From the IMG/VR virus record IMGVR_UViG_3300031565_000159, positions 1-37,207 of that record: DNA of 37,207 nucleotides, one strand, 5' to 3'. This stretch comes from a virus. The notes beneath the pieces were generated by a model. That model saw nothing but the letters and a program-made list of their open reading frames with translations. It did not search any database and was not told the origin of the DNA. This document shows positions 1-37,207 of the stretch, in pieces. The first letter of the stretch is position 1. Every line of letters starts with the position of its first letter. A program made the position numbers and the translations under genes.

Positions 1-134
1 AGATGAGGGGCTTCGTGCCTCCTGAGTACGATCATCAGATCAGGCACTACTTCAGGAGGGGACAGACCATGAGGATCAAGGCGCTGACGGGGTTCTCAGG
101 CCCCGGGGGATCCTTCGCCCCGCAGGGGGAGTAC
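1..134. repeat. Terminal direct repeat, left copy
   Basis: Bases 1-134 match 37074-37207 at 133 of 134 positions; the only difference is G at 127 against A at 37200. The repeat lies inside one reading frame that leaves the window on the right and re-enters here. This is what a circular contig or a terminally redundant, circularly permuted phage genome gives. The single difference may be population variation or an assembly error. Confidence 0.95.
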
Positions 135-221
135 GACGTGCCCAAGGAATCGGGCAGAGAGTGGGTGAGCTCAGGGTTGGCCGTGGAGATACGGCCCAAG
201 AAGGAGGCAAACAGTGGCTAG
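3..221 (+). CDS. C-terminal end of second glycosyltransferase-like protein, continuing from the right edge; contains a small duplicated domain
   Basis: This is the continuation of the gene that starts near 36491. The ATG at 3 is an internal methionine, because the same codons are read in frame at 37076 in the terminal repeat. The last 50 residues (from the ATG at 69) begin MRIKALTGFSGP and form a small domain closely related to the next protein (about 22 of 37 positions identical by eye). AGGAGGGG sits 9 bases before the ATG at 69, so that domain could also be made separately by internal initiation. Either the transferase carries this domain as a fused tail, or a stop codon between two genes has been lost. 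The function of the small domain is unknown. Confidence 0.7.
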   Translation: MRGFVPPEYDHQIRHYFRRGQTMRIKALTGFSGPGGSFAPQGEYDVPKESGREWVSSGLAVEIRPKKEANSG

Positions 222-417
222 GAAGAAGGGTAAGAAAGCGAAGCAAGCGCCGATCGTTATGATCAAGATCAAGGCGCTGACCAGCTTTTCGGGGCCGCAC
301 GGCTCGTTCGCTCGTGACAACGAGTACGACGTGCCCCAGGAGCTGGGCCAGTCGTGGATCGACTGCGGCTTCGCAGAGAAGGCAGGAGATGACCTGTTCG
401 AGGAAGAGGAATCCTAA
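214..417 (+). CDS. Small conserved protein, paralogue of the preceding C-terminal domain
   Basis: 67 residues, GTG start preceded by AAGGAGG at 201-207. The first 15 residues are very basic (MARKKGKKAK). The core from residue 16 (IKIKALTSFSGP, then EYDVP and a GF near the end) repeats the domain encoded at 69-221, and the acidic tail ends EEEES. The start overlaps the previous stop by 8 bases, and its own stop overlaps the next ATG (TAATG). Its place between capsid-modifying genes and the head-tail connector suggests a small virion or neck-associated protein, but no function can be assigned from sequence. Confidence 0.75.
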   Translation: MARKKGKKAKQAPIVMIKIKALTSFSGPHGSFARDNEYDVPQELGQSWIDCGFAEKAGDDLFEEEES

Positions 418-998
418 TGGCCGACTACTGCGTGCTGGCCGATGTCAAGGCCCGGCTGGACATCGGGGCTGACTACGACGCCTGGCTGGCCGGGGTGATC
501 ACGGCTGTGAGCAGGTTCATGGACCGCTACTGTCTACGATCCTTCGCGGCCGCTGCGGAGGACACGAAGTACTTCGACGGCAACGGCGCAACCTCGTTGA
601 TTGTGCCGGACCTCCAGACGGTAAGCGAGTTGATCGTGGAGGACGACACCTGGGCGGCCACCGACTACATCCTGTACCCGTTGAATGACAGCCCGAAGAT
701 GAAGATCGTGGTGGACCCAGACGGGGACTACAGCGTCTTCACCTCGGGACGCTCGAACGTGGAGATCACCGGGGACTGGGGGTATGCAGCCGCTACGCCG
801 GCGGCCACCAACGACCTGGCCGACCTATGGGACGCTTGCGTGGAGCTGACGATCAGGGTGTTCAAGGCAGCGGAGCAGGCGTATCAGGATGCCAGCGCGG
901 CGCCGGAGCTGGGGCAGTTGTTCTACAAGAAGGCCATGACCCCATACATCGCCGAGGTGCTGAACAAGCACAAACGGCGCTTCCACGCTCTCAACTGA
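417..998 (+). CDS. Head-tail connector (adaptor) protein, HK97 gp6/SPP1 gp15-like
   Basis: 193 residues. The N-terminus (YCVLADVKARL, then SRFMDRYC) has the pattern of phage head-tail adaptors, in which a helical bundle docks under the portal ring. The tail end is helical and basic (LNKHKRRFHALN). Length is about twice the smallest gp6 proteins, and the middle part (about residues 55-130) looks beta-rich. It lies after the capsid genes and before the tail-terminator and tail-tube genes, the usual place for this protein. The family call rests on the N-terminal pattern and on order; a different neck protein cannot be excluded. Confidence 0.65.
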   Translation: MADYCVLADVKARLDIGADYDAWLAGVITAVSRFMDRYCLRSFAAAAEDTKYFDGNGATSLIVPDLQTVSELIVEDDTWAATDYILYPLNDSPKMKIVVDPDGDYSVFTSGRSNVEITGDWGYAAATPAATNDLADLWDACVELTIRVFKAAEQAYQDASAAPELGQLFYKKAMTPYIAEVLNKHKRRFHALN

Positions 999-1005
999 GG
1001 TGATG

Positions 1006-1407
1006 ATGGACCTGGACAACGTGATGGCTGCGGTGGTGACCATCGAGGAGGGCGTGAGCGGGATCAAAAAGGTTTTCTCGTCTCCTCCGGAGAGCGTGAA
1101 TACGTTCCCCTCCATCATCAACGTGGAGAAGACGATGGGGAACGACCTGCGGGCGGCGCCGGACGTGTTCCAGCAGGAATACCTGATCAATGTGCTGGTG
1201 CTGGCGAAGCGGGGGGACCTGCCGACGGCGGTGGATGGGCTGAGGGACTACCCGAGGCTGCTGGCCACGGCCTTCGCTGCGGATCACAGCCTGGGAGGCG
1301 AGTGTCTGACCTGCCTGTTTCAGGGGGGATCTCTGAGCAGGATCGAATGGAATAACACACCATACATCGGCTGGGAATGTAGCCTGAGGGTGATAGACGT
1401 GAGGTGA
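1006..1407 (+). CDS. Putative tail terminator / tail completion protein
   Basis: About 133 residues. GAGGTGAT at 997-1004 is a full complement to the 16S rRNA tail and favours the ATG at 1006 over the ATG at 1003 or the GTG at 1000. The protein has no signal or membrane segment and looks like an alpha/beta fold ending in a regular strand pattern (GWECSLRVIDV), as in tail terminators that cap the tube and join it to the head. Support is mainly positional: it lies between the connector and the tail tube gene. It could instead be a head-closure protein. Confidence 0.5.
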   Translation: MDLDNVMAAVVTIEEGVSGIKKVFSSPPESVNTFPSIINVEKTMGNDLRAAPDVFQQEYLINVLVLAKRGDLPTAVDGLRDYPRLLATAFAADHSLGGECLTCLFQGGSLSRIEWNNTPYIGWECSLRVIDVR

Positions 1408-1408
1408 T

Positions 1409-1437
1409 CCTTCGCTGTGCTGACGGCACAGCGAAGG
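1409..1437 (+). other. Perfect 12-bp stem-loop between tail genes
   Basis: CCTTCGCTGTGC (1409-1420) pairs exactly with GCACAGCGAAGG (1426-1437) around a 5-base loop (TGACG). It begins two bases after the upstream stop codon and ends 14 bases before the next start codon, just ahead of its ribosome-binding site. There is no run of T after it, so it is not an ordinary intrinsic terminator. An RNA-processing, mRNA-stability or translational-coupling element is more likely. Confidence 0.75.
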
Positions 1438-1451
1438 ACAAGGGAGGCATC

Positions 1452-1658
1452 ATGGCCAATGTGAAGTTCTACAATGAGGAGATCGAGGAGGGGACCGTTT
1501 CCATCGGCTACGGAGTGTTCCCGGTCAAGGGGCACGTGCTGGAGATCCCGGAGGAAACAGCCGCAGGCTGGGACCCGGGACCGCTGTGGAAGCCGTACCA
1601 GCCGAGGAAACACAGCAAACGACAGGAGGTGACGTCCGATGACAGTAAGACCGAGTAG
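1452..1658 (+). CDS. Small tail-region protein, unknown function
   Basis: 68 residues from the ATG at 1452, which has AGGGAGG at 1441-1447. The frame is open back to a GTG at 1404, but that start would place the 12-bp hairpin inside the gene and has a poorer ribosome site. The protein (MANVKFYNEE, then GYGVFPVKGH) looks like a short beta-rich domain followed by a charged tail rich in K, S, D and E. It overlaps the tail-tube gene start by 20 bases, so the two are probably translationally coupled. The short length and layout loosely recall the small duplicated proteins at 69-417, but similarity is too weak to claim homology. Confidence 0.6.
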   Translation: MANVKFYNEEIEEGTVSIGYGVFPVKGHVLEIPEETAAGWDPGPLWKPYQPRKHSKRQEVTSDDSKTE

Positions 1659-2631
1659 GCTGGGTTACGCACGGTTGGCCAAAGATGGGAGCTGGGGCGT
1701 AATAGCAGAAACGCCGGTCTGGTTCTATTGGCCGACCACGACCAGGGGGCTGAAGTACGAGCTGGCCAAGATGAGTCCAGAGGGCGCGGTGGGAGATTTG
1801 GACCTGGACCAGCAGTCTCTCCTTGGCCGGCAGCATGGCGAGGGCCGGCTGGAGGGGGACCTGTACGCGGATCCGCTGGGCTTGCTGCTCTTGGCGGCGA
1901 TCGGCTCAGAGACTCCGACGGCTGGGGTGGCCGAGGCGCTCACGTACAAGAAGCACACCTATACCTGGGCTGACACGCCTCCGAGCCTGACCATCGAGGA
2001 GTACAAGGGCTTGTACACGGGATCGGCGACGAACGTGGAGCAGTTCCTGGGCATGGGGGTGCAGACTCTGACGCTGGGCTGGGCGCCGGCAGAGGATGAG
2101 TCGATCCTCAGCGTGGGCGCAGCGCTGATCGGGAAGGCGCCGGGGAAGGCGGCCACGGAGGCCTTCACGAAGCCGAGTTACCGGCCTCTCCCCGGCTGGA
2201 AGGGGGAATGCGACCTGGGCGGCGCGGACTTCGAGTGCATCGTCGATTTCGAGTTGAACATCGAGACGGGATGCGTGCTGACCAAGTCTGGCGCCGGCAG
2301 CCAGGATCCACAGGGCATCCTGTTCGGCGGGCGATCGGTGAGGGGCAGCGCGACGTTCCTCTTCGAGGACGACGACGAATACGATGACTGGGTCGCGGAC
2401 ACGACCAGGGAGTGGATCATCGATCTGCAGGGCGTGGACATCGTGGAGACAGTGGCCGAGACGCCGTACTACGAGCGGTTGGTGATCACGCTGTCGGACG
2501 TGAACATCCTGGACCACGAGCCGGACGACTCCGGCGATTTCGTGGTGGCCAAGGTGGATTGGAGGTCGCAGGACGATACGACGAACGGGATCGGGCTGTT
2601 CGAGCTGTACAACGCTGTGGCGAGCTACTAG
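1639..2631 (+). CDS. Major tail tube protein
   Basis: 330 residues, preceded by GACAGGAGGTG. It is acidic, beta-rich and free of membrane segments, with the alternating pattern of tail tube proteins that polymerise around the tape measure. Regions such as RSVRGSATFLFEDDDEYDDW and the C-terminal DVNILDHEPDDSG fit the long beta-sandwich with an insertion typical of large siphovirus tube subunits. It precedes the chaperone pair and the tape measure, which is nearly invariant for tube genes. No catalytic motif is present. The identification combines length, order and composition rather than a single signature. Confidence 0.75.
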   Translation: MTVRPSRLGYARLAKDGSWGVIAETPVWFYWPTTTRGLKYELAKMSPEGAVGDLDLDQQSLLGRQHGEGRLEGDLYADPLGLLLLAAIGSETPTAGVAEALTYKKHTYTWADTPPSLTIEEYKGLYTGSATNVEQFLGMGVQTLTLGWAPAEDESILSVGAALIGKAPGKAATEAFTKPSYRPLPGWKGECDLGGADFECIVDFELNIETGCVLTKSGAGSQDPQGILFGGRSVRGSATFLFEDDDEYDDWVADTTREWIIDLQGVDIVETVAETPYYERLVITLSDVNILDHEPDDSGDFVVAKVDWRSQDDTTNGIGLFELYNAVASY

Positions 2632-2637
2632 TCAATC

Positions 2638-2673
2638 ACCCCTCACCCCAACCCTCTCCCACAAGTGGAGAGG
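2638..2673. repeat. REP-like hairpin, copy A
   Basis: The intergenic sequence CCCCTCACCCCAACCCTCTC continues into a hairpin made of CCTCTCC, CACAAGT and GGAGAGG. Three related copies occur at about 3397-3443, 5760-5819 and 15206-15270, all reading the same way on the + strand. Elements of this type are common between genes in many GC-rich bacteria. Confidence 0.8.
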
Positions 2674-2716
2674 AAGATAAGGGTATGGGAGGGGGAATGC
2701 GCGACAGGAGGAGAAG

Positions 2717-3190
2717 ATGAAGGCGAAGCCGCGGCGAATCGAGCTGGCGGAGTTCGGGATCCCGGGTCTGGAGTGCGAGGGCGAGTGGGTGGAGGTCTTG
2801 CCCAGGACCGCACTCCTGGCCACGGTTGACGAACAGTTCACCGAGTACCAGAGGACGATCAACCGGCTCCAGAGGCAGATGCTGAAGGAGACGGGCGAGG
2901 ATGAGGCGGCGGGGATCCGGGCGGAGCTGGAGGAGGCCTCGGAGCGGTTCGTCGATTTCGTGCTCGAGCAGCAGGTGGTGTCCTGGAATCTCAGTGATGC
3001 GGAAGGCAGCGCTGTGCCTTTGCCCGGGCAGGGCCGGGAATGGAGGGAGCTACTGCCCACAGGGGTGCAACTGAAGCTCTTCGAGTTCCTGAGCGACCTG
3101 ATGTGGGGGGACGAAGAGGTTCAATCCCATGGGAAGGGAGAGGTCCAGGAGGAGAGCCGCGCAAAAAAAGGCGGGAGAAAAAAGCGCTGA
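2717..3190 (+). CDS. Tail assembly chaperone, unshifted product (lambda gpG-like)
   Basis: 157 residues, ATG at 2717 with AGGAGGAG at 2706-2713. Between the tail tube and tape measure, phages encode a chaperone that coats the tape measure during tail assembly. The product is charged and helical in its centre (residues about 35-85), has no membrane segment, and ends in a basic tail AKKGGRKKR. That tail is encoded by two runs of A that form slippery heptamers (see the shifted product). The family assignment rests on position, size and the frameshift site, since these chaperones diverge fast. Confidence 0.8.
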   Translation: MKAKPRRIELAEFGIPGLECEGEWVEVLPRTALLATVDEQFTEYQRTINRLQRQMLKETGEDEAAGIRAELEEASERFVDFVLEQQVVSWNLSDAEGSAVPLPGQGREWRELLPTGVQLKLFEFLSDLMWGDEEVQSHGKGEVQEESRAKKGGRKKR

Positions 3191-3393
3191 TCAGGGCCAT
3201 GCGAGGGAAGGGGGGAAGCGCTCCCTTCAAGGTCATGGCCTTCCGTCTAGCTGAGGGGGACCTGACGCGCTACATAGAGATCATGGAGGGAGCGACCCTG
3301 GGCCGGGTGCTGGAGTTCGTGGAGATGGCGAGCCTGGAGACGACGTTGGGGCCCAGGGGGAAGAGGAAGAAGGGTTTACCGCGCGCTCGGTAA
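2717..3393 (+). CDS. Tail assembly chaperone, -1 frameshifted product (lambda gpGT-like)
   Basis: Two slippery heptamers occur in the correct register near the 3' end of the upstream frame: A AAA AAA at 3163-3169 and A AAA AAG at 3178-3184, the latter just before the TGA at 3188. A -1 shift moves ribosomes into a frame that stays open to the TAA at 3391. It adds about 69 residues, including KVMAFRLAEGDLTRYIEIME. The added sequence has no plausible start of its own. GGGA/TCCC and AGCGCT pairings downstream could form the stimulatory structure. This is the known logic of the lambda G/T pair, and a G:GT ratio set by slippage is expected. Confidence 0.8.
3163..3184 (+). promoter_or_regulatory. 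Programmed -1 ribosomal frameshift site (two candidate heptamers)
   Basis: A AAA AAA (3163-3169) and A AAA AAG (3178-3184) both sit in the zero frame as X XXY YYZ. The second is the most efficient bacterial slippery type and lies one codon before the zero-frame stop. Either or both may be used. Confidence 0.75.
3377..3392 (-). promoter_or_regulatory. Dispersed 16-bp palindrome, copy 1
   Basis: TACCGCGCGCTCGGTA on the + strand is the reverse complement of copies 3 and 4. It overlaps the stop codon of the frameshifted chaperone and extends by one more base pair on each side. See the copies at 15288, 25255 and 36345. Confidence 0.7.
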
Positions 3394-3396
3394 GAT

Positions 3397-3443
3397 CCCT
3401 CACCTACCACTCACCCCAGCCCTCTCCCACAAGGGGAGAGGGG
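3397..3443. repeat. REP-like hairpin, copy B
   Basis: CCCTCTCCC and GGGGAGAGGG form a hairpin with an ACAA loop, preceded by the same C-rich lead (CACTCACCCCAGC) as the other copies. It fills the gap between the chaperone and tape measure genes, immediately after the palindrome at 3377. Confidence 0.8.
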
Positions 3444-3480
3444 GGTTACAGGAGGGGAGAGGGGACCGTAGGAGCAGGAG

Positions 3481-5409
3481 ATGGCGACAGCAGTAGCTGA
3501 ACTGGCGATCAAGATGACGGTGGAGGACGACTCCCAGGCGGGGTTCTCCTCCGTGTCGCGGTCGGTGCAGCGACTGAAGAGCAGCGCCAGCAGCCAGCTG
3601 AGCAGCATCGGACAGGCGGCGACGAGGGTGGGAGCGACCCTGCGAGAAGGGATCAGCAACGGGGCTACGTTCGCGCTGGGTGCGATCGGGGCGATGGCCC
3701 GCGGGATGGGCACGGCGATCAGAGGCGTGATCAACACCGTGTTCTCCCTCAAGACTGCTCTCATTGGACTGGCTACCGGAGCGGCGCTGAAGATGGGCTG
3801 GGACTGGCTGATCGATCCCAACATCCAGCTCGAGAACATGCGAATGACGATCGAGACGCTGGTGGGGGACGCAGAGGCCGCCGGCAAGGCCATCGACTTC
3901 ATCATGAAGGAGGCGCTGCGGCCGGGATTCAAGCCGCAAGAGGTCTACGCAGCGGGGCAGATGCTGGTGCCCTTCGCCAAGGACGCGGAGGGGCGGTTCA
4001 ACCAGGAGATGTTCGAGCAGATGATGAAGACGGCTCAGGTGCTGAAGGCGTCCACGCCAGGCAAGACGCTGGAAGATGCGGCATACGCGCTGAGAGAGGC
4101 GATGTCGGGGGACTGGATCAGCCTTCAGGACCGTTTCAACATCCCTCGCTCCACGATCAACAAGCTGAAGGAAGCCTATGGGGTTGCTCAGGGAGGTTCC
4201 AAGGCCACGGCGGAATCGGTGGAGGATTTGAGGCTGAAGCAGCGTGACCTGCTCTGGGAGATAGAGGAGCTGAGTCTGGCCATGCAGGAGGGCGAGAGAG
4301 TGCAGCTCGGCCGGGTGACATCGGTGACGAAACAGGCGGCGGCCGATCTGAAGCAGCAGCACCGGATGGTGCAGCTCCGGGAGCAACTGGAGAAGGTCAA
4401 CGGGGAACTGGCGGCAGAGGAGGCAGCCTTTGCCGATACTGGGGATAGCGCATCGGAGATGGAGACCAACCTCAGCATCGTCAACGACGCGCTGGATGAG
4501 ATGGGGTATGGGTTCGACCTGGTGGACAAACAGGCAGCCACGACCTCGGGAACGATCGATACTCTGAAAGGGCGCTTCGGCGAACTGATGAGGATCATGG
4601 GAGAGGAAGCGAAGATCAAGATCTCCGAGTCTTTGAATGCTCTGTCGGTATGGGTGGCGGAGCACTGGGACGAGCTGGAGAGCTTCGCCCGACTGGTGGG
4701 AGAGAAGATCGCCACGGGTATCGAGACCATGGCGACCTGGATCGCCACCATCGACTGGGAGGGCGTGGGAAGCTCCCTGAAATCGTGGGGTGAGGGGTTC
4801 GCTGGGGTAGCGACGTTCCTGGGCGAGGTGTTGAGGATCATCAATACCTGGCCGTCCTGGGCGAAGAGCCTGCTGATCGGTGGGGCCCTGGCGCAGGTGA
4901 CGACGGGGCTACCGGGGAACATCTTGAAAGCGGCTGCTTTCACAGCGAAGACGATGTATGTGACATCGGCGGTGACCAACGTGGGCGGTGCAGGCGCAGG
5001 TGGCGCTGGTGGCGTTGGTAAGGTGGGAACGGCCGCCGCGGGGGCGGGATTGGGTCCTGTAGCTTTGATGGTGGCAGGCGCAGCAGCGATGGCAGCCCTG
5101 GCCTATGCGGGTGTGCAGAACTGGCAGACACAGTGGGCAGGCCTTAGTCCTGAAGAGAGATTGGCCAAGAGTGAGGAGCAGGCAAGGCGTGGCCTGGGTG
5201 GTGGCAGGTGGAGGACGGAGGGACTGAAGGATTGGCAGCGCCAGCCCGAGAATGTGAACATCACGGTGGAGCCAGCCAACAACACCTTCCAGTTCGACGG
5301 AACACTATCGTCCACGGAAGAGGCCCGGCTGATGGGGGAATGGGCTGATGCGTTTGATAAGAGCTACGACAACCTGGCTAGGAAGGTCGGGGCGCGGTAC
5401 AAGCGATGA
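3481..5409 (+). CDS. Tape measure protein
   Basis: 642 residues, short for the family and predicting a tail of roughly 95-100 nm if the usual 1.5 angstrom per residue holds. The N-terminal 60 residues are amphipathic, followed by Ala/Gly-rich hydrophobic segments (residues about 68-105). A conserved block follows, with a LENMRMTIETLVGDAEAAGK stretch and a GFKPQEVYAAGQ stretch. A coiled-coil region is at about 240-320. A second hydrophobic Gly/Ala-rich zone (about 500-550) includes GGAGAGGAGGVGKVG. These hydrophobic parts are the usual candidates for membrane insertion during DNA ejection. It follows the chaperone pair, as expected. Confidence 0.9.
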   Translation: MATAVAELAIKMTVEDDSQAGFSSVSRSVQRLKSSASSQLSSIGQAATRVGATLREGISNGATFALGAIGAMARGMGTAIRGVINTVFSLKTALIGLATGAALKMGWDWLIDPNIQLENMRMTIETLVGDAEAAGKAIDFIMKEALRPGFKPQEVYAAGQMLVPFAKDAEGRFNQEMFEQMMKTAQVLKASTPGKTLEDAAYALREAMSGDWISLQDRFNIPRSTINKLKEAYGVAQGGSKATAESVEDLRLKQRDLLWEIEELSLAMQEGERVQLGRVTSVTKQAAADLKQQHRMVQLREQLEKVNGELAAEEAAFADTGDSASEMETNLSIVNDALDEMGYGFDLVDKQAATTSGTIDTLKGRFGELMRIMGEEAKIKISESLNALSVWVAEHWDELESFARLVGEKIATGIETMATWIATIDWEGVGSSLKSWGEGFAGVATFLGEVLRIINTWPSWAKSLLIGGALAQVTTGLPGNILKAAAFTAKTMYVTSAVTNVGGAGAGGAGGVGKVGTAAAGAGLGPVALMVAGAAAMAALAYAGVQNWQTQWAGLSPEERLAKSEEQARRGLGGGRWRTEGLKDWQRQPENVNITVEPANNTFQFDGTLSSTEEARLMGEWADAFDKSYDNLARKVGARYKR

Positions 5410-5756
5410 GTAAGTTCGAGTTCAACGGCAGCTTCTCGAGCCTCCCGGATCCCCAGGAGTACCGGCCGGAGCCCCTGGAAGACGTGGGGAGGGCGGCGAC
5501 CGGGAAACCCATCCAGCAAGGGTATGAGGAAGGGACGTGCTACTGGGAGGTGATCTCGCAGGCGGCTTGGGCGGAGCTCTGGAACCGGTACTATGCGGCG
5601 AAGAATGCGGCTCAGAGTGCGAAGATCCCTCCGAAGACGACGGGCTCTATGGGGACCTACCGATCGGTGACCTGTTGGGGTCACGAGCCACAGGTGGAGC
5701 GGCAGGAGACGATGCTGGTGTATGGGGTGACGTTTCACCTGAGCAAGATTCAGTAA
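5406..5756 (+). CDS. Small tail protein after the tape measure (possible distal tail component)
   Basis: 116 residues. Its ATG overlaps the tape-measure stop (ATGA), implying coupled translation. It begins MSKFEFNGSF and has Trp/Tyr-rich patches (CYWEVISQAAW, ELWNRYYAAKN) and a C-terminal strand ending GVTFHLSKIQ. Position between tape measure and the large hub-like protein suggests a distal tail or tail-tip part. It is shorter than typical distal tail (Dit) proteins, so this is only positional inference. Confidence 0.6.
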   Translation: MSKFEFNGSFSSLPDPQEYRPEPLEDVGRAATGKPIQQGYEEGTCYWEVISQAAWAELWNRYYAAKNAAQSAKIPPKTTGSMGTYRSVTCWGHEPQVERQETMLVYGVTFHLSKIQ

Positions 5757-5759
5757 TGC

Positions 5760-5819
5760 TCCTCACCCCAACCCTCCTTCGACAGGCTCAGGACAGGTCT
5801 CCCACGAGGGGAGAGGGGG
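5760..5819. repeat. REP-like element, copy C, interrupted by a second repeat type
   Basis: CCTCACCCCAACCCTCC starts like copies A and B, then is interrupted by CTTCGACAGGCTCAGGACAG before resuming with TCTCCCACGAGGGGAGAGGG. The inserted motif resembles another dispersed intergenic repeat found in many bacteria. Sequence similarity to either repeat class outside this window could not be searched. Confidence 0.6.
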
Positions 5820-5839
5820 ATGCTGAGGATGGACGATAG

Positions 5840-7321
5840 ATGCCACTGACGTCGGGACAGGAAGAGAAACTGCGGACCAGCCCCCAGAGAATGGAGGTGC
5901 GGTTTGCCTGTTTCCCACAGTTTGGTTTCTTTGCGACTGAAGACGATGGCGGCCCGCTCACCTTTCCTCCGATGGTGCGAATCTGCCCTCGGTACTCCAC
6001 GGTCATCGCCGGCGAGAGCATCGACCTCTATGGGGGGGATTCCTACGATCGCGGCGGCGGCGGGGTGAGCACATGGGCCTGGACCGTGGACGAGGGGTAT
6101 GGGGTCACACTGGACAATGCCAATACCGCTACGGTGACGGTGAACACCTCTGAGGCGTCGGCGGGGTTCGCGGTTCCCCTTACGCTCACTGTGACCGGGG
6201 TAGGTGGGAGCAATTATAGCTATGCCTTCGTGAAGGTGTACGCGAGCGGAAGCTCAGGATTCGATGGCGTGGGCGAGATCAAGAGCTGGCGCGCCTCGGC
6301 CGAGCAGGGCGGCACGGAGGTGGTACTGGAGTGCACCAAAGGTTTCGAACAGACTCCGGGCGTTCCGGAGCTCGCACTCCATAGGGGCATGCTGATCTGG
6401 GCTGAGGACTACTGGGATGGAACGAAGGACACCTTTGGAGGCTACAAATACCCGCAAGGGCTTTTCTACGGCTACGTGAAGGAAAGGCATTTCAAACAGG
6501 ACGGCGATAGGGACATTGCGACCTACACGCTGGAGAGTCCTAGTCTATTTCTCAGGGGGGAGGTGCAGAACACGAGCTGGGCCGAGAGTGCGGCGACGGG
6601 CGTACATTCGGTGGCGGACTTTCGGCCCATCGATGCGCTGTGGCACCTGTTACAGACACACACGAACTTCTGCCAGTACCATGGCGTGGTGTTGTGGTAC
6701 GACCAGAACACGATCTCGAATCTCCAGATCGACAGGGCGGATATGTGGACCATCATCGAGGACGTGGCGGAGAGGACGTTTGGGATAGCTTTCTGCGATA
6801 GGTACGGTGAGCTGAAGGTGGTGCCGCACCAAGTGATCCGGGGGCAGGAATGGTGGGGGACACCGGACCCGATCATGGATTTCGACGAAGGGATGTGCTT
6901 GGAGGTGGAAGTATACCAGCCGCCCGATGACCAATTCCTCAGATACGTTGAATTGTGGGCGCTGACGTCTGACCTGACGGAGATCATGGGCTCCGACGGC
7001 AACAAGGCCTGGGGAGGTCGCTGGCTGACGATCAAAGGATTGATCTGCGACAGCGCGACCACATTGGCTACTTGGGCGGCGAAGGTGAGGGCCTGGAAGA
7101 CCGCTAACTGGGAGTTGACGCTGAAATGCCCGTTGAACCACGTGCTGGACCTGCACGAGCCGGTGACAGTGGATTGTTGGGTCTCCCCTACCCTTTGGCA
7201 CGAGTTTGAGTGGCTTGACAATCGATGCTGGGCAGTGAAGTCGCTGGAGTTCCGGCCCGAGATCGGAACCGGCAAGTGGATGACGAAATACCAGCTATAC
7301 AATACAGGACGTCTTATCTAG
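5840..7321 (+). CDS. Tail hub/baseplate-like protein with an inserted PKD-like domain
   Basis: 493 residues. Residues about 50-135 look like an Ig/PKD-type beta-sandwich (AGESIDLYGGDSYDRGGGG, then WAWTVDEG, then LTLTVTGVGG), a carbohydrate- or protein-binding fold. The remainder has the look of tail hub proteins, including EDVAERTFGIAFCDRYGEL followed by KVVPHQVI, as in gpD/gp27-like proteins where a helix leads into a 'state the constants' strand. It lies between the small tail protein and the fibre. The hub role is inferred; the PKD-like domain may contact the host surface. Confidence 0.6.
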   Translation: MPLTSGQEEKLRTSPQRMEVRFACFPQFGFFATEDDGGPLTFPPMVRICPRYSTVIAGESIDLYGGDSYDRGGGGVSTWAWTVDEGYGVTLDNANTATVTVNTSEASAGFAVPLTLTVTGVGGSNYSYAFVKVYASGSSGFDGVGEIKSWRASAEQGGTEVVLECTKGFEQTPGVPELALHRGMLIWAEDYWDGTKDTFGGYKYPQGLFYGYVKERHFKQDGDRDIATYTLESPSLFLRGEVQNTSWAESAATGVHSVADFRPIDALWHLLQTHTNFCQYHGVVLWYDQNTISNLQIDRADMWTIIEDVAERTFGIAFCDRYGELKVVPHQVIRGQEWWGTPDPIMDFDEGMCLEVEVYQPPDDQFLRYVELWALTSDLTEIMGSDGNKAWGGRWLTIKGLICDSATTLATWAAKVRAWKTANWELTLKCPLNHVLDLHEPVTVDCWVSPTLWHEFEWLDNRCWAVKSLEFRPEIGTGKWMTKYQLYNTGRLI

Positions 7322-7322
7322 G

Positions 7323-9428
7323 ATGACAAAGAAGAAAGGCGCATCAAAAGAAGCGGAAGAACGGCTAGCGAGGGCGATCATCGACGCTGCTGCCTACCGT
7401 GAGCCGGTGGTGGGCTTAGTGACCAGCGTGGCGAATCTGGCGAACGGGTCGATCCTATGTGACATCGGGTCGATGCTGGGCGTGCAGGTGATAGCCAGGC
7501 CGATGGAGGGCATCGCTGTAGATGATCTGATCTTCGTGAAGAAGATCGGCAGTGGGCCGACGTCGCGGTGGATGTTCGACGGCTTCAACGTGGGCGGCGG
7601 GGGTGGCGGTTCTGGAACGGGCTACACGCCGGTGCAGAGAATCGAGACCCTGGTTTCTCATGCCAGTACACATCAAGATGGCGCGGCCGATGAGATCAAC
7701 GTTGGTGGCCTGAGTGGCGACCTGGCTGATGCCCAGGACCCGAAGAGCCACGCCTCGACCCACCAGGACGGTGGAGCGGATGAGATCAGCGTGGCGGGGC
7801 TGAGCGGAGAGCTGGCTGATGCCCAACCCCCGAAGAGCCACGCATCCAGCCACCAGAACGGGGGAGCGGATGAGATCAGCGTGGCCGGCCTGAATGGAGT
7901 GCTGGCGGACCAACAGGATGCCAATAAGATCAAGGCCGTGGACGTCATCGACACGTCTATCGGGGACGGCAAGGTACTGGTGTACCGGGATGCCTCTGGA
8001 GACCTGGGGTATGAGGCCCAGGCGGGAGGTGGCGGTGCAGACGAGAAGGTCAAGGTCAGCTCGGATGACACTACGGCGGACTACCTGATCAACAAACTGA
8101 CGGCCCAGGGGCCCATCACCCTCACGGAGGTTGGCGGAGGCGGGGATGAGGATCTGCGGATCGGCTACGCCAGGGGCAACATCAAGTGGGTGGCCAAGAG
8201 CGGAGGGGACTATTCCACGGTCACTGCGGCTATGGCAGCTATTACAGATGCGGCTGCTGATAACCGATATGTCATCTTAATTGCTCCCGACCTTGGATGG
8301 GACCAAGTGACGCTGAAAAGCTACGTTGATCTCATAGGGTTAGGGACTACGCTATACTCTTCCACCTCTTCAATTGCGATTGAGGGTGCTCCAACCGATG
8401 TGTCTATCCGCAACCTAGTTATTGCCCGCATTAACTCAGTTGACAATGACGATAATCCCGTGCTCTTGACTGGTGGTAATGTAGACTTTCACCATTGTCG
8501 AATCTTAGAGTCGTTTACTACGTCCTGGCTTTGCGCCACTGCGTACATAATCGGAGGTACTCACCGATTCTTTGGTTGTGAGATTCGCAACTTCTCTGGC
8601 GGTTATTATGATAGGGGTGGAAATGCCGTTACGGTAGGCAACGCCACAGTTGACTTCTATGGTGGATATATTGAGGCAGACGGTTCCTATGTCACAGCAG
8701 CCCACAACCACGGTATTTATGTGGCAAGTGGTGGCACTGTCAATATACACCAAGGAACTACCATACGCGCTAATGGCGGGAAAGCTCTTTATAACTCTTC
8801 TTCCACAATCAATGTCTATTCAGCAGAATATGACCCGGACGATACCTCTGGCACTATCACAGGAGCCGACAAAGATACAGTCATAGGCGAATTGACGGTT
8901 ATTGATGACATCAACATGACGGCAAGCAGAACAGTGGATGGCGTGGATGTGTCTGCCCACGCTGCTGCAGAGCCATTTGATGCTCACCTGAATAATCCAA
9001 GCTGTCGGGTGTACAAGGCCGCAAGCCAATCCATTGGTTCGGGAGGTTGGGTGGCAGTGCAGTTTGACGGTGAGCATTGGGATACTGATTCTATCCACAA
9101 CAATGCTGTGAACAACACGAGATTGACATGCAAAACCGCTGGCATCTACCTAATGATCGGGCACGGCCAGTTCACGGCGAGTGCCGGCGGTGTAGCGAGA
9201 GCGATGGGCGTAAGAATAACCTACGCTGTTGGTGGCACCAACTTTCTTACGATTCAAAATGGCATAGTGAGTGCTGCCATGATAGCTCGTATGGTTACTG
9301 ATACGTTGTGGAGCATGGCCGTCAATGACTACATCGAGTTGTTGGTCTACCAAGATACAGGCGGCAACCTTAACCTAGAAGCACAATCTCACTATAGCCC
9401 GCGGTTTATGATGACGAGGGTCGCTTAA
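7323..9428 (+). CDS. Tail fibre / receptor-binding protein with repeats, beta-helix and C1q-like tip
   Basis: 701 residues. Residues 1-95 probably anchor the fibre to the tail and end in a Gly-rich hinge (GGGGGGSG). Three 30-residue repeats follow (7656-7925; core HASTHQDGGADEI, then SGELADAQ), a module frequent in phage fibres. From about residue 285 a right-handed beta-helix begins (VAKSGGDYSTVTAAMAAI), as in pectate-lyase-like depolymerases and spikes. The last 150 residues end in a C1q/TNF-like jelly roll (GGWVAVQFDGEHWDTDS, then CKTAGIYLMIGHGQF), typical of receptor-binding tips. From about 8270 the DNA is visibly richer in A+T than the rest of the genome, suggesting acquisition by exchange. 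No catalytic residues can be proven. Confidence 0.85.
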   Translation: MTKKKGASKEAEERLARAIIDAAAYREPVVGLVTSVANLANGSILCDIGSMLGVQVIARPMEGIAVDDLIFVKKIGSGPTSRWMFDGFNVGGGGGGSGTGYTPVQRIETLVSHASTHQDGAADEINVGGLSGDLADAQDPKSHASTHQDGGADEISVAGLSGELADAQPPKSHASSHQNGGADEISVAGLNGVLADQQDANKIKAVDVIDTSIGDGKVLVYRDASGDLGYEAQAGGGGADEKVKVSSDDTTADYLINKLTAQGPITLTEVGGGGDEDLRIGYARGNIKWVAKSGGDYSTVTAAMAAITDAAADNRYVILIAPDLGWDQVTLKSYVDLIGLGTTLYSSTSSIAIEGAPTDVSIRNLVIARINSVDNDDNPVLLTGGNVDFHHCRILESFTTSWLCATAYIIGGTHRFFGCEIRNFSGGYYDRGGNAVTVGNATVDFYGGYIEADGSYVTAAHNHGIYVASGGTVNIHQGTTIRANGGKALYNSSSTINVYSAEYDPDDTSGTITGADKDTVIGELTVIDDINMTASRTVDGVDVSAHAAAEPFDAHLNNPSCRVYKAASQSIGSGGWVAVQFDGEHWDTDSIHNNAVNNTRLTCKTAGIYLMIGHGQFTASAGGVARAMGVRITYAVGGTNFLTIQNGIVSAAMIARMVTDTLWSMAVNDYIELLVYQDTGGNLNLEAQSHYSPRFMMTRVA
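7656..7925 (+). repeat. Three tandem 90-bp repeats in the tail fibre gene
   Basis: Units start at 7656, 7746 and 7836, each coding 30 residues around HAS(T/S)HQ(D/N)G(G/A)ADEI. Units 2 and 3 are the most alike. In-frame gain or loss of units would change fibre length. Confidence 0.9.
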
Positions 9429-9446
9429 TGATGGAGGGGGGTGACA

Positions 9447-9677
9447 ATGGACCATGACGATCTGGTAAAGCAGGGGGAGGAACTGGCCGAGGGGAAGAAG
9501 GTGCCCGAGCTGGCGAAGATGGCCTTCGTCTATGCCTACGTGGGCAACCATGAGCTGGCCATGGTCATAGAGAGGCTGTCGGCGCTATCGAGGTTGGTGT
9601 GGGGAATCCTGCTGGCGCTGGTCCTGGCGCTGGGCAGCGCGGTGATTGCCATGATCTTCAAGACGTTGGCGGGATAG
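9447..9677 (+). CDS. XhlA/holin-like single-membrane-span protein
   Basis: 76 residues from the ATG at 9447. The run GGAGGGGG at 9433-9440 suits this start better than the GTG at 9441. The N-terminal 50 residues are hydrophilic and charged, and a single strong membrane helix lies at about 52-73 (VWGILLALVLALGSAVIAMI). This layout matches XhlA-type haemolysin/holin accessory proteins that sit beside endolysin genes. It is directly followed by the endolysin, supporting a role in lysis. It may work with the four-helix protein at 13150. Confidence 0.7.
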   Translation: MDHDDLVKQGEELAEGKKVPELAKMAFVYAYVGNHELAMVIERLSALSRLVWGILLALVLALGSAVIAMIFKTLAG

Positions 9678-9686
9678 GAGGGGAAC

Positions 9687-11750
9687 GTGAGACCGGGGCT
9701 GCATCTGTCCAATTGCTCGCCGATCACGCCGGCGGATGAGGACATCGTTCGGCGATGGGCGCCGCTGAGCGCGCTGCTGGCCATGAACAACATCGTGGAG
9801 GACGAGGCTGAGATCGGGAAGCTGGTCAGCCTGTGGGAGCTCGCCGGCCGTCCTCTATTGGTGCTGAGGAAGTATTTCGAGCCGGAGCATGGGCTGCACC
9901 CCAACCGCTGGGGGATCCACGCCATGGAGTCGGTGATCATGGCGCGGCGGTGCATGGCTCGAGGGATCCCCGCGGGGAAGATCGCCCTCAAGCCCTTCAA
10001 CGAGCCGAACATGCCCACGGGGGCCTGCAATCCTCCCTATGGCGAGGGGTTCGGGGACAAAGAAGAGCACATCGAGCGGTATGGCCAGGCCTTGGCAACC
10101 TTCATCGACGTGGCCAAGAAGGAAGAGCCTGGCGTGTTGATAGGGGGACCTCATCTAACTGTGGGGAATCACGACGTGAGGTTTCCGAATGATCCTGCGG
10201 GCCGATACTACTATGGGCCCAACAGCCTTTGCCAGCACGCCCTGGATAGGCTGGACCTACACTTCGTCCATTGCTACGGCTTCAGGAGAGGGCAGTACAA
10301 GGACCCGGCGCATGGTCTGAGGTTCCTGGAGTACGAGAAGTATTTTTCTGGGAAGCCGATCTACATCGTCGAGGGGACGTATGGCATCCAGTGGGAGAAC
10401 GGGAACTCCATCGACCCCGCGCAGAACAACGTGAGGGGCGAGGACACGGTGGCCTACCTGCGGCTGCTGGATCAGTACCCGCAGGTCAAGGGCATCACGT
10501 TGTGGATCGGCGGCTGGACGGGGTGGCAGGAGCACCGTCACAGCGACGGGGCGGATCCAGGGAGCCACCGGCCGGTGGTGCGGTACGTGGAGGAGTACGT
10601 GAAGGGGATTGGTCCCGGGCCGGATACAGGGCCGCTGCCTCAGCCTGATCCCGAACCGGAGCCAGAGCCACAATTGGAGGTGAATGTGAAAGCGTACCTG
10701 AAGGACGGGATGGAGACAAACCCGAAGCAGCTCCTGACCGCGTACTCGATGAGCATAGAGCCATGCCAGGGAGCCGGCTTCAGGGTGGTGGAGATCCGCG
10801 AGAGATGTGAGGCTGCCAACTGCGACATCTGGGTGAAGGCGATGGGTGGCCAGTTGCTGCCCAATAGTGCTGTGCGCTGGGGATGGCCGGGCACCGAGGT
10901 CTCACAGAGGACGGGTCCCGATGGGCGAGTGGGCTTCGCTATGGCCAACACGGCCAAGTATGACCCGGCGCTCGGTGGGGGACCGCACTGGGCAGCGGTG
11001 GAAGGAAACTCGGAGACGGTGAGGGGCATCGGCATGGTTATGGGGACGGTGCACTGCACGCTGAACTTCACCTTCCAATGGACCGAGACGGGGCCGGAGC
11101 CTGAGCCTGCACCAGAACCAGCGCCAGAGCCACCACCGCAGCCGGAGCCGGGGCCGGAGCCGGGGCCTACACCAGAAGTCCCATATAGCCTTCTGGCTGG
11201 CCTGGAGCGCCTGGGGCTGGTCGTAGTGGATCTGAGGAAGCAGGTGAAGAGCCTCAGTAAGCTGGACCAGATCCCGCAGAGGGGCTTCGGCGACGTCAAC
11301 GCCATCGTGGTGCATCACACCGGATCCAACGGACCGCAGACGCCGATGGGTATTGTGCAGATGCACATCAATGATCGAGGCTGGCCGACGGTGGGCTACC
11401 ACTTCATCATCGACTGGGAGGGAGAGGTCTACTTCATGGCGCCGCTGGTCTGGGAGATCCACGACTGCGGAGACCTGAACCCAGAGGTGATCGGCATAAG
11501 CGTCATGGGCGATTTCACCGCTTCCGTACCGGATATGAAGCAGATTCGCTCACTCCGGTTGCTGATTTGCGGCCTGTGGGAGTTTTTGGGGCAGGGCTGG
11601 GGACAGTATCGCCCATGCTACGTGCTGCCGCATTCCTATCTGGGGTACGTGAATGAGCAGGGGAAGCTGTGGCACACGGCTTGCCCTGGGAAACTGAAGG
11701 AGCTGCTGCCGTGGGCGGGGTCATGGCCTGGATTCAGGGGGTCTCTTTGA
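9687..11750 (+). CDS. Modular endolysin: TIM-barrel glycoside hydrolase plus C-terminal amidase
   Basis: 687 residues, GTG start with GGAGGGG at 9677-9683. Residues 1-310 look like a clan-A TIM-barrel hydrolase: KPFNEPN (about 105) carries the expected acid/base Glu, and PIYIVEGTYG (Glu about 228) the nucleophile. A Pro/Glu linker (about 315-330) leads to a beta-sandwich-like domain (about 335-470). A second Pro/Glu/Ala linker precedes the C-terminal N-acetylmuramoyl-L-alanine amidase (Amidase_2/PGRP), with zinc-ligand motifs VVHHTGS (about 543) and WHTACPG (about 662) plus GYHFIIDWEG and GISVMGDF. It should cut both a glycan and the amide bond of peptidoglycan. No signal peptide is visible, so export through a holin is expected. 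The specificity of the glycosidase domain is unknown. Confidence 0.85.
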   Translation: MRPGLHLSNCSPITPADEDIVRRWAPLSALLAMNNIVEDEAEIGKLVSLWELAGRPLLVLRKYFEPEHGLHPNRWGIHAMESVIMARRCMARGIPAGKIALKPFNEPNMPTGACNPPYGEGFGDKEEHIERYGQALATFIDVAKKEEPGVLIGGPHLTVGNHDVRFPNDPAGRYYYGPNSLCQHALDRLDLHFVHCYGFRRGQYKDPAHGLRFLEYEKYFSGKPIYIVEGTYGIQWENGNSIDPAQNNVRGEDTVAYLRLLDQYPQVKGITLWIGGWTGWQEHRHSDGADPGSHRPVVRYVEEYVKGIGPGPDTGPLPQPDPEPEPEPQLEVNVKAYLKDGMETNPKQLLTAYSMSIEPCQGAGFRVVEIRERCEAANCDIWVKAMGGQLLPNSAVRWGWPGTEVSQRTGPDGRVGFAMANTAKYDPALGGGPHWAAVEGNSETVRGIGMVMGTVHCTLNFTFQWTETGPEPEPAPEPAPEPPPQPEPGPEPGPTPEVPYSLLAGLERLGLVVVDLRKQVKSLSKLDQIPQRGFGDVNAIVVHHTGSNGPQTPMGIVQMHINDRGWPTVGYHFIIDWEGEVYFMAPLVWEIHDCGDLNPEVIGISVMGDFTASVPDMKQIRSLRLLICGLWEFLGQGWGQYRPCYVLPHSYLGYVNEQGKLWHTACPGKLKELLPWAGSWPGFRGSL

Positions 11751-11760
11751 CTACCGTTTG

Positions 11761-11856
11761 GTGAGCGTGCCATTTGACTATCCCGGTGAGGCGGAGGCGT
11801 GGGAGGTGAAGGTGGAAGGGGACACGGGGCTGGAGCTCGAGGTGGAGAAGCTGTGA
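11761..11856 (+). CDS. Possible small acidic protein (31 residues)
   Basis: A GTG-started frame reads MSVPFDYPGEAEAWEVKVEG and ends LELEVEKL. It fills the gap between the endolysin and phosphoesterase genes, and its stop overlaps the next GTG (GTGA). The balanced composition looks coding, and the frame is open upstream, so a TTG at 11758 could also start it. No clear ribosome site lies immediately ahead. No function is suggested. Confidence 0.35.
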   Translation: MSVPFDYPGEAEAWEVKVEGDTGLELEVEKL

Positions 11857-13082
11857 GCCCTCGAAGAACATGGACATCTGACGAGGACCGGGAACTCCTC
11901 CAGCTCCGCAAGGATGAGATAAGCTGGAAGGAATGTGCAGAGGTCTTGGGGAAGCATCCAGATGCGGTACGAAGCCACTATCGGTATCTGAAGACCCAGG
12001 GTCTCACCGAAGAGAAGGAAGAGCCTGTCTTTGAGATCGAAGTAGAAGTAGATGAGTTTGATGAGCAAGTCACCGCCTTGCTGGGCGACGAAAAGCCGCA
12101 GGACCCGATCCACTGGAGGAGATTGATCTCACTGGCGAGCGATACTCAGGGGGCGATGGAAGGGCTCCAGCCAGCGAAAGACATTCGAGTGTGCAAGGTC
12201 CCAGGAAAGCCGTATCCCATCGGGGTCTTTTCAGGCGACTGGCATCTGGGATCCAAGGCGACGGACTACCCGAGATGGTTGTACGAAGTGTCGATGATTC
12301 TCCGATCGGAGAACACGTTCCTCTTCGATCTGGGAGATGATCGCCAGAACAGCAGGAGCACGCGACACCTGGCATGGGTCCTCGGACAGGTCCTGCCGGT
12401 GGAGCTCCAGGCGCAGGTGATCGTGAGCTTCACGCAGGAGATGGTTCGCAAGGGAAAGCTGAAGGCAAAGATCGGCGGGACACATGATCATTGGTTCGAC
12501 GAAGGGGTGGCCGGGCAATCACTGCTGCGATGGCTATATCAGCAGAATGAGACCATTGCCTTCTTCGAGAACAAGGGACTGCTCTTGCTGCAGGTAGACT
12601 TCGATGGCGAAGAGAAGGAGTACCCGCATCTTCTTTTCCACAAGGCGAGGTACAGGTCATTTCTGAGCACGCTGCACAGCAACCGGCGCGAGTATCAAAT
12701 GACTTTCCCGGGGAAGGTTGTGGCCGGCGCACATGATCACATCCCCGGGGCCGAGATCTTCTGGCACTATGGACTGGTAGAAAAGGCCGGCTATGACATC
12801 GGTGGTTGGAGTTGGATGATCAAGGTGGGGGCCTTCACGTCGGCAGAAAATCAGTTCAGAGACCTGGGATCATTCAATCACCGGACGGAGGTATTCTGCC
12901 CAGCGTGTGTCTATATGCCCGAGGGGATTGTGCTGCTACCCACCTTGAGAGATGCGCTGGCGTTCAGGGCGGGAATCGGTGCGGCAAGAGACCATGAGGA
13001 GGCTGTGATCGATGAGCTGGACGTGTCGGCAGAGCAGAAGGAGAAGCTGAAGGAGCATCTGCTGAGGAGGTTCAGGGTGTGA
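11853..13082 (+). CDS. Calcineurin-like metallophosphoesterase with N-terminal Myb-like DNA-binding domain
   Basis: 409 residues from the GTG at 11853, preceded by GGAGGTGGAGAAG; the frame is open further upstream but this start suits the ribosome site. Residues 5-47 (TWTSDEDRELL, then SWKECAEVLG, then AVRSHYRYLK) match the Myb/SANT helix-turn-helix pattern. The rest is a metallophosphoesterase: GDWHLG (about 127), DLGDD (about 160), GGTHDH (about 208) and GAHDH (about 292) supply the usual Asp/His metal ligands. It is distinct from the SbcD gene at 19855. It lies between the endolysin and the holin, so it is a late gene. A nuclease, nucleotide or protein phosphatase role is possible, and the DNA-binding domain favours a DNA target. 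Confidence 0.8.
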   Translation: MSPRRTWTSDEDRELLQLRKDEISWKECAEVLGKHPDAVRSHYRYLKTQGLTEEKEEPVFEIEVEVDEFDEQVTALLGDEKPQDPIHWRRLISLASDTQGAMEGLQPAKDIRVCKVPGKPYPIGVFSGDWHLGSKATDYPRWLYEVSMILRSENTFLFDLGDDRQNSRSTRHLAWVLGQVLPVELQAQVIVSFTQEMVRKGKLKAKIGGTHDHWFDEGVAGQSLLRWLYQQNETIAFFENKGLLLLQVDFDGEEKEYPHLLFHKARYRSFLSTLHSNRREYQMTFPGKVVAGAHDHIPGAEIFWHYGLVEKAGYDIGGWSWMIKVGAFTSAENQFRDLGSFNHRTEVFCPACVYMPEGIVLLPTLRDALAFRAGIGAARDHEEAVIDELDVSAEQKEKLKEHLLRRFRV

Positions 13083-13093
13083 GGGAGGAGAAG

Positions 13094-13156
13094 GTGAGTG
13101 ACGACGGATTGTATACGATTGACGACGAGATGTATACAGGAGGTGAGAGGTGCTAG
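13094..13156 (+). CDS. Possible 20-residue leader peptide ahead of the holin
   Basis: A GTG frame coding MSDDGLYTIDDEMYTGGERC follows GGGAGGAGAAG. Its stop overlaps the start of the next gene. It contains two TGTATAC motifs (TTGTATACGA and ATGTATACAG). It may be a translational-coupling leader for the holin or simply chance. Confidence 0.3.
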   Translation: MSDDGLYTIDDEMYTGGERC

Positions 13157-13554
13157 GTTCAAGATGGCGTAAACTGTTGTCGGTGGTGGCTGTCCTGGCG
13201 CTGCTGGTGATCATGGTCGCGACTCTTTGCGGCTTCCAGGAGCAGCCATATCCACCGACCCTATGCGAGTTCCTGTTGCTGATCGGGACAGCAGCATTCA
13301 TCCAGATAGCAGCGGGAGCCTTCGTCTCAGTCCTAGTCGAATACTGGCCAGCATGGAGTGAGCTACCGCCGAAATGGAAACGTCCCATCATGTTCGGATT
13401 CTGCTTGGTGGTGCCTGTGGGTTCACTGCTTGCCAGAGCATTCCTATGCGGCGCTGGGATTGATCAAGATGTGATCTACCTGGGTATGATGGCCGGGTTG
13501 GCAGCGTTCGCTGGGAGTCAGTTTGCACACATCCGCAAGCTGCCAAGTGGATAG
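13150..13554 (+). CDS. Putative holin, four membrane segments
   Basis: 134 residues, GTG start with a strong ribosome site (AGGAGGTGAG at 13139-13148). Four hydrophobic segments are visible: about 9-29 (LLSVVAVLALLVIMVATLCG), 39-62, 79-100 and 108-125. Between segments 2 and 3 lies WPAWSELPPKWKR, a pattern common in phage holins of this architecture. Being last in the late operon, after the endolysin, supports a role in making membrane lesions for endolysin release. Its transcript probably ends at the hairpins just downstream. Confidence 0.7.
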   Translation: MLGSRWRKLLSVVAVLALLVIMVATLCGFQEQPYPPTLCEFLLLIGTAAFIQIAAGAFVSVLVEYWPAWSELPPKWKRPIMFGFCLVVPVGSLLARAFLCGAGIDQDVIYLGMMAGLAAFAGSQFAHIRKLPSG

Positions 13555-13559
13555 AAGAA

Positions 13560-13573
13560 GCGCCTTCGGGCGC
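13560..13573. terminator. Hairpin after the holin gene
   Basis: GCGCC and GGCGC pair around a TTCG loop, followed after seven bases by ATCTTTTC. It lies between two converging transcription units and could act in both directions. Confidence 0.5.
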
Positions 13574-13597
13574 GCGTACATCTTTTCCTCCGTCAGG

Positions 13598-13619
13598 CCG
13601 CTCGGGGCAACCCGGGCGG
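13598..13619. terminator. Second hairpin with GCAA tetraloop between convergent genes
   Basis: CCGC-T-CGGG pairs with CCCG-G-GCGG (one T.G wobble) around a GCAA tetraloop, giving nine pairs. It is followed by TTT on the + side and preceded by a pyrimidine-rich stretch. With the hairpin at 13560 it probably insulates the late operon from the leftward integrase transcript. Confidence 0.55.
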
Positions 13620-13680
13620 TTTGGCGTGTGAAGATGGTGGTTGACAGTGGGCCAGCGACTCTTGGTATCTGCGAGCTTGG
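13620..13680. other. Short non-coding stretch after the integrase stop; possible attachment-site location
   Basis: No gene is seen. A TTGACA (13641) followed 19 bases later by TATCTG gives at best a weak promoter antisense to the integrase. Phage attachment sites of serine integrases usually flank the integrase gene, so this stretch and 15205-15306 are the two places to look, but no core can be identified from sequence alone. Confidence 0.3.
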
Positions 13681-15204
13681 CTAGTCACTGAGCTGGGGCG
13701 TGGTGGCGCCGGCGGTGATGACGATGCGGAGGCCGATCTGGCGGAGTAGAGCCTTGATCTCCTGAGCGTTCTCGCGGCCGTACCACTGCCTGCGGAAGCG
13801 GTCGATGGAAGGGCCCACGAGCTCGGTGAAGGCCTTCTCCATGGTCTCATGGTCCCGGTGAGCCGCAGCCCTCTCTTTCTGCTGCAGTTCCCCCTGGATC
13901 AGCTCTAGTTCCTCCTCGAGGCTCTCCCGCCGCGTGTAGTATTCAGAACGATCGATGAGCAGGCTCTCATAGTCAGCGGTCCATTGCTCCAGGGCCCGCA
14001 GGATCCTGGTCTGGGCTCCCTGCAAGGCGGCGAGGTCTGAGGTGGCGTCGATTGTCTTCTGATCGGCCATGGCGAGCAGCTCCTCCTCGAGGAGAGCGGG
14101 TGAGGTGGCCCGCTCGATGATCCAGTTCAGAACGCTCTCCTCCACCGGCTCCAGACGAACGCCATTGCGGGCTGTGGGGCGAGGGCATTCGCTGCGGGGG
14201 TGGGGACAGATCAGGTACTGGTAGAAGCCCCTGGTACTTCCTCCGCCGGTGATGGTCATGCGCTGCTCACAGTAGCCGCAATAGACGAAGCCGGAGAGGG
14301 GGTACTTGGTGTAGGGGTGGCGCTTGCCCTGCTCCCGCCTGGCAGCTATCTCTCGCTGCGTTGCGCTCCAGGTATCCTCGGAGACGATGGCTTCATGCTT
14401 GCCCGGGCCCGTGATCCAGTCGGTTGAATCGCGCCAGCCGGCTTCTTTGTGATCCCACCGCCGCCAGGTAACACGGCCAGAGTAGTAGGGGAGGGCCAGC
14501 ATGTGCTTCAGGGCGGTGGCGTTGCGGGGATAGCTCTCGATGGCATGGGCCTTTGCCAGGCGCAGGATGCCCTCGTAGGTCTGTCCCTCCAGGAACCAGG
14601 CGAAGACCTTCCGCACGAGCTGCGCCTGTGGCTGATAGGGGATGCCAAAGCCTTCTTCACCGAGGCGGTATCCGAAGGGGAGGTTATTGTTGGGGTGATA
14701 GCCTTCTTTGACGCGGCGCCGGGTGCCCATGCGGAAGCGGGCCTGGAGCTCAGCCACCTCATCCTGGGCCCGGGCACGCTCAACCGAGCGCATCCAGATC
14801 GAGGCTCGATCCCGCTGTTCGGCGAACTGATCAGGATCCTGAACTCTGGTGGGCATGGAGAGGGAGAGGATCTGCACGTTATAGCTGGCCAGGTACTCCT
14901 CCACCTGGGCGATGAGGGCATCGGTGCGGCCCAGGCGATCGCGCCCTCGGCAGATGAGGAGGTCCAGCTCGCGCTCTCGGGCCAGGGACATGAGCTCTGT
15001 GTACACAGGCATATCGACCGCGGCTTCGGCGAGGAAGATGTAGGAGCGGGAGTGGCCGGGGATGATCAGGGGTTCGCCCACCTCATGCCAGCCCTCGTTG
15101 CGCTCCACGAGCTCGCGGGCGGCCTCGATCTGGGAGGGGATGGAGTCCTTTTCGTCGGCGGCCTGGGGCTTGCTGCTGACGGCAGCCCAGATGAGACAAC
15201 GCAT
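13681..15204 (-). CDS. int: Large serine recombinase (integrase)
   Basis: 507 residues. The N-terminal resolvase domain (1-150) has the catalytic serine context AAVSSKPQ (Ser10) and RGRDRLGR, corresponding to the conserved Arg pair. The usual Arg two residues before the serine is Ala here, which is unusual. A recombinase domain (about 165-270) includes NNNLPFGYRLGEEG. A zinc ribbon (about 310-345) includes CGYCEQRM and CPHPRSEC, and a long coiled coil at about 390-460 is typical for att-site synapsis. It should integrate the phage DNA at a host attB, with excision controlled by the gp3-like factor at 21456. It is the last gene of the leftward lysogeny group. Confidence 0.93.
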   Translation of the reverse strand: MRCLIWAAVSSKPQAADEKDSIPSQIEAARELVERNEGWHEVGEPLIIPGHSRSYIFLAEAAVDMPVYTELMSLARERELDLLICRGRDRLGRTDALIAQVEEYLASYNVQILSLSMPTRVQDPDQFAEQRDRASIWMRSVERARAQDEVAELQARFRMGTRRRVKEGYHPNNNLPFGYRLGEEGFGIPYQPQAQLVRKVFAWFLEGQTYEGILRLAKAHAIESYPRNATALKHMLALPYYSGRVTWRRWDHKEAGWRDSTDWITGPGKHEAIVSEDTWSATQREIAARREQGKRHPYTKYPLSGFVYCGYCEQRMTITGGGSTRGFYQYLICPHPRSECPRPTARNGVRLEPVEESVLNWIIERATSPALLEEELLAMADQKTIDATSDLAALQGAQTRILRALEQWTADYESLLIDRSEYYTRRESLEEELELIQGELQQKERAAAHRDHETMEKAFTELVGPSIDRFRRQWYGRENAQEIKALLRQIGLRIVITAGATTPQLSD

Positions 15205-15205
15205 T

Positions 15206-15270
15206 GCCCCTCACCTACCCCTCACCCCAGCCTCTCCCACAAGGGGAGAGGAGCAATAGGAGGGGAGAGG
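15206..15270. repeat. REP-like hairpin, copy D, upstream of the integrase
   Basis: CCCCTCACCTACCCCTCACC is followed by the hairpin CCTCTCCC/ACAA/GGGGAGAGG and a second GGAGGGGAGAGGGG. It lies directly ahead of the integrase start, in the 102-base gap that also holds the palindrome at 15288. Confidence 0.75.
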
Positions 15271-15287
15271 GGAATAGAGTGGGAGTT

Positions 15288-15303
15288 TACCGAGCGCTCG
15301 GTA
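15288..15303. promoter_or_regulatory. Dispersed 16-bp palindrome, copy 2 (perfect)
   Basis: TACCGAGCGCTCGGTA is a perfect palindrome and the only fully intergenic copy, between the integrase and the membrane-protein gene. See copies at 3377, 25255 and 36345. Confidence 0.7.
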
Positions 15304-15306
15304 GAG

Positions 15307-15888
15307 TCATTGGGAGGCATAGTTGGCAAGCTGGATCGTCGCCTCCCTAATCCAATGAGCCATGTCCTCCAGATCGTCAGTTGCCATCTGGAGCGACCAT
15401 GGATTGGAATCCTCACAATAGTCATCCATGTTTCTTAGGTAGGAATCGCCTGACTGTAGTGCTGTGGCGAAAGCAAACTCCAGTAGCGAGAGTGTTGGAT
15501 CAGCCGGTTCGGGACAGGTAGCGTGGTTGATCCTGATCTCGAACATATCATCGAGGGCCGCAGGTACGAGGTTACACAGAACTATCTCGTCGGAAAGTGC
15601 CTCTTCGATCTGTCCCATGAGACTTATGAGGTCATCGTAGCTGTCCTTGAGGCATGGGAGGTATGGATCGGCATAGACCAAGAGGGGAGTCGCTGTGCTC
15701 GTTGGCTCAGTGGTCGGCGTGGGGGGGGATCGGGTAGGCAAAACAATGGGCGTCGAGGTGGGAATAGGGGGCGGGGTTGGCGTTGCCGGCCCGGCGATGA
15801 AGGGCATGGCGAGGTTGAGGGCTGCCAATAGAACGAGGATGACGAGGACGAACAGCCCGGCGAGCACAAGCACCTGCCACGTCTTCAC
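15307..15888 (-). CDS. Membrane-anchored protein with Thr/Pro-rich stalk, lysogeny module
   Basis: 193 residues, GTG start with AGGAGGACAC. One N-terminal hydrophobic helix (about 6-32) can be an uncleaved signal anchor. A Thr/Pro/Ser-rich stalk follows at about 35-68 (PTPPPIPTSTP). An acidic domain of about 125 residues has four Cys that could form disulphides outside the cell. Its start overlaps the repressor stop, so it should be expressed in the lysogen together with the repressor. This position and topology suggest superinfection exclusion or another lysogenic-conversion role at the cell surface, which is inference. Such stalks are common in secreted Chloroflexota proteins. Confidence 0.75.
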   Translation of the reverse strand: MKTWQVLVLAGLFVLVILVLLAALNLAMPFIAGPATPTPPPIPTSTPIVLPTRSPPTPTTEPTSTATPLLVYADPYLPCLKDSYDDLISLMGQIEEALSDEIVLCNLVPAALDDMFEIRINHATCPEPADPTLSLLEFAFATALQSGDSYLRNMDDYCEDSNPWSLQMATDDLEDMAHWIREATIQLANYASQ

Positions 15889-16304
15889 GTGTCCTCCTCT
15901 GCCTGGTACCCTTCACGTTCGTCAGCCGCCAAGCGGAGCGCTGGCTGCCTAGCAAGGTCAGCGTCGCGAGCGACCTCGGCGATCCAGGTGAGTTGCTCCA
16001 ACACTCGCTGTTTGAGACTGGCCGTCGGGATACTACGGAGCATCTCGATCAGACGCCGTTCCGTCAGGTCGAGCTCTCCTGGATCATACAAGGGCGGCAG
16101 CCAACCGCCTTCTGCATAGAGATAGTCAGTGCTGACTTGAAGCGCCTCCGCTATCTTCCCGATCAACTCCGAACCGACGTTCTCCACCCGGCCCTTCTCA
16201 ATCCTCCCCACATATGAGGCATCCACACCAATCAGGTTGCCCAACTGGTAGACCTTGAGACCCCTCTCCTCTCGGAGCCTGCGAATTGTCGGTCCTAGTG
16301 TCAT
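15885..16304 (-). CDS. CI-like lysogeny repressor (XRE-type HTH)
   Basis: 139 residues from the ATG at 16304; the frame continues upstream into the divergent gene, but that part is low-complexity shadow. Residues 1-62 are a classic XRE helix-turn-helix (TIRRLREERGLKVYQLGNLI, then DASYVGRIEKGRV). The C-terminal part is helical and acidic, with no S24 peptidase motif, so RecA-stimulated self-cleavage is not expected. It is divergently placed from a Cro-like gene across a 169-base control region. It probably represses the early promoter and maintains lysogeny. Confidence 0.85.
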   Translation of the reverse strand: MTLGPTIRRLREERGLKVYQLGNLIGVDASYVGRIEKGRVENVGSELIGKIAEALQVSTDYLYAEGGWLPPLYDPGELDLTERRLIEMLRSIPTASLKQRVLEQLTWIAEVARDADLARQPALRLAADEREGYQAEEDT

Positions 16305-16473
16305 GATCACACGCCGTCGAAGTATACCCCCATTATAGGTCATTTGATACCGCTTTTGGGCATTCAAACGCCGTGCAAACCTTAAACTTTGCTGGGGTGA
16401 CTTGACAACGGTAACAAGAAACGGTATACTAGTACTGGAAACCGGACGCGACGACTGGACAGGTGTTCTACTG
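16305..16473. promoter_or_regulatory. Divergent early/lysogeny control region with CGGTA boxes
   Basis: This gap separates the repressor from the Cro-like gene. CGGTA boxes occur at 16409-16413 and 16422-16426 on the + strand, 13 bases apart and overlapping the rightward promoter, and at 16348-16352 on the - strand. Leftward, a TATAAT (reverse complement of 16332-16337) lacks a recognisable -35, as expected for an activator-dependent repressor-maintenance promoter. The boxes are candidate operators. Confidence 0.6.
16402..16430 (+). promoter_or_regulatory. Early rightward promoter (sigma-70 type)
   Basis: TTGACA (16402-16407) and TATACT (16425-16430) are separated by 17 bases, close to perfect. 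It reads toward the Cro-like gene and the early operon. The flanks CTTGACAAC and GGTATACT are shared exactly with the late promoter at 28986. Confidence 0.88.
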
Positions 16474-16752
16474 ATGGACGTAGTCGGACTATTGAGAACA
16501 AAGCAGGAAGAGCTGGGGATAGAGCAGCAACAGGACTTTGCGAAGCTGCTGGGCATCAGCCATTCGCATCTGAGCCTGTTGTACTCGGGGAAGAGAGATG
16601 CCGGGGCCAAGGTGATCATGGGCATGCTGAAGCTGTGGCCGGATGTGTTCAGGGGGGATGGAGATGGAGATCGGGCGGGCGACGGTGGGGCTGACGGAGA
16701 TTCAGCTAAACGTTCTATCTCGTTTGGCAACGGGCGAGGTGGTCAAGAGTAG
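16474..16752 (+). CDS. Cro-like XRE-type regulator
   Basis: 92 residues from the ATG at 16474. Residues 4-55 carry a helix-turn-helix (EQQQDFAKLLGISHSHLSLL, then SGKRDAGAKV). The tail is Gly/Asp/Arg-rich and probably disordered, partly because the sequence there also codes the start of the next gene (88-base overlap). It is the first gene after the early promoter and divergent from the CI-like repressor, the standard place for Cro. The frame is open back to 16402, inside the promoter, so the downstream ATG is chosen. Confidence 0.75.
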   Translation: MDVVGLLRTKQEELGIEQQQDFAKLLGISHSHLSLLYSGKRDAGAKVIMGMLKLWPDVFRGDGDGDRAGDGGADGDSAKRSISFGNGRGGQE

Positions 16753-17065
16753 GCGCTATAGGACGGCCGGGGCATTCACAAACCGTGGTAAACCCTTTTT
16801 CTATATCCACGCTTCTACCATGAGATCCTTGCGTAAGCAAGGCTTCATCGAAATGACAGACGATGGCGGGGGCGACTGGTTGGCTTCGCAAGAATGGAGC
16901 ATCTCCGATGCAGGACGAAAGGCTCTGGAGGAACACGATGGAGATCGGTCGGGCGACGAACATTATGGGGACGATAGCCATGAACATTATGGGGACGATA
17001 GCCATGATCCTCTTGTTTCTGTGGACGATAGCGGAGCTACTGAGCATCTATGTGCACTGAAGTAA
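16664..17065 (+). CDS. Winged-helix-like early protein with repeated acidic tail
   Basis: 133 residues from the ATG at 16664, seven bases after AGGGGGG; ATGs at 16643 and 16658 are less well placed. Residues about 5-90 look like a winged-helix domain (LTEIQLNVLSRLATGE, STMRSLRKQGFIEM, ISDAGRKALEEH). The C-terminal tail holds two EHYGDDSH units coded by an exact 24-base tandem repeat (16958-17005). A second frame for a membrane peptide overlaps this tail. Probably a small DNA-binding or regulatory early protein; no specific family is recognised. Confidence 0.6.
   Translation: MEIGRATVGLTEIQLNVLSRLATGEVVKSRRYRTAGAFTNRGKPFFYIHASTMRSLRKQGFIEMTDDGGGDWLASQEWSISDAGRKALEEHDGDRSGDEHYGDDSHEHYGDDSHDPLVSVDDSGATEHLCALK
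16938..17060 (+). CDS. Overlapping small membrane peptide (40 residues)
   Basis: In another frame, inside the 3' end of the winged-helix gene, an ATG with GGAGG at 16927-16931 begins MEIGRATNIMG and leads to a membrane helix of about 20 residues (IAMILLFLWTIAELL). The first 21 bases of this frame repeat the first 21 bases of the gene at 16664 with one difference, as if a start region had been copied. The 24-base tandem repeat gives MNIMGTIA units here. Dual coding is unusual and the peptide may be real. No function is known. Confidence 0.4.
   Translation: MEIGRATNIMGTIAMNIMGTIAMILLFLWTIAELLSIYVH
16958..17005 (+). repeat. Exact 24-bp tandem duplication
   Basis: Two identical copies (16958-16981 and 16982-17005) begin GAACATTATGGGG. 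The unit is a multiple of three, so both overlapping frames are kept open. Confidence 0.95.
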
Positions 17066-17140
17066 GAATCACGGCGACCGCCTCGGATGAGGAGGTTGGC
17101 CGGAAGTTCCTGCATCACCTGCTTTCTCTGGGAGGAGAAG

Positions 17141-19396
17141 ATGAGACCCACGCGGCTGCGGATGACGAACTTCATGCCGTACCGGAACCTCACGGAGCTG
17201 GAGCTGGACGGGATCCGTCTGGCGTGTCTGGCGGGGGAGAACGGCCACGGCAAGTCGGCGATCATCGACGCCATCACCTGGGCGCTGTGGGGTGAGGCGC
17301 GATCCAAGAGCGCCGACGAGCTGATCCACCTGGGCGAGGAGCAGATGGAGGTCTCTCTCGACTTCCGCCTCAGCGACCAGGAGTACCGGGTGATCAGGCA
17401 GAGGGACAGTGCCGGCAGGGGGAGCTCCACCCTGGAGTTCCAGGTGGGCAACAACGGCAACTGGACCGCTCTGACGGAGCACACCATCAAAGAGACCCAG
17501 GAGAGGATCGAGTCCTTAATCGGTATGGACTACTCCACGTTCATCAACTCGGCGCTATTGCTCCAAGGCCGGGCCGACGAGTTCACCAATCAGCCTCCGG
17601 GAAAGCGCAAGGAGATCCTGGGGGCTATTCTGCGCCTGGACGAGTGGGGCGTCCTCGAGGAGAGGGCCAAAGCCAAGGTCAACGAACTGATGGGCTCCCT
17701 GAATCGCATCGAGGCGAAGGAGGAGAGCATCAGGGAGGAGTTGGAGAAGGCGCCGGAGTATGAATCTCACCTGGAGGCCGCGGCGTCTGAGGCGGAGCGG
17801 TTGGGCGCCGAGCTGAAAGAGGCGCAGCACCATGTGCGGCAGCTCCAGGAGAAGCAGGCGCAGGGCGGCCTGAAGAGACAGGGTCTCGATGACACTGAGG
17901 CGGAACTGGAGAAGCGCGGGCGGGAGAGGGACGTCTTCCTCTCCAGGATCCGCAGCAGTGAAAAGGACGACTGGCCCGGTCAGCGGGAGGAGATCAGTGG
18001 CTATGAAGAGCAACTGAGAGAGGTCCAGCGGCGGATCGCAGGGGCGGACCCGGAGGCGATCGAGCACTGCCAGGAGAAACTTGGAGAGACTGAAGCCGGT
18101 CTTGCTCAGGTAACTGGTGCAGACGAAGAGAGGCGGAAGGCCCAAGAGGAGAAGGCGGGACTGTCCGAAGAGAAGGCCGGCCTGACAGCGACCAATACGG
18201 CACTCAAGGCGGACATGGCGGCCCTGAAGGAGGAGATGGACCTTCTGGAGAGGGCGGATGCCAACTGTCCGCTTTGTGATTCTGAGCTGACCGAAGAGCA
18301 CCGCCAGGAGATACTGGCCAGCAAGCAGGTGGAGGGAGAGGCGGCCGCGGCTGAATACAAACGAAACAAGGGCCGGACCGAGGAGATAGATTACGAACTC
18401 GGGCAATTGGTGATGGAGCTCTCAGTCATTGACAAGCAGATCAGGGTAGCGCAGCAACTGCAGAGCCAACGTGCCGAGCTAACCGCGCAACTGGCCAAGC
18501 TGGAGGCAGAGCAAGAACGGCTTGAGGACTGGAAGGCGCAGGTGATCCAGCTCGAGCGGGCCATCGAGGAGGCCAAGACCCGCTACGAGGGGATGAAAAG
18601 GGAGCGGATCGCTGAATGGCAAGAGCAGGCCCATGAACTGGAAGCCACGATCGCCTCGCTGACGGCCAAGAGGGATGCTCTCAAGGTGGAGCTCGGTGGT
18701 CTGGCGGAGATCGAGACGGAGCTGAGGACCTGGAAGGCCCAGGAGAACCGGCTTGGCGACGATCTATCGCGGGCCAACCTCCGAGTCGGCGCGGCCACGC
18801 AGAAGATCGAGCACTGCCACTACCTGAGAGGCGAGGCGGAGAAGCTGGAAACGGAGCACAACGAGGCATCATCGGCCTGGCACGTCTACGACCAGCTCAA
18901 AGTCGCCTTCGGGAAGAAGGGCATCCAGGCCATGATCATCGAGACGGTGATCCCGGAGATCGAGGAAGAGGCTAACCGGCTGCTGGAGCAGATGACCGGC
19001 GGCCGGATGAGCGTGAGGCTGGACAGCCAGCGGGAGACGAAGAAGGGGACCGTGGCGGAGACGCTGGATATACACGTTTCCGACGAGCTGGGCACCAGGA
19101 GCTACGACCTCTTCTCGGGTGGCGAGGCGTTCAGGATCAACTTCGCCATCAGGATCGCCATCAGCAAGTTGCTGGCCAGGAGGGCAGGGGCCAGGCTGGA
19201 GACACTGATCATCGATGAGGGGTTTGGGAGCCAGGACGCCCAGGGCAGGGAGAAGTTGGTGGAGGCGATCAGCTCGGTGGCAGGTGACTTTGGGCTGATA
19301 CTGGTGGTGACGCACCTTGACGAGTTGAAAGAGGCCTTCCCCAGCAGGATTGAAGTGGTGAAAGGTCCTGCGGGGAGCCTCATCAGCGTCAATTGA
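17141..19396 (+). CDS. sbcC: SbcC/Rad50-type ATPase of a nuclease complex (gp46-like)
   Basis: 751 residues from the ATG at 17141 (GGGAGGAGAAG ahead). Walker A GENGHGKS is at about 32-39 and the zinc-hook CPLC at about 376 in the middle of two long coiled coils. The ABC signature LFSGGEAF is near 656, and Walker B LIIDEGFGSQD near 690. Shorter than E. coli SbcC (1048 residues) but in the range of phage gp46. It pairs with the SbcD gene at 19855 to process DNA ends, hairpins and replication intermediates. The pair is the core recombination/repair unit of the early operon. Confidence 0.95.
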   Translation: MRPTRLRMTNFMPYRNLTELELDGIRLACLAGENGHGKSAIIDAITWALWGEARSKSADELIHLGEEQMEVSLDFRLSDQEYRVIRQRDSAGRGSSTLEFQVGNNGNWTALTEHTIKETQERIESLIGMDYSTFINSALLLQGRADEFTNQPPGKRKEILGAILRLDEWGVLEERAKAKVNELMGSLNRIEAKEESIREELEKAPEYESHLEAAASEAERLGAELKEAQHHVRQLQEKQAQGGLKRQGLDDTEAELEKRGRERDVFLSRIRSSEKDDWPGQREEISGYEEQLREVQRRIAGADPEAIEHCQEKLGETEAGLAQVTGADEERRKAQEEKAGLSEEKAGLTATNTALKADMAALKEEMDLLERADANCPLCDSELTEEHRQEILASKQVEGEAAAAEYKRNKGRTEEIDYELGQLVMELSVIDKQIRVAQQLQSQRAELTAQLAKLEAEQERLEDWKAQVIQLERAIEEAKTRYEGMKRERIAEWQEQAHELEATIASLTAKRDALKVELGGLAEIETELRTWKAQENRLGDDLSRANLRVGAATQKIEHCHYLRGEAEKLETEHNEASSAWHVYDQLKVAFGKKGIQAMIIETVIPEIEEEANRLLEQMTGGRMSVRLDSQRETKKGTVAETLDIHVSDELGTRSYDLFSGGEAFRINFAIRIAISKLLARRAGARLETLIIDEGFGSQDAQGREKLVEAISSVAGDFGLILVVTHLDELKEAFPSRIEVVKGPAGSLISVN

Positions 19397-19405
19397 GGTA
19401 AGCAC

Positions 19406-19855
19406 ATGCCGAATCGTAGCGCATACAAGACTACAACGGTGCCCGTGAGCAGAAGCCAGGAGGCGATACGAAAGCTCCTGGTGAAGTATGGCGTTATAGG
19501 GTGCCAGTTCACGGAGAACTTCGAGACAGGCGATGTCACTTTGAGGTTTGTCAAGGAGATTGAGGAAACACCCCGTACAGTACGCATCTCTTTGACGATG
19601 GAGTCCAATGAGAAGCAGGCATATCGGGCGCTATACTACTGGATGAAGTCGCAGCTCGAGGCGGTGGATTTCGGCCTGCTCTCATTTGAGCACGTATTCT
19701 TGGCTCACTTTGAGTGGCTCTTGGAGAGTGGAGAGGCGACGACTATCGGCCAGATGGTGATTCCGGAGTTGTCCAAGCAGACACCGGGCAGGTTATTGAT
19801 CGGTGTGGCCCGACAAGATGAGGGCTCTATGGAAGCCGATTGGAGGGAGGTCTGA
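19406..19855 (+). CDS. Conserved small protein between sbcC and sbcD, unknown function
   Basis: 149 residues, starting MPNRSAYKTTTVPVSRSQEA. The pattern TVPVSRSQEAIRKLLVKYG recalls a family of uncharacterised phage and bacterial proteins of similar size. It has mixed alpha/beta character, no Cys-based site and no membrane segment. Its stop overlaps the sbcD start by one base, so the three genes are translationally linked. A role as partner or regulator of the SbcCD complex is plausible but not shown. Confidence 0.7.
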   Translation: MPNRSAYKTTTVPVSRSQEAIRKLLVKYGVIGCQFTENFETGDVTLRFVKEIEETPRTVRISLTMESNEKQAYRALYYWMKSQLEAVDFGLLSFEHVFLAHFEWLLESGEATTIGQMVIPELSKQTPGRLLIGVARQDEGSMEADWREV

Positions 19856-21081
19856 TGAAGATCCTACACTTCGCTGACGCGCACAACGGAAGCGACATGA
19901 CGGGGCCGGTGGATCCTGATAGCGGGCTGCCACTGAGGTTGGAGGACTTCCTCAAATCCATGGACACCATCGCGGACTACGTGGAGACAGAGGCCATCAA
20001 TCTGGTGGTGTTCGCCGGTGATGCGTTCAAGGATCGCAACCCCAACCCCACGCTGGAGAGAGAGTTCGCCCGGCGGATCCGGAGAATGGCCTCCAGCGCT
20101 CCGGTGGTGCTGATCGTGGGGAACCACGATGTGCCAGGCGCCTTCGGCAAGGCGCACACGCTGGAGATCTACAAGGCCCTCGAGGTCGGTCAGGTGTACA
20201 TCGTGGACCGGCCAGAGTTGCTGAGATTCTCACTGGAGGCAGGGGATGCTCAGGTGCTGGGCATCCCCTGGCCTACCCGTCATAACGTGATGGCCAAGGA
20301 GGCCTTCCAAGGTGTGCCGGCGGAGGAGATCGACAAGCTGATCGCTGACGCGGTGGCCGAGAAGATCAAGGAACTGGCCCATCAACTGGACCCGGAGATC
20401 CCCTCCATCCTGGCGGCGCATCTGACCATTGAGGGCGGGGATATGGGAGGCGGGACCCCGGTGGGCCTGGGAGGGGGGATCACCTTGCCCCTGGAGGCCC
20501 TGGCGCTGGAGCAGTTCGACTACGTGGCCCTGGGGCACCTGCATCGCTATCAGAGGCTCCACGATAACCCGCCGGTGGTGTACTCGGGAAGCATCGAGCG
20601 CATCGACTTCGGCGAGGAGATGGACCAGAAGGGCTTCGTGGTAGTCACCCTGGGCAAGTACGAGGAGGACGATCTGTTCGGCAACGCGGCGTTCACCCAG
20701 GACGAGTTCGTTCCACTGAAGGTGCGTGATTTCCGCACGATCAGGGTGCATCTGGACGGGTCGGATCCCACCGATGATGTGCTGGAATCCATCTACGCAG
20801 AGCAGATTGAGGGAGCGGTGGTGAGGGTAATCATCGAGGGCACCTTACACGCGGCGGCGATGCTGGAGGATGCGGCGATTCACCATGCCCTGGAGCCGGC
20901 GTTGCGCTCCAGCGTGGTCAAGAACATCGACCGGGATGTGCGGATGCGGCTGGATGGTCCCAGCTACGAGGAGATGGGGCCCATGGACCTGCTGGCGGCG
21001 TACCTGGAAAGCAAGGGTACGAGCGGGGAGGATCAGGAGAGGTTTGTTCATGCGGCTGAGGGATTGATGGTAAGTGTGTGA
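19855..21081 (+). CDS. sbcD: SbcD/Mre11-type nuclease (gp47-like)
   Basis: 408 residues from the ATG at 19855; GGAGGGAGG is directly ahead. Metallophosphoesterase motifs are in order: FADAHNG (residues 6-12), FAGDAFKDRN (about 51), GNHD (about 89), AAHLTIEGG (about 184) and LGHLHRY (about 226). The usual 'SD.H' of Mre11 appears as AD.H. The C-terminal 120 residues correspond to the capping domain. It should give nuclease activity to the SbcC ATPase. Confidence 0.95.
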   Translation: MKILHFADAHNGSDMTGPVDPDSGLPLRLEDFLKSMDTIADYVETEAINLVVFAGDAFKDRNPNPTLEREFARRIRRMASSAPVVLIVGNHDVPGAFGKAHTLEIYKALEVGQVYIVDRPELLRFSLEAGDAQVLGIPWPTRHNVMAKEAFQGVPAEEIDKLIADAVAEKIKELAHQLDPEIPSILAAHLTIEGGDMGGGTPVGLGGGITLPLEALALEQFDYVALGHLHRYQRLHDNPPVVYSGSIERIDFGEEMDQKGFVVVTLGKYEEDDLFGNAAFTQDEFVPLKVRDFRTIRVHLDGSDPTDDVLESIYAEQIEGAVVRVIIEGTLHAAAMLEDAAIHHALEPALRSSVVKNIDRDVRMRLDGPSYEEMGPMDLLAAYLESKGTSGEDQERFVHAAEGLMVSV

Positions 21082-21122
21082 GGGGGGCGGCGGCGCTCGC
21101 TGAGTAGGGAGGCGAACCATCC

Positions 21123-21386
21123 ATGGGAAAGCCCAGCGACAGATTTCGCTCGGCTCGAAGGCCGGGGAAGAACGAGAGAAACCGCGTAAAGAAGAAACAG
21201 CATAGCCGCAAGTGTGGTTATAGCTACCACGCGCCTGGCGGCGTTCAGCTCTCGTTTTCTGACCTCGGCCCAAAGAAGGCGGCAAGGTTCTTCAGGTGGC
21301 ACCACAGGTGCACCGGGAACTCTTGGCTGGCCATCCCATCTGCTGGTGAACCGCTAATCACTGAAAGCAATAGCCGTGGCTTCTAG
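21123..21386 (+). CDS. Small basic protein, unknown function
   Basis: 87 residues with a strongly basic first third (RFRSARRPGKNERNRVKKKQ), followed by a Gly/aromatic stretch (CGYSYHAPGG) and AARFFRWHHRCTGN. GGGAGG lies ahead of the ATG, a little further than usual. The basic N-terminus suggests nucleic-acid binding. It sits between sbcD and the directionality factor. No family is recognised. Confidence 0.5.
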   Translation: MGKPSDRFRSARRPGKNERNRVKKKQHSRKCGYSYHAPGGVQLSFSDLGPKKAARFFRWHHRCTGNSWLAIPSAGEPLITESNSRGF

Positions 21387-21455
21387 GACCAGGCTCGGAA
21401 GCCAGCCGGGTTCGGAGGAATCCGGCCCACCCCCAATAGTGAAACGGAGGGAAAG

Positions 21456-22403
21456 ATGTCTATCAAGGGCATGAAGGACGTGTACAGGCCAAAGAAGATC
21501 GGGCGGATAGGGTTGGGGATCAAGGTGCCGCGTGAGAACGGGCAGGGCGAAGTCCAGATGTACAAGGGTGAGGTGGTGACCGACCCCCGCGCTACGGATC
21601 ACTTCATCGTACCGGAGGAAGTTGCGGCGTTGCCAGAGATTGGACCAGCGCCGAAGCAGCTCCCCATCTACTTCCTGGAGGCGAAGATCGAGGACGTCTT
21701 CCCTACCGCCCTGGTGATATTCGCCGGGAATGGCAGCGTGCGGTGCATGGGCGATGGCGAGAAGGTCACCTATCGCAGCCACTACGAACCCCAGACCAAG
21801 CAAAGCGACACCCTGATATACGGCCAAGTGGCACAGTGGGAGAAGATCGAGGCCAAGGGGCTGACGAAGGTGTGGGCTGGCAAGAAAGCATACGGCACGA
21901 TCGAGCCAGTGGGCAATACGGTGAAGTGCCTATACATGGATTGCCCTCAATACTGTGGCTGGGGATGCCGGCCAACAGGCTGGTTCAGGTTCTCCATCAA
22001 AGGCATCGTGCGCCAGGGGTATTGGCAGATGGTCGTGCACCTGAACCCCATGAGGGAGATGCTCTCCCAGCTCAAGAATGGGCGCTTGTTCATCGAGCAA
22101 TACTGCGGCCGAGCTACCCTGATGCACTCGGATTGGCTGTTGACCCTCACGGGCCCAGAGAAGAAGTGGATCGACACGAAGAAGGGGGCCATGCAGCTTG
22201 ACGTCTACACCCCCGAGCTGGAGTTGGACCCCGTGTGGATGACCAGGGCCATGGAGGGTAGGGTGAGATTGCCTCAGATCGACCGGCTCACCACCGATGA
22301 CGTGTATGGAGTGCCCGAGGAGCCGACGATGGACAGCGAGATGCTGGAGCCGTTGCCATTCGATCCTACGCCTGAGAGTGAGGATGACGAACTGGAGTTC
22401 TGA
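21456..22403 (+). CDS. Recombination directionality factor, gp3-like
   Basis: 315 residues. The N-terminus (MSIKGMKDVYRPKKIGRIGL), the RATDHFIVPEEV segment, the KQLPIYFLEAKIED segment and MGDGEKVTYR have the order seen in gp3-like directionality factors of phiC31/phiBT1-type phages. These bind the serine integrase and switch it from integration to excision. Several Cys (CLYMDCPQYCGWGC, about 163-177) form a possible zinc site. It is transcribed with the lytic early genes, opposite to the integrase, as expected for an excision switch. The pairing with the serine integrase strongly supports the call. Confidence 0.8.
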   Translation: MSIKGMKDVYRPKKIGRIGLGIKVPRENGQGEVQMYKGEVVTDPRATDHFIVPEEVAALPEIGPAPKQLPIYFLEAKIEDVFPTALVIFAGNGSVRCMGDGEKVTYRSHYEPQTKQSDTLIYGQVAQWEKIEAKGLTKVWAGKKAYGTIEPVGNTVKCLYMDCPQYCGWGCRPTGWFRFSIKGIVRQGYWQMVVHLNPMREMLSQLKNGRLFIEQYCGRATLMHSDWLLTLTGPEKKWIDTKKGAMQLDVYTPELELDPVWMTRAMEGRVRLPQIDRLTTDDVYGVPEEPTMDSEMLEPLPFDPTPESEDDELEF

Positions 22404-22409
22404 GAGATG

Positions 22410-22486
22410 AAGAGAAGGGGCGGGGAACCCTCCCCTGGGAAGGAGATGGCTGGCGATGTACAGCCGTCTCTGAGCCGCCCCCTCTT
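22410..22486 (+). ncRNA. Structured RNA element upstream of the tRNA
   Basis: AAGAG-AA-GGGGCGG (22410-22423) pairs with CCGCCCCCTCTT (22475-22486), giving a 12-bp stem with a two-base bulge. Inside lies a second 9-bp hairpin, AGATGGCTG/CAGCCGTCT (with one T.G pair), and a short C-rich arm. No T-run follows, so it is not a clear terminator. It starts within 7 bases of the directionality-factor stop and ends 17 bases before the tRNA. It may be a processing signal for the tRNA or an independent RNA. Confidence 0.5.
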
Positions 22487-22503
22487 GAGGTGCGTAGCGG
22501 GAT

Positions 22504-22575
22504 CGCGGGATAGAGCAGTGGCAGCTCGCCAGGCCCATAACCTGGAGGACGGGGGTTCGAGTCCCCCTCCCGCTA
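22504..22575 (+). tRNA. tRNA-Met (anticodon CAT), initiator-like
   Basis: The cloverleaf folds as follows: acceptor CGCGGGA/TCCCGCT, D stem GAGC/GCTC, anticodon stem CCAGG/CCTGG with loop CCCATAA, T stem GGGGG/CCCCC with loop TTCGAGT, discriminator A. The first acceptor pair is C.T, i.e. unpaired as in bacterial initiator tRNAs. Position 33 is C instead of the near-universal T. The anticodon stem has A-T where initiators have a third G-C. The 3' CCA is not encoded. An isoleucine tRNA with modified CAT cannot be excluded. Confidence 0.9.
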
Positions 22576-22596
22576 TTGGAGGCGATAGGTAGATAG

Positions 22597-22809
22597 ATGG
22601 CGTGGCCGAGGGACAAACAAGAGATCATCGAGTTCATCGAGGATGGCATCGTGGAGACGCTCTACGTGGCGGGCTACCTGGAGGGGATACCGGATCCACA
22701 GGCTGCAAAGTGTGGTGAGAAGATGCGGAAGCTCTACGAACAGTGGAAGACCCTGCGCTTGAAGCAATACGTGCAGATGGGGTTGTGGCATGAGCAACGA
22801 GACGATTGA
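22597..22809 (+). CDS. Small early protein, unknown function
   Basis: 70 residues, beginning MAWPRDKQEIIEFIEDGIVE; mostly helical and charged. The ATG follows GGAGGCGATAGGTAGATAG. Its end overlaps the next gene by 20 bases. No family is recognised. Confidence 0.55.
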   Translation: MAWPRDKQEIIEFIEDGIVETLYVAGYLEGIPDPQAAKCGEKMRKLYEQWKTLRLKQYVQMGLWHEQRDD

Positions 22810-23053
22810 GATCAGGATCCCCTGGGACGAGGAGGGATCGCTGGCCCTGGCCTGGACCCTGATCCGCCTGGCGATCGACGTGCGGTTCGCGGCCGACAAC
22901 GGGACCGGGGCCCTGCTGATCTACATGAACCAGAAGGACGATGCGGCGGTGCTGGCCTTGTGGGATGAGCTGAGCGAGCTGCGGGTGAGGTACATCGAGG
23001 CCAAGCAAGCCGCGATCGCGGAGCAGCTACGGTTGCCGGAGGTGGATGCATGA
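22790..23053 (+). CDS. Small acidic early protein, unknown function
   Basis: 87 residues, beginning MSNETIEIRIPWDEEGSLAL. It is a helix-rich protein with an acidic N-terminus and a helical C-terminus (YIEAKQAAIAEQLRL). It overlaps the stop of the preceding gene and the start of the initiator-like gene (ATGCATGA), so it is translationally coupled to both. No family is recognised. Confidence 0.55.
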   Translation: MSNETIEIRIPWDEEGSLALAWTLIRLAIDVRFAADNGTGALLIYMNQKDDAAVLALWDELSELRVRYIEAKQAAIAEQLRLPEVDA

Positions 23054-23748
23054 TCCCTCCGAAGTACACGCTGTTCCCGTCCGCGGTGCTGCGCCGATCG
23101 GAGATCCCCATCCACCTGAGATGGACCTACCTCGTCCTCTACGCCCTGGCCTGGAACCACCAGTACGAATGGCTGAATGAGACCTACAACGAGCTTGCCG
23201 GCACTTTCACAGCCCTCGAGGGCCAGGAGATAGGCCCCGGGGGGATCAGGCGGCGCCTGGAGCGGTTGGCCGAGTTTGGGCTGGTCGAGAGGCGGCGCAT
23301 ACACAGCCAGGAGTGGAGAACCTATCTCCTGGTCCGGCATGACTCGCTGGGTGCTACTGCCAGTGACACCCAGGAGGCCGTGGGTGCTACTGTAGAGGGA
23401 CACCCTATTAGTAATAAGGCTGTTGTTGTTGAAGAAGAGTTATCTCAATCCAAAGAACAACAACACCTATTACAGAATATGGGTGTCACTGACGAAAGCC
23501 GACGTCTATTGGAGGCGATGGGGGTGCTGCCCCGCAAGGCGAAGGCCCTGGCACATCTCCCTCATGTGACGCCGGAGTACCTGGAGCGGATCGCTCAGTA
23601 TCAGGCGGATACAGTGGCCAGGGGAGGCAAGGCGTTGGGGCCGGGTTGGGTGGTAGTGACCGTGGATGCGGGGGAAGAGCCGCCTTCGCAGGAGCCGGAT
23701 CGGTATCGGTACATCCAGGGCAGGTACAAGGATTTCGTGAGGCACTGA
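23050..23748 (+). CDS. Replication-initiator-like winged-helix protein
   Basis: 232 residues. Residues 10-95 form a winged helix of the replication-initiator/O-protein type (SEIPIHLRWTYLVLYALAWN, GIRRRLERLAEFGLVERRRI). A variable acidic linker follows at about 100-150. The C-terminal 80 residues (VLPRKAKALAHLPHVTPEYL, then GPGWVVVTVD) resemble the end of initiator proteins. The linker DNA holds four 12-bp iterons and an AT-rich stretch, as in lambda O. It is expected to bind these and load host replication proteins; no helicase loader is seen nearby. Confidence 0.65.
   Translation: MIPPKYTLFPSAVLRRSEIPIHLRWTYLVLYALAWNHQYEWLNETYNELAGTFTALEGQEIGPGGIRRRLERLAEFGLVERRRIHSQEWRTYLLVRHDSLGATASDTQEAVGATVEGHPISNKAVVVEEELSQSKEQQHLLQNMGVTDESRRLLEAMGVLPRKAKALAHLPHVTPEYLERIAQYQADTVARGGKALGPGWVVVTVDAGEEPPSQEPDRYRYIQGRYKDFVRH
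23348..23491. other. Putative replication origin: iterons plus AT-rich region
   Basis: The 12-mer TGGGTGYYACTG occurs at 23348-23359 (+), 23361-23372 (-), 23381-23392 (+) and 23480-23491 (+). A degenerate fifth copy is at 23395-23406 (-). Between 23404 and 23480 the DNA is markedly AT-rich and contains a 10-bp inverted repeat (TGTTGTTGTT at 23421, AACAACAACA at 23456). Clustering inside an initiator gene is typical of lambdoid and plasmid origins. Confidence 0.7.
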
Positions 23749-23760
23749 TGGAGGTGGAGG

Positions 23761-23946
23761 ATGGCTAGGCAGGGATGGGGCCTCGCTTGGAACTTCAGGA
23801 AGGCTCACTACTTTATTGAGAGTCGGTCATTGTGCGGCCACTGGATGTACTTTGGGGTTCTAGAGGACAACCGCCATGATCACTCTGACAACTGTAAGAA
23901 GTGTCGGTCTGTACTTGAAAAGAAATACCCAGAGAAGACAGGGTGA
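23761..23946 (+). CDS. Small Cys-containing protein, unknown function
   Basis: 61 residues. FIESRSLCGHWMYFG, followed by HSDNCKKCRSVLEKK, carries three Cys and several His that could bind zinc. Similar short proteins occur in many phages and actinobacterial plasmids. It lies 12 bases after the initiator-like gene, with GGAGGTGGAGG ahead of the ATG. Confidence 0.6.
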   Translation: MARQGWGLAWNFRKAHYFIESRSLCGHWMYFGVLEDNRHDHSDNCKKCRSVLEKKYPEKTG

Positions 23947-24380
23947 TGAAGGTCAAACCCAGGCAGTGCGTGATCACATTCTATGAGCCAGGCCTCGGCC
24001 GGGAGGTCAAGGCGGGCAAGTTCGTCTGGCTCCAGGTGAGCGGCGCCAGGGGGTACATGGTCTACGTGAACAACGTCTCCCTGGAGTGGGACCTGATGCG
24101 GGATCTGGATGCCTGGGGGATCGCGCCGTGCGTGCTCGAGGCGATGAAGAGCATGGACATCGACGAGATCCACTTCGTCTGCAGGGAGGAGGGCATGACC
24201 TATATCGCCACTCCTGCGGAGGTGAGGCGGTTCGGGGAGCTGAGAAAGTACGGTAGCCGGGGGACGCACTGGCATCTGGCGAGGCGGTACTGGAGGAGGA
24301 ACCTGGGGACGCGGGAGTATCCGTGGGTGAACAGGGAATGGAATCTGAGATGGCTGGAGCCGGAGAGGGTGGAGGCATGA
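23946..24380 (+). CDS. Early protein of unknown function, 144 residues
   Basis: It starts at the ATG at 23946 (a GTG at 23943 is also possible). The sequence MKVKPRQCVITFYEPGLGRE reads like a compact alpha/beta fold, and the C-terminal third is rich in Arg and Trp (HWHLARRYWRRNLG). It overlaps the preceding gene by one base and the next by four. Basic and Trp-rich ends suggest nucleic-acid contact, but no family is recognised. Confidence 0.55.
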   Translation: MKVKPRQCVITFYEPGLGREVKAGKFVWLQVSGARGYMVYVNNVSLEWDLMRDLDAWGIAPCVLEAMKSMDIDEIHFVCREEGMTYIATPAEVRRFGELRKYGSRGTHWHLARRYWRRNLGTREYPWVNREWNLRWLEPERVEA

Positions 24381-24658
24381 TGCCGGAACCGGAAAGACTG
24401 TGGTGTTGCCCGGAGTGTGGTGTGGTCGTCGAAGTCACTGAGGCTCTAGCACCCGTGTATGTGGATATGGGGAGCGTCGTTGAGATGAAGCTCCATGTCA
24501 TTCGTTTCCATGGTATGGATAGGATGCTACGCCGATTTAGAGTGGCCCTCCCGATTCTTCGGTTGGCCTGTTGGATCGCAGACATGGGATTGGAGGTGGA
24601 GGATGGTCAAGGAACCGGAGACCAAGATCTGTGTCGTATGCAAGAAGGCAATCACTGA
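24377..24658 (+). CDS. Small zinc-ribbon-like protein
   Basis: 93 residues from the ATG at 24377, with GGAGG just ahead. The N-terminal CCPECG and a later HVIRFHG form a Cys2His2-like zinc site. The C-terminus is hydrophobic and basic. Its last 56 bases overlap the next gene. No specific family is recognised. Confidence 0.5.
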   Translation: MMPEPERLWCCPECGVVVEVTEALAPVYVDMGSVVEMKLHVIRFHGMDRMLRRFRVALPILRLACWIADMGLEVEDGQGTGDQDLCRMQEGNH

Positions 24659-24779
24659 GGACGATCATTCGACGAGCCTGACGGCACGGCCCTCCGGGAA
24701 AGCGGTTCACTTCTGCTCAAACAAATGCTGGGAGATCGGGACAGAGAGAGCCATAGCAAACGCAGGGAGGAAGAGATGA
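24603..24779 (+). CDS. Small treble-clef zinc protein (TRASH/MYM-like)
   Basis: 58 residues from the ATG at 24603, preceded by GGAGGTGGAGG. ICVVCKKAI and HFCSNKCWE give the two Cys pairs of a TRASH/MYM-type zinc finger. Its stop overlaps the parB start (ATGA), suggesting a functional link to the ParB protein, perhaps as a metal-binding partner. The frame is open further upstream, but that part overlaps the preceding gene and lacks a ribosome site. Confidence 0.6.
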   Translation: MVKEPETKICVVCKKAITEDDHSTSLTARPSGKAVHFCSNKCWEIGTERAIANAGRKR

Positions 24780-26431
24780 CACAGAGGATGGAGCTGAAAG
24801 AGGCTGAGATCGTGTTGTCCCGCTGGCAGACCAGGCGGGACGGATACGCTGGCGAGAGCTTCGAGGGGCTGGTGAACTCGATCAAGAGGCACGGCATCAT
24901 CAACCCGCTGGGGGTCTTCGTCAACGAGAACAACGAGTTCGAGCTGGTCTACGGACACCGGCGTCTTATGGCCGCCAGGAAAGCCGGGCGTAAGACGATC
25001 CCGGTGGATGTGATCGGCAGCCTGTCCACGGGAGAGATCCCGACGCAGCTCGACAAGTTCCAGGAGATGGTGCTGGTGGACAACCTGTTCCACGAGGACC
25101 TGACGGCGGTGGAGGTGGCGCGCGGGCTCCAGGACCTCATCGACCAGCAGAACATCACGCAGGAAGAAGCGGCAAAGGTGGTGGGGAAGTCGCAGCAGTG
25201 GGTGAGCGACAAGCTGGCGCTGCTCAAATGCGGGCCCGAGGTGCAGCAGGCCGTTACCGAGCGCGCGGTAGAGGAGACGGTGGCGAAGAAGCTGGCCACG
25301 CTGCCGGAGGACGTGCAAGGGCCGGTTCTGGAGAGGGTGAAGGGGCACACCTCTCGGGAGGCGGGGCCCATCATAGAGCAGATCAAGGAGGCGCTGGAGC
25401 CGGGCTTCTGGGATCTGCCGGAGGATAAGCCCTGGACGGCGGTGCAGATCAACATCAAGGCGATGATCGACCATTGCCTGGAGCAGGTGAGGACGCTGAC
25501 CCCGGACAAGATGGGAGAGGTCCTGGCCAGTCTGCGAGCAAGTGGAAACTTGAAGCCTCCGGACCGGCAGGCCAGCTACTTCATGAGCTACTTCTCCAAG
25601 GCCTGTGGGCTGGGAAGTCAGGGCCTGTTCGAGTGGCAGAAGGTATATGACCGGACGTGCGAGACGTGCCTGTGGGCCGGAGAGGAGCTTCACTGGGAAT
25701 GCAAAGAGGAAGACGCAGAGGCCTGCGACGAATACCTGGGCGAGGACGATCCGGTGCGGTTGCCGGTGCCTTGCGGGGAGACGGACGAGGATTGCCAGGA
25801 GTGCCAGGAGGACCACGGCTGGTGCACCGACGTCTCCTGCTATATCGAGCACGTGAAGAAGGCTCAGCAGGACGCCAGCTCTGCGGTGGATGAGGCTGAC
25901 CTGGAGAGGATCATCGAGGGACAGGACCGACTGCGGAAGTTCTACGATCGGCAGCTCCAGGATGTCGATGGCGATCACTGGCTGGCGCAGGCCTGCGTCT
26001 ATTGCCGCCAGTTCAGGGGCCCGGATCAGCGGGACCAGTGCAATGCGGAGAAGCCGCAATACGTGAGGGTCTCCTTCTGGCAGAGCGATGGGGTGACGGT
26101 GCCCAGGTGCTCGGGGTTCCGGCTGCGAGACCTGAGCAGGATCCCGGAGGTGGACCAGAGCAGGTTCACAGAGATCCTGCTGAACTGGCTGGAGCCGCAG
26201 GCACATAGGATGAACTGGCTATTGCCGAGCGACGAAGAGGAGCTCATCCCGCTGTTGCAGGAGAATGGTCTCAAGTCAAGACAACTGGTAGCGCTTGTGG
26301 GCTATCTGAGCGTGGACCTGAACCCATACGATGCGGCCGGATGCGTGGTACATAGCCCCATCTCGGGAGAGGCAACTACGTGGATGAAGGTGGAGGAGAC
26401 GGAAGAGGCTACGACGCCCGAGAGTGGATAA
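24776..26431 (+). CDS. parB: ParB-type CTPase/DNA-clamp protein with Cys-rich C-terminal region
   Basis: 551 residues from the ATG at 24776 (GGGAGGAAGAG ahead). Residues about 5-110 are the ParB N-domain: GIINPLGVF, the GHRRLMAARKAG box (GERR variant) and DNLFHEDLTAVEVA, the conserved CTP-binding/hinge box. The KorB-like helix-turn-helix follows (TQEEAAKVVGKSQQWVSDKL, about 122-141). The second half is unlike usual ParB and contains about 14 Cys in pairs (CETCLW, CQEC, CVYC), possibly a metal or iron-sulphur domain. No ParA is visible. It may bind the 16-bp palindromes at 3377, 15288, 25255 and 36345; one lies inside this gene. It could act in segregation, packaging or global silencing. Confidence 0.88.
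   Translation: MTQRMELKEAEIVLSRWQTRRDGYAGESFEGLVNSIKRHGIINPLGVFVNENNEFELVYGHRRLMAARKAGRKTIPVDVIGSLSTGEIPTQLDKFQEMVLVDNLFHEDLTAVEVARGLQDLIDQQNITQEEAAKVVGKSQQWVSDKLALLKCGPEVQQAVTERAVEETVAKKLATLPEDVQGPVLERVKGHTSREAGPIIEQIKEALEPGFWDLPEDKPWTAVQINIKAMIDHCLEQVRTLTPDKMGEVLASLRASGNLKPPDRQASYFMSYFSKACGLGSQGLFEWQKVYDRTCETCLWAGEELHWECKEEDAEACDEYLGEDDPVRLPVPCGETDEDCQECQEDHGWCTDVSCYIEHVKKAQQDASSAVDEADLERIIEGQDRLRKFYDRQLQDVDGDHWLAQACVYCRQFRGPDQRDQCNAEKPQYVRVSFWQSDGVTVPRCSGFRLRDLSRIPEVDQSRFTEILLNWLEPQAHRMNWLLPSDEEELIPLLQENGLKSRQLVALVGYLSVDLNPYDAAGCVVHSPISGEATTWMKVEETEEATTPESG
25255..25270 (+). promoter_or_regulatory. Dispersed 16-bp palindrome, copy 3, inside parB
   Basis: TACCGAGCGCGCGGTA lies within the parB coding sequence, just after the helix-turn-helix segment. 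Here it is read as codons for V-T-E-R-A-V-E. In copy 4 the same bases are read in another frame (Y-R-A-R-G-R), so protein conservation does not explain the repeat. Confidence 0.7.
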
Positions 26432-27054
26432 CCACCCTGGAGGCGATGCCTCGGTTCGGATTCAACAACGAGTGGAGCGTGATCAGGGCCTGCCGGCGGG
26501 AGGGGATCGAGGAGAGGCGCGTCACGAACCCTAGTGGCGGGCGGATGTGCCTCTTCAGGCGCAGCGAGGTGGAGGAGCTGCTGGCGGCCAGGGCCCACGA
26601 GGCCTGGCTGAAGGCCCAGGGCATGAAGAGGTGCCCGACGTGCCTGGAATGGAAGGACAAAGCGCTGGAGTTCACGAACAGATGCCATGACTGCAAGCCA
26701 TGTGCGAAGAAGAGGTACAAGCGGGAATGGGCCCGGAAGAAGAAGCAGCGGCAAGGGAGCCGGGCCTTCTGGGAAGCGTGGGGAGGGGATCGCGTCCCGG
26801 GCTCGGTGGATGAGTATGTGGGCAAGGGGGCGCCTCCCAGGGCGGCGGATAGCCTGAAGTATGCCTGTCTGGATGAGGGGTTCTCGCATAGGCCGTGCCT
26901 GCCAGGGGAGAAGCGGAGGCGGTTCTGTGCCAACTGCATGGCGGAGAGCTGCTATCACCATCCAGAGCTCACGCCGGCGCAGGTGAAGGAGATGAAGAGC
27001 GTGCCCGCGGTGTACCCGGAGCATCAAGTGTGGAGCTACGCAGAGGGGAGGTAG
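26380..27054 (+). CDS. Helix-turn-helix plus zinc-ribbon protein
   Basis: 224 residues with a GTG at 26380 that has GGGAGAGG eight bases ahead; an ATG at 26446 would cut into the HTH. Residues about 10-70 resemble an excisionase/MerR-type winged helix (AREWITTLEAMPRFGFNNEW, then GRMCLFRRSEVEELLA). A middle zinc ribbon includes CPTCLEWKD, and a later Cys cluster includes CHDCKPC and CANCMAESC. Its first 52 bases overlap parB. It could be an accessory DNA-binding or Endo VII-like protein; the latter is only a guess. Confidence 0.6.
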   Translation: MDEGGGDGRGYDAREWITTLEAMPRFGFNNEWSVIRACRREGIEERRVTNPSGGRMCLFRRSEVEELLAARAHEAWLKAQGMKRCPTCLEWKDKALEFTNRCHDCKPCAKKRYKREWARKKKQRQGSRAFWEAWGGDRVPGSVDEYVGKGAPPRAADSLKYACLDEGFSHRPCLPGEKRRRFCANCMAESCYHHPELTPAQVKEMKSVPAVYPEHQVWSYAEGR

Positions 27055-27062
27055 CCACTGGA

Positions 27063-27131
27063 ATGCCGCGGCGTCCGGTGGTAGGGCTGGAGAGGGCTCG
27101 GGGGCGCCTCCTCCGGCCCAGGAATCATTGA
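27063..27131 (+). CDS. Possible 22-residue basic peptide
   Basis: An ATG frame reads MPRRPVVGLERARGRLLRPR and ends two residues later. It fills the gap between two genes, with GGGGAGG 13 bases ahead. The Arg/Gly-rich composition is also what random GC-rich DNA gives, so this is weakly supported. Confidence 0.25.
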   Translation: MPRRPVVGLERARGRLLRPRNH

Positions 27132-27132
27132 T

Positions 27133-27591
27133 ATGAATGCAGATGACATCTACGAGGCGATCAGGCAACGGCACAAGTTGCCGCAATGGGTTCTGGTGCG
27201 AGAACTCCGGTTGAACTGCGGATTTGCGCCCCAGCGAATCGATGCCTGGGCCATGAACTGCCATCCATCGAAGGGATGCTGGCGAATCGCCTATGAAATC
27301 AAGGTAAGCAGATCTGACTTCAGGATGGAGAAATTGAATCCTCAGAAGCGGAAAGCCGCAATGAAGGTCGCAGATTTCTTCTATTTCGCGGCGCCGCGTG
27401 GATTGATCGCCCCTATGGACGTGCCCGATGATTGCGGTCTGTTGGCGGTATACGAGACTGGACGCAGCCAGATTCTAAAGCGTGCGCCGAGGACCGGCGC
27501 GAAGAGCCCTGATTGGTCGTTTATGGCGGCAGTGCTGAGAAACCTGACAGATGCCCGACTCAAGGATCTGCCAGACACTCGGTGGGTATGA
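27133..27591 (+). CDS. MmcB-like PD-(D/E)XK nuclease-fold protein
   Basis: 152 residues. QRIDAWAMN supplies the Asp, and the YEIKVSRSDF motif gives the E-x-K core of the PD-(D/E)XK fold. This is followed by KAAMKVADFFYFAAPRGLI, close in pattern to the MmcB DNA-repair family. It probably acts on DNA in repair or recombination with SbcCD and RusA. No strong ribosome site is visible ahead of the ATG. Confidence 0.7.
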   Translation: MNADDIYEAIRQRHKLPQWVLVRELRLNCGFAPQRIDAWAMNCHPSKGCWRIAYEIKVSRSDFRMEKLNPQKRKAAMKVADFFYFAAPRGLIAPMDVPDDCGLLAVYETGRSQILKRAPRTGAKSPDWSFMAAVLRNLTDARLKDLPDTRWV

Positions 27592-28064
27592 TGTCATTCT
27601 TCTACTACGCGATGCTGATCGCGTTCACCATACTGTGGGAGGCGCCACATCAGCCCAAGGAAGGGCAGGAGCTGGTGGCGCATACCATCGTCAACCGCGC
27701 CGAGATCTCGGGGATGAACATCGAGGCGGTGGTGATGCAGCGGGGTCAATATGCCGGCTGGACCCCGCAGCGGCGCATGGGGTGGCTGCGCTGCGCCATA
27801 GAGGGAGAGCTGCCCTGGTGTTTGGACCCGGTGGGGCACCTGGACCTGATTAGGACTGAGGATGGCTGGCGCAAGGCCACGGCAGCCGATTGGTGGGAGA
27901 TCTGGTGGATGTCGTTCTCGGTGCTGATGGGGAAGCCGGAGCCGGAGGGGTTCGAGGGGGTGAGCCACTTCGATAACCCCATCTTCTGGGACGGTGGAGA
28001 TCCACCCTGGGCTGGAGAGAAGGAGATGCTGGGGAGAATTGGAGATCATGTCTTCTATCGCTGA
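27588..28064 (+). CDS. SleB-like cell-wall hydrolase with N-terminal membrane segment
   Basis: 158 residues from the ATG at 27588; the frame is open to 27513, but that part overlaps the preceding gene. A hydrophobic N-terminus (FFYYAMLIAFTILW) may be a signal anchor. Next comes EGQELVAHTIVNRAEIS, then QRGQYAGWTPQ, the pattern of SleB/CwlJ-type lytic transglycosylases (NR and GQ(F/Y) motifs). It lies in the early region, away from the late lysis genes. A role in local wall opening, exclusion of other phages, or transport is possible. Confidence 0.65.
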   Translation: MMSFFYYAMLIAFTILWEAPHQPKEGQELVAHTIVNRAEISGMNIEAVVMQRGQYAGWTPQRRMGWLRCAIEGELPWCLDPVGHLDLIRTEDGWRKATAADWWEIWWMSFSVLMGKPEPEGFEGVSHFDNPIFWDGGDPPWAGEKEMLGRIGDHVFYR

Positions 28065-28221
28065 GAGACTGAGAAGGTGGTGCAGCAGGGGGAAGCCGCC
28101 TGAGGAACCGGAACCAGGGCCGGGGATCTACTCGAGCGTCTTCATTGGGCGCTCGGTGACGCTGAAGGATGGGACATGGCTGCCGCTGATGGGGATGTGG
28201 ATCAAGGTGTGGTGGAATTGA
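28048..28221 (+). CDS. Small protein, unknown function
   Basis: 57 residues from the ATG at 28048 (GGAGATC ahead). A basic start (IAERLRRWCSRG) is followed by a Pro/Glu stretch (PPEEPEPGPG) and a hydrophobic end (LPLMGMWIKVWW). It overlaps the SleB-like gene by 17 bases. No family is recognised. Confidence 0.5.
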   Translation: MSSIAERLRRWCSRGKPPEEPEPGPGIYSSVFIGRSVTLKDGTWLPLMGMWIKVWWN

Positions 28222-28222
28222 G

Positions 28223-28612
28223 ATGAAGATCAGTATTGACATGCCCTGGGAGAGGGACCTATCGGTGAACCACTGCAAGATGGGGCCCATTGGTAACTGG
28301 CATCTCAAGCGGCACGTCGAGGCATGGATGGACCGGCTGGGGTGGGAGGTCTTCGCCGCCTGGGGTGAGCTGGGGCGGCCTGAGATCGTCGCTACGGCGA
28401 AGGATCCGGTCTACGTGGTACTGGACTGCAGATTCGCCAATAAGGCTGAGAGGGACGCAGAGAACTACTTCTACGTGGTTGCAAATGCGGTGGCTGCGGG
28501 GCTGAGGCTGGACAACGATCAGCACGTGAGGACGAGGGCTGGCGAGGTGGTTGTAGACCGGGAGAATCCGGGGTTCACGATCACGATCACGGATGAGGAG
28601 GAAGGAACATGA
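28223..28612 (+). CDS. RusA-like Holliday-junction resolvase
   Basis: 129 residues. The N-terminal strand (MKISIDMPWERDLSVNHCK) and the central FANKAERDAENYFYVVANAV segment, ending GLRLDNDQHV, follow the RusA plan, with conserved Asp residues in DAENY and DND acting as metal ligands. RusA-type enzymes resolve branched DNA before packaging. Position just before the terminase genes and after recombination genes fits this. The family is divergent; confidence is moderate. Confidence 0.65.
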   Translation: MKISIDMPWERDLSVNHCKMGPIGNWHLKRHVEAWMDRLGWEVFAAWGELGRPEIVATAKDPVYVVLDCRFANKAERDAENYFYVVANAVAAGLRLDNDQHVRTRAGEVVVDRENPGFTITITDEEEGT

Positions 28613-28779
28613 CATCCTACGAGACGGTAGCGGTGCTGACGGTGATGGCGATGTGGTTCATCGTGCTGATCCTGGTGGCGTCTGAGGCCATACAGGCGAT
28701 CATCAGGGCGTGGAAAGGGGAGGAGACGGTAGTCACCCTTGACGAATCGAGAATCGCGTGGATCGAGCGCAGTGAGTAG
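28609..28779 (+). CDS. Small single-span membrane protein
   Basis: 56 residues, too short for many gene finders. ATG at 28609 overlaps the stop of the RusA-like gene (ATGA), with GAGGAGGAAGG ahead. One membrane helix (VLTVMAMWFIVLILVASEAI, about 9-28) is followed by a charged tail ending IAWIERSE. It may be a membrane accessory such as an exclusion or holin-like factor; no family is recognised. Confidence 0.65.
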   Translation: MTSYETVAVLTVMAMWFIVLILVASEAIQAIIRAWKGEETVVTLDESRIAWIERSE

Positions 28780-28978
28780 AGCCACCGACCTGCTGACAGA
28801 CGATGGCCAGCGTCTCCCTCTGGGGAAGAGGACCGGGGCGGTGATGATGGAGATCTACGCGCTCCGAGAGCGTATAGACAGGACGCAGAAGGGGCAGATC
28901 GAGATCGCCGTCAATTTCAGCAATAGTTCGCTATCCGTCTCGGTGAAAGAGAAGAGAGACCTCAGGAGGATCGAGTGA
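28772..28978 (+). CDS. Small protein before the late promoter, unknown function
   Basis: 68 residues from the GTG at 28772, overlapping the previous stop by eight bases. It reads MSRATDLLTDDGQRLPLGKR and has a beta-strand end (IEIAVNFSNSSLSVSV). It is the last gene of the early operon; its stop lies eight bases before the late promoter. No family is recognised. Confidence 0.55.
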   Translation: MSRATDLLTDDGQRLPLGKRTGAVMMEIYALRERIDRTQKGQIEIAVNFSNSSLSVSVKEKRDLRRIE

Positions 28979-28985
28979 CTGGGGC

Positions 28986-29015
28986 TTGACAACCTACAAC
29001 ATGTTGTGGTATACT
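28986..29015 (+). promoter_or_regulatory. Late promoter with palindromic operator in the spacer
   Basis: TTGACA (28986-28991) and TATACT (29010-29015) are 18 bases apart. The spacer contains the perfect 12-bp palindrome ACAACATGTTGT (28996-29007), a likely regulator-binding site. CTTGACAAC and GGTATACT are shared exactly with the early promoter at 16402. It reads toward the terminase genes. Confidence 0.85.
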
Positions 29016-29021
29016 GTCAGG

Positions 29022-29110
29022 TGACAACTAGATAGGGCTGCGTCGGCAGCCGGAGCGGTTACCGTAGGAAGGGCCGCCGATTTCCCGAAAGGGAGTCGGC
29101 GGCTTTTTGT
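29022..29110 (+). ncRNA. Predicted short transcript or leader of the late operon
   Basis: A transcript from the late promoter would begin near 29022. It contains a hairpin (GGCTG/CAGCC around CGTCGG, near 29036-29051) and ends at the strong terminator at 29073-29110, about 90 bases in all. No reading frame is seen in it. It may be an antitermination leader (compare lambda pR'-tR' or HK022 put RNA) or a small RNA in its own right. Confidence 0.55.
29073..29110 (+). terminator. Strong intrinsic terminator in the late leader
   Basis: GCCGCCGA (29073-29080) pairs with TCGGCGGC (29096-29103). The inner arm TTCCC/GGGAG closes on a GAAA tetraloop, and TTTTTGTTTG follows. It lies between the late promoter and terS, so late transcription must pass it. 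Confidence 0.92.
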
Positions 29111-29131
29111 TTGTCGGGAGTGTAGAGACGG

Positions 29132-29587
29132 ATGGCACAGGGTAGCAGATACACCGACGAAGACATTGAGAGAGGTCTCCAGGCGCTGGTCGAAACCGGT
29201 GGCAATGCGGCTGAGGCATCCAGGCGCACGGAGATCCCAGCGACGACGCTCAGGGGCTGGAAAGCGACGAAATTCCGGGATGAGTTCGTCGAAGTTCGTC
29301 GAGAGAAGCGAAGTTCGTTGATCGACGAAGTTTGGAAAGCGGCTCAGGAAGCGGTCAATGCGCTGAGGATCAAGATCCCCAGGATGGGCGTCAACGACCT
29401 ACTGCGAACTTTCAGCGCGATGTCGGACAAGGGGCTGGCGATCTCCGGCGAGGCGGTGAATCGCTTGGACATCACCAGCGGAGATAGGCCGCTGGAGGGG
29501 ATGAGTGACGAGGAAAAGATCGAGCGGCTGTTCTCAATTGTTGACAAGGCAAGAGCTCGCCGAGATGGCGGGCCTGCTGGCGAGTGA
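29132..29587 (+). CDS. terS: Terminase small subunit
   Basis: 151 residues. Residues 6-50 form a helix-turn-helix (YTDEDIERGLQALVETGGNA, then SRRTEIPATTLRGW) that should recognise the packaging site. A helical central region for ring assembly and a charged C-terminus to contact the large subunit follow. It lies directly upstream of and overlaps terL. It recognises DNA and hands it to the large subunit at the start of packaging. Confidence 0.8.
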   Translation: MAQGSRYTDEDIERGLQALVETGGNAAEASRRTEIPATTLRGWKATKFRDEFVEVRREKRSSLIDEVWKAAQEAVNALRIKIPRMGVNDLLRTFSAMSDKGLAISGEAVNRLDITSGDRPLEGMSDEEKIERLFSIVDKARARRDGGPAGE

Positions 29588-31013
29588 GTCCGTACTTTTC
29601 AAGCTCCAATACCATCATGACCCCCTGGCCTTCGTCCATGACTGCGTGAACTTCGTCGCAGGGGAGCGGCTGGCGGACTACCAGGAAGAGATCTTGGAGG
29701 AGCTGGTCCCGCGGAAGAGGATCGCTGTCAGAGGGCCACACGGGCTTGGCAAAACGGCGTTGGCGGCCTGGATCGTTCTCTGGGCGGTGTTGACGGCAGA
29801 GGACGTCAAGGTTCCCACGACAGCCTCAGCCTGGCGGCAGGTGACCAAGTTCCTGTGGCCTGAGATCCACAAATGGACGGCGCGGCTCGATTGGAAGCTG
29901 ATCGGCAGAGACCCGTTTAACAGGGAAGAGCTGCTGACGCTCTCGCTGAAGCTGGGGCCCACCAGAGAGGCCTTCGGGGTGGTCTCGGACAATGAGGCAC
30001 TCATCGAAGGGGCCCATGCAAAACGGGTGGTCTACGTCTTCGACGAGGCAAAGGAGATCCCGAACAAGACATGGGATGCGGCGGAAGGGGCGTTCGCAGG
30101 GGCCGGAGCGGATACGCCTGCAGAGGCGTTCGCGTTAGCCATTTCCACGCCGGGAGAACCAGGGGGAAGGTTCTATGACATCCATTCGCGGAAGCCGGGG
30201 TACGAGGACTGGTGGCCCAGGCACGTCAAGCTGGAGGAAGCGATCGCGGCCGGCCGAATCTCAAGAGAGTGGGCGGAGGCCCGAGCGAGACAATGGGGAG
30301 AGACCTCGGCGGTCTACCTCAATCGGGTCAAGGGAGAGTTCGCCACCTCGGAGGAGAGCGGCATCATCTCCCTGGCGTGGGTGGAGGCAGCCAACGAGCG
30401 GTGGAGAGAATGGAACGACGCCGGCCGCCCGATGTGCCACGAAGAGGATGGTTCCCTGAAGCCCATGGACGCGGTGGGGGTGGACGTGGCCAGATCCGGT
30501 GAGGACCAGACGGTGATGGCCGTGCGGTACGGAAGGATCATCACCAAGATCGAGGCTCACTCCAAGGAAGAGACGATGCAGACCACGGGCCGCGTGGCGG
30601 GGATACTGAAGGCGCATGGAGGCAAGGCCATCGTCGACGTGATAGGGATCGGCGCAGGGGTCTACGACCGGCTGAGAGAGCAAGGCTACAAGGCCACCCC
30701 ATTCAACGCAGCAGCCGGGTCGAGGGTGACGGATCAGAGCGGGCAATGGGGATTCGTGAATAAACGGGCGGAAGCGTGGTGGTCGTTGAGGGAGATGCTG
30801 AGCGATCCGGAGAGCCAGATCATGCTTCCACCGGATGACAAACTGACGGGAGATCTCACGGCGCCGACGTGGAAGGCAACGAGCGGCGGCAAGATCAAGG
30901 TGGAAGCGAAGGACGACATCAAGAAACGTATCGGCCGCAGCACCGACTATGGGGATGCGGTGGTGCAAGCGTTCTGGGTCGGCCGCGGCGGGCCCCTGGT
31001 GGCTATGGTGTGA
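29505..31013 (+). CDS. terL: Terminase large subunit
   Basis: 502 residues. The GTG at 29505 has GGAGGGG at 29494-29500; an ATG at 29565 is an alternative. Walker A RGPHGLGKT (about 76-84) and Walker B VVYVFDEAKEI (about 174-184) give the packaging ATPase. The RNase-H-like nuclease has GVDVARSGEDQT (about 325) and DYGDAVVQAF near the end. It drives DNA into the prohead and cuts concatemers. It overlaps terS by 83 bases. Confidence 0.95.
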   Translation: MTRKRSSGCSQLLTRQELAEMAGLLASESVLFKLQYHHDPLAFVHDCVNFVAGERLADYQEEILEELVPRKRIAVRGPHGLGKTALAAWIVLWAVLTAEDVKVPTTASAWRQVTKFLWPEIHKWTARLDWKLIGRDPFNREELLTLSLKLGPTREAFGVVSDNEALIEGAHAKRVVYVFDEAKEIPNKTWDAAEGAFAGAGADTPAEAFALAISTPGEPGGRFYDIHSRKPGYEDWWPRHVKLEEAIAAGRISREWAEARARQWGETSAVYLNRVKGEFATSEESGIISLAWVEAANERWREWNDAGRPMCHEEDGSLKPMDAVGVDVARSGEDQTVMAVRYGRIITKIEAHSKEETMQTTGRVAGILKAHGGKAIVDVIGIGAGVYDRLREQGYKATPFNAAAGSRVTDQSGQWGFVNKRAEAWWSLREMLSDPESQIMLPPDDKLTGDLTAPTWKATSGGKIKVEAKDDIKKRIGRSTDYGDAVVQAFWVGRGGPLVAMV

Positions 31014-31019
31014 GGTGAG

Positions 31020-33257
31020 ATGGGATTCGTTGGCGATCTTGTAGATTCGTACCTCCGGAGCCGCGGCTACCGGAAGAGGAGCGACAGGCCGGAGTGGATG
31101 GCCGTCGAGGGGCAAGATGCGGGGTTCTTCACCGGCGAGGGCTGGAACAGGCGAGCAGACGAAGCCCTGGCCATGCGGACCTCGTGGGTGTACTCGGACA
31201 TCAACATGATCGCCAGGGAGTGCAGCCAGGCGCGGCTGAATGTGCTCCAGGACAAGGGGGAGGAGGTCGAGGAGATCACCAATCACCCCTTCGAGATCCT
31301 GATGAGGCAACCCAACCCCTTCATGACCCGGTCGTTTCTGATGCAGTACACGGTAGGCTGGCTGAAGCTGGACGGGAACAGCTACTGGTATCTGATGCCG
31401 GGGTTGGACGGCGTGGCTGAGATCTGGCCGCTGCCGGCGGACAAGGTGGAGCCGAAGCCCAGCAAGGAGCGTGGAAAGTACCTGGATGGGTACGTTTACC
31501 GGGCGTCCGGTAGACAGTGGACGATCCCCCCGGAGTTCATCGCGCACTTCCGGCAGTGGAACTACGTCAACATCTACAAGGGCATGTCTGACATCCAGGC
31601 CATGCAGCTAGCGATCAAGGGCGACGAGGCGATGCAGCAGTGGAACTACAACTTCTTCGGGAAGAAGAACGCCATCCCCACGACAGTCATGTCCCTGCCG
31701 CAGGATACGCCCCCGGGTGACTTCGAGCTGATCAAGGACGAGATCATCAGCGAGTTCGGAGGGACCAAGCGGCGGACCATGGTCACGCGGGCCGGAGACA
31801 TCACCGTGGCCACGATCGGTCTGTCGCAGAAGGACCTGGATTTCCTGGCGGGGCGGGAGTTCAACAGGGAGGAGATCGACAGGGTCTACGGGATCCCGGC
31901 GGCGGTGTGGGCCAAGGACGCCACGCGGGCAAATGCCATGGCTGCCGACAAGACGCTCAAGGACAAGACCATCTGGCCGCTGCTGGTGTACCTGTCGGAG
32001 GAGATCACGCTCCAGGTGATGATACCCTACTACGGCGAGGCCCTTCTGGCAGCCTTCGAGGACATCAGGCCGGAGGACCGGGGGCTGAGGGTAGCGGAGG
32101 CCAAGACGTATGGGCCGGCACTGACGGTCAATGAGTACAGGACAGAATACCTGAAGGCGCCACCTCTGGAGGATGAGCGGGGCGAGAGCTTGATGGCGGA
32201 ACTACTGAAGGGGCCGGCGATGTCGGAGCCGGTGATGCCAGCGAAGTCCACGGACATCAACGGGGACCTGAAACGGTGGCGGTCGGTGGCGGTCAGGCTA
32301 TTCCGCAAGGAGAAGGATCCGGCGGAGTACGAGTTCAATAGCGAGATCATCCCTGAGGCGCTGAAGAGCCGCATCCTGGAGGCTCTAGCGGGCGCCGAGA
32401 CGGAGGAGGAGGTGAGGGCCGCGTTCGCGGTCCCCTTTCGCCTTGTCGAGACAGGCGAGTTGAAGCGCCGGATTGCAGATCCGGCGCCAGCGTGGAAGGG
32501 ACAGACCTCTCCCTTCGACAAGTTGAGGGAGGCCTGGGAGCCGAAGGTAGCTGAGGCGCTGCTGAAAGTCTGGAAGGCAGAGGCCAAGAGGTTTCTCGAA
32601 CGTTTCCAATCGCAGGCACAGATGGCAGCCCAGCCGGTGAAGGCGCTGGTGGAGGACATCCTGGACGACAAGCCGTTCTGGGAGGAACACGTCAAGGTCC
32701 AGGTGCAGGTGATGATCCCGCTGCTCGAGGAGGCCATAGAACAGGCCGGCCGGCTGGGGATCGATCTACTGGATACGGAGCTGGGGCTGGGCTTCGACTG
32801 GACGCTGGTCAACGAGGAGGCGCTGCGCTGGGCCCGGGAGTACGCCGGGAGGCTGATCAAGGAGATCACACCCACGACCAGGCAGGCCATCGGCGAGACG
32901 GTGGCCAACTGGATCGAGAGCGGCGAGCCGATGAAGGACCTGACAAAGCGCATCCAGACCATCTACGAGGACCCGGCAAGGGCGCAGTTGATCGCCACCA
33001 CGGAGGCCACCGATGCCTACAAGGAGGGCAACCGGCTGGTCTGGAAGAAGACCGAGGTGGTGGATGGTTACGAGTGGCGGACGGCCAATGACGAGATGGT
33101 CTGCAAGTTGATCTGCAGGCCGCTGCATAAGCAGAGAAGGGATCTGGAGGAGCCATACGTCATCCCCTCCGGGAAGCTGAAGGGAGAGACCAGGGACGGG
33201 CCAGCCGGGCATCCGGGGTGCAGATGCTGGGAGGCGCCGGTGGTGATGGGGAGCTGA
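31020..33257 (+). CDS. Portal protein fused to a MuF minor head domain
   Basis: 745 residues. Residues about 1-400 are an HK97-type portal (ALAMRTSWVYSDINMIAREC, GNSYWYLMPGLDGVAEIWPL, then GREFNREEIDRVYGIPAAVW). After a linker, residues about 600-745 are a Mu gpF-like minor head domain, including a TTEATDAYKEGNRLVWKKTE stretch and a C-terminal GHPGCRCWEAP motif. These two functions are normally separate proteins made from adjacent genes. Fusion should place 12 copies of MuF on the portal ring inside the capsid. The domain has no obvious toxin extension. Confidence 0.88.
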   Translation: MGFVGDLVDSYLRSRGYRKRSDRPEWMAVEGQDAGFFTGEGWNRRADEALAMRTSWVYSDINMIARECSQARLNVLQDKGEEVEEITNHPFEILMRQPNPFMTRSFLMQYTVGWLKLDGNSYWYLMPGLDGVAEIWPLPADKVEPKPSKERGKYLDGYVYRASGRQWTIPPEFIAHFRQWNYVNIYKGMSDIQAMQLAIKGDEAMQQWNYNFFGKKNAIPTTVMSLPQDTPPGDFELIKDEIISEFGGTKRRTMVTRAGDITVATIGLSQKDLDFLAGREFNREEIDRVYGIPAAVWAKDATRANAMAADKTLKDKTIWPLLVYLSEEITLQVMIPYYGEALLAAFEDIRPEDRGLRVAEAKTYGPALTVNEYRTEYLKAPPLEDERGESLMAELLKGPAMSEPVMPAKSTDINGDLKRWRSVAVRLFRKEKDPAEYEFNSEIIPEALKSRILEALAGAETEEEVRAAFAVPFRLVETGELKRRIADPAPAWKGQTSPFDKLREAWEPKVAEALLKVWKAEAKRFLERFQSQAQMAAQPVKALVEDILDDKPFWEEHVKVQVQVMIPLLEEAIEQAGRLGIDLLDTELGLGFDWTLVNEEALRWAREYAGRLIKEITPTTRQAIGETVANWIESGEPMKDLTKRIQTIYEDPARAQLIATTEATDAYKEGNRLVWKKTEVVDGYEWRTANDEMVCKLICRPLHKQRRDLEEPYVIPSGKLKGETRDGPAGHPGCRCWEAPVVMGS

Positions 33258-33670
33258 TGTTCAAGGTCAAGGTGGAGATCGACGGAGACGAGGAGCTGCT
33301 GAGAAAGCTCAAGGGCGCACCTCGCATCGTCAGGCAGGAGCTGGAGAAGGCGACGAGCAAGAGTCTATTGGGGATGCAATCTGAGATCACAGACTACCCT
33401 CCGCAGCCGGAGGGGACGCTGTACAAACGCACAGGGCTGTACGGGAGAACATGGCTGGTGAAAGTGGAGAGCCTGGGCGGTCGCGTGGAGGGAGTGTTGG
33501 GCACGAATCTGAAAACGGTCCCCTATGCACCATACGTGCGAGGCCCCAGGCAGCCGAAGTGGATGAAGCATTGGAAGCACCTGGAGGAGATCGTAGAGGA
33601 GCACATCCCCAAGGTGCAGGGGTTCCTGGAAGAGGCAGGACGGAGGATCGCCGAGAGGCTGAGGAGGTAA
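33257..33670 (+). CDS. HK97 gp10-like neck/tail-completion protein
   Basis: 137 residues from the ATG at 33257, overlapping the portal stop by one base; an open frame upstream to 33218 is not needed. The sequence has an N-terminal DGDEELLRKLKGAP helix, the conserved PEGTLYKRTGLYGRTWLV segment and AYAPYVRG-like VPYAPYVRG, which are hallmarks of HK97-gp10 proteins. These join tail to head. Location next to the portal, not beside the tail genes, is a little unusual. Confidence 0.8.
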   Translation: MFKVKVEIDGDEELLRKLKGAPRIVRQELEKATSKSLLGMQSEITDYPPQPEGTLYKRTGLYGRTWLVKVESLGGRVEGVLGTNLKTVPYAPYVRGPRQPKWMKHWKHLEEIVEEHIPKVQGFLEEAGRRIAERLRR

Positions 33671-33671
33671 C

Positions 33672-34547
33672 ATGAAACCGAGATCGATTGATCTGCGGAG
33701 CGCGAAAAAGGGGGAGGAGCTGAGCTTCCAGGACATCGAACAATTGATCCGGGAAGCTATCAAGCCGCGACCCGAGGAGGAGGAATACGTCTATCTCCTG
33801 AAGGTCCGTGACGAGCACGTCATCTACGAGATGGGCGAGTCGGTCTGGAAGCGCCTCTACACCATAGAGGACGGCAAGGTGGTCTTGGGGGAGCCAGTGG
33901 AGGGGGAGATGGTGTTCCAGCCGCTGGCGCAGAAGGCCAGCACCTCCATCAAGTCGCTGGGCAACGGGAAGGTGGGCGGATACCTGATGGTGTGGGGCAG
34001 CCGCACGAAGAAGGATCTGGAGAATACCTACTTCGCCCCGGACACCGAGCTGTGCCTGGACTGGTTTCCGCAGAGGCCGATCCTCTACGAGCATGGCCAG
34101 GACGGGGCGTTGAAGATGACGGCGATGGGGCAGTTTGCCACGGGAGAGATGCGTGCCGATGAAGTGGGCATGTGGATCGAGGGGCAACTCGACGCCAGGA
34201 AGCGTTACCTGGCAGCGGTGGAGAAGCTGATGGAGCTAGGCGCTCTGAACTGGAGCAGCCGGTCTCTGCCCGATCTGATGGAGATAGCGCCCGACGGGAA
34301 GATCACCAAGTGGCCGCTAATCGAGGCCACGATGACGACTCACCCGGCGGAGCTGAGATTTACCGATGTACAGTCAGTCAAGGCCATCTTCCAGGAGGCG
34401 GGTCTGGAGCTGCCCAAGCAACTCATCGAGGGAGCGCAGGGCAAAGCGGGCGCGGGGGCGTCCGGCCAGGCGAGCGGTGTAGGGCTGAGGAAGCGAAGGG
34501 CCAGAGCACTGAAGATGGGCCTAGAAATAGGATCGAAAGGAGCGTAA
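33672..34547 (+). CDS. Prohead maturation protease (HK97 U35-like)
   Basis: 291 residues. The U35/herpesvirus-type serine protease fold is seen at about 100-225: GGYLMVWGS, LYEHGQDG (catalytic His) and NWSSRSLP (catalytic Ser), ending WPLIEATMTTHPAE. An N-terminal extension of about 95 residues and a C-terminal Gly/Ala-rich basic tail may serve as scaffold or targeting parts. It should cut the capsid N-terminal delta domain during maturation. It precedes the capsid gene as usual. Confidence 0.88.
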   Translation: MKPRSIDLRSAKKGEELSFQDIEQLIREAIKPRPEEEEYVYLLKVRDEHVIYEMGESVWKRLYTIEDGKVVLGEPVEGEMVFQPLAQKASTSIKSLGNGKVGGYLMVWGSRTKKDLENTYFAPDTELCLDWFPQRPILYEHGQDGALKMTAMGQFATGEMRADEVGMWIEGQLDARKRYLAAVEKLMELGALNWSSRSLPDLMEIAPDGKITKWPLIEATMTTHPAELRFTDVQSVKAIFQEAGLELPKQLIEGAQGKAGAGASGQASGVGLRKRRARALKMGLEIGSKGA

Positions 34548-34553
34548 CGACAG

Positions 34554-35825
34554 ATGACCACGAAGGAACTTTACGACAAGGCCAAAGCGTCCTTGAAGGC
34601 GGCGCAGGACATTCTGGCTCAGGAGACTGTGTCCGAGGACGACGAGAAGCGAGCCGACGCGCTCATGGACGAGTGCCAGGAGTACCAGAAGAAGGCGCAG
34701 CGGCTGGAGAGGAAGGACGATCTGGCGGCCAAGTTCGCCAGGCCGCCCTTCGACTTCGGCGAGGGCGATGAGGAGCCGGGAGCAGCGCCCGATGGCGCGG
34801 TGAAGAGCGGCGACGTGGATGCGGCGCTGAAGAGCATCTACGCGGGGAACATCCCGCAGCTCGAGCCGGAGGAGCACAAGGCGGTGCACGTAAAGGCGTT
34901 CAAGAACTGGCTGCACACCGGGCGACGGGTGCCCAGTGCGGCAATCCCAACGGCGTACAAGGCGGCGATGCAGGAGGGGACCGCTACGGAGGGGTTGGAG
35001 CTGGTCCCGGAGGAGTGGTCCAGCGAGCTCGTCACGGCCATCAGCGCGGCAGGCGTGATTTTGCCGCTGTCCCGGGTGGTCCGCATGACCAGGGAGCAGA
35101 TGCACGTGGCGACGCTCACAGCCAGCGCGGCCGCTGTGCTGGTCGCGGAGGAAGGCTCCTACGACGAGAAGGAGCCAACGACTGCAGACATCGATGTCGT
35201 GGCCTACAAGTACACTCGTCTGTCCAAGGCCAGCGACGAGCTGGTGGCGGATAACCAGTTCGACCTGTGGGGCCAGATCCTCTCGCCCGACTTCTCCAAC
35301 GCGTTCTCTCTGGCGATGGACGCGGGCGGGACGACGGGGACGGGATCGACCCAGCCGCAGGGCGTGGTGGTCGGCAGCACGAAGGGGGTGGACGCGGCAA
35401 GCGCATCTGCGATCACCGCGGACGAGCTGATCGATCTGTACCACTCGCTGGGCTATCAGTACAGAGCCAGGCCAAAGACGTCCTTCATGGCGCACGACTC
35501 GACGATCAAGGCGGTCCGCAAGCTGAAGGACTCGGATAACCAGTACCTGTGGCGTCCGGGTCTGGAGGCGGGCCAGCCCGATCGTCTTCTCGGTAACCGG
35601 CTGGTGACCAACAACAACATGGCCACGATCGCGGCCAGCGCCAAGACGGTGCTCTTCGGTGACTTCTCCTACTTCTGGATCTTCCTGAGGGAGGGGATCA
35701 CCATGAAGCGCCTCGAGGAGCTGTACTCGGAGACCGGCCAGATCGGGTTCCGAGCCTATCAGCGGTGGGACAGTCACGTGATGTTGGCCACGGCCTTCTA
35801 TCACATCCTGCACCCGACCGCCTAA
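34554..35825 (+). CDS. Major capsid protein, HK97 fold
   Basis: 423 residues. The N-terminal 75 residues form a charged coiled coil (TTKELYDKAKASLKAAQDIL) acting as the scaffolding delta domain, to be removed by the protease. The rest shows the HK97 capsid pattern: LVPEEWSSELVTAISAAGVI, YDEKEPTTADIDVVAYKYTR, and an end with MKRLEELYSETGQIGFRAYQ. Order with portal and protease is standard. A hairpin follows the stop codon. Confidence 0.93.
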   Translation: MTTKELYDKAKASLKAAQDILAQETVSEDDEKRADALMDECQEYQKKAQRLERKDDLAAKFARPPFDFGEGDEEPGAAPDGAVKSGDVDAALKSIYAGNIPQLEPEEHKAVHVKAFKNWLHTGRRVPSAAIPTAYKAAMQEGTATEGLELVPEEWSSELVTAISAAGVILPLSRVVRMTREQMHVATLTASAAAVLVAEEGSYDEKEPTTADIDVVAYKYTRLSKASDELVADNQFDLWGQILSPDFSNAFSLAMDAGGTTGTGSTQPQGVVVGSTKGVDAASASAITADELIDLYHSLGYQYRARPKTSFMAHDSTIKAVRKLKDSDNQYLWRPGLEAGQPDRLLGNRLVTNNNMATIAASAKTVLFGDFSYFWIFLREGITMKRLEELYSETGQIGFRAYQRWDSHVMLATAFYHILHPTA

Positions 35826-35837
35826 CAACCGAATAGC

Positions 35838-35863
35838 AGGGGAGGGGGCTTGCCTCCTCCCCT
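35838..35863 (+). other. Hairpin after the capsid gene
   Basis: AGGGGAGG (35838-35845) pairs with CCTCCCCT (35856-35863). It starts 13 bases after the capsid stop codon and has no T-run after it. It probably stabilises the abundant capsid mRNA or partly reduces downstream transcription. Confidence 0.55.
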
Positions 35864-35876
35864 CGACAGGAAGCCG

Positions 35877-36503
35877 ATGAACGTCCTGGTGGCCACGCCG
35901 GCTCGGGAGAGCACGCCTGGGGAGTTGCTGGAGATCTCGGCGGGGATCTACGAGGAGCTGACCTGGCCGGAGCGGGAGAGGGCGCTGTACCTGAACGAGT
36001 ACCCTGCCGCTGAGGCGAAGTACGCCAACAACGCCCGGGCCAGGAACGAGCTGATCGAGGGCCACCTGCGGCCCAGGCACACGCACATCTTGTGGCTGGA
36101 CGTGGACCTGGTGGAGGTGCCGGCGGACATCGTGGAGCTACTGGCGGAGGTGAGTGAGAGGGACATCGTGGCCCCCTTGGTGCTCATCGAGCGGAACCTG
36201 CGGTTTCCGCCAGATAGGTTCTATGACATCGGGGGCTTCGTCCAGGACGGGAAGCGGTTCGAGTTGTATCCGCCCTACTGTGAGGGTGGGGACCTGGTGG
36301 ACGTAGACAGCGTGGGGAGCTGCTATTTGATCCCGGCGGAGGTCTACCGAGCGCGCGGTAGATATGCTCCGATCGGAGACGAGGTGGAGCACGTGAGCCT
36401 GATGGGCCAGGCCAGGGGGATGGGGCTCAGGGTCTACGCCAGGAGAGATGTGGTGGTGAGACATGCTTACCTGCCAAGGTTCGGACTCTCGTGGAACGGT
36501 TAG
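35877..36503 (+). CDS. Glycosyltransferase-like protein 1 (Anp1/GT-A type)
   Basis: 208 residues from the ATG at 35877 (CAGGA ahead). NVLVATPARES is the first strand, then NEYPAAEAKYANNARARNEL. ILWLDVDLVEVPADIVELL is the DxD metal site found in Anp1-like GT-A enzymes. VDSVGSCYLIPAEVYRARGR resembles the acceptor-side loop. It lies between the capsid gene and the connector genes, so a virion component may be its substrate; DNA modification is less likely. The palindrome at 36345 is in this gene. Confidence 0.7.
   Translation: MNVLVATPARESTPGELLEISAGIYEELTWPERERALYLNEYPAAEAKYANNARARNELIEGHLRPRHTHILWLDVDLVEVPADIVELLAEVSERDIVAPLVLIERNLRFPPDRFYDIGGFVQDGKRFELYPPYCEGGDLVDVDSVGSCYLIPAEVYRARGRYAPIGDEVEHVSLMGQARGMGLRVYARRDVVVRHAYLPRFGLSWNG
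36345..36360 (+). promoter_or_regulatory. Dispersed 16-bp palindrome, copy 4
   Basis: TACCGAGCGCGCGGTA, extended to TCTACC...GGTAGA at 36343-36362, giving the longest arms of the four copies. Identical in its core to copy 3. Confidence 0.7.
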
Positions 36504-37207
36504 ATACGGTGATGGTCTTCTGCCCGACGTGGCGGCTGGAGCCGGAGACGCTGTGGGCGATCTTCGCCCTGGAGTTCGATTGTCCCAGGGAATACGTATT
36601 CACCCACGACAATCTCTCAGTGAGGGATGTTGACAACATAAACTGGAACTACCGGAAGGGGAGGCAGATGTTCCTGGCGGGGGACTATACGCACCTGATG
36701 ACCGTGGAGTCCGACATCACTCCGCCGCCTGATGCCTGGAAGAAGCTGAGGGCGCTGGATGTGGACGTGGCGTTGGGATCCTATAGGTTCAGGGAAAAGC
36801 ACACCGGTTTCAGCGCCAACAACCTGATGGGGCATAACGGAGATGGGCCCGGGCCAGTGACAGGAGTGGGCCTGGGCTGTATGGTAGCCAGGAGGGCGGT
36901 GCTGGAGCAGATCAACTTTCGGGCCCACGAGAAGCTGCCCTGCGATACCCCCTTTGCGGAGGACGTGCTGGCGGCGGGCTTCGAGATGTGGGGCGATCCG
37001 GGCATAGCCTGCGGGCACAAGGACGAGGACGGGGAGATCGTCTGGCCGGAGAGTGAACCGGCCTGGTTCAAGAAGATGAGGGGCTTCGTGCCTCCTGAGT
37101 ACGATCATCAGATCAGGCACTACTTCAGGAGGGGACAGACCATGAGGATCAAGGCGCTGACGGGGTTCTCAGGCCCCGGGGGATCCTTCGCCCCGCAGGA
37201 GGAGTAC
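36491..37207 (+). CDS. Glycosyltransferase-like protein 2, runs off the right edge (continues at position 3)
   Basis: About 239 residues are visible here, and 50 or more further residues follow at the left end. The GTG at 36491 overlaps the preceding gene by 13 bases; the ATG at 36512 is an alternative. VMVFCPTWRLEPETLW is the first strand and helix. HLMTVESDITPPPDAW is a DxD-like site (E-S-D), and GPVTGVGLGCMVARRAVLE resembles the acceptor loop of GT-A enzymes. It follows another glycosyltransferase-like gene in the head operon. The C-terminus carries the small MRIKALTGFSGP domain; see the entry at position 3. Confidence 0.65.
   Translation, partial: MERLDTVMVFCPTWRLEPETLWAIFALEFDCPREYVFTHDNLSVRDVDNINWNYRKGRQMFLAGDYTHLMTVESDITPPPDAWKKLRALDVDVALGSYRFREKHTGFSANNLMGHNGDGPGPVTGVGLGCMVARRAVLEQINFRAHEKLPCDTPFAEDVLAAGFEMWGDPGIACGHKDEDGEIVWPESEPAWFKKMRGFVPPEYDHQIRHYFRRGQTMRIKALTGFSGPGGSFAPQEEY
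37074..37207. repeat. Terminal direct repeat, right copy
   Basis: Matches 1-134 with one mismatch (A at 37200 against G at 127). See the left copy. Confidence 0.95.

Follow-up and report, generated by a model that had tools for sequence, protein, structure and literature searches.

The window, the complete 37,207-nt stretch of viral DNA analysed here, carries a strong promoter, a short leader and an intrinsic terminator directly ahead of its late genes, which raises the question of how transcription of those genes is switched on. To our knowledge, late-gene switching in uncultured temperate phages is mostly obscure because known antiterminators lack a common sequence. The arrangement was examined in relation to its genomic setting, its conservation in related phages and the systems it resembles, and it can be read as probably being an antitermination gate of the late operon comparable to pR'-tR' of phage lambda.

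The element lies at the boundary between early and late genes, the position which an earlier note on this DNA had given it. Genes located before 28978 include those for a repressor, a serine integrase, a cro-like protein, SbcC/SbcD-like proteins, a Gp3-like directionality factor, ParB and MmcB-like and RusA-like proteins. A tRNA-Met gene (anticodon CAT, 22503-22576) is also found inside the early operon. The late genes begin at 29132 with terS (29132..29587, + strand), named from weak terminase-small-subunit matches and its position before terL, and continue with terL (29565..31013, + strand; phrog_2, E 1e-31), the portal and other late genes. The names SbcC/SbcD, portal and capsid are candidate assignments from reading of the sequences and gene order. 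The end of the record (37074-37207) repeats its start (1-134) almost exactly, with an offset of two bases and about one mismatch by eye, so that the record looks permuted or circular, though it is classed as linear. Contig G001 (18,324 bp) runs from window position 25099 through the end into 1-6349 and is identical in the overlap. Given this continuity, seen in both the repeat and G001, the late genes form one run of approximately 21 kb on the + strand behind the gate, from 29132 to the record end and then through the start to about 13 kb.

The late promoter (28986..29015, + strand) possesses the -35 hexamer TTGACA (28986-28991), an 18-nt spacer and the -10 hexamer TATACT (29010-29015), as the earlier note had described, and the -10 has a TGn extension. 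It scores 11/12 in a scan for sigma-70-type promoters, and only one other promoter of this score was identified in the genome, namely the early promoter pR (16402..16430, + strand, 11/12) beside the divergent repressor gene. Each of the two heads an operon, and just 0.07 promoters of at least 11/12 are expected per shuffled window, both strands counted. Promoter pR is kept in the three relatives described below (L168, L169, L170) as TTGACAAC..., with a 17-nt spacer as against the 18 nt of the late promoter. The intrinsic terminator (29068..29112, + strand) consists of a stem (29073-29085/29091-29103) and a T-run TTTTTGTTT (to 29108-29112). At -24.5 kcal/mol its hairpin is the best among the T5-tailed hairpins of the window, while in 40 shuffled windows the best such hairpin averaged -7.9 kcal/mol and never went below -19.9; the 41-nt terminator fold has a z of -6.3. 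A simple terminator scan omitted it, probably due to its bulged stem and the stem-length rule of the scan. As the shuffled-window counts and hairpin energies fall short of those found, promoter and terminator are beyond chance, and the feature pointed out earlier is real. RNA from this promoter would start near 29022 and measure about 87 nt, close to the 90 or so claimed for a short transcript ending in a GC-rich hairpin and T-run before terS; the gap from terminator to the terS ATG (29132) is about 19-24 bases.

The same promoter-leader-terminator unit precedes terS in three relatives, G002, G005 and G003, with G005 having a small ORF between gate and terS. The route to these led from a small upstream gene, p69 (discussed below), to G002, from the pattern of two leaders to G005 (L124) and from the next pattern to G003 (L135). 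As the pattern searches demand exact matches, further gate members likely exist; BLAST of the leader against phages and plasmids gave chance matches only. The promoter hexamers and 18-nt spacer length are the same in all four phages. TTGTGG beside the -10 and TGACAAC just past it are invariant or nearly so, and the spacer apart from TTGTGG is variable. The leader of 52 nt (TGACAACTA..GTTACCGTAGGAAGGG, 29022..29073, + strand), defined by four-phage identity and also matched by model R1, shows 81-94% identity among the four and is thus conserved at nucleotide level in related phages. For comparison, identity is 61-78% in the spacer, 59-84% in the p69 gene and, for the window against G002 and G005, 57-59% in terS and 56-59% in rusA. 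Judged by these alignments, the leader is better conserved than the neighbouring genes and the spacer. The bases past the terminator are not conserved (38% identity, window versus G002). The terminator arms diverge, with identity down to 62%, and folding is retained, at -22 to -29 kcal/mol in the window, G002 and G005, and G003 has a comparable hairpin. The pairing register of G002 is shifted, and a column-wise count gives one double change only; covariation statistics are weak because of this shift and because they draw on four sequences.

The early genes are mostly common to the four phages (35-88% protein identity). Their heads and tails, by contrast, diverge widely, with the window and G002 on the one hand and G005 and G003 on the other, and the gate sits at the exact seam between the shared early half and the swapped head and tail modules. 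Relatives of the window's TerL (46-62% identity) were also considered as a source of leaders; the leader is absent from all of these, as TerL is swapped. The window's TerL (29565-31013) differs from that of G002 (L115 1889-3223), though portal, protease and capsid are 71-76% identical; the G003 TerL is 82% identical to the window's, yet the head is different.

The leader has a hairpin of its own, GGCTGC-GTCG-GCAGCC (29036..29051, + strand), as had been claimed, and both the fold and the four-phage comparison identify it. Its stem is invariant in all four phages, with the loops GUCG, AUCG, UUCG and GAGA, and it is flanked by two conserved single-stranded segments. The linker GTTACCGTAGGAAGGG (29058..29073, + strand) is invariant except for one base in G005 and pairs at its 3' end with the terminator T-run. 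An outer stem GGUGAC/GUUACC, present in the window fold, is weakened or lost in the relatives. That the loop changes while the stem is invariant suggests that the leader works as RNA; no compensatory change in the stem was seen among the four phages, and a search of Rfam 15 gave no family match above gathering score. The leader could act alone, together with a protein or as a small RNA.

From the promoter, conserved leader, terminator, position and conservation, we infer default termination, read-through and their timing as follows. Host polymerase would initiate from the strong promoter (28986) and stop by default about 87 nt on, so that the late genes would be off and only the short leader RNA made. 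Late in infection, an early phage protein would load onto polymerase at the promoter/leader element, and the loaded polymerase would ignore the terminator, turning on all late genes. The likeliest factor would be p69, with a winged-helix/zinc protein (26401-27054) or the product of a different early gene next in line.

This layout of strong promoter, short leader and intrinsic terminator with all late genes behind it is that of the Q-dependent pR'-tR' regions of lambda and phage 21, both of which display default termination and then read-through once the factor is present (for phage 21, PMC6606751). As with Q in lambda, the candidate factor gene lies directly upstream of the promoter, and as in lambda pR' a TGAC (-35-like) motif lies right past the -10. 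Unlike lambda and phage 21, there is here no Q-family protein and no strict -10-like pause element (NANNAT was not seen in 29016-29037 by inspection; weaker forms are possible), and the leader is much shorter and conserved at sequence level. Family profiles for Q (PF03589, PF06530) found no match in the four phage genomes (G000, G002, G003, G005), nor was a match to the ArpU family (TIGR01637) found, in keeping with the earlier statement that no Q-like gene is recognisable. The reading given in that note is supported as regards the pR'-tR'-like layout, the boundary position, the lack of a recognisable Q and the conserved leader; a role of the spacer palindrome and classical RNA pairing are not supported. 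AlpA of Pseudomonas aeruginosa is a factor without Q homology acting at alpB, where the terminator begins tens of bases past the promoter and is passed once the factor is present, and the promoter-terminator layout is the same as that of the gate (PMC7969949). However, the AlpA element is in the -35/-10 spacer, whereas here the spacer mostly varies and the leader is conserved.

The first candidate for the factor is p69 (28772..28978, + strand), a protein of 68 aa (69 codons counting the stop) present in all four leader-bearing phages; lambda Q, by comparison, has 207 codons (624-nt gene). That its gene lies upstream of the leader and travels with it had been missed earlier. It adjoins the leader in three of the four phages; in G003 several inserted genes separate the two, and p69 lies 2 kb upstream of the leader. 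The inserted small genes of G003 (L135 1-2053, approximately 2 kb between p69 and gate) include two similar copies of a SRRGF(I/M)GF-type protein (529-951 and 1367-1807). An 81-aa ORF beside the G003 leader was not supported as a p69 relative, the true relative being that 2 kb upstream, and L043 was rejected as an additional carrier, with marginal similarity and no leader. Between the window and G002, the p69 gene differs at 8, 2 and 23 sites by codon position over the 69 codons, and as the changes are mostly in the third position the gene codes for a real protein. AlphaFold2 modelled p69 with middling confidence (pLDDT 72), and the model gave no significant fold match, the weak ones including several AbrB/MazE-like DNA-binding folds; there was also no sequence match to any solved structure. 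The association of p69 with the leader is suggestive. It is one of several early genes common to the four phages, and the search outside leader-bearing phages was limited, so the association is not exclusive.

As a candidate, p69 is favoured by its place, as with lambda Q, by its travel with the leader and by the precedent of a 7-kDa antiterminator. This precedent is p7 of Xanthomonas phage Xp10, with which host polymerase passes intrinsic terminators before the late genes (PMC4513864, PMC6624301); it is likewise a small phage protein (PMC4513864). However, p69 matches no solved structure by sequence, p7 included, and the portions cited record no leader element comparable to that found here (PMC4513864, PMC6624301). 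Provided that the gate is real, p69 may tentatively be put forward as its antitermination factor. The second candidate is a protein with a winged helix and a CxxC zinc motif (26401..27054, + strand), kept at 35-45% in three relatives; its N-terminal model is confident, and searches by solved structure and by fold gave no significant match.

A more far-reaching and rather unlikely proposal is that of a new late antitermination system, in which p69 (~7-8 kDa, no known relatives) would recognise TGACAAC, the hairpin and GTTACCGTAGGAAGGG, either as nascent RNA or as DNA, and carry polymerase past the terminator. If true, the module would move among phages differing in heads and tails. The gate is marked by a short RNA element from sequence alone, which is searchable by covariance model, and this leader element directs attention to one particular small protein, the candidate factor. 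Late control modules may therefore be findable through leader conservation instead of protein homology.

A probable fifth and divergent copy of the gate is located on L137 (10.8 kb). The pattern GTTACCGNAGGAAGGG added 31 loci, of which only L135 and L137 had a flanking hairpin and terminator, and the remaining loci were rejected as members for want of these. L137 has the promoter TTGACT-N18-TATAGT and a p69-like ORF, followed by a hairpin of other sequence, GTTACCGTAGGAAGGG, a terminator that is again strong, and late genes. Since the search was made with the 16-mer, this is not independent evidence; the assignment draws on the hairpin, terminator, small gene and place. Among 212 ORFs, the one of 62 aa is the best match to p69 (E = 0.046), which it resembles in the C-terminal half; permutation gave p < 0.001 when it was compared with the G005 protein and 0.05 with window p69. 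No clear homology was found to the window's other proteins, with only a short RusA stretch reaching E = 4e-4 and the rest at chance level. The TerS of L137 is unrelated and over 700 bases from the gate element.

Other explanations of the unit were weighed against the gate. It could be a small-RNA gene with a trans-acting product such as StxS, the terminator being its 3' end and the late genes being driven otherwise. The strong promoter and terminator do bound an RNA of about 87 nt with an invariant single-stranded GTTACCG, and in Stx phages the pR'-tR' region gives rise to StxS as a by-product of antitermination (PMC7873438). Here, unlike StxS, no trans target is evident in a complement search within the window, where the linker complement is absent elsewhere with up to 3 mismatches; there is no second strong promoter ahead of the late genes, and the unit always stands before late genes. 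The reading is thus improbable, although a small-RNA role would be compatible with that of a gate. The odds are similarly low, if anything slimmer, that the leader RNA itself modifies polymerase with no phage protein, as the put RNAs of HK022 do without a dedicated protein (PMC9378689). Like put, the leader is an RNA element near the promoter which, when nascent, could modify polymerase itself (PMC9378689), and its nucleotide-level conservation and a hairpin between two conserved single-stranded segments agree with this. However, put has two stem-loops in about 70 nt and acts in early operons (PMC9378689), whereas in the window a single conserved leader hairpin precedes the terminator, in a late operon; the travelling p69 gene would go unexplained, and an RNA acting alone would keep the gate always open, lysogen included.

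It is quite unlikely that the terminator serves merely to shield the late genes from early read-through, these being transcribed from another type of promoter. The promoter scan was of sigma-70 type, which leaves room for such a promoter, but a perfect promoter before the terminator and a conserved leader would lack purpose, and the 19-24 bases from terminator to terS are not conserved between the window and G002. A packaging site (cos/pac) recognised by TerS is very unlikely: the conserved DNA is directly upstream of terS and the N-terminal part of TerS is kept at 53-58% in relatives, but promoter hexamers of constant 18-nt spacing and a fold-retaining terminator are not packaging features, and L137 retains the element with its unrelated and distant TerS. 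An attenuator or riboswitch, in which GUCGGCAGCC of the leader would pair with the terminator's 5' arm and not within its own hairpin, can be set aside as most improbable, since the repeat GTCGGCAGC/GTCGGCGGC permits this pairing in the window but the leader hairpin is folded in every growing transcript computed, inspection shows that G002, in which the arm differs, has lost the pairing, and neither a leader peptide bearing a start signal nor an Rfam family was seen. In its classical form of alternative pairing, the suggested RNA-based antitermination is unsupported.

Within the spacer of the late promoter lies a 12-bp palindrome, ACAACATGTTGT (28996..29007), to which no role is assigned. It had been pointed out in the earlier note and is exact, and the chance of a 12-bp palindrome inside an 18-nt stretch is about 0.003. 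In the spacers of G002, G005 and G003 the longest palindrome is at most 4 bp, and a role is unsupported given this absence from the three relatives; as it is not conserved, the palindrome was rejected as an operator. A scan for ACAACATGTTGTNNTATA gave a near-identical contig as its sole related match. By eye, a further copy of ACAACATGTTGT lies on L098 (3507-3524) between TTGACT and a TATACA-like box, where it directly precedes an ORF resembling the YefM/Phd antitoxin.
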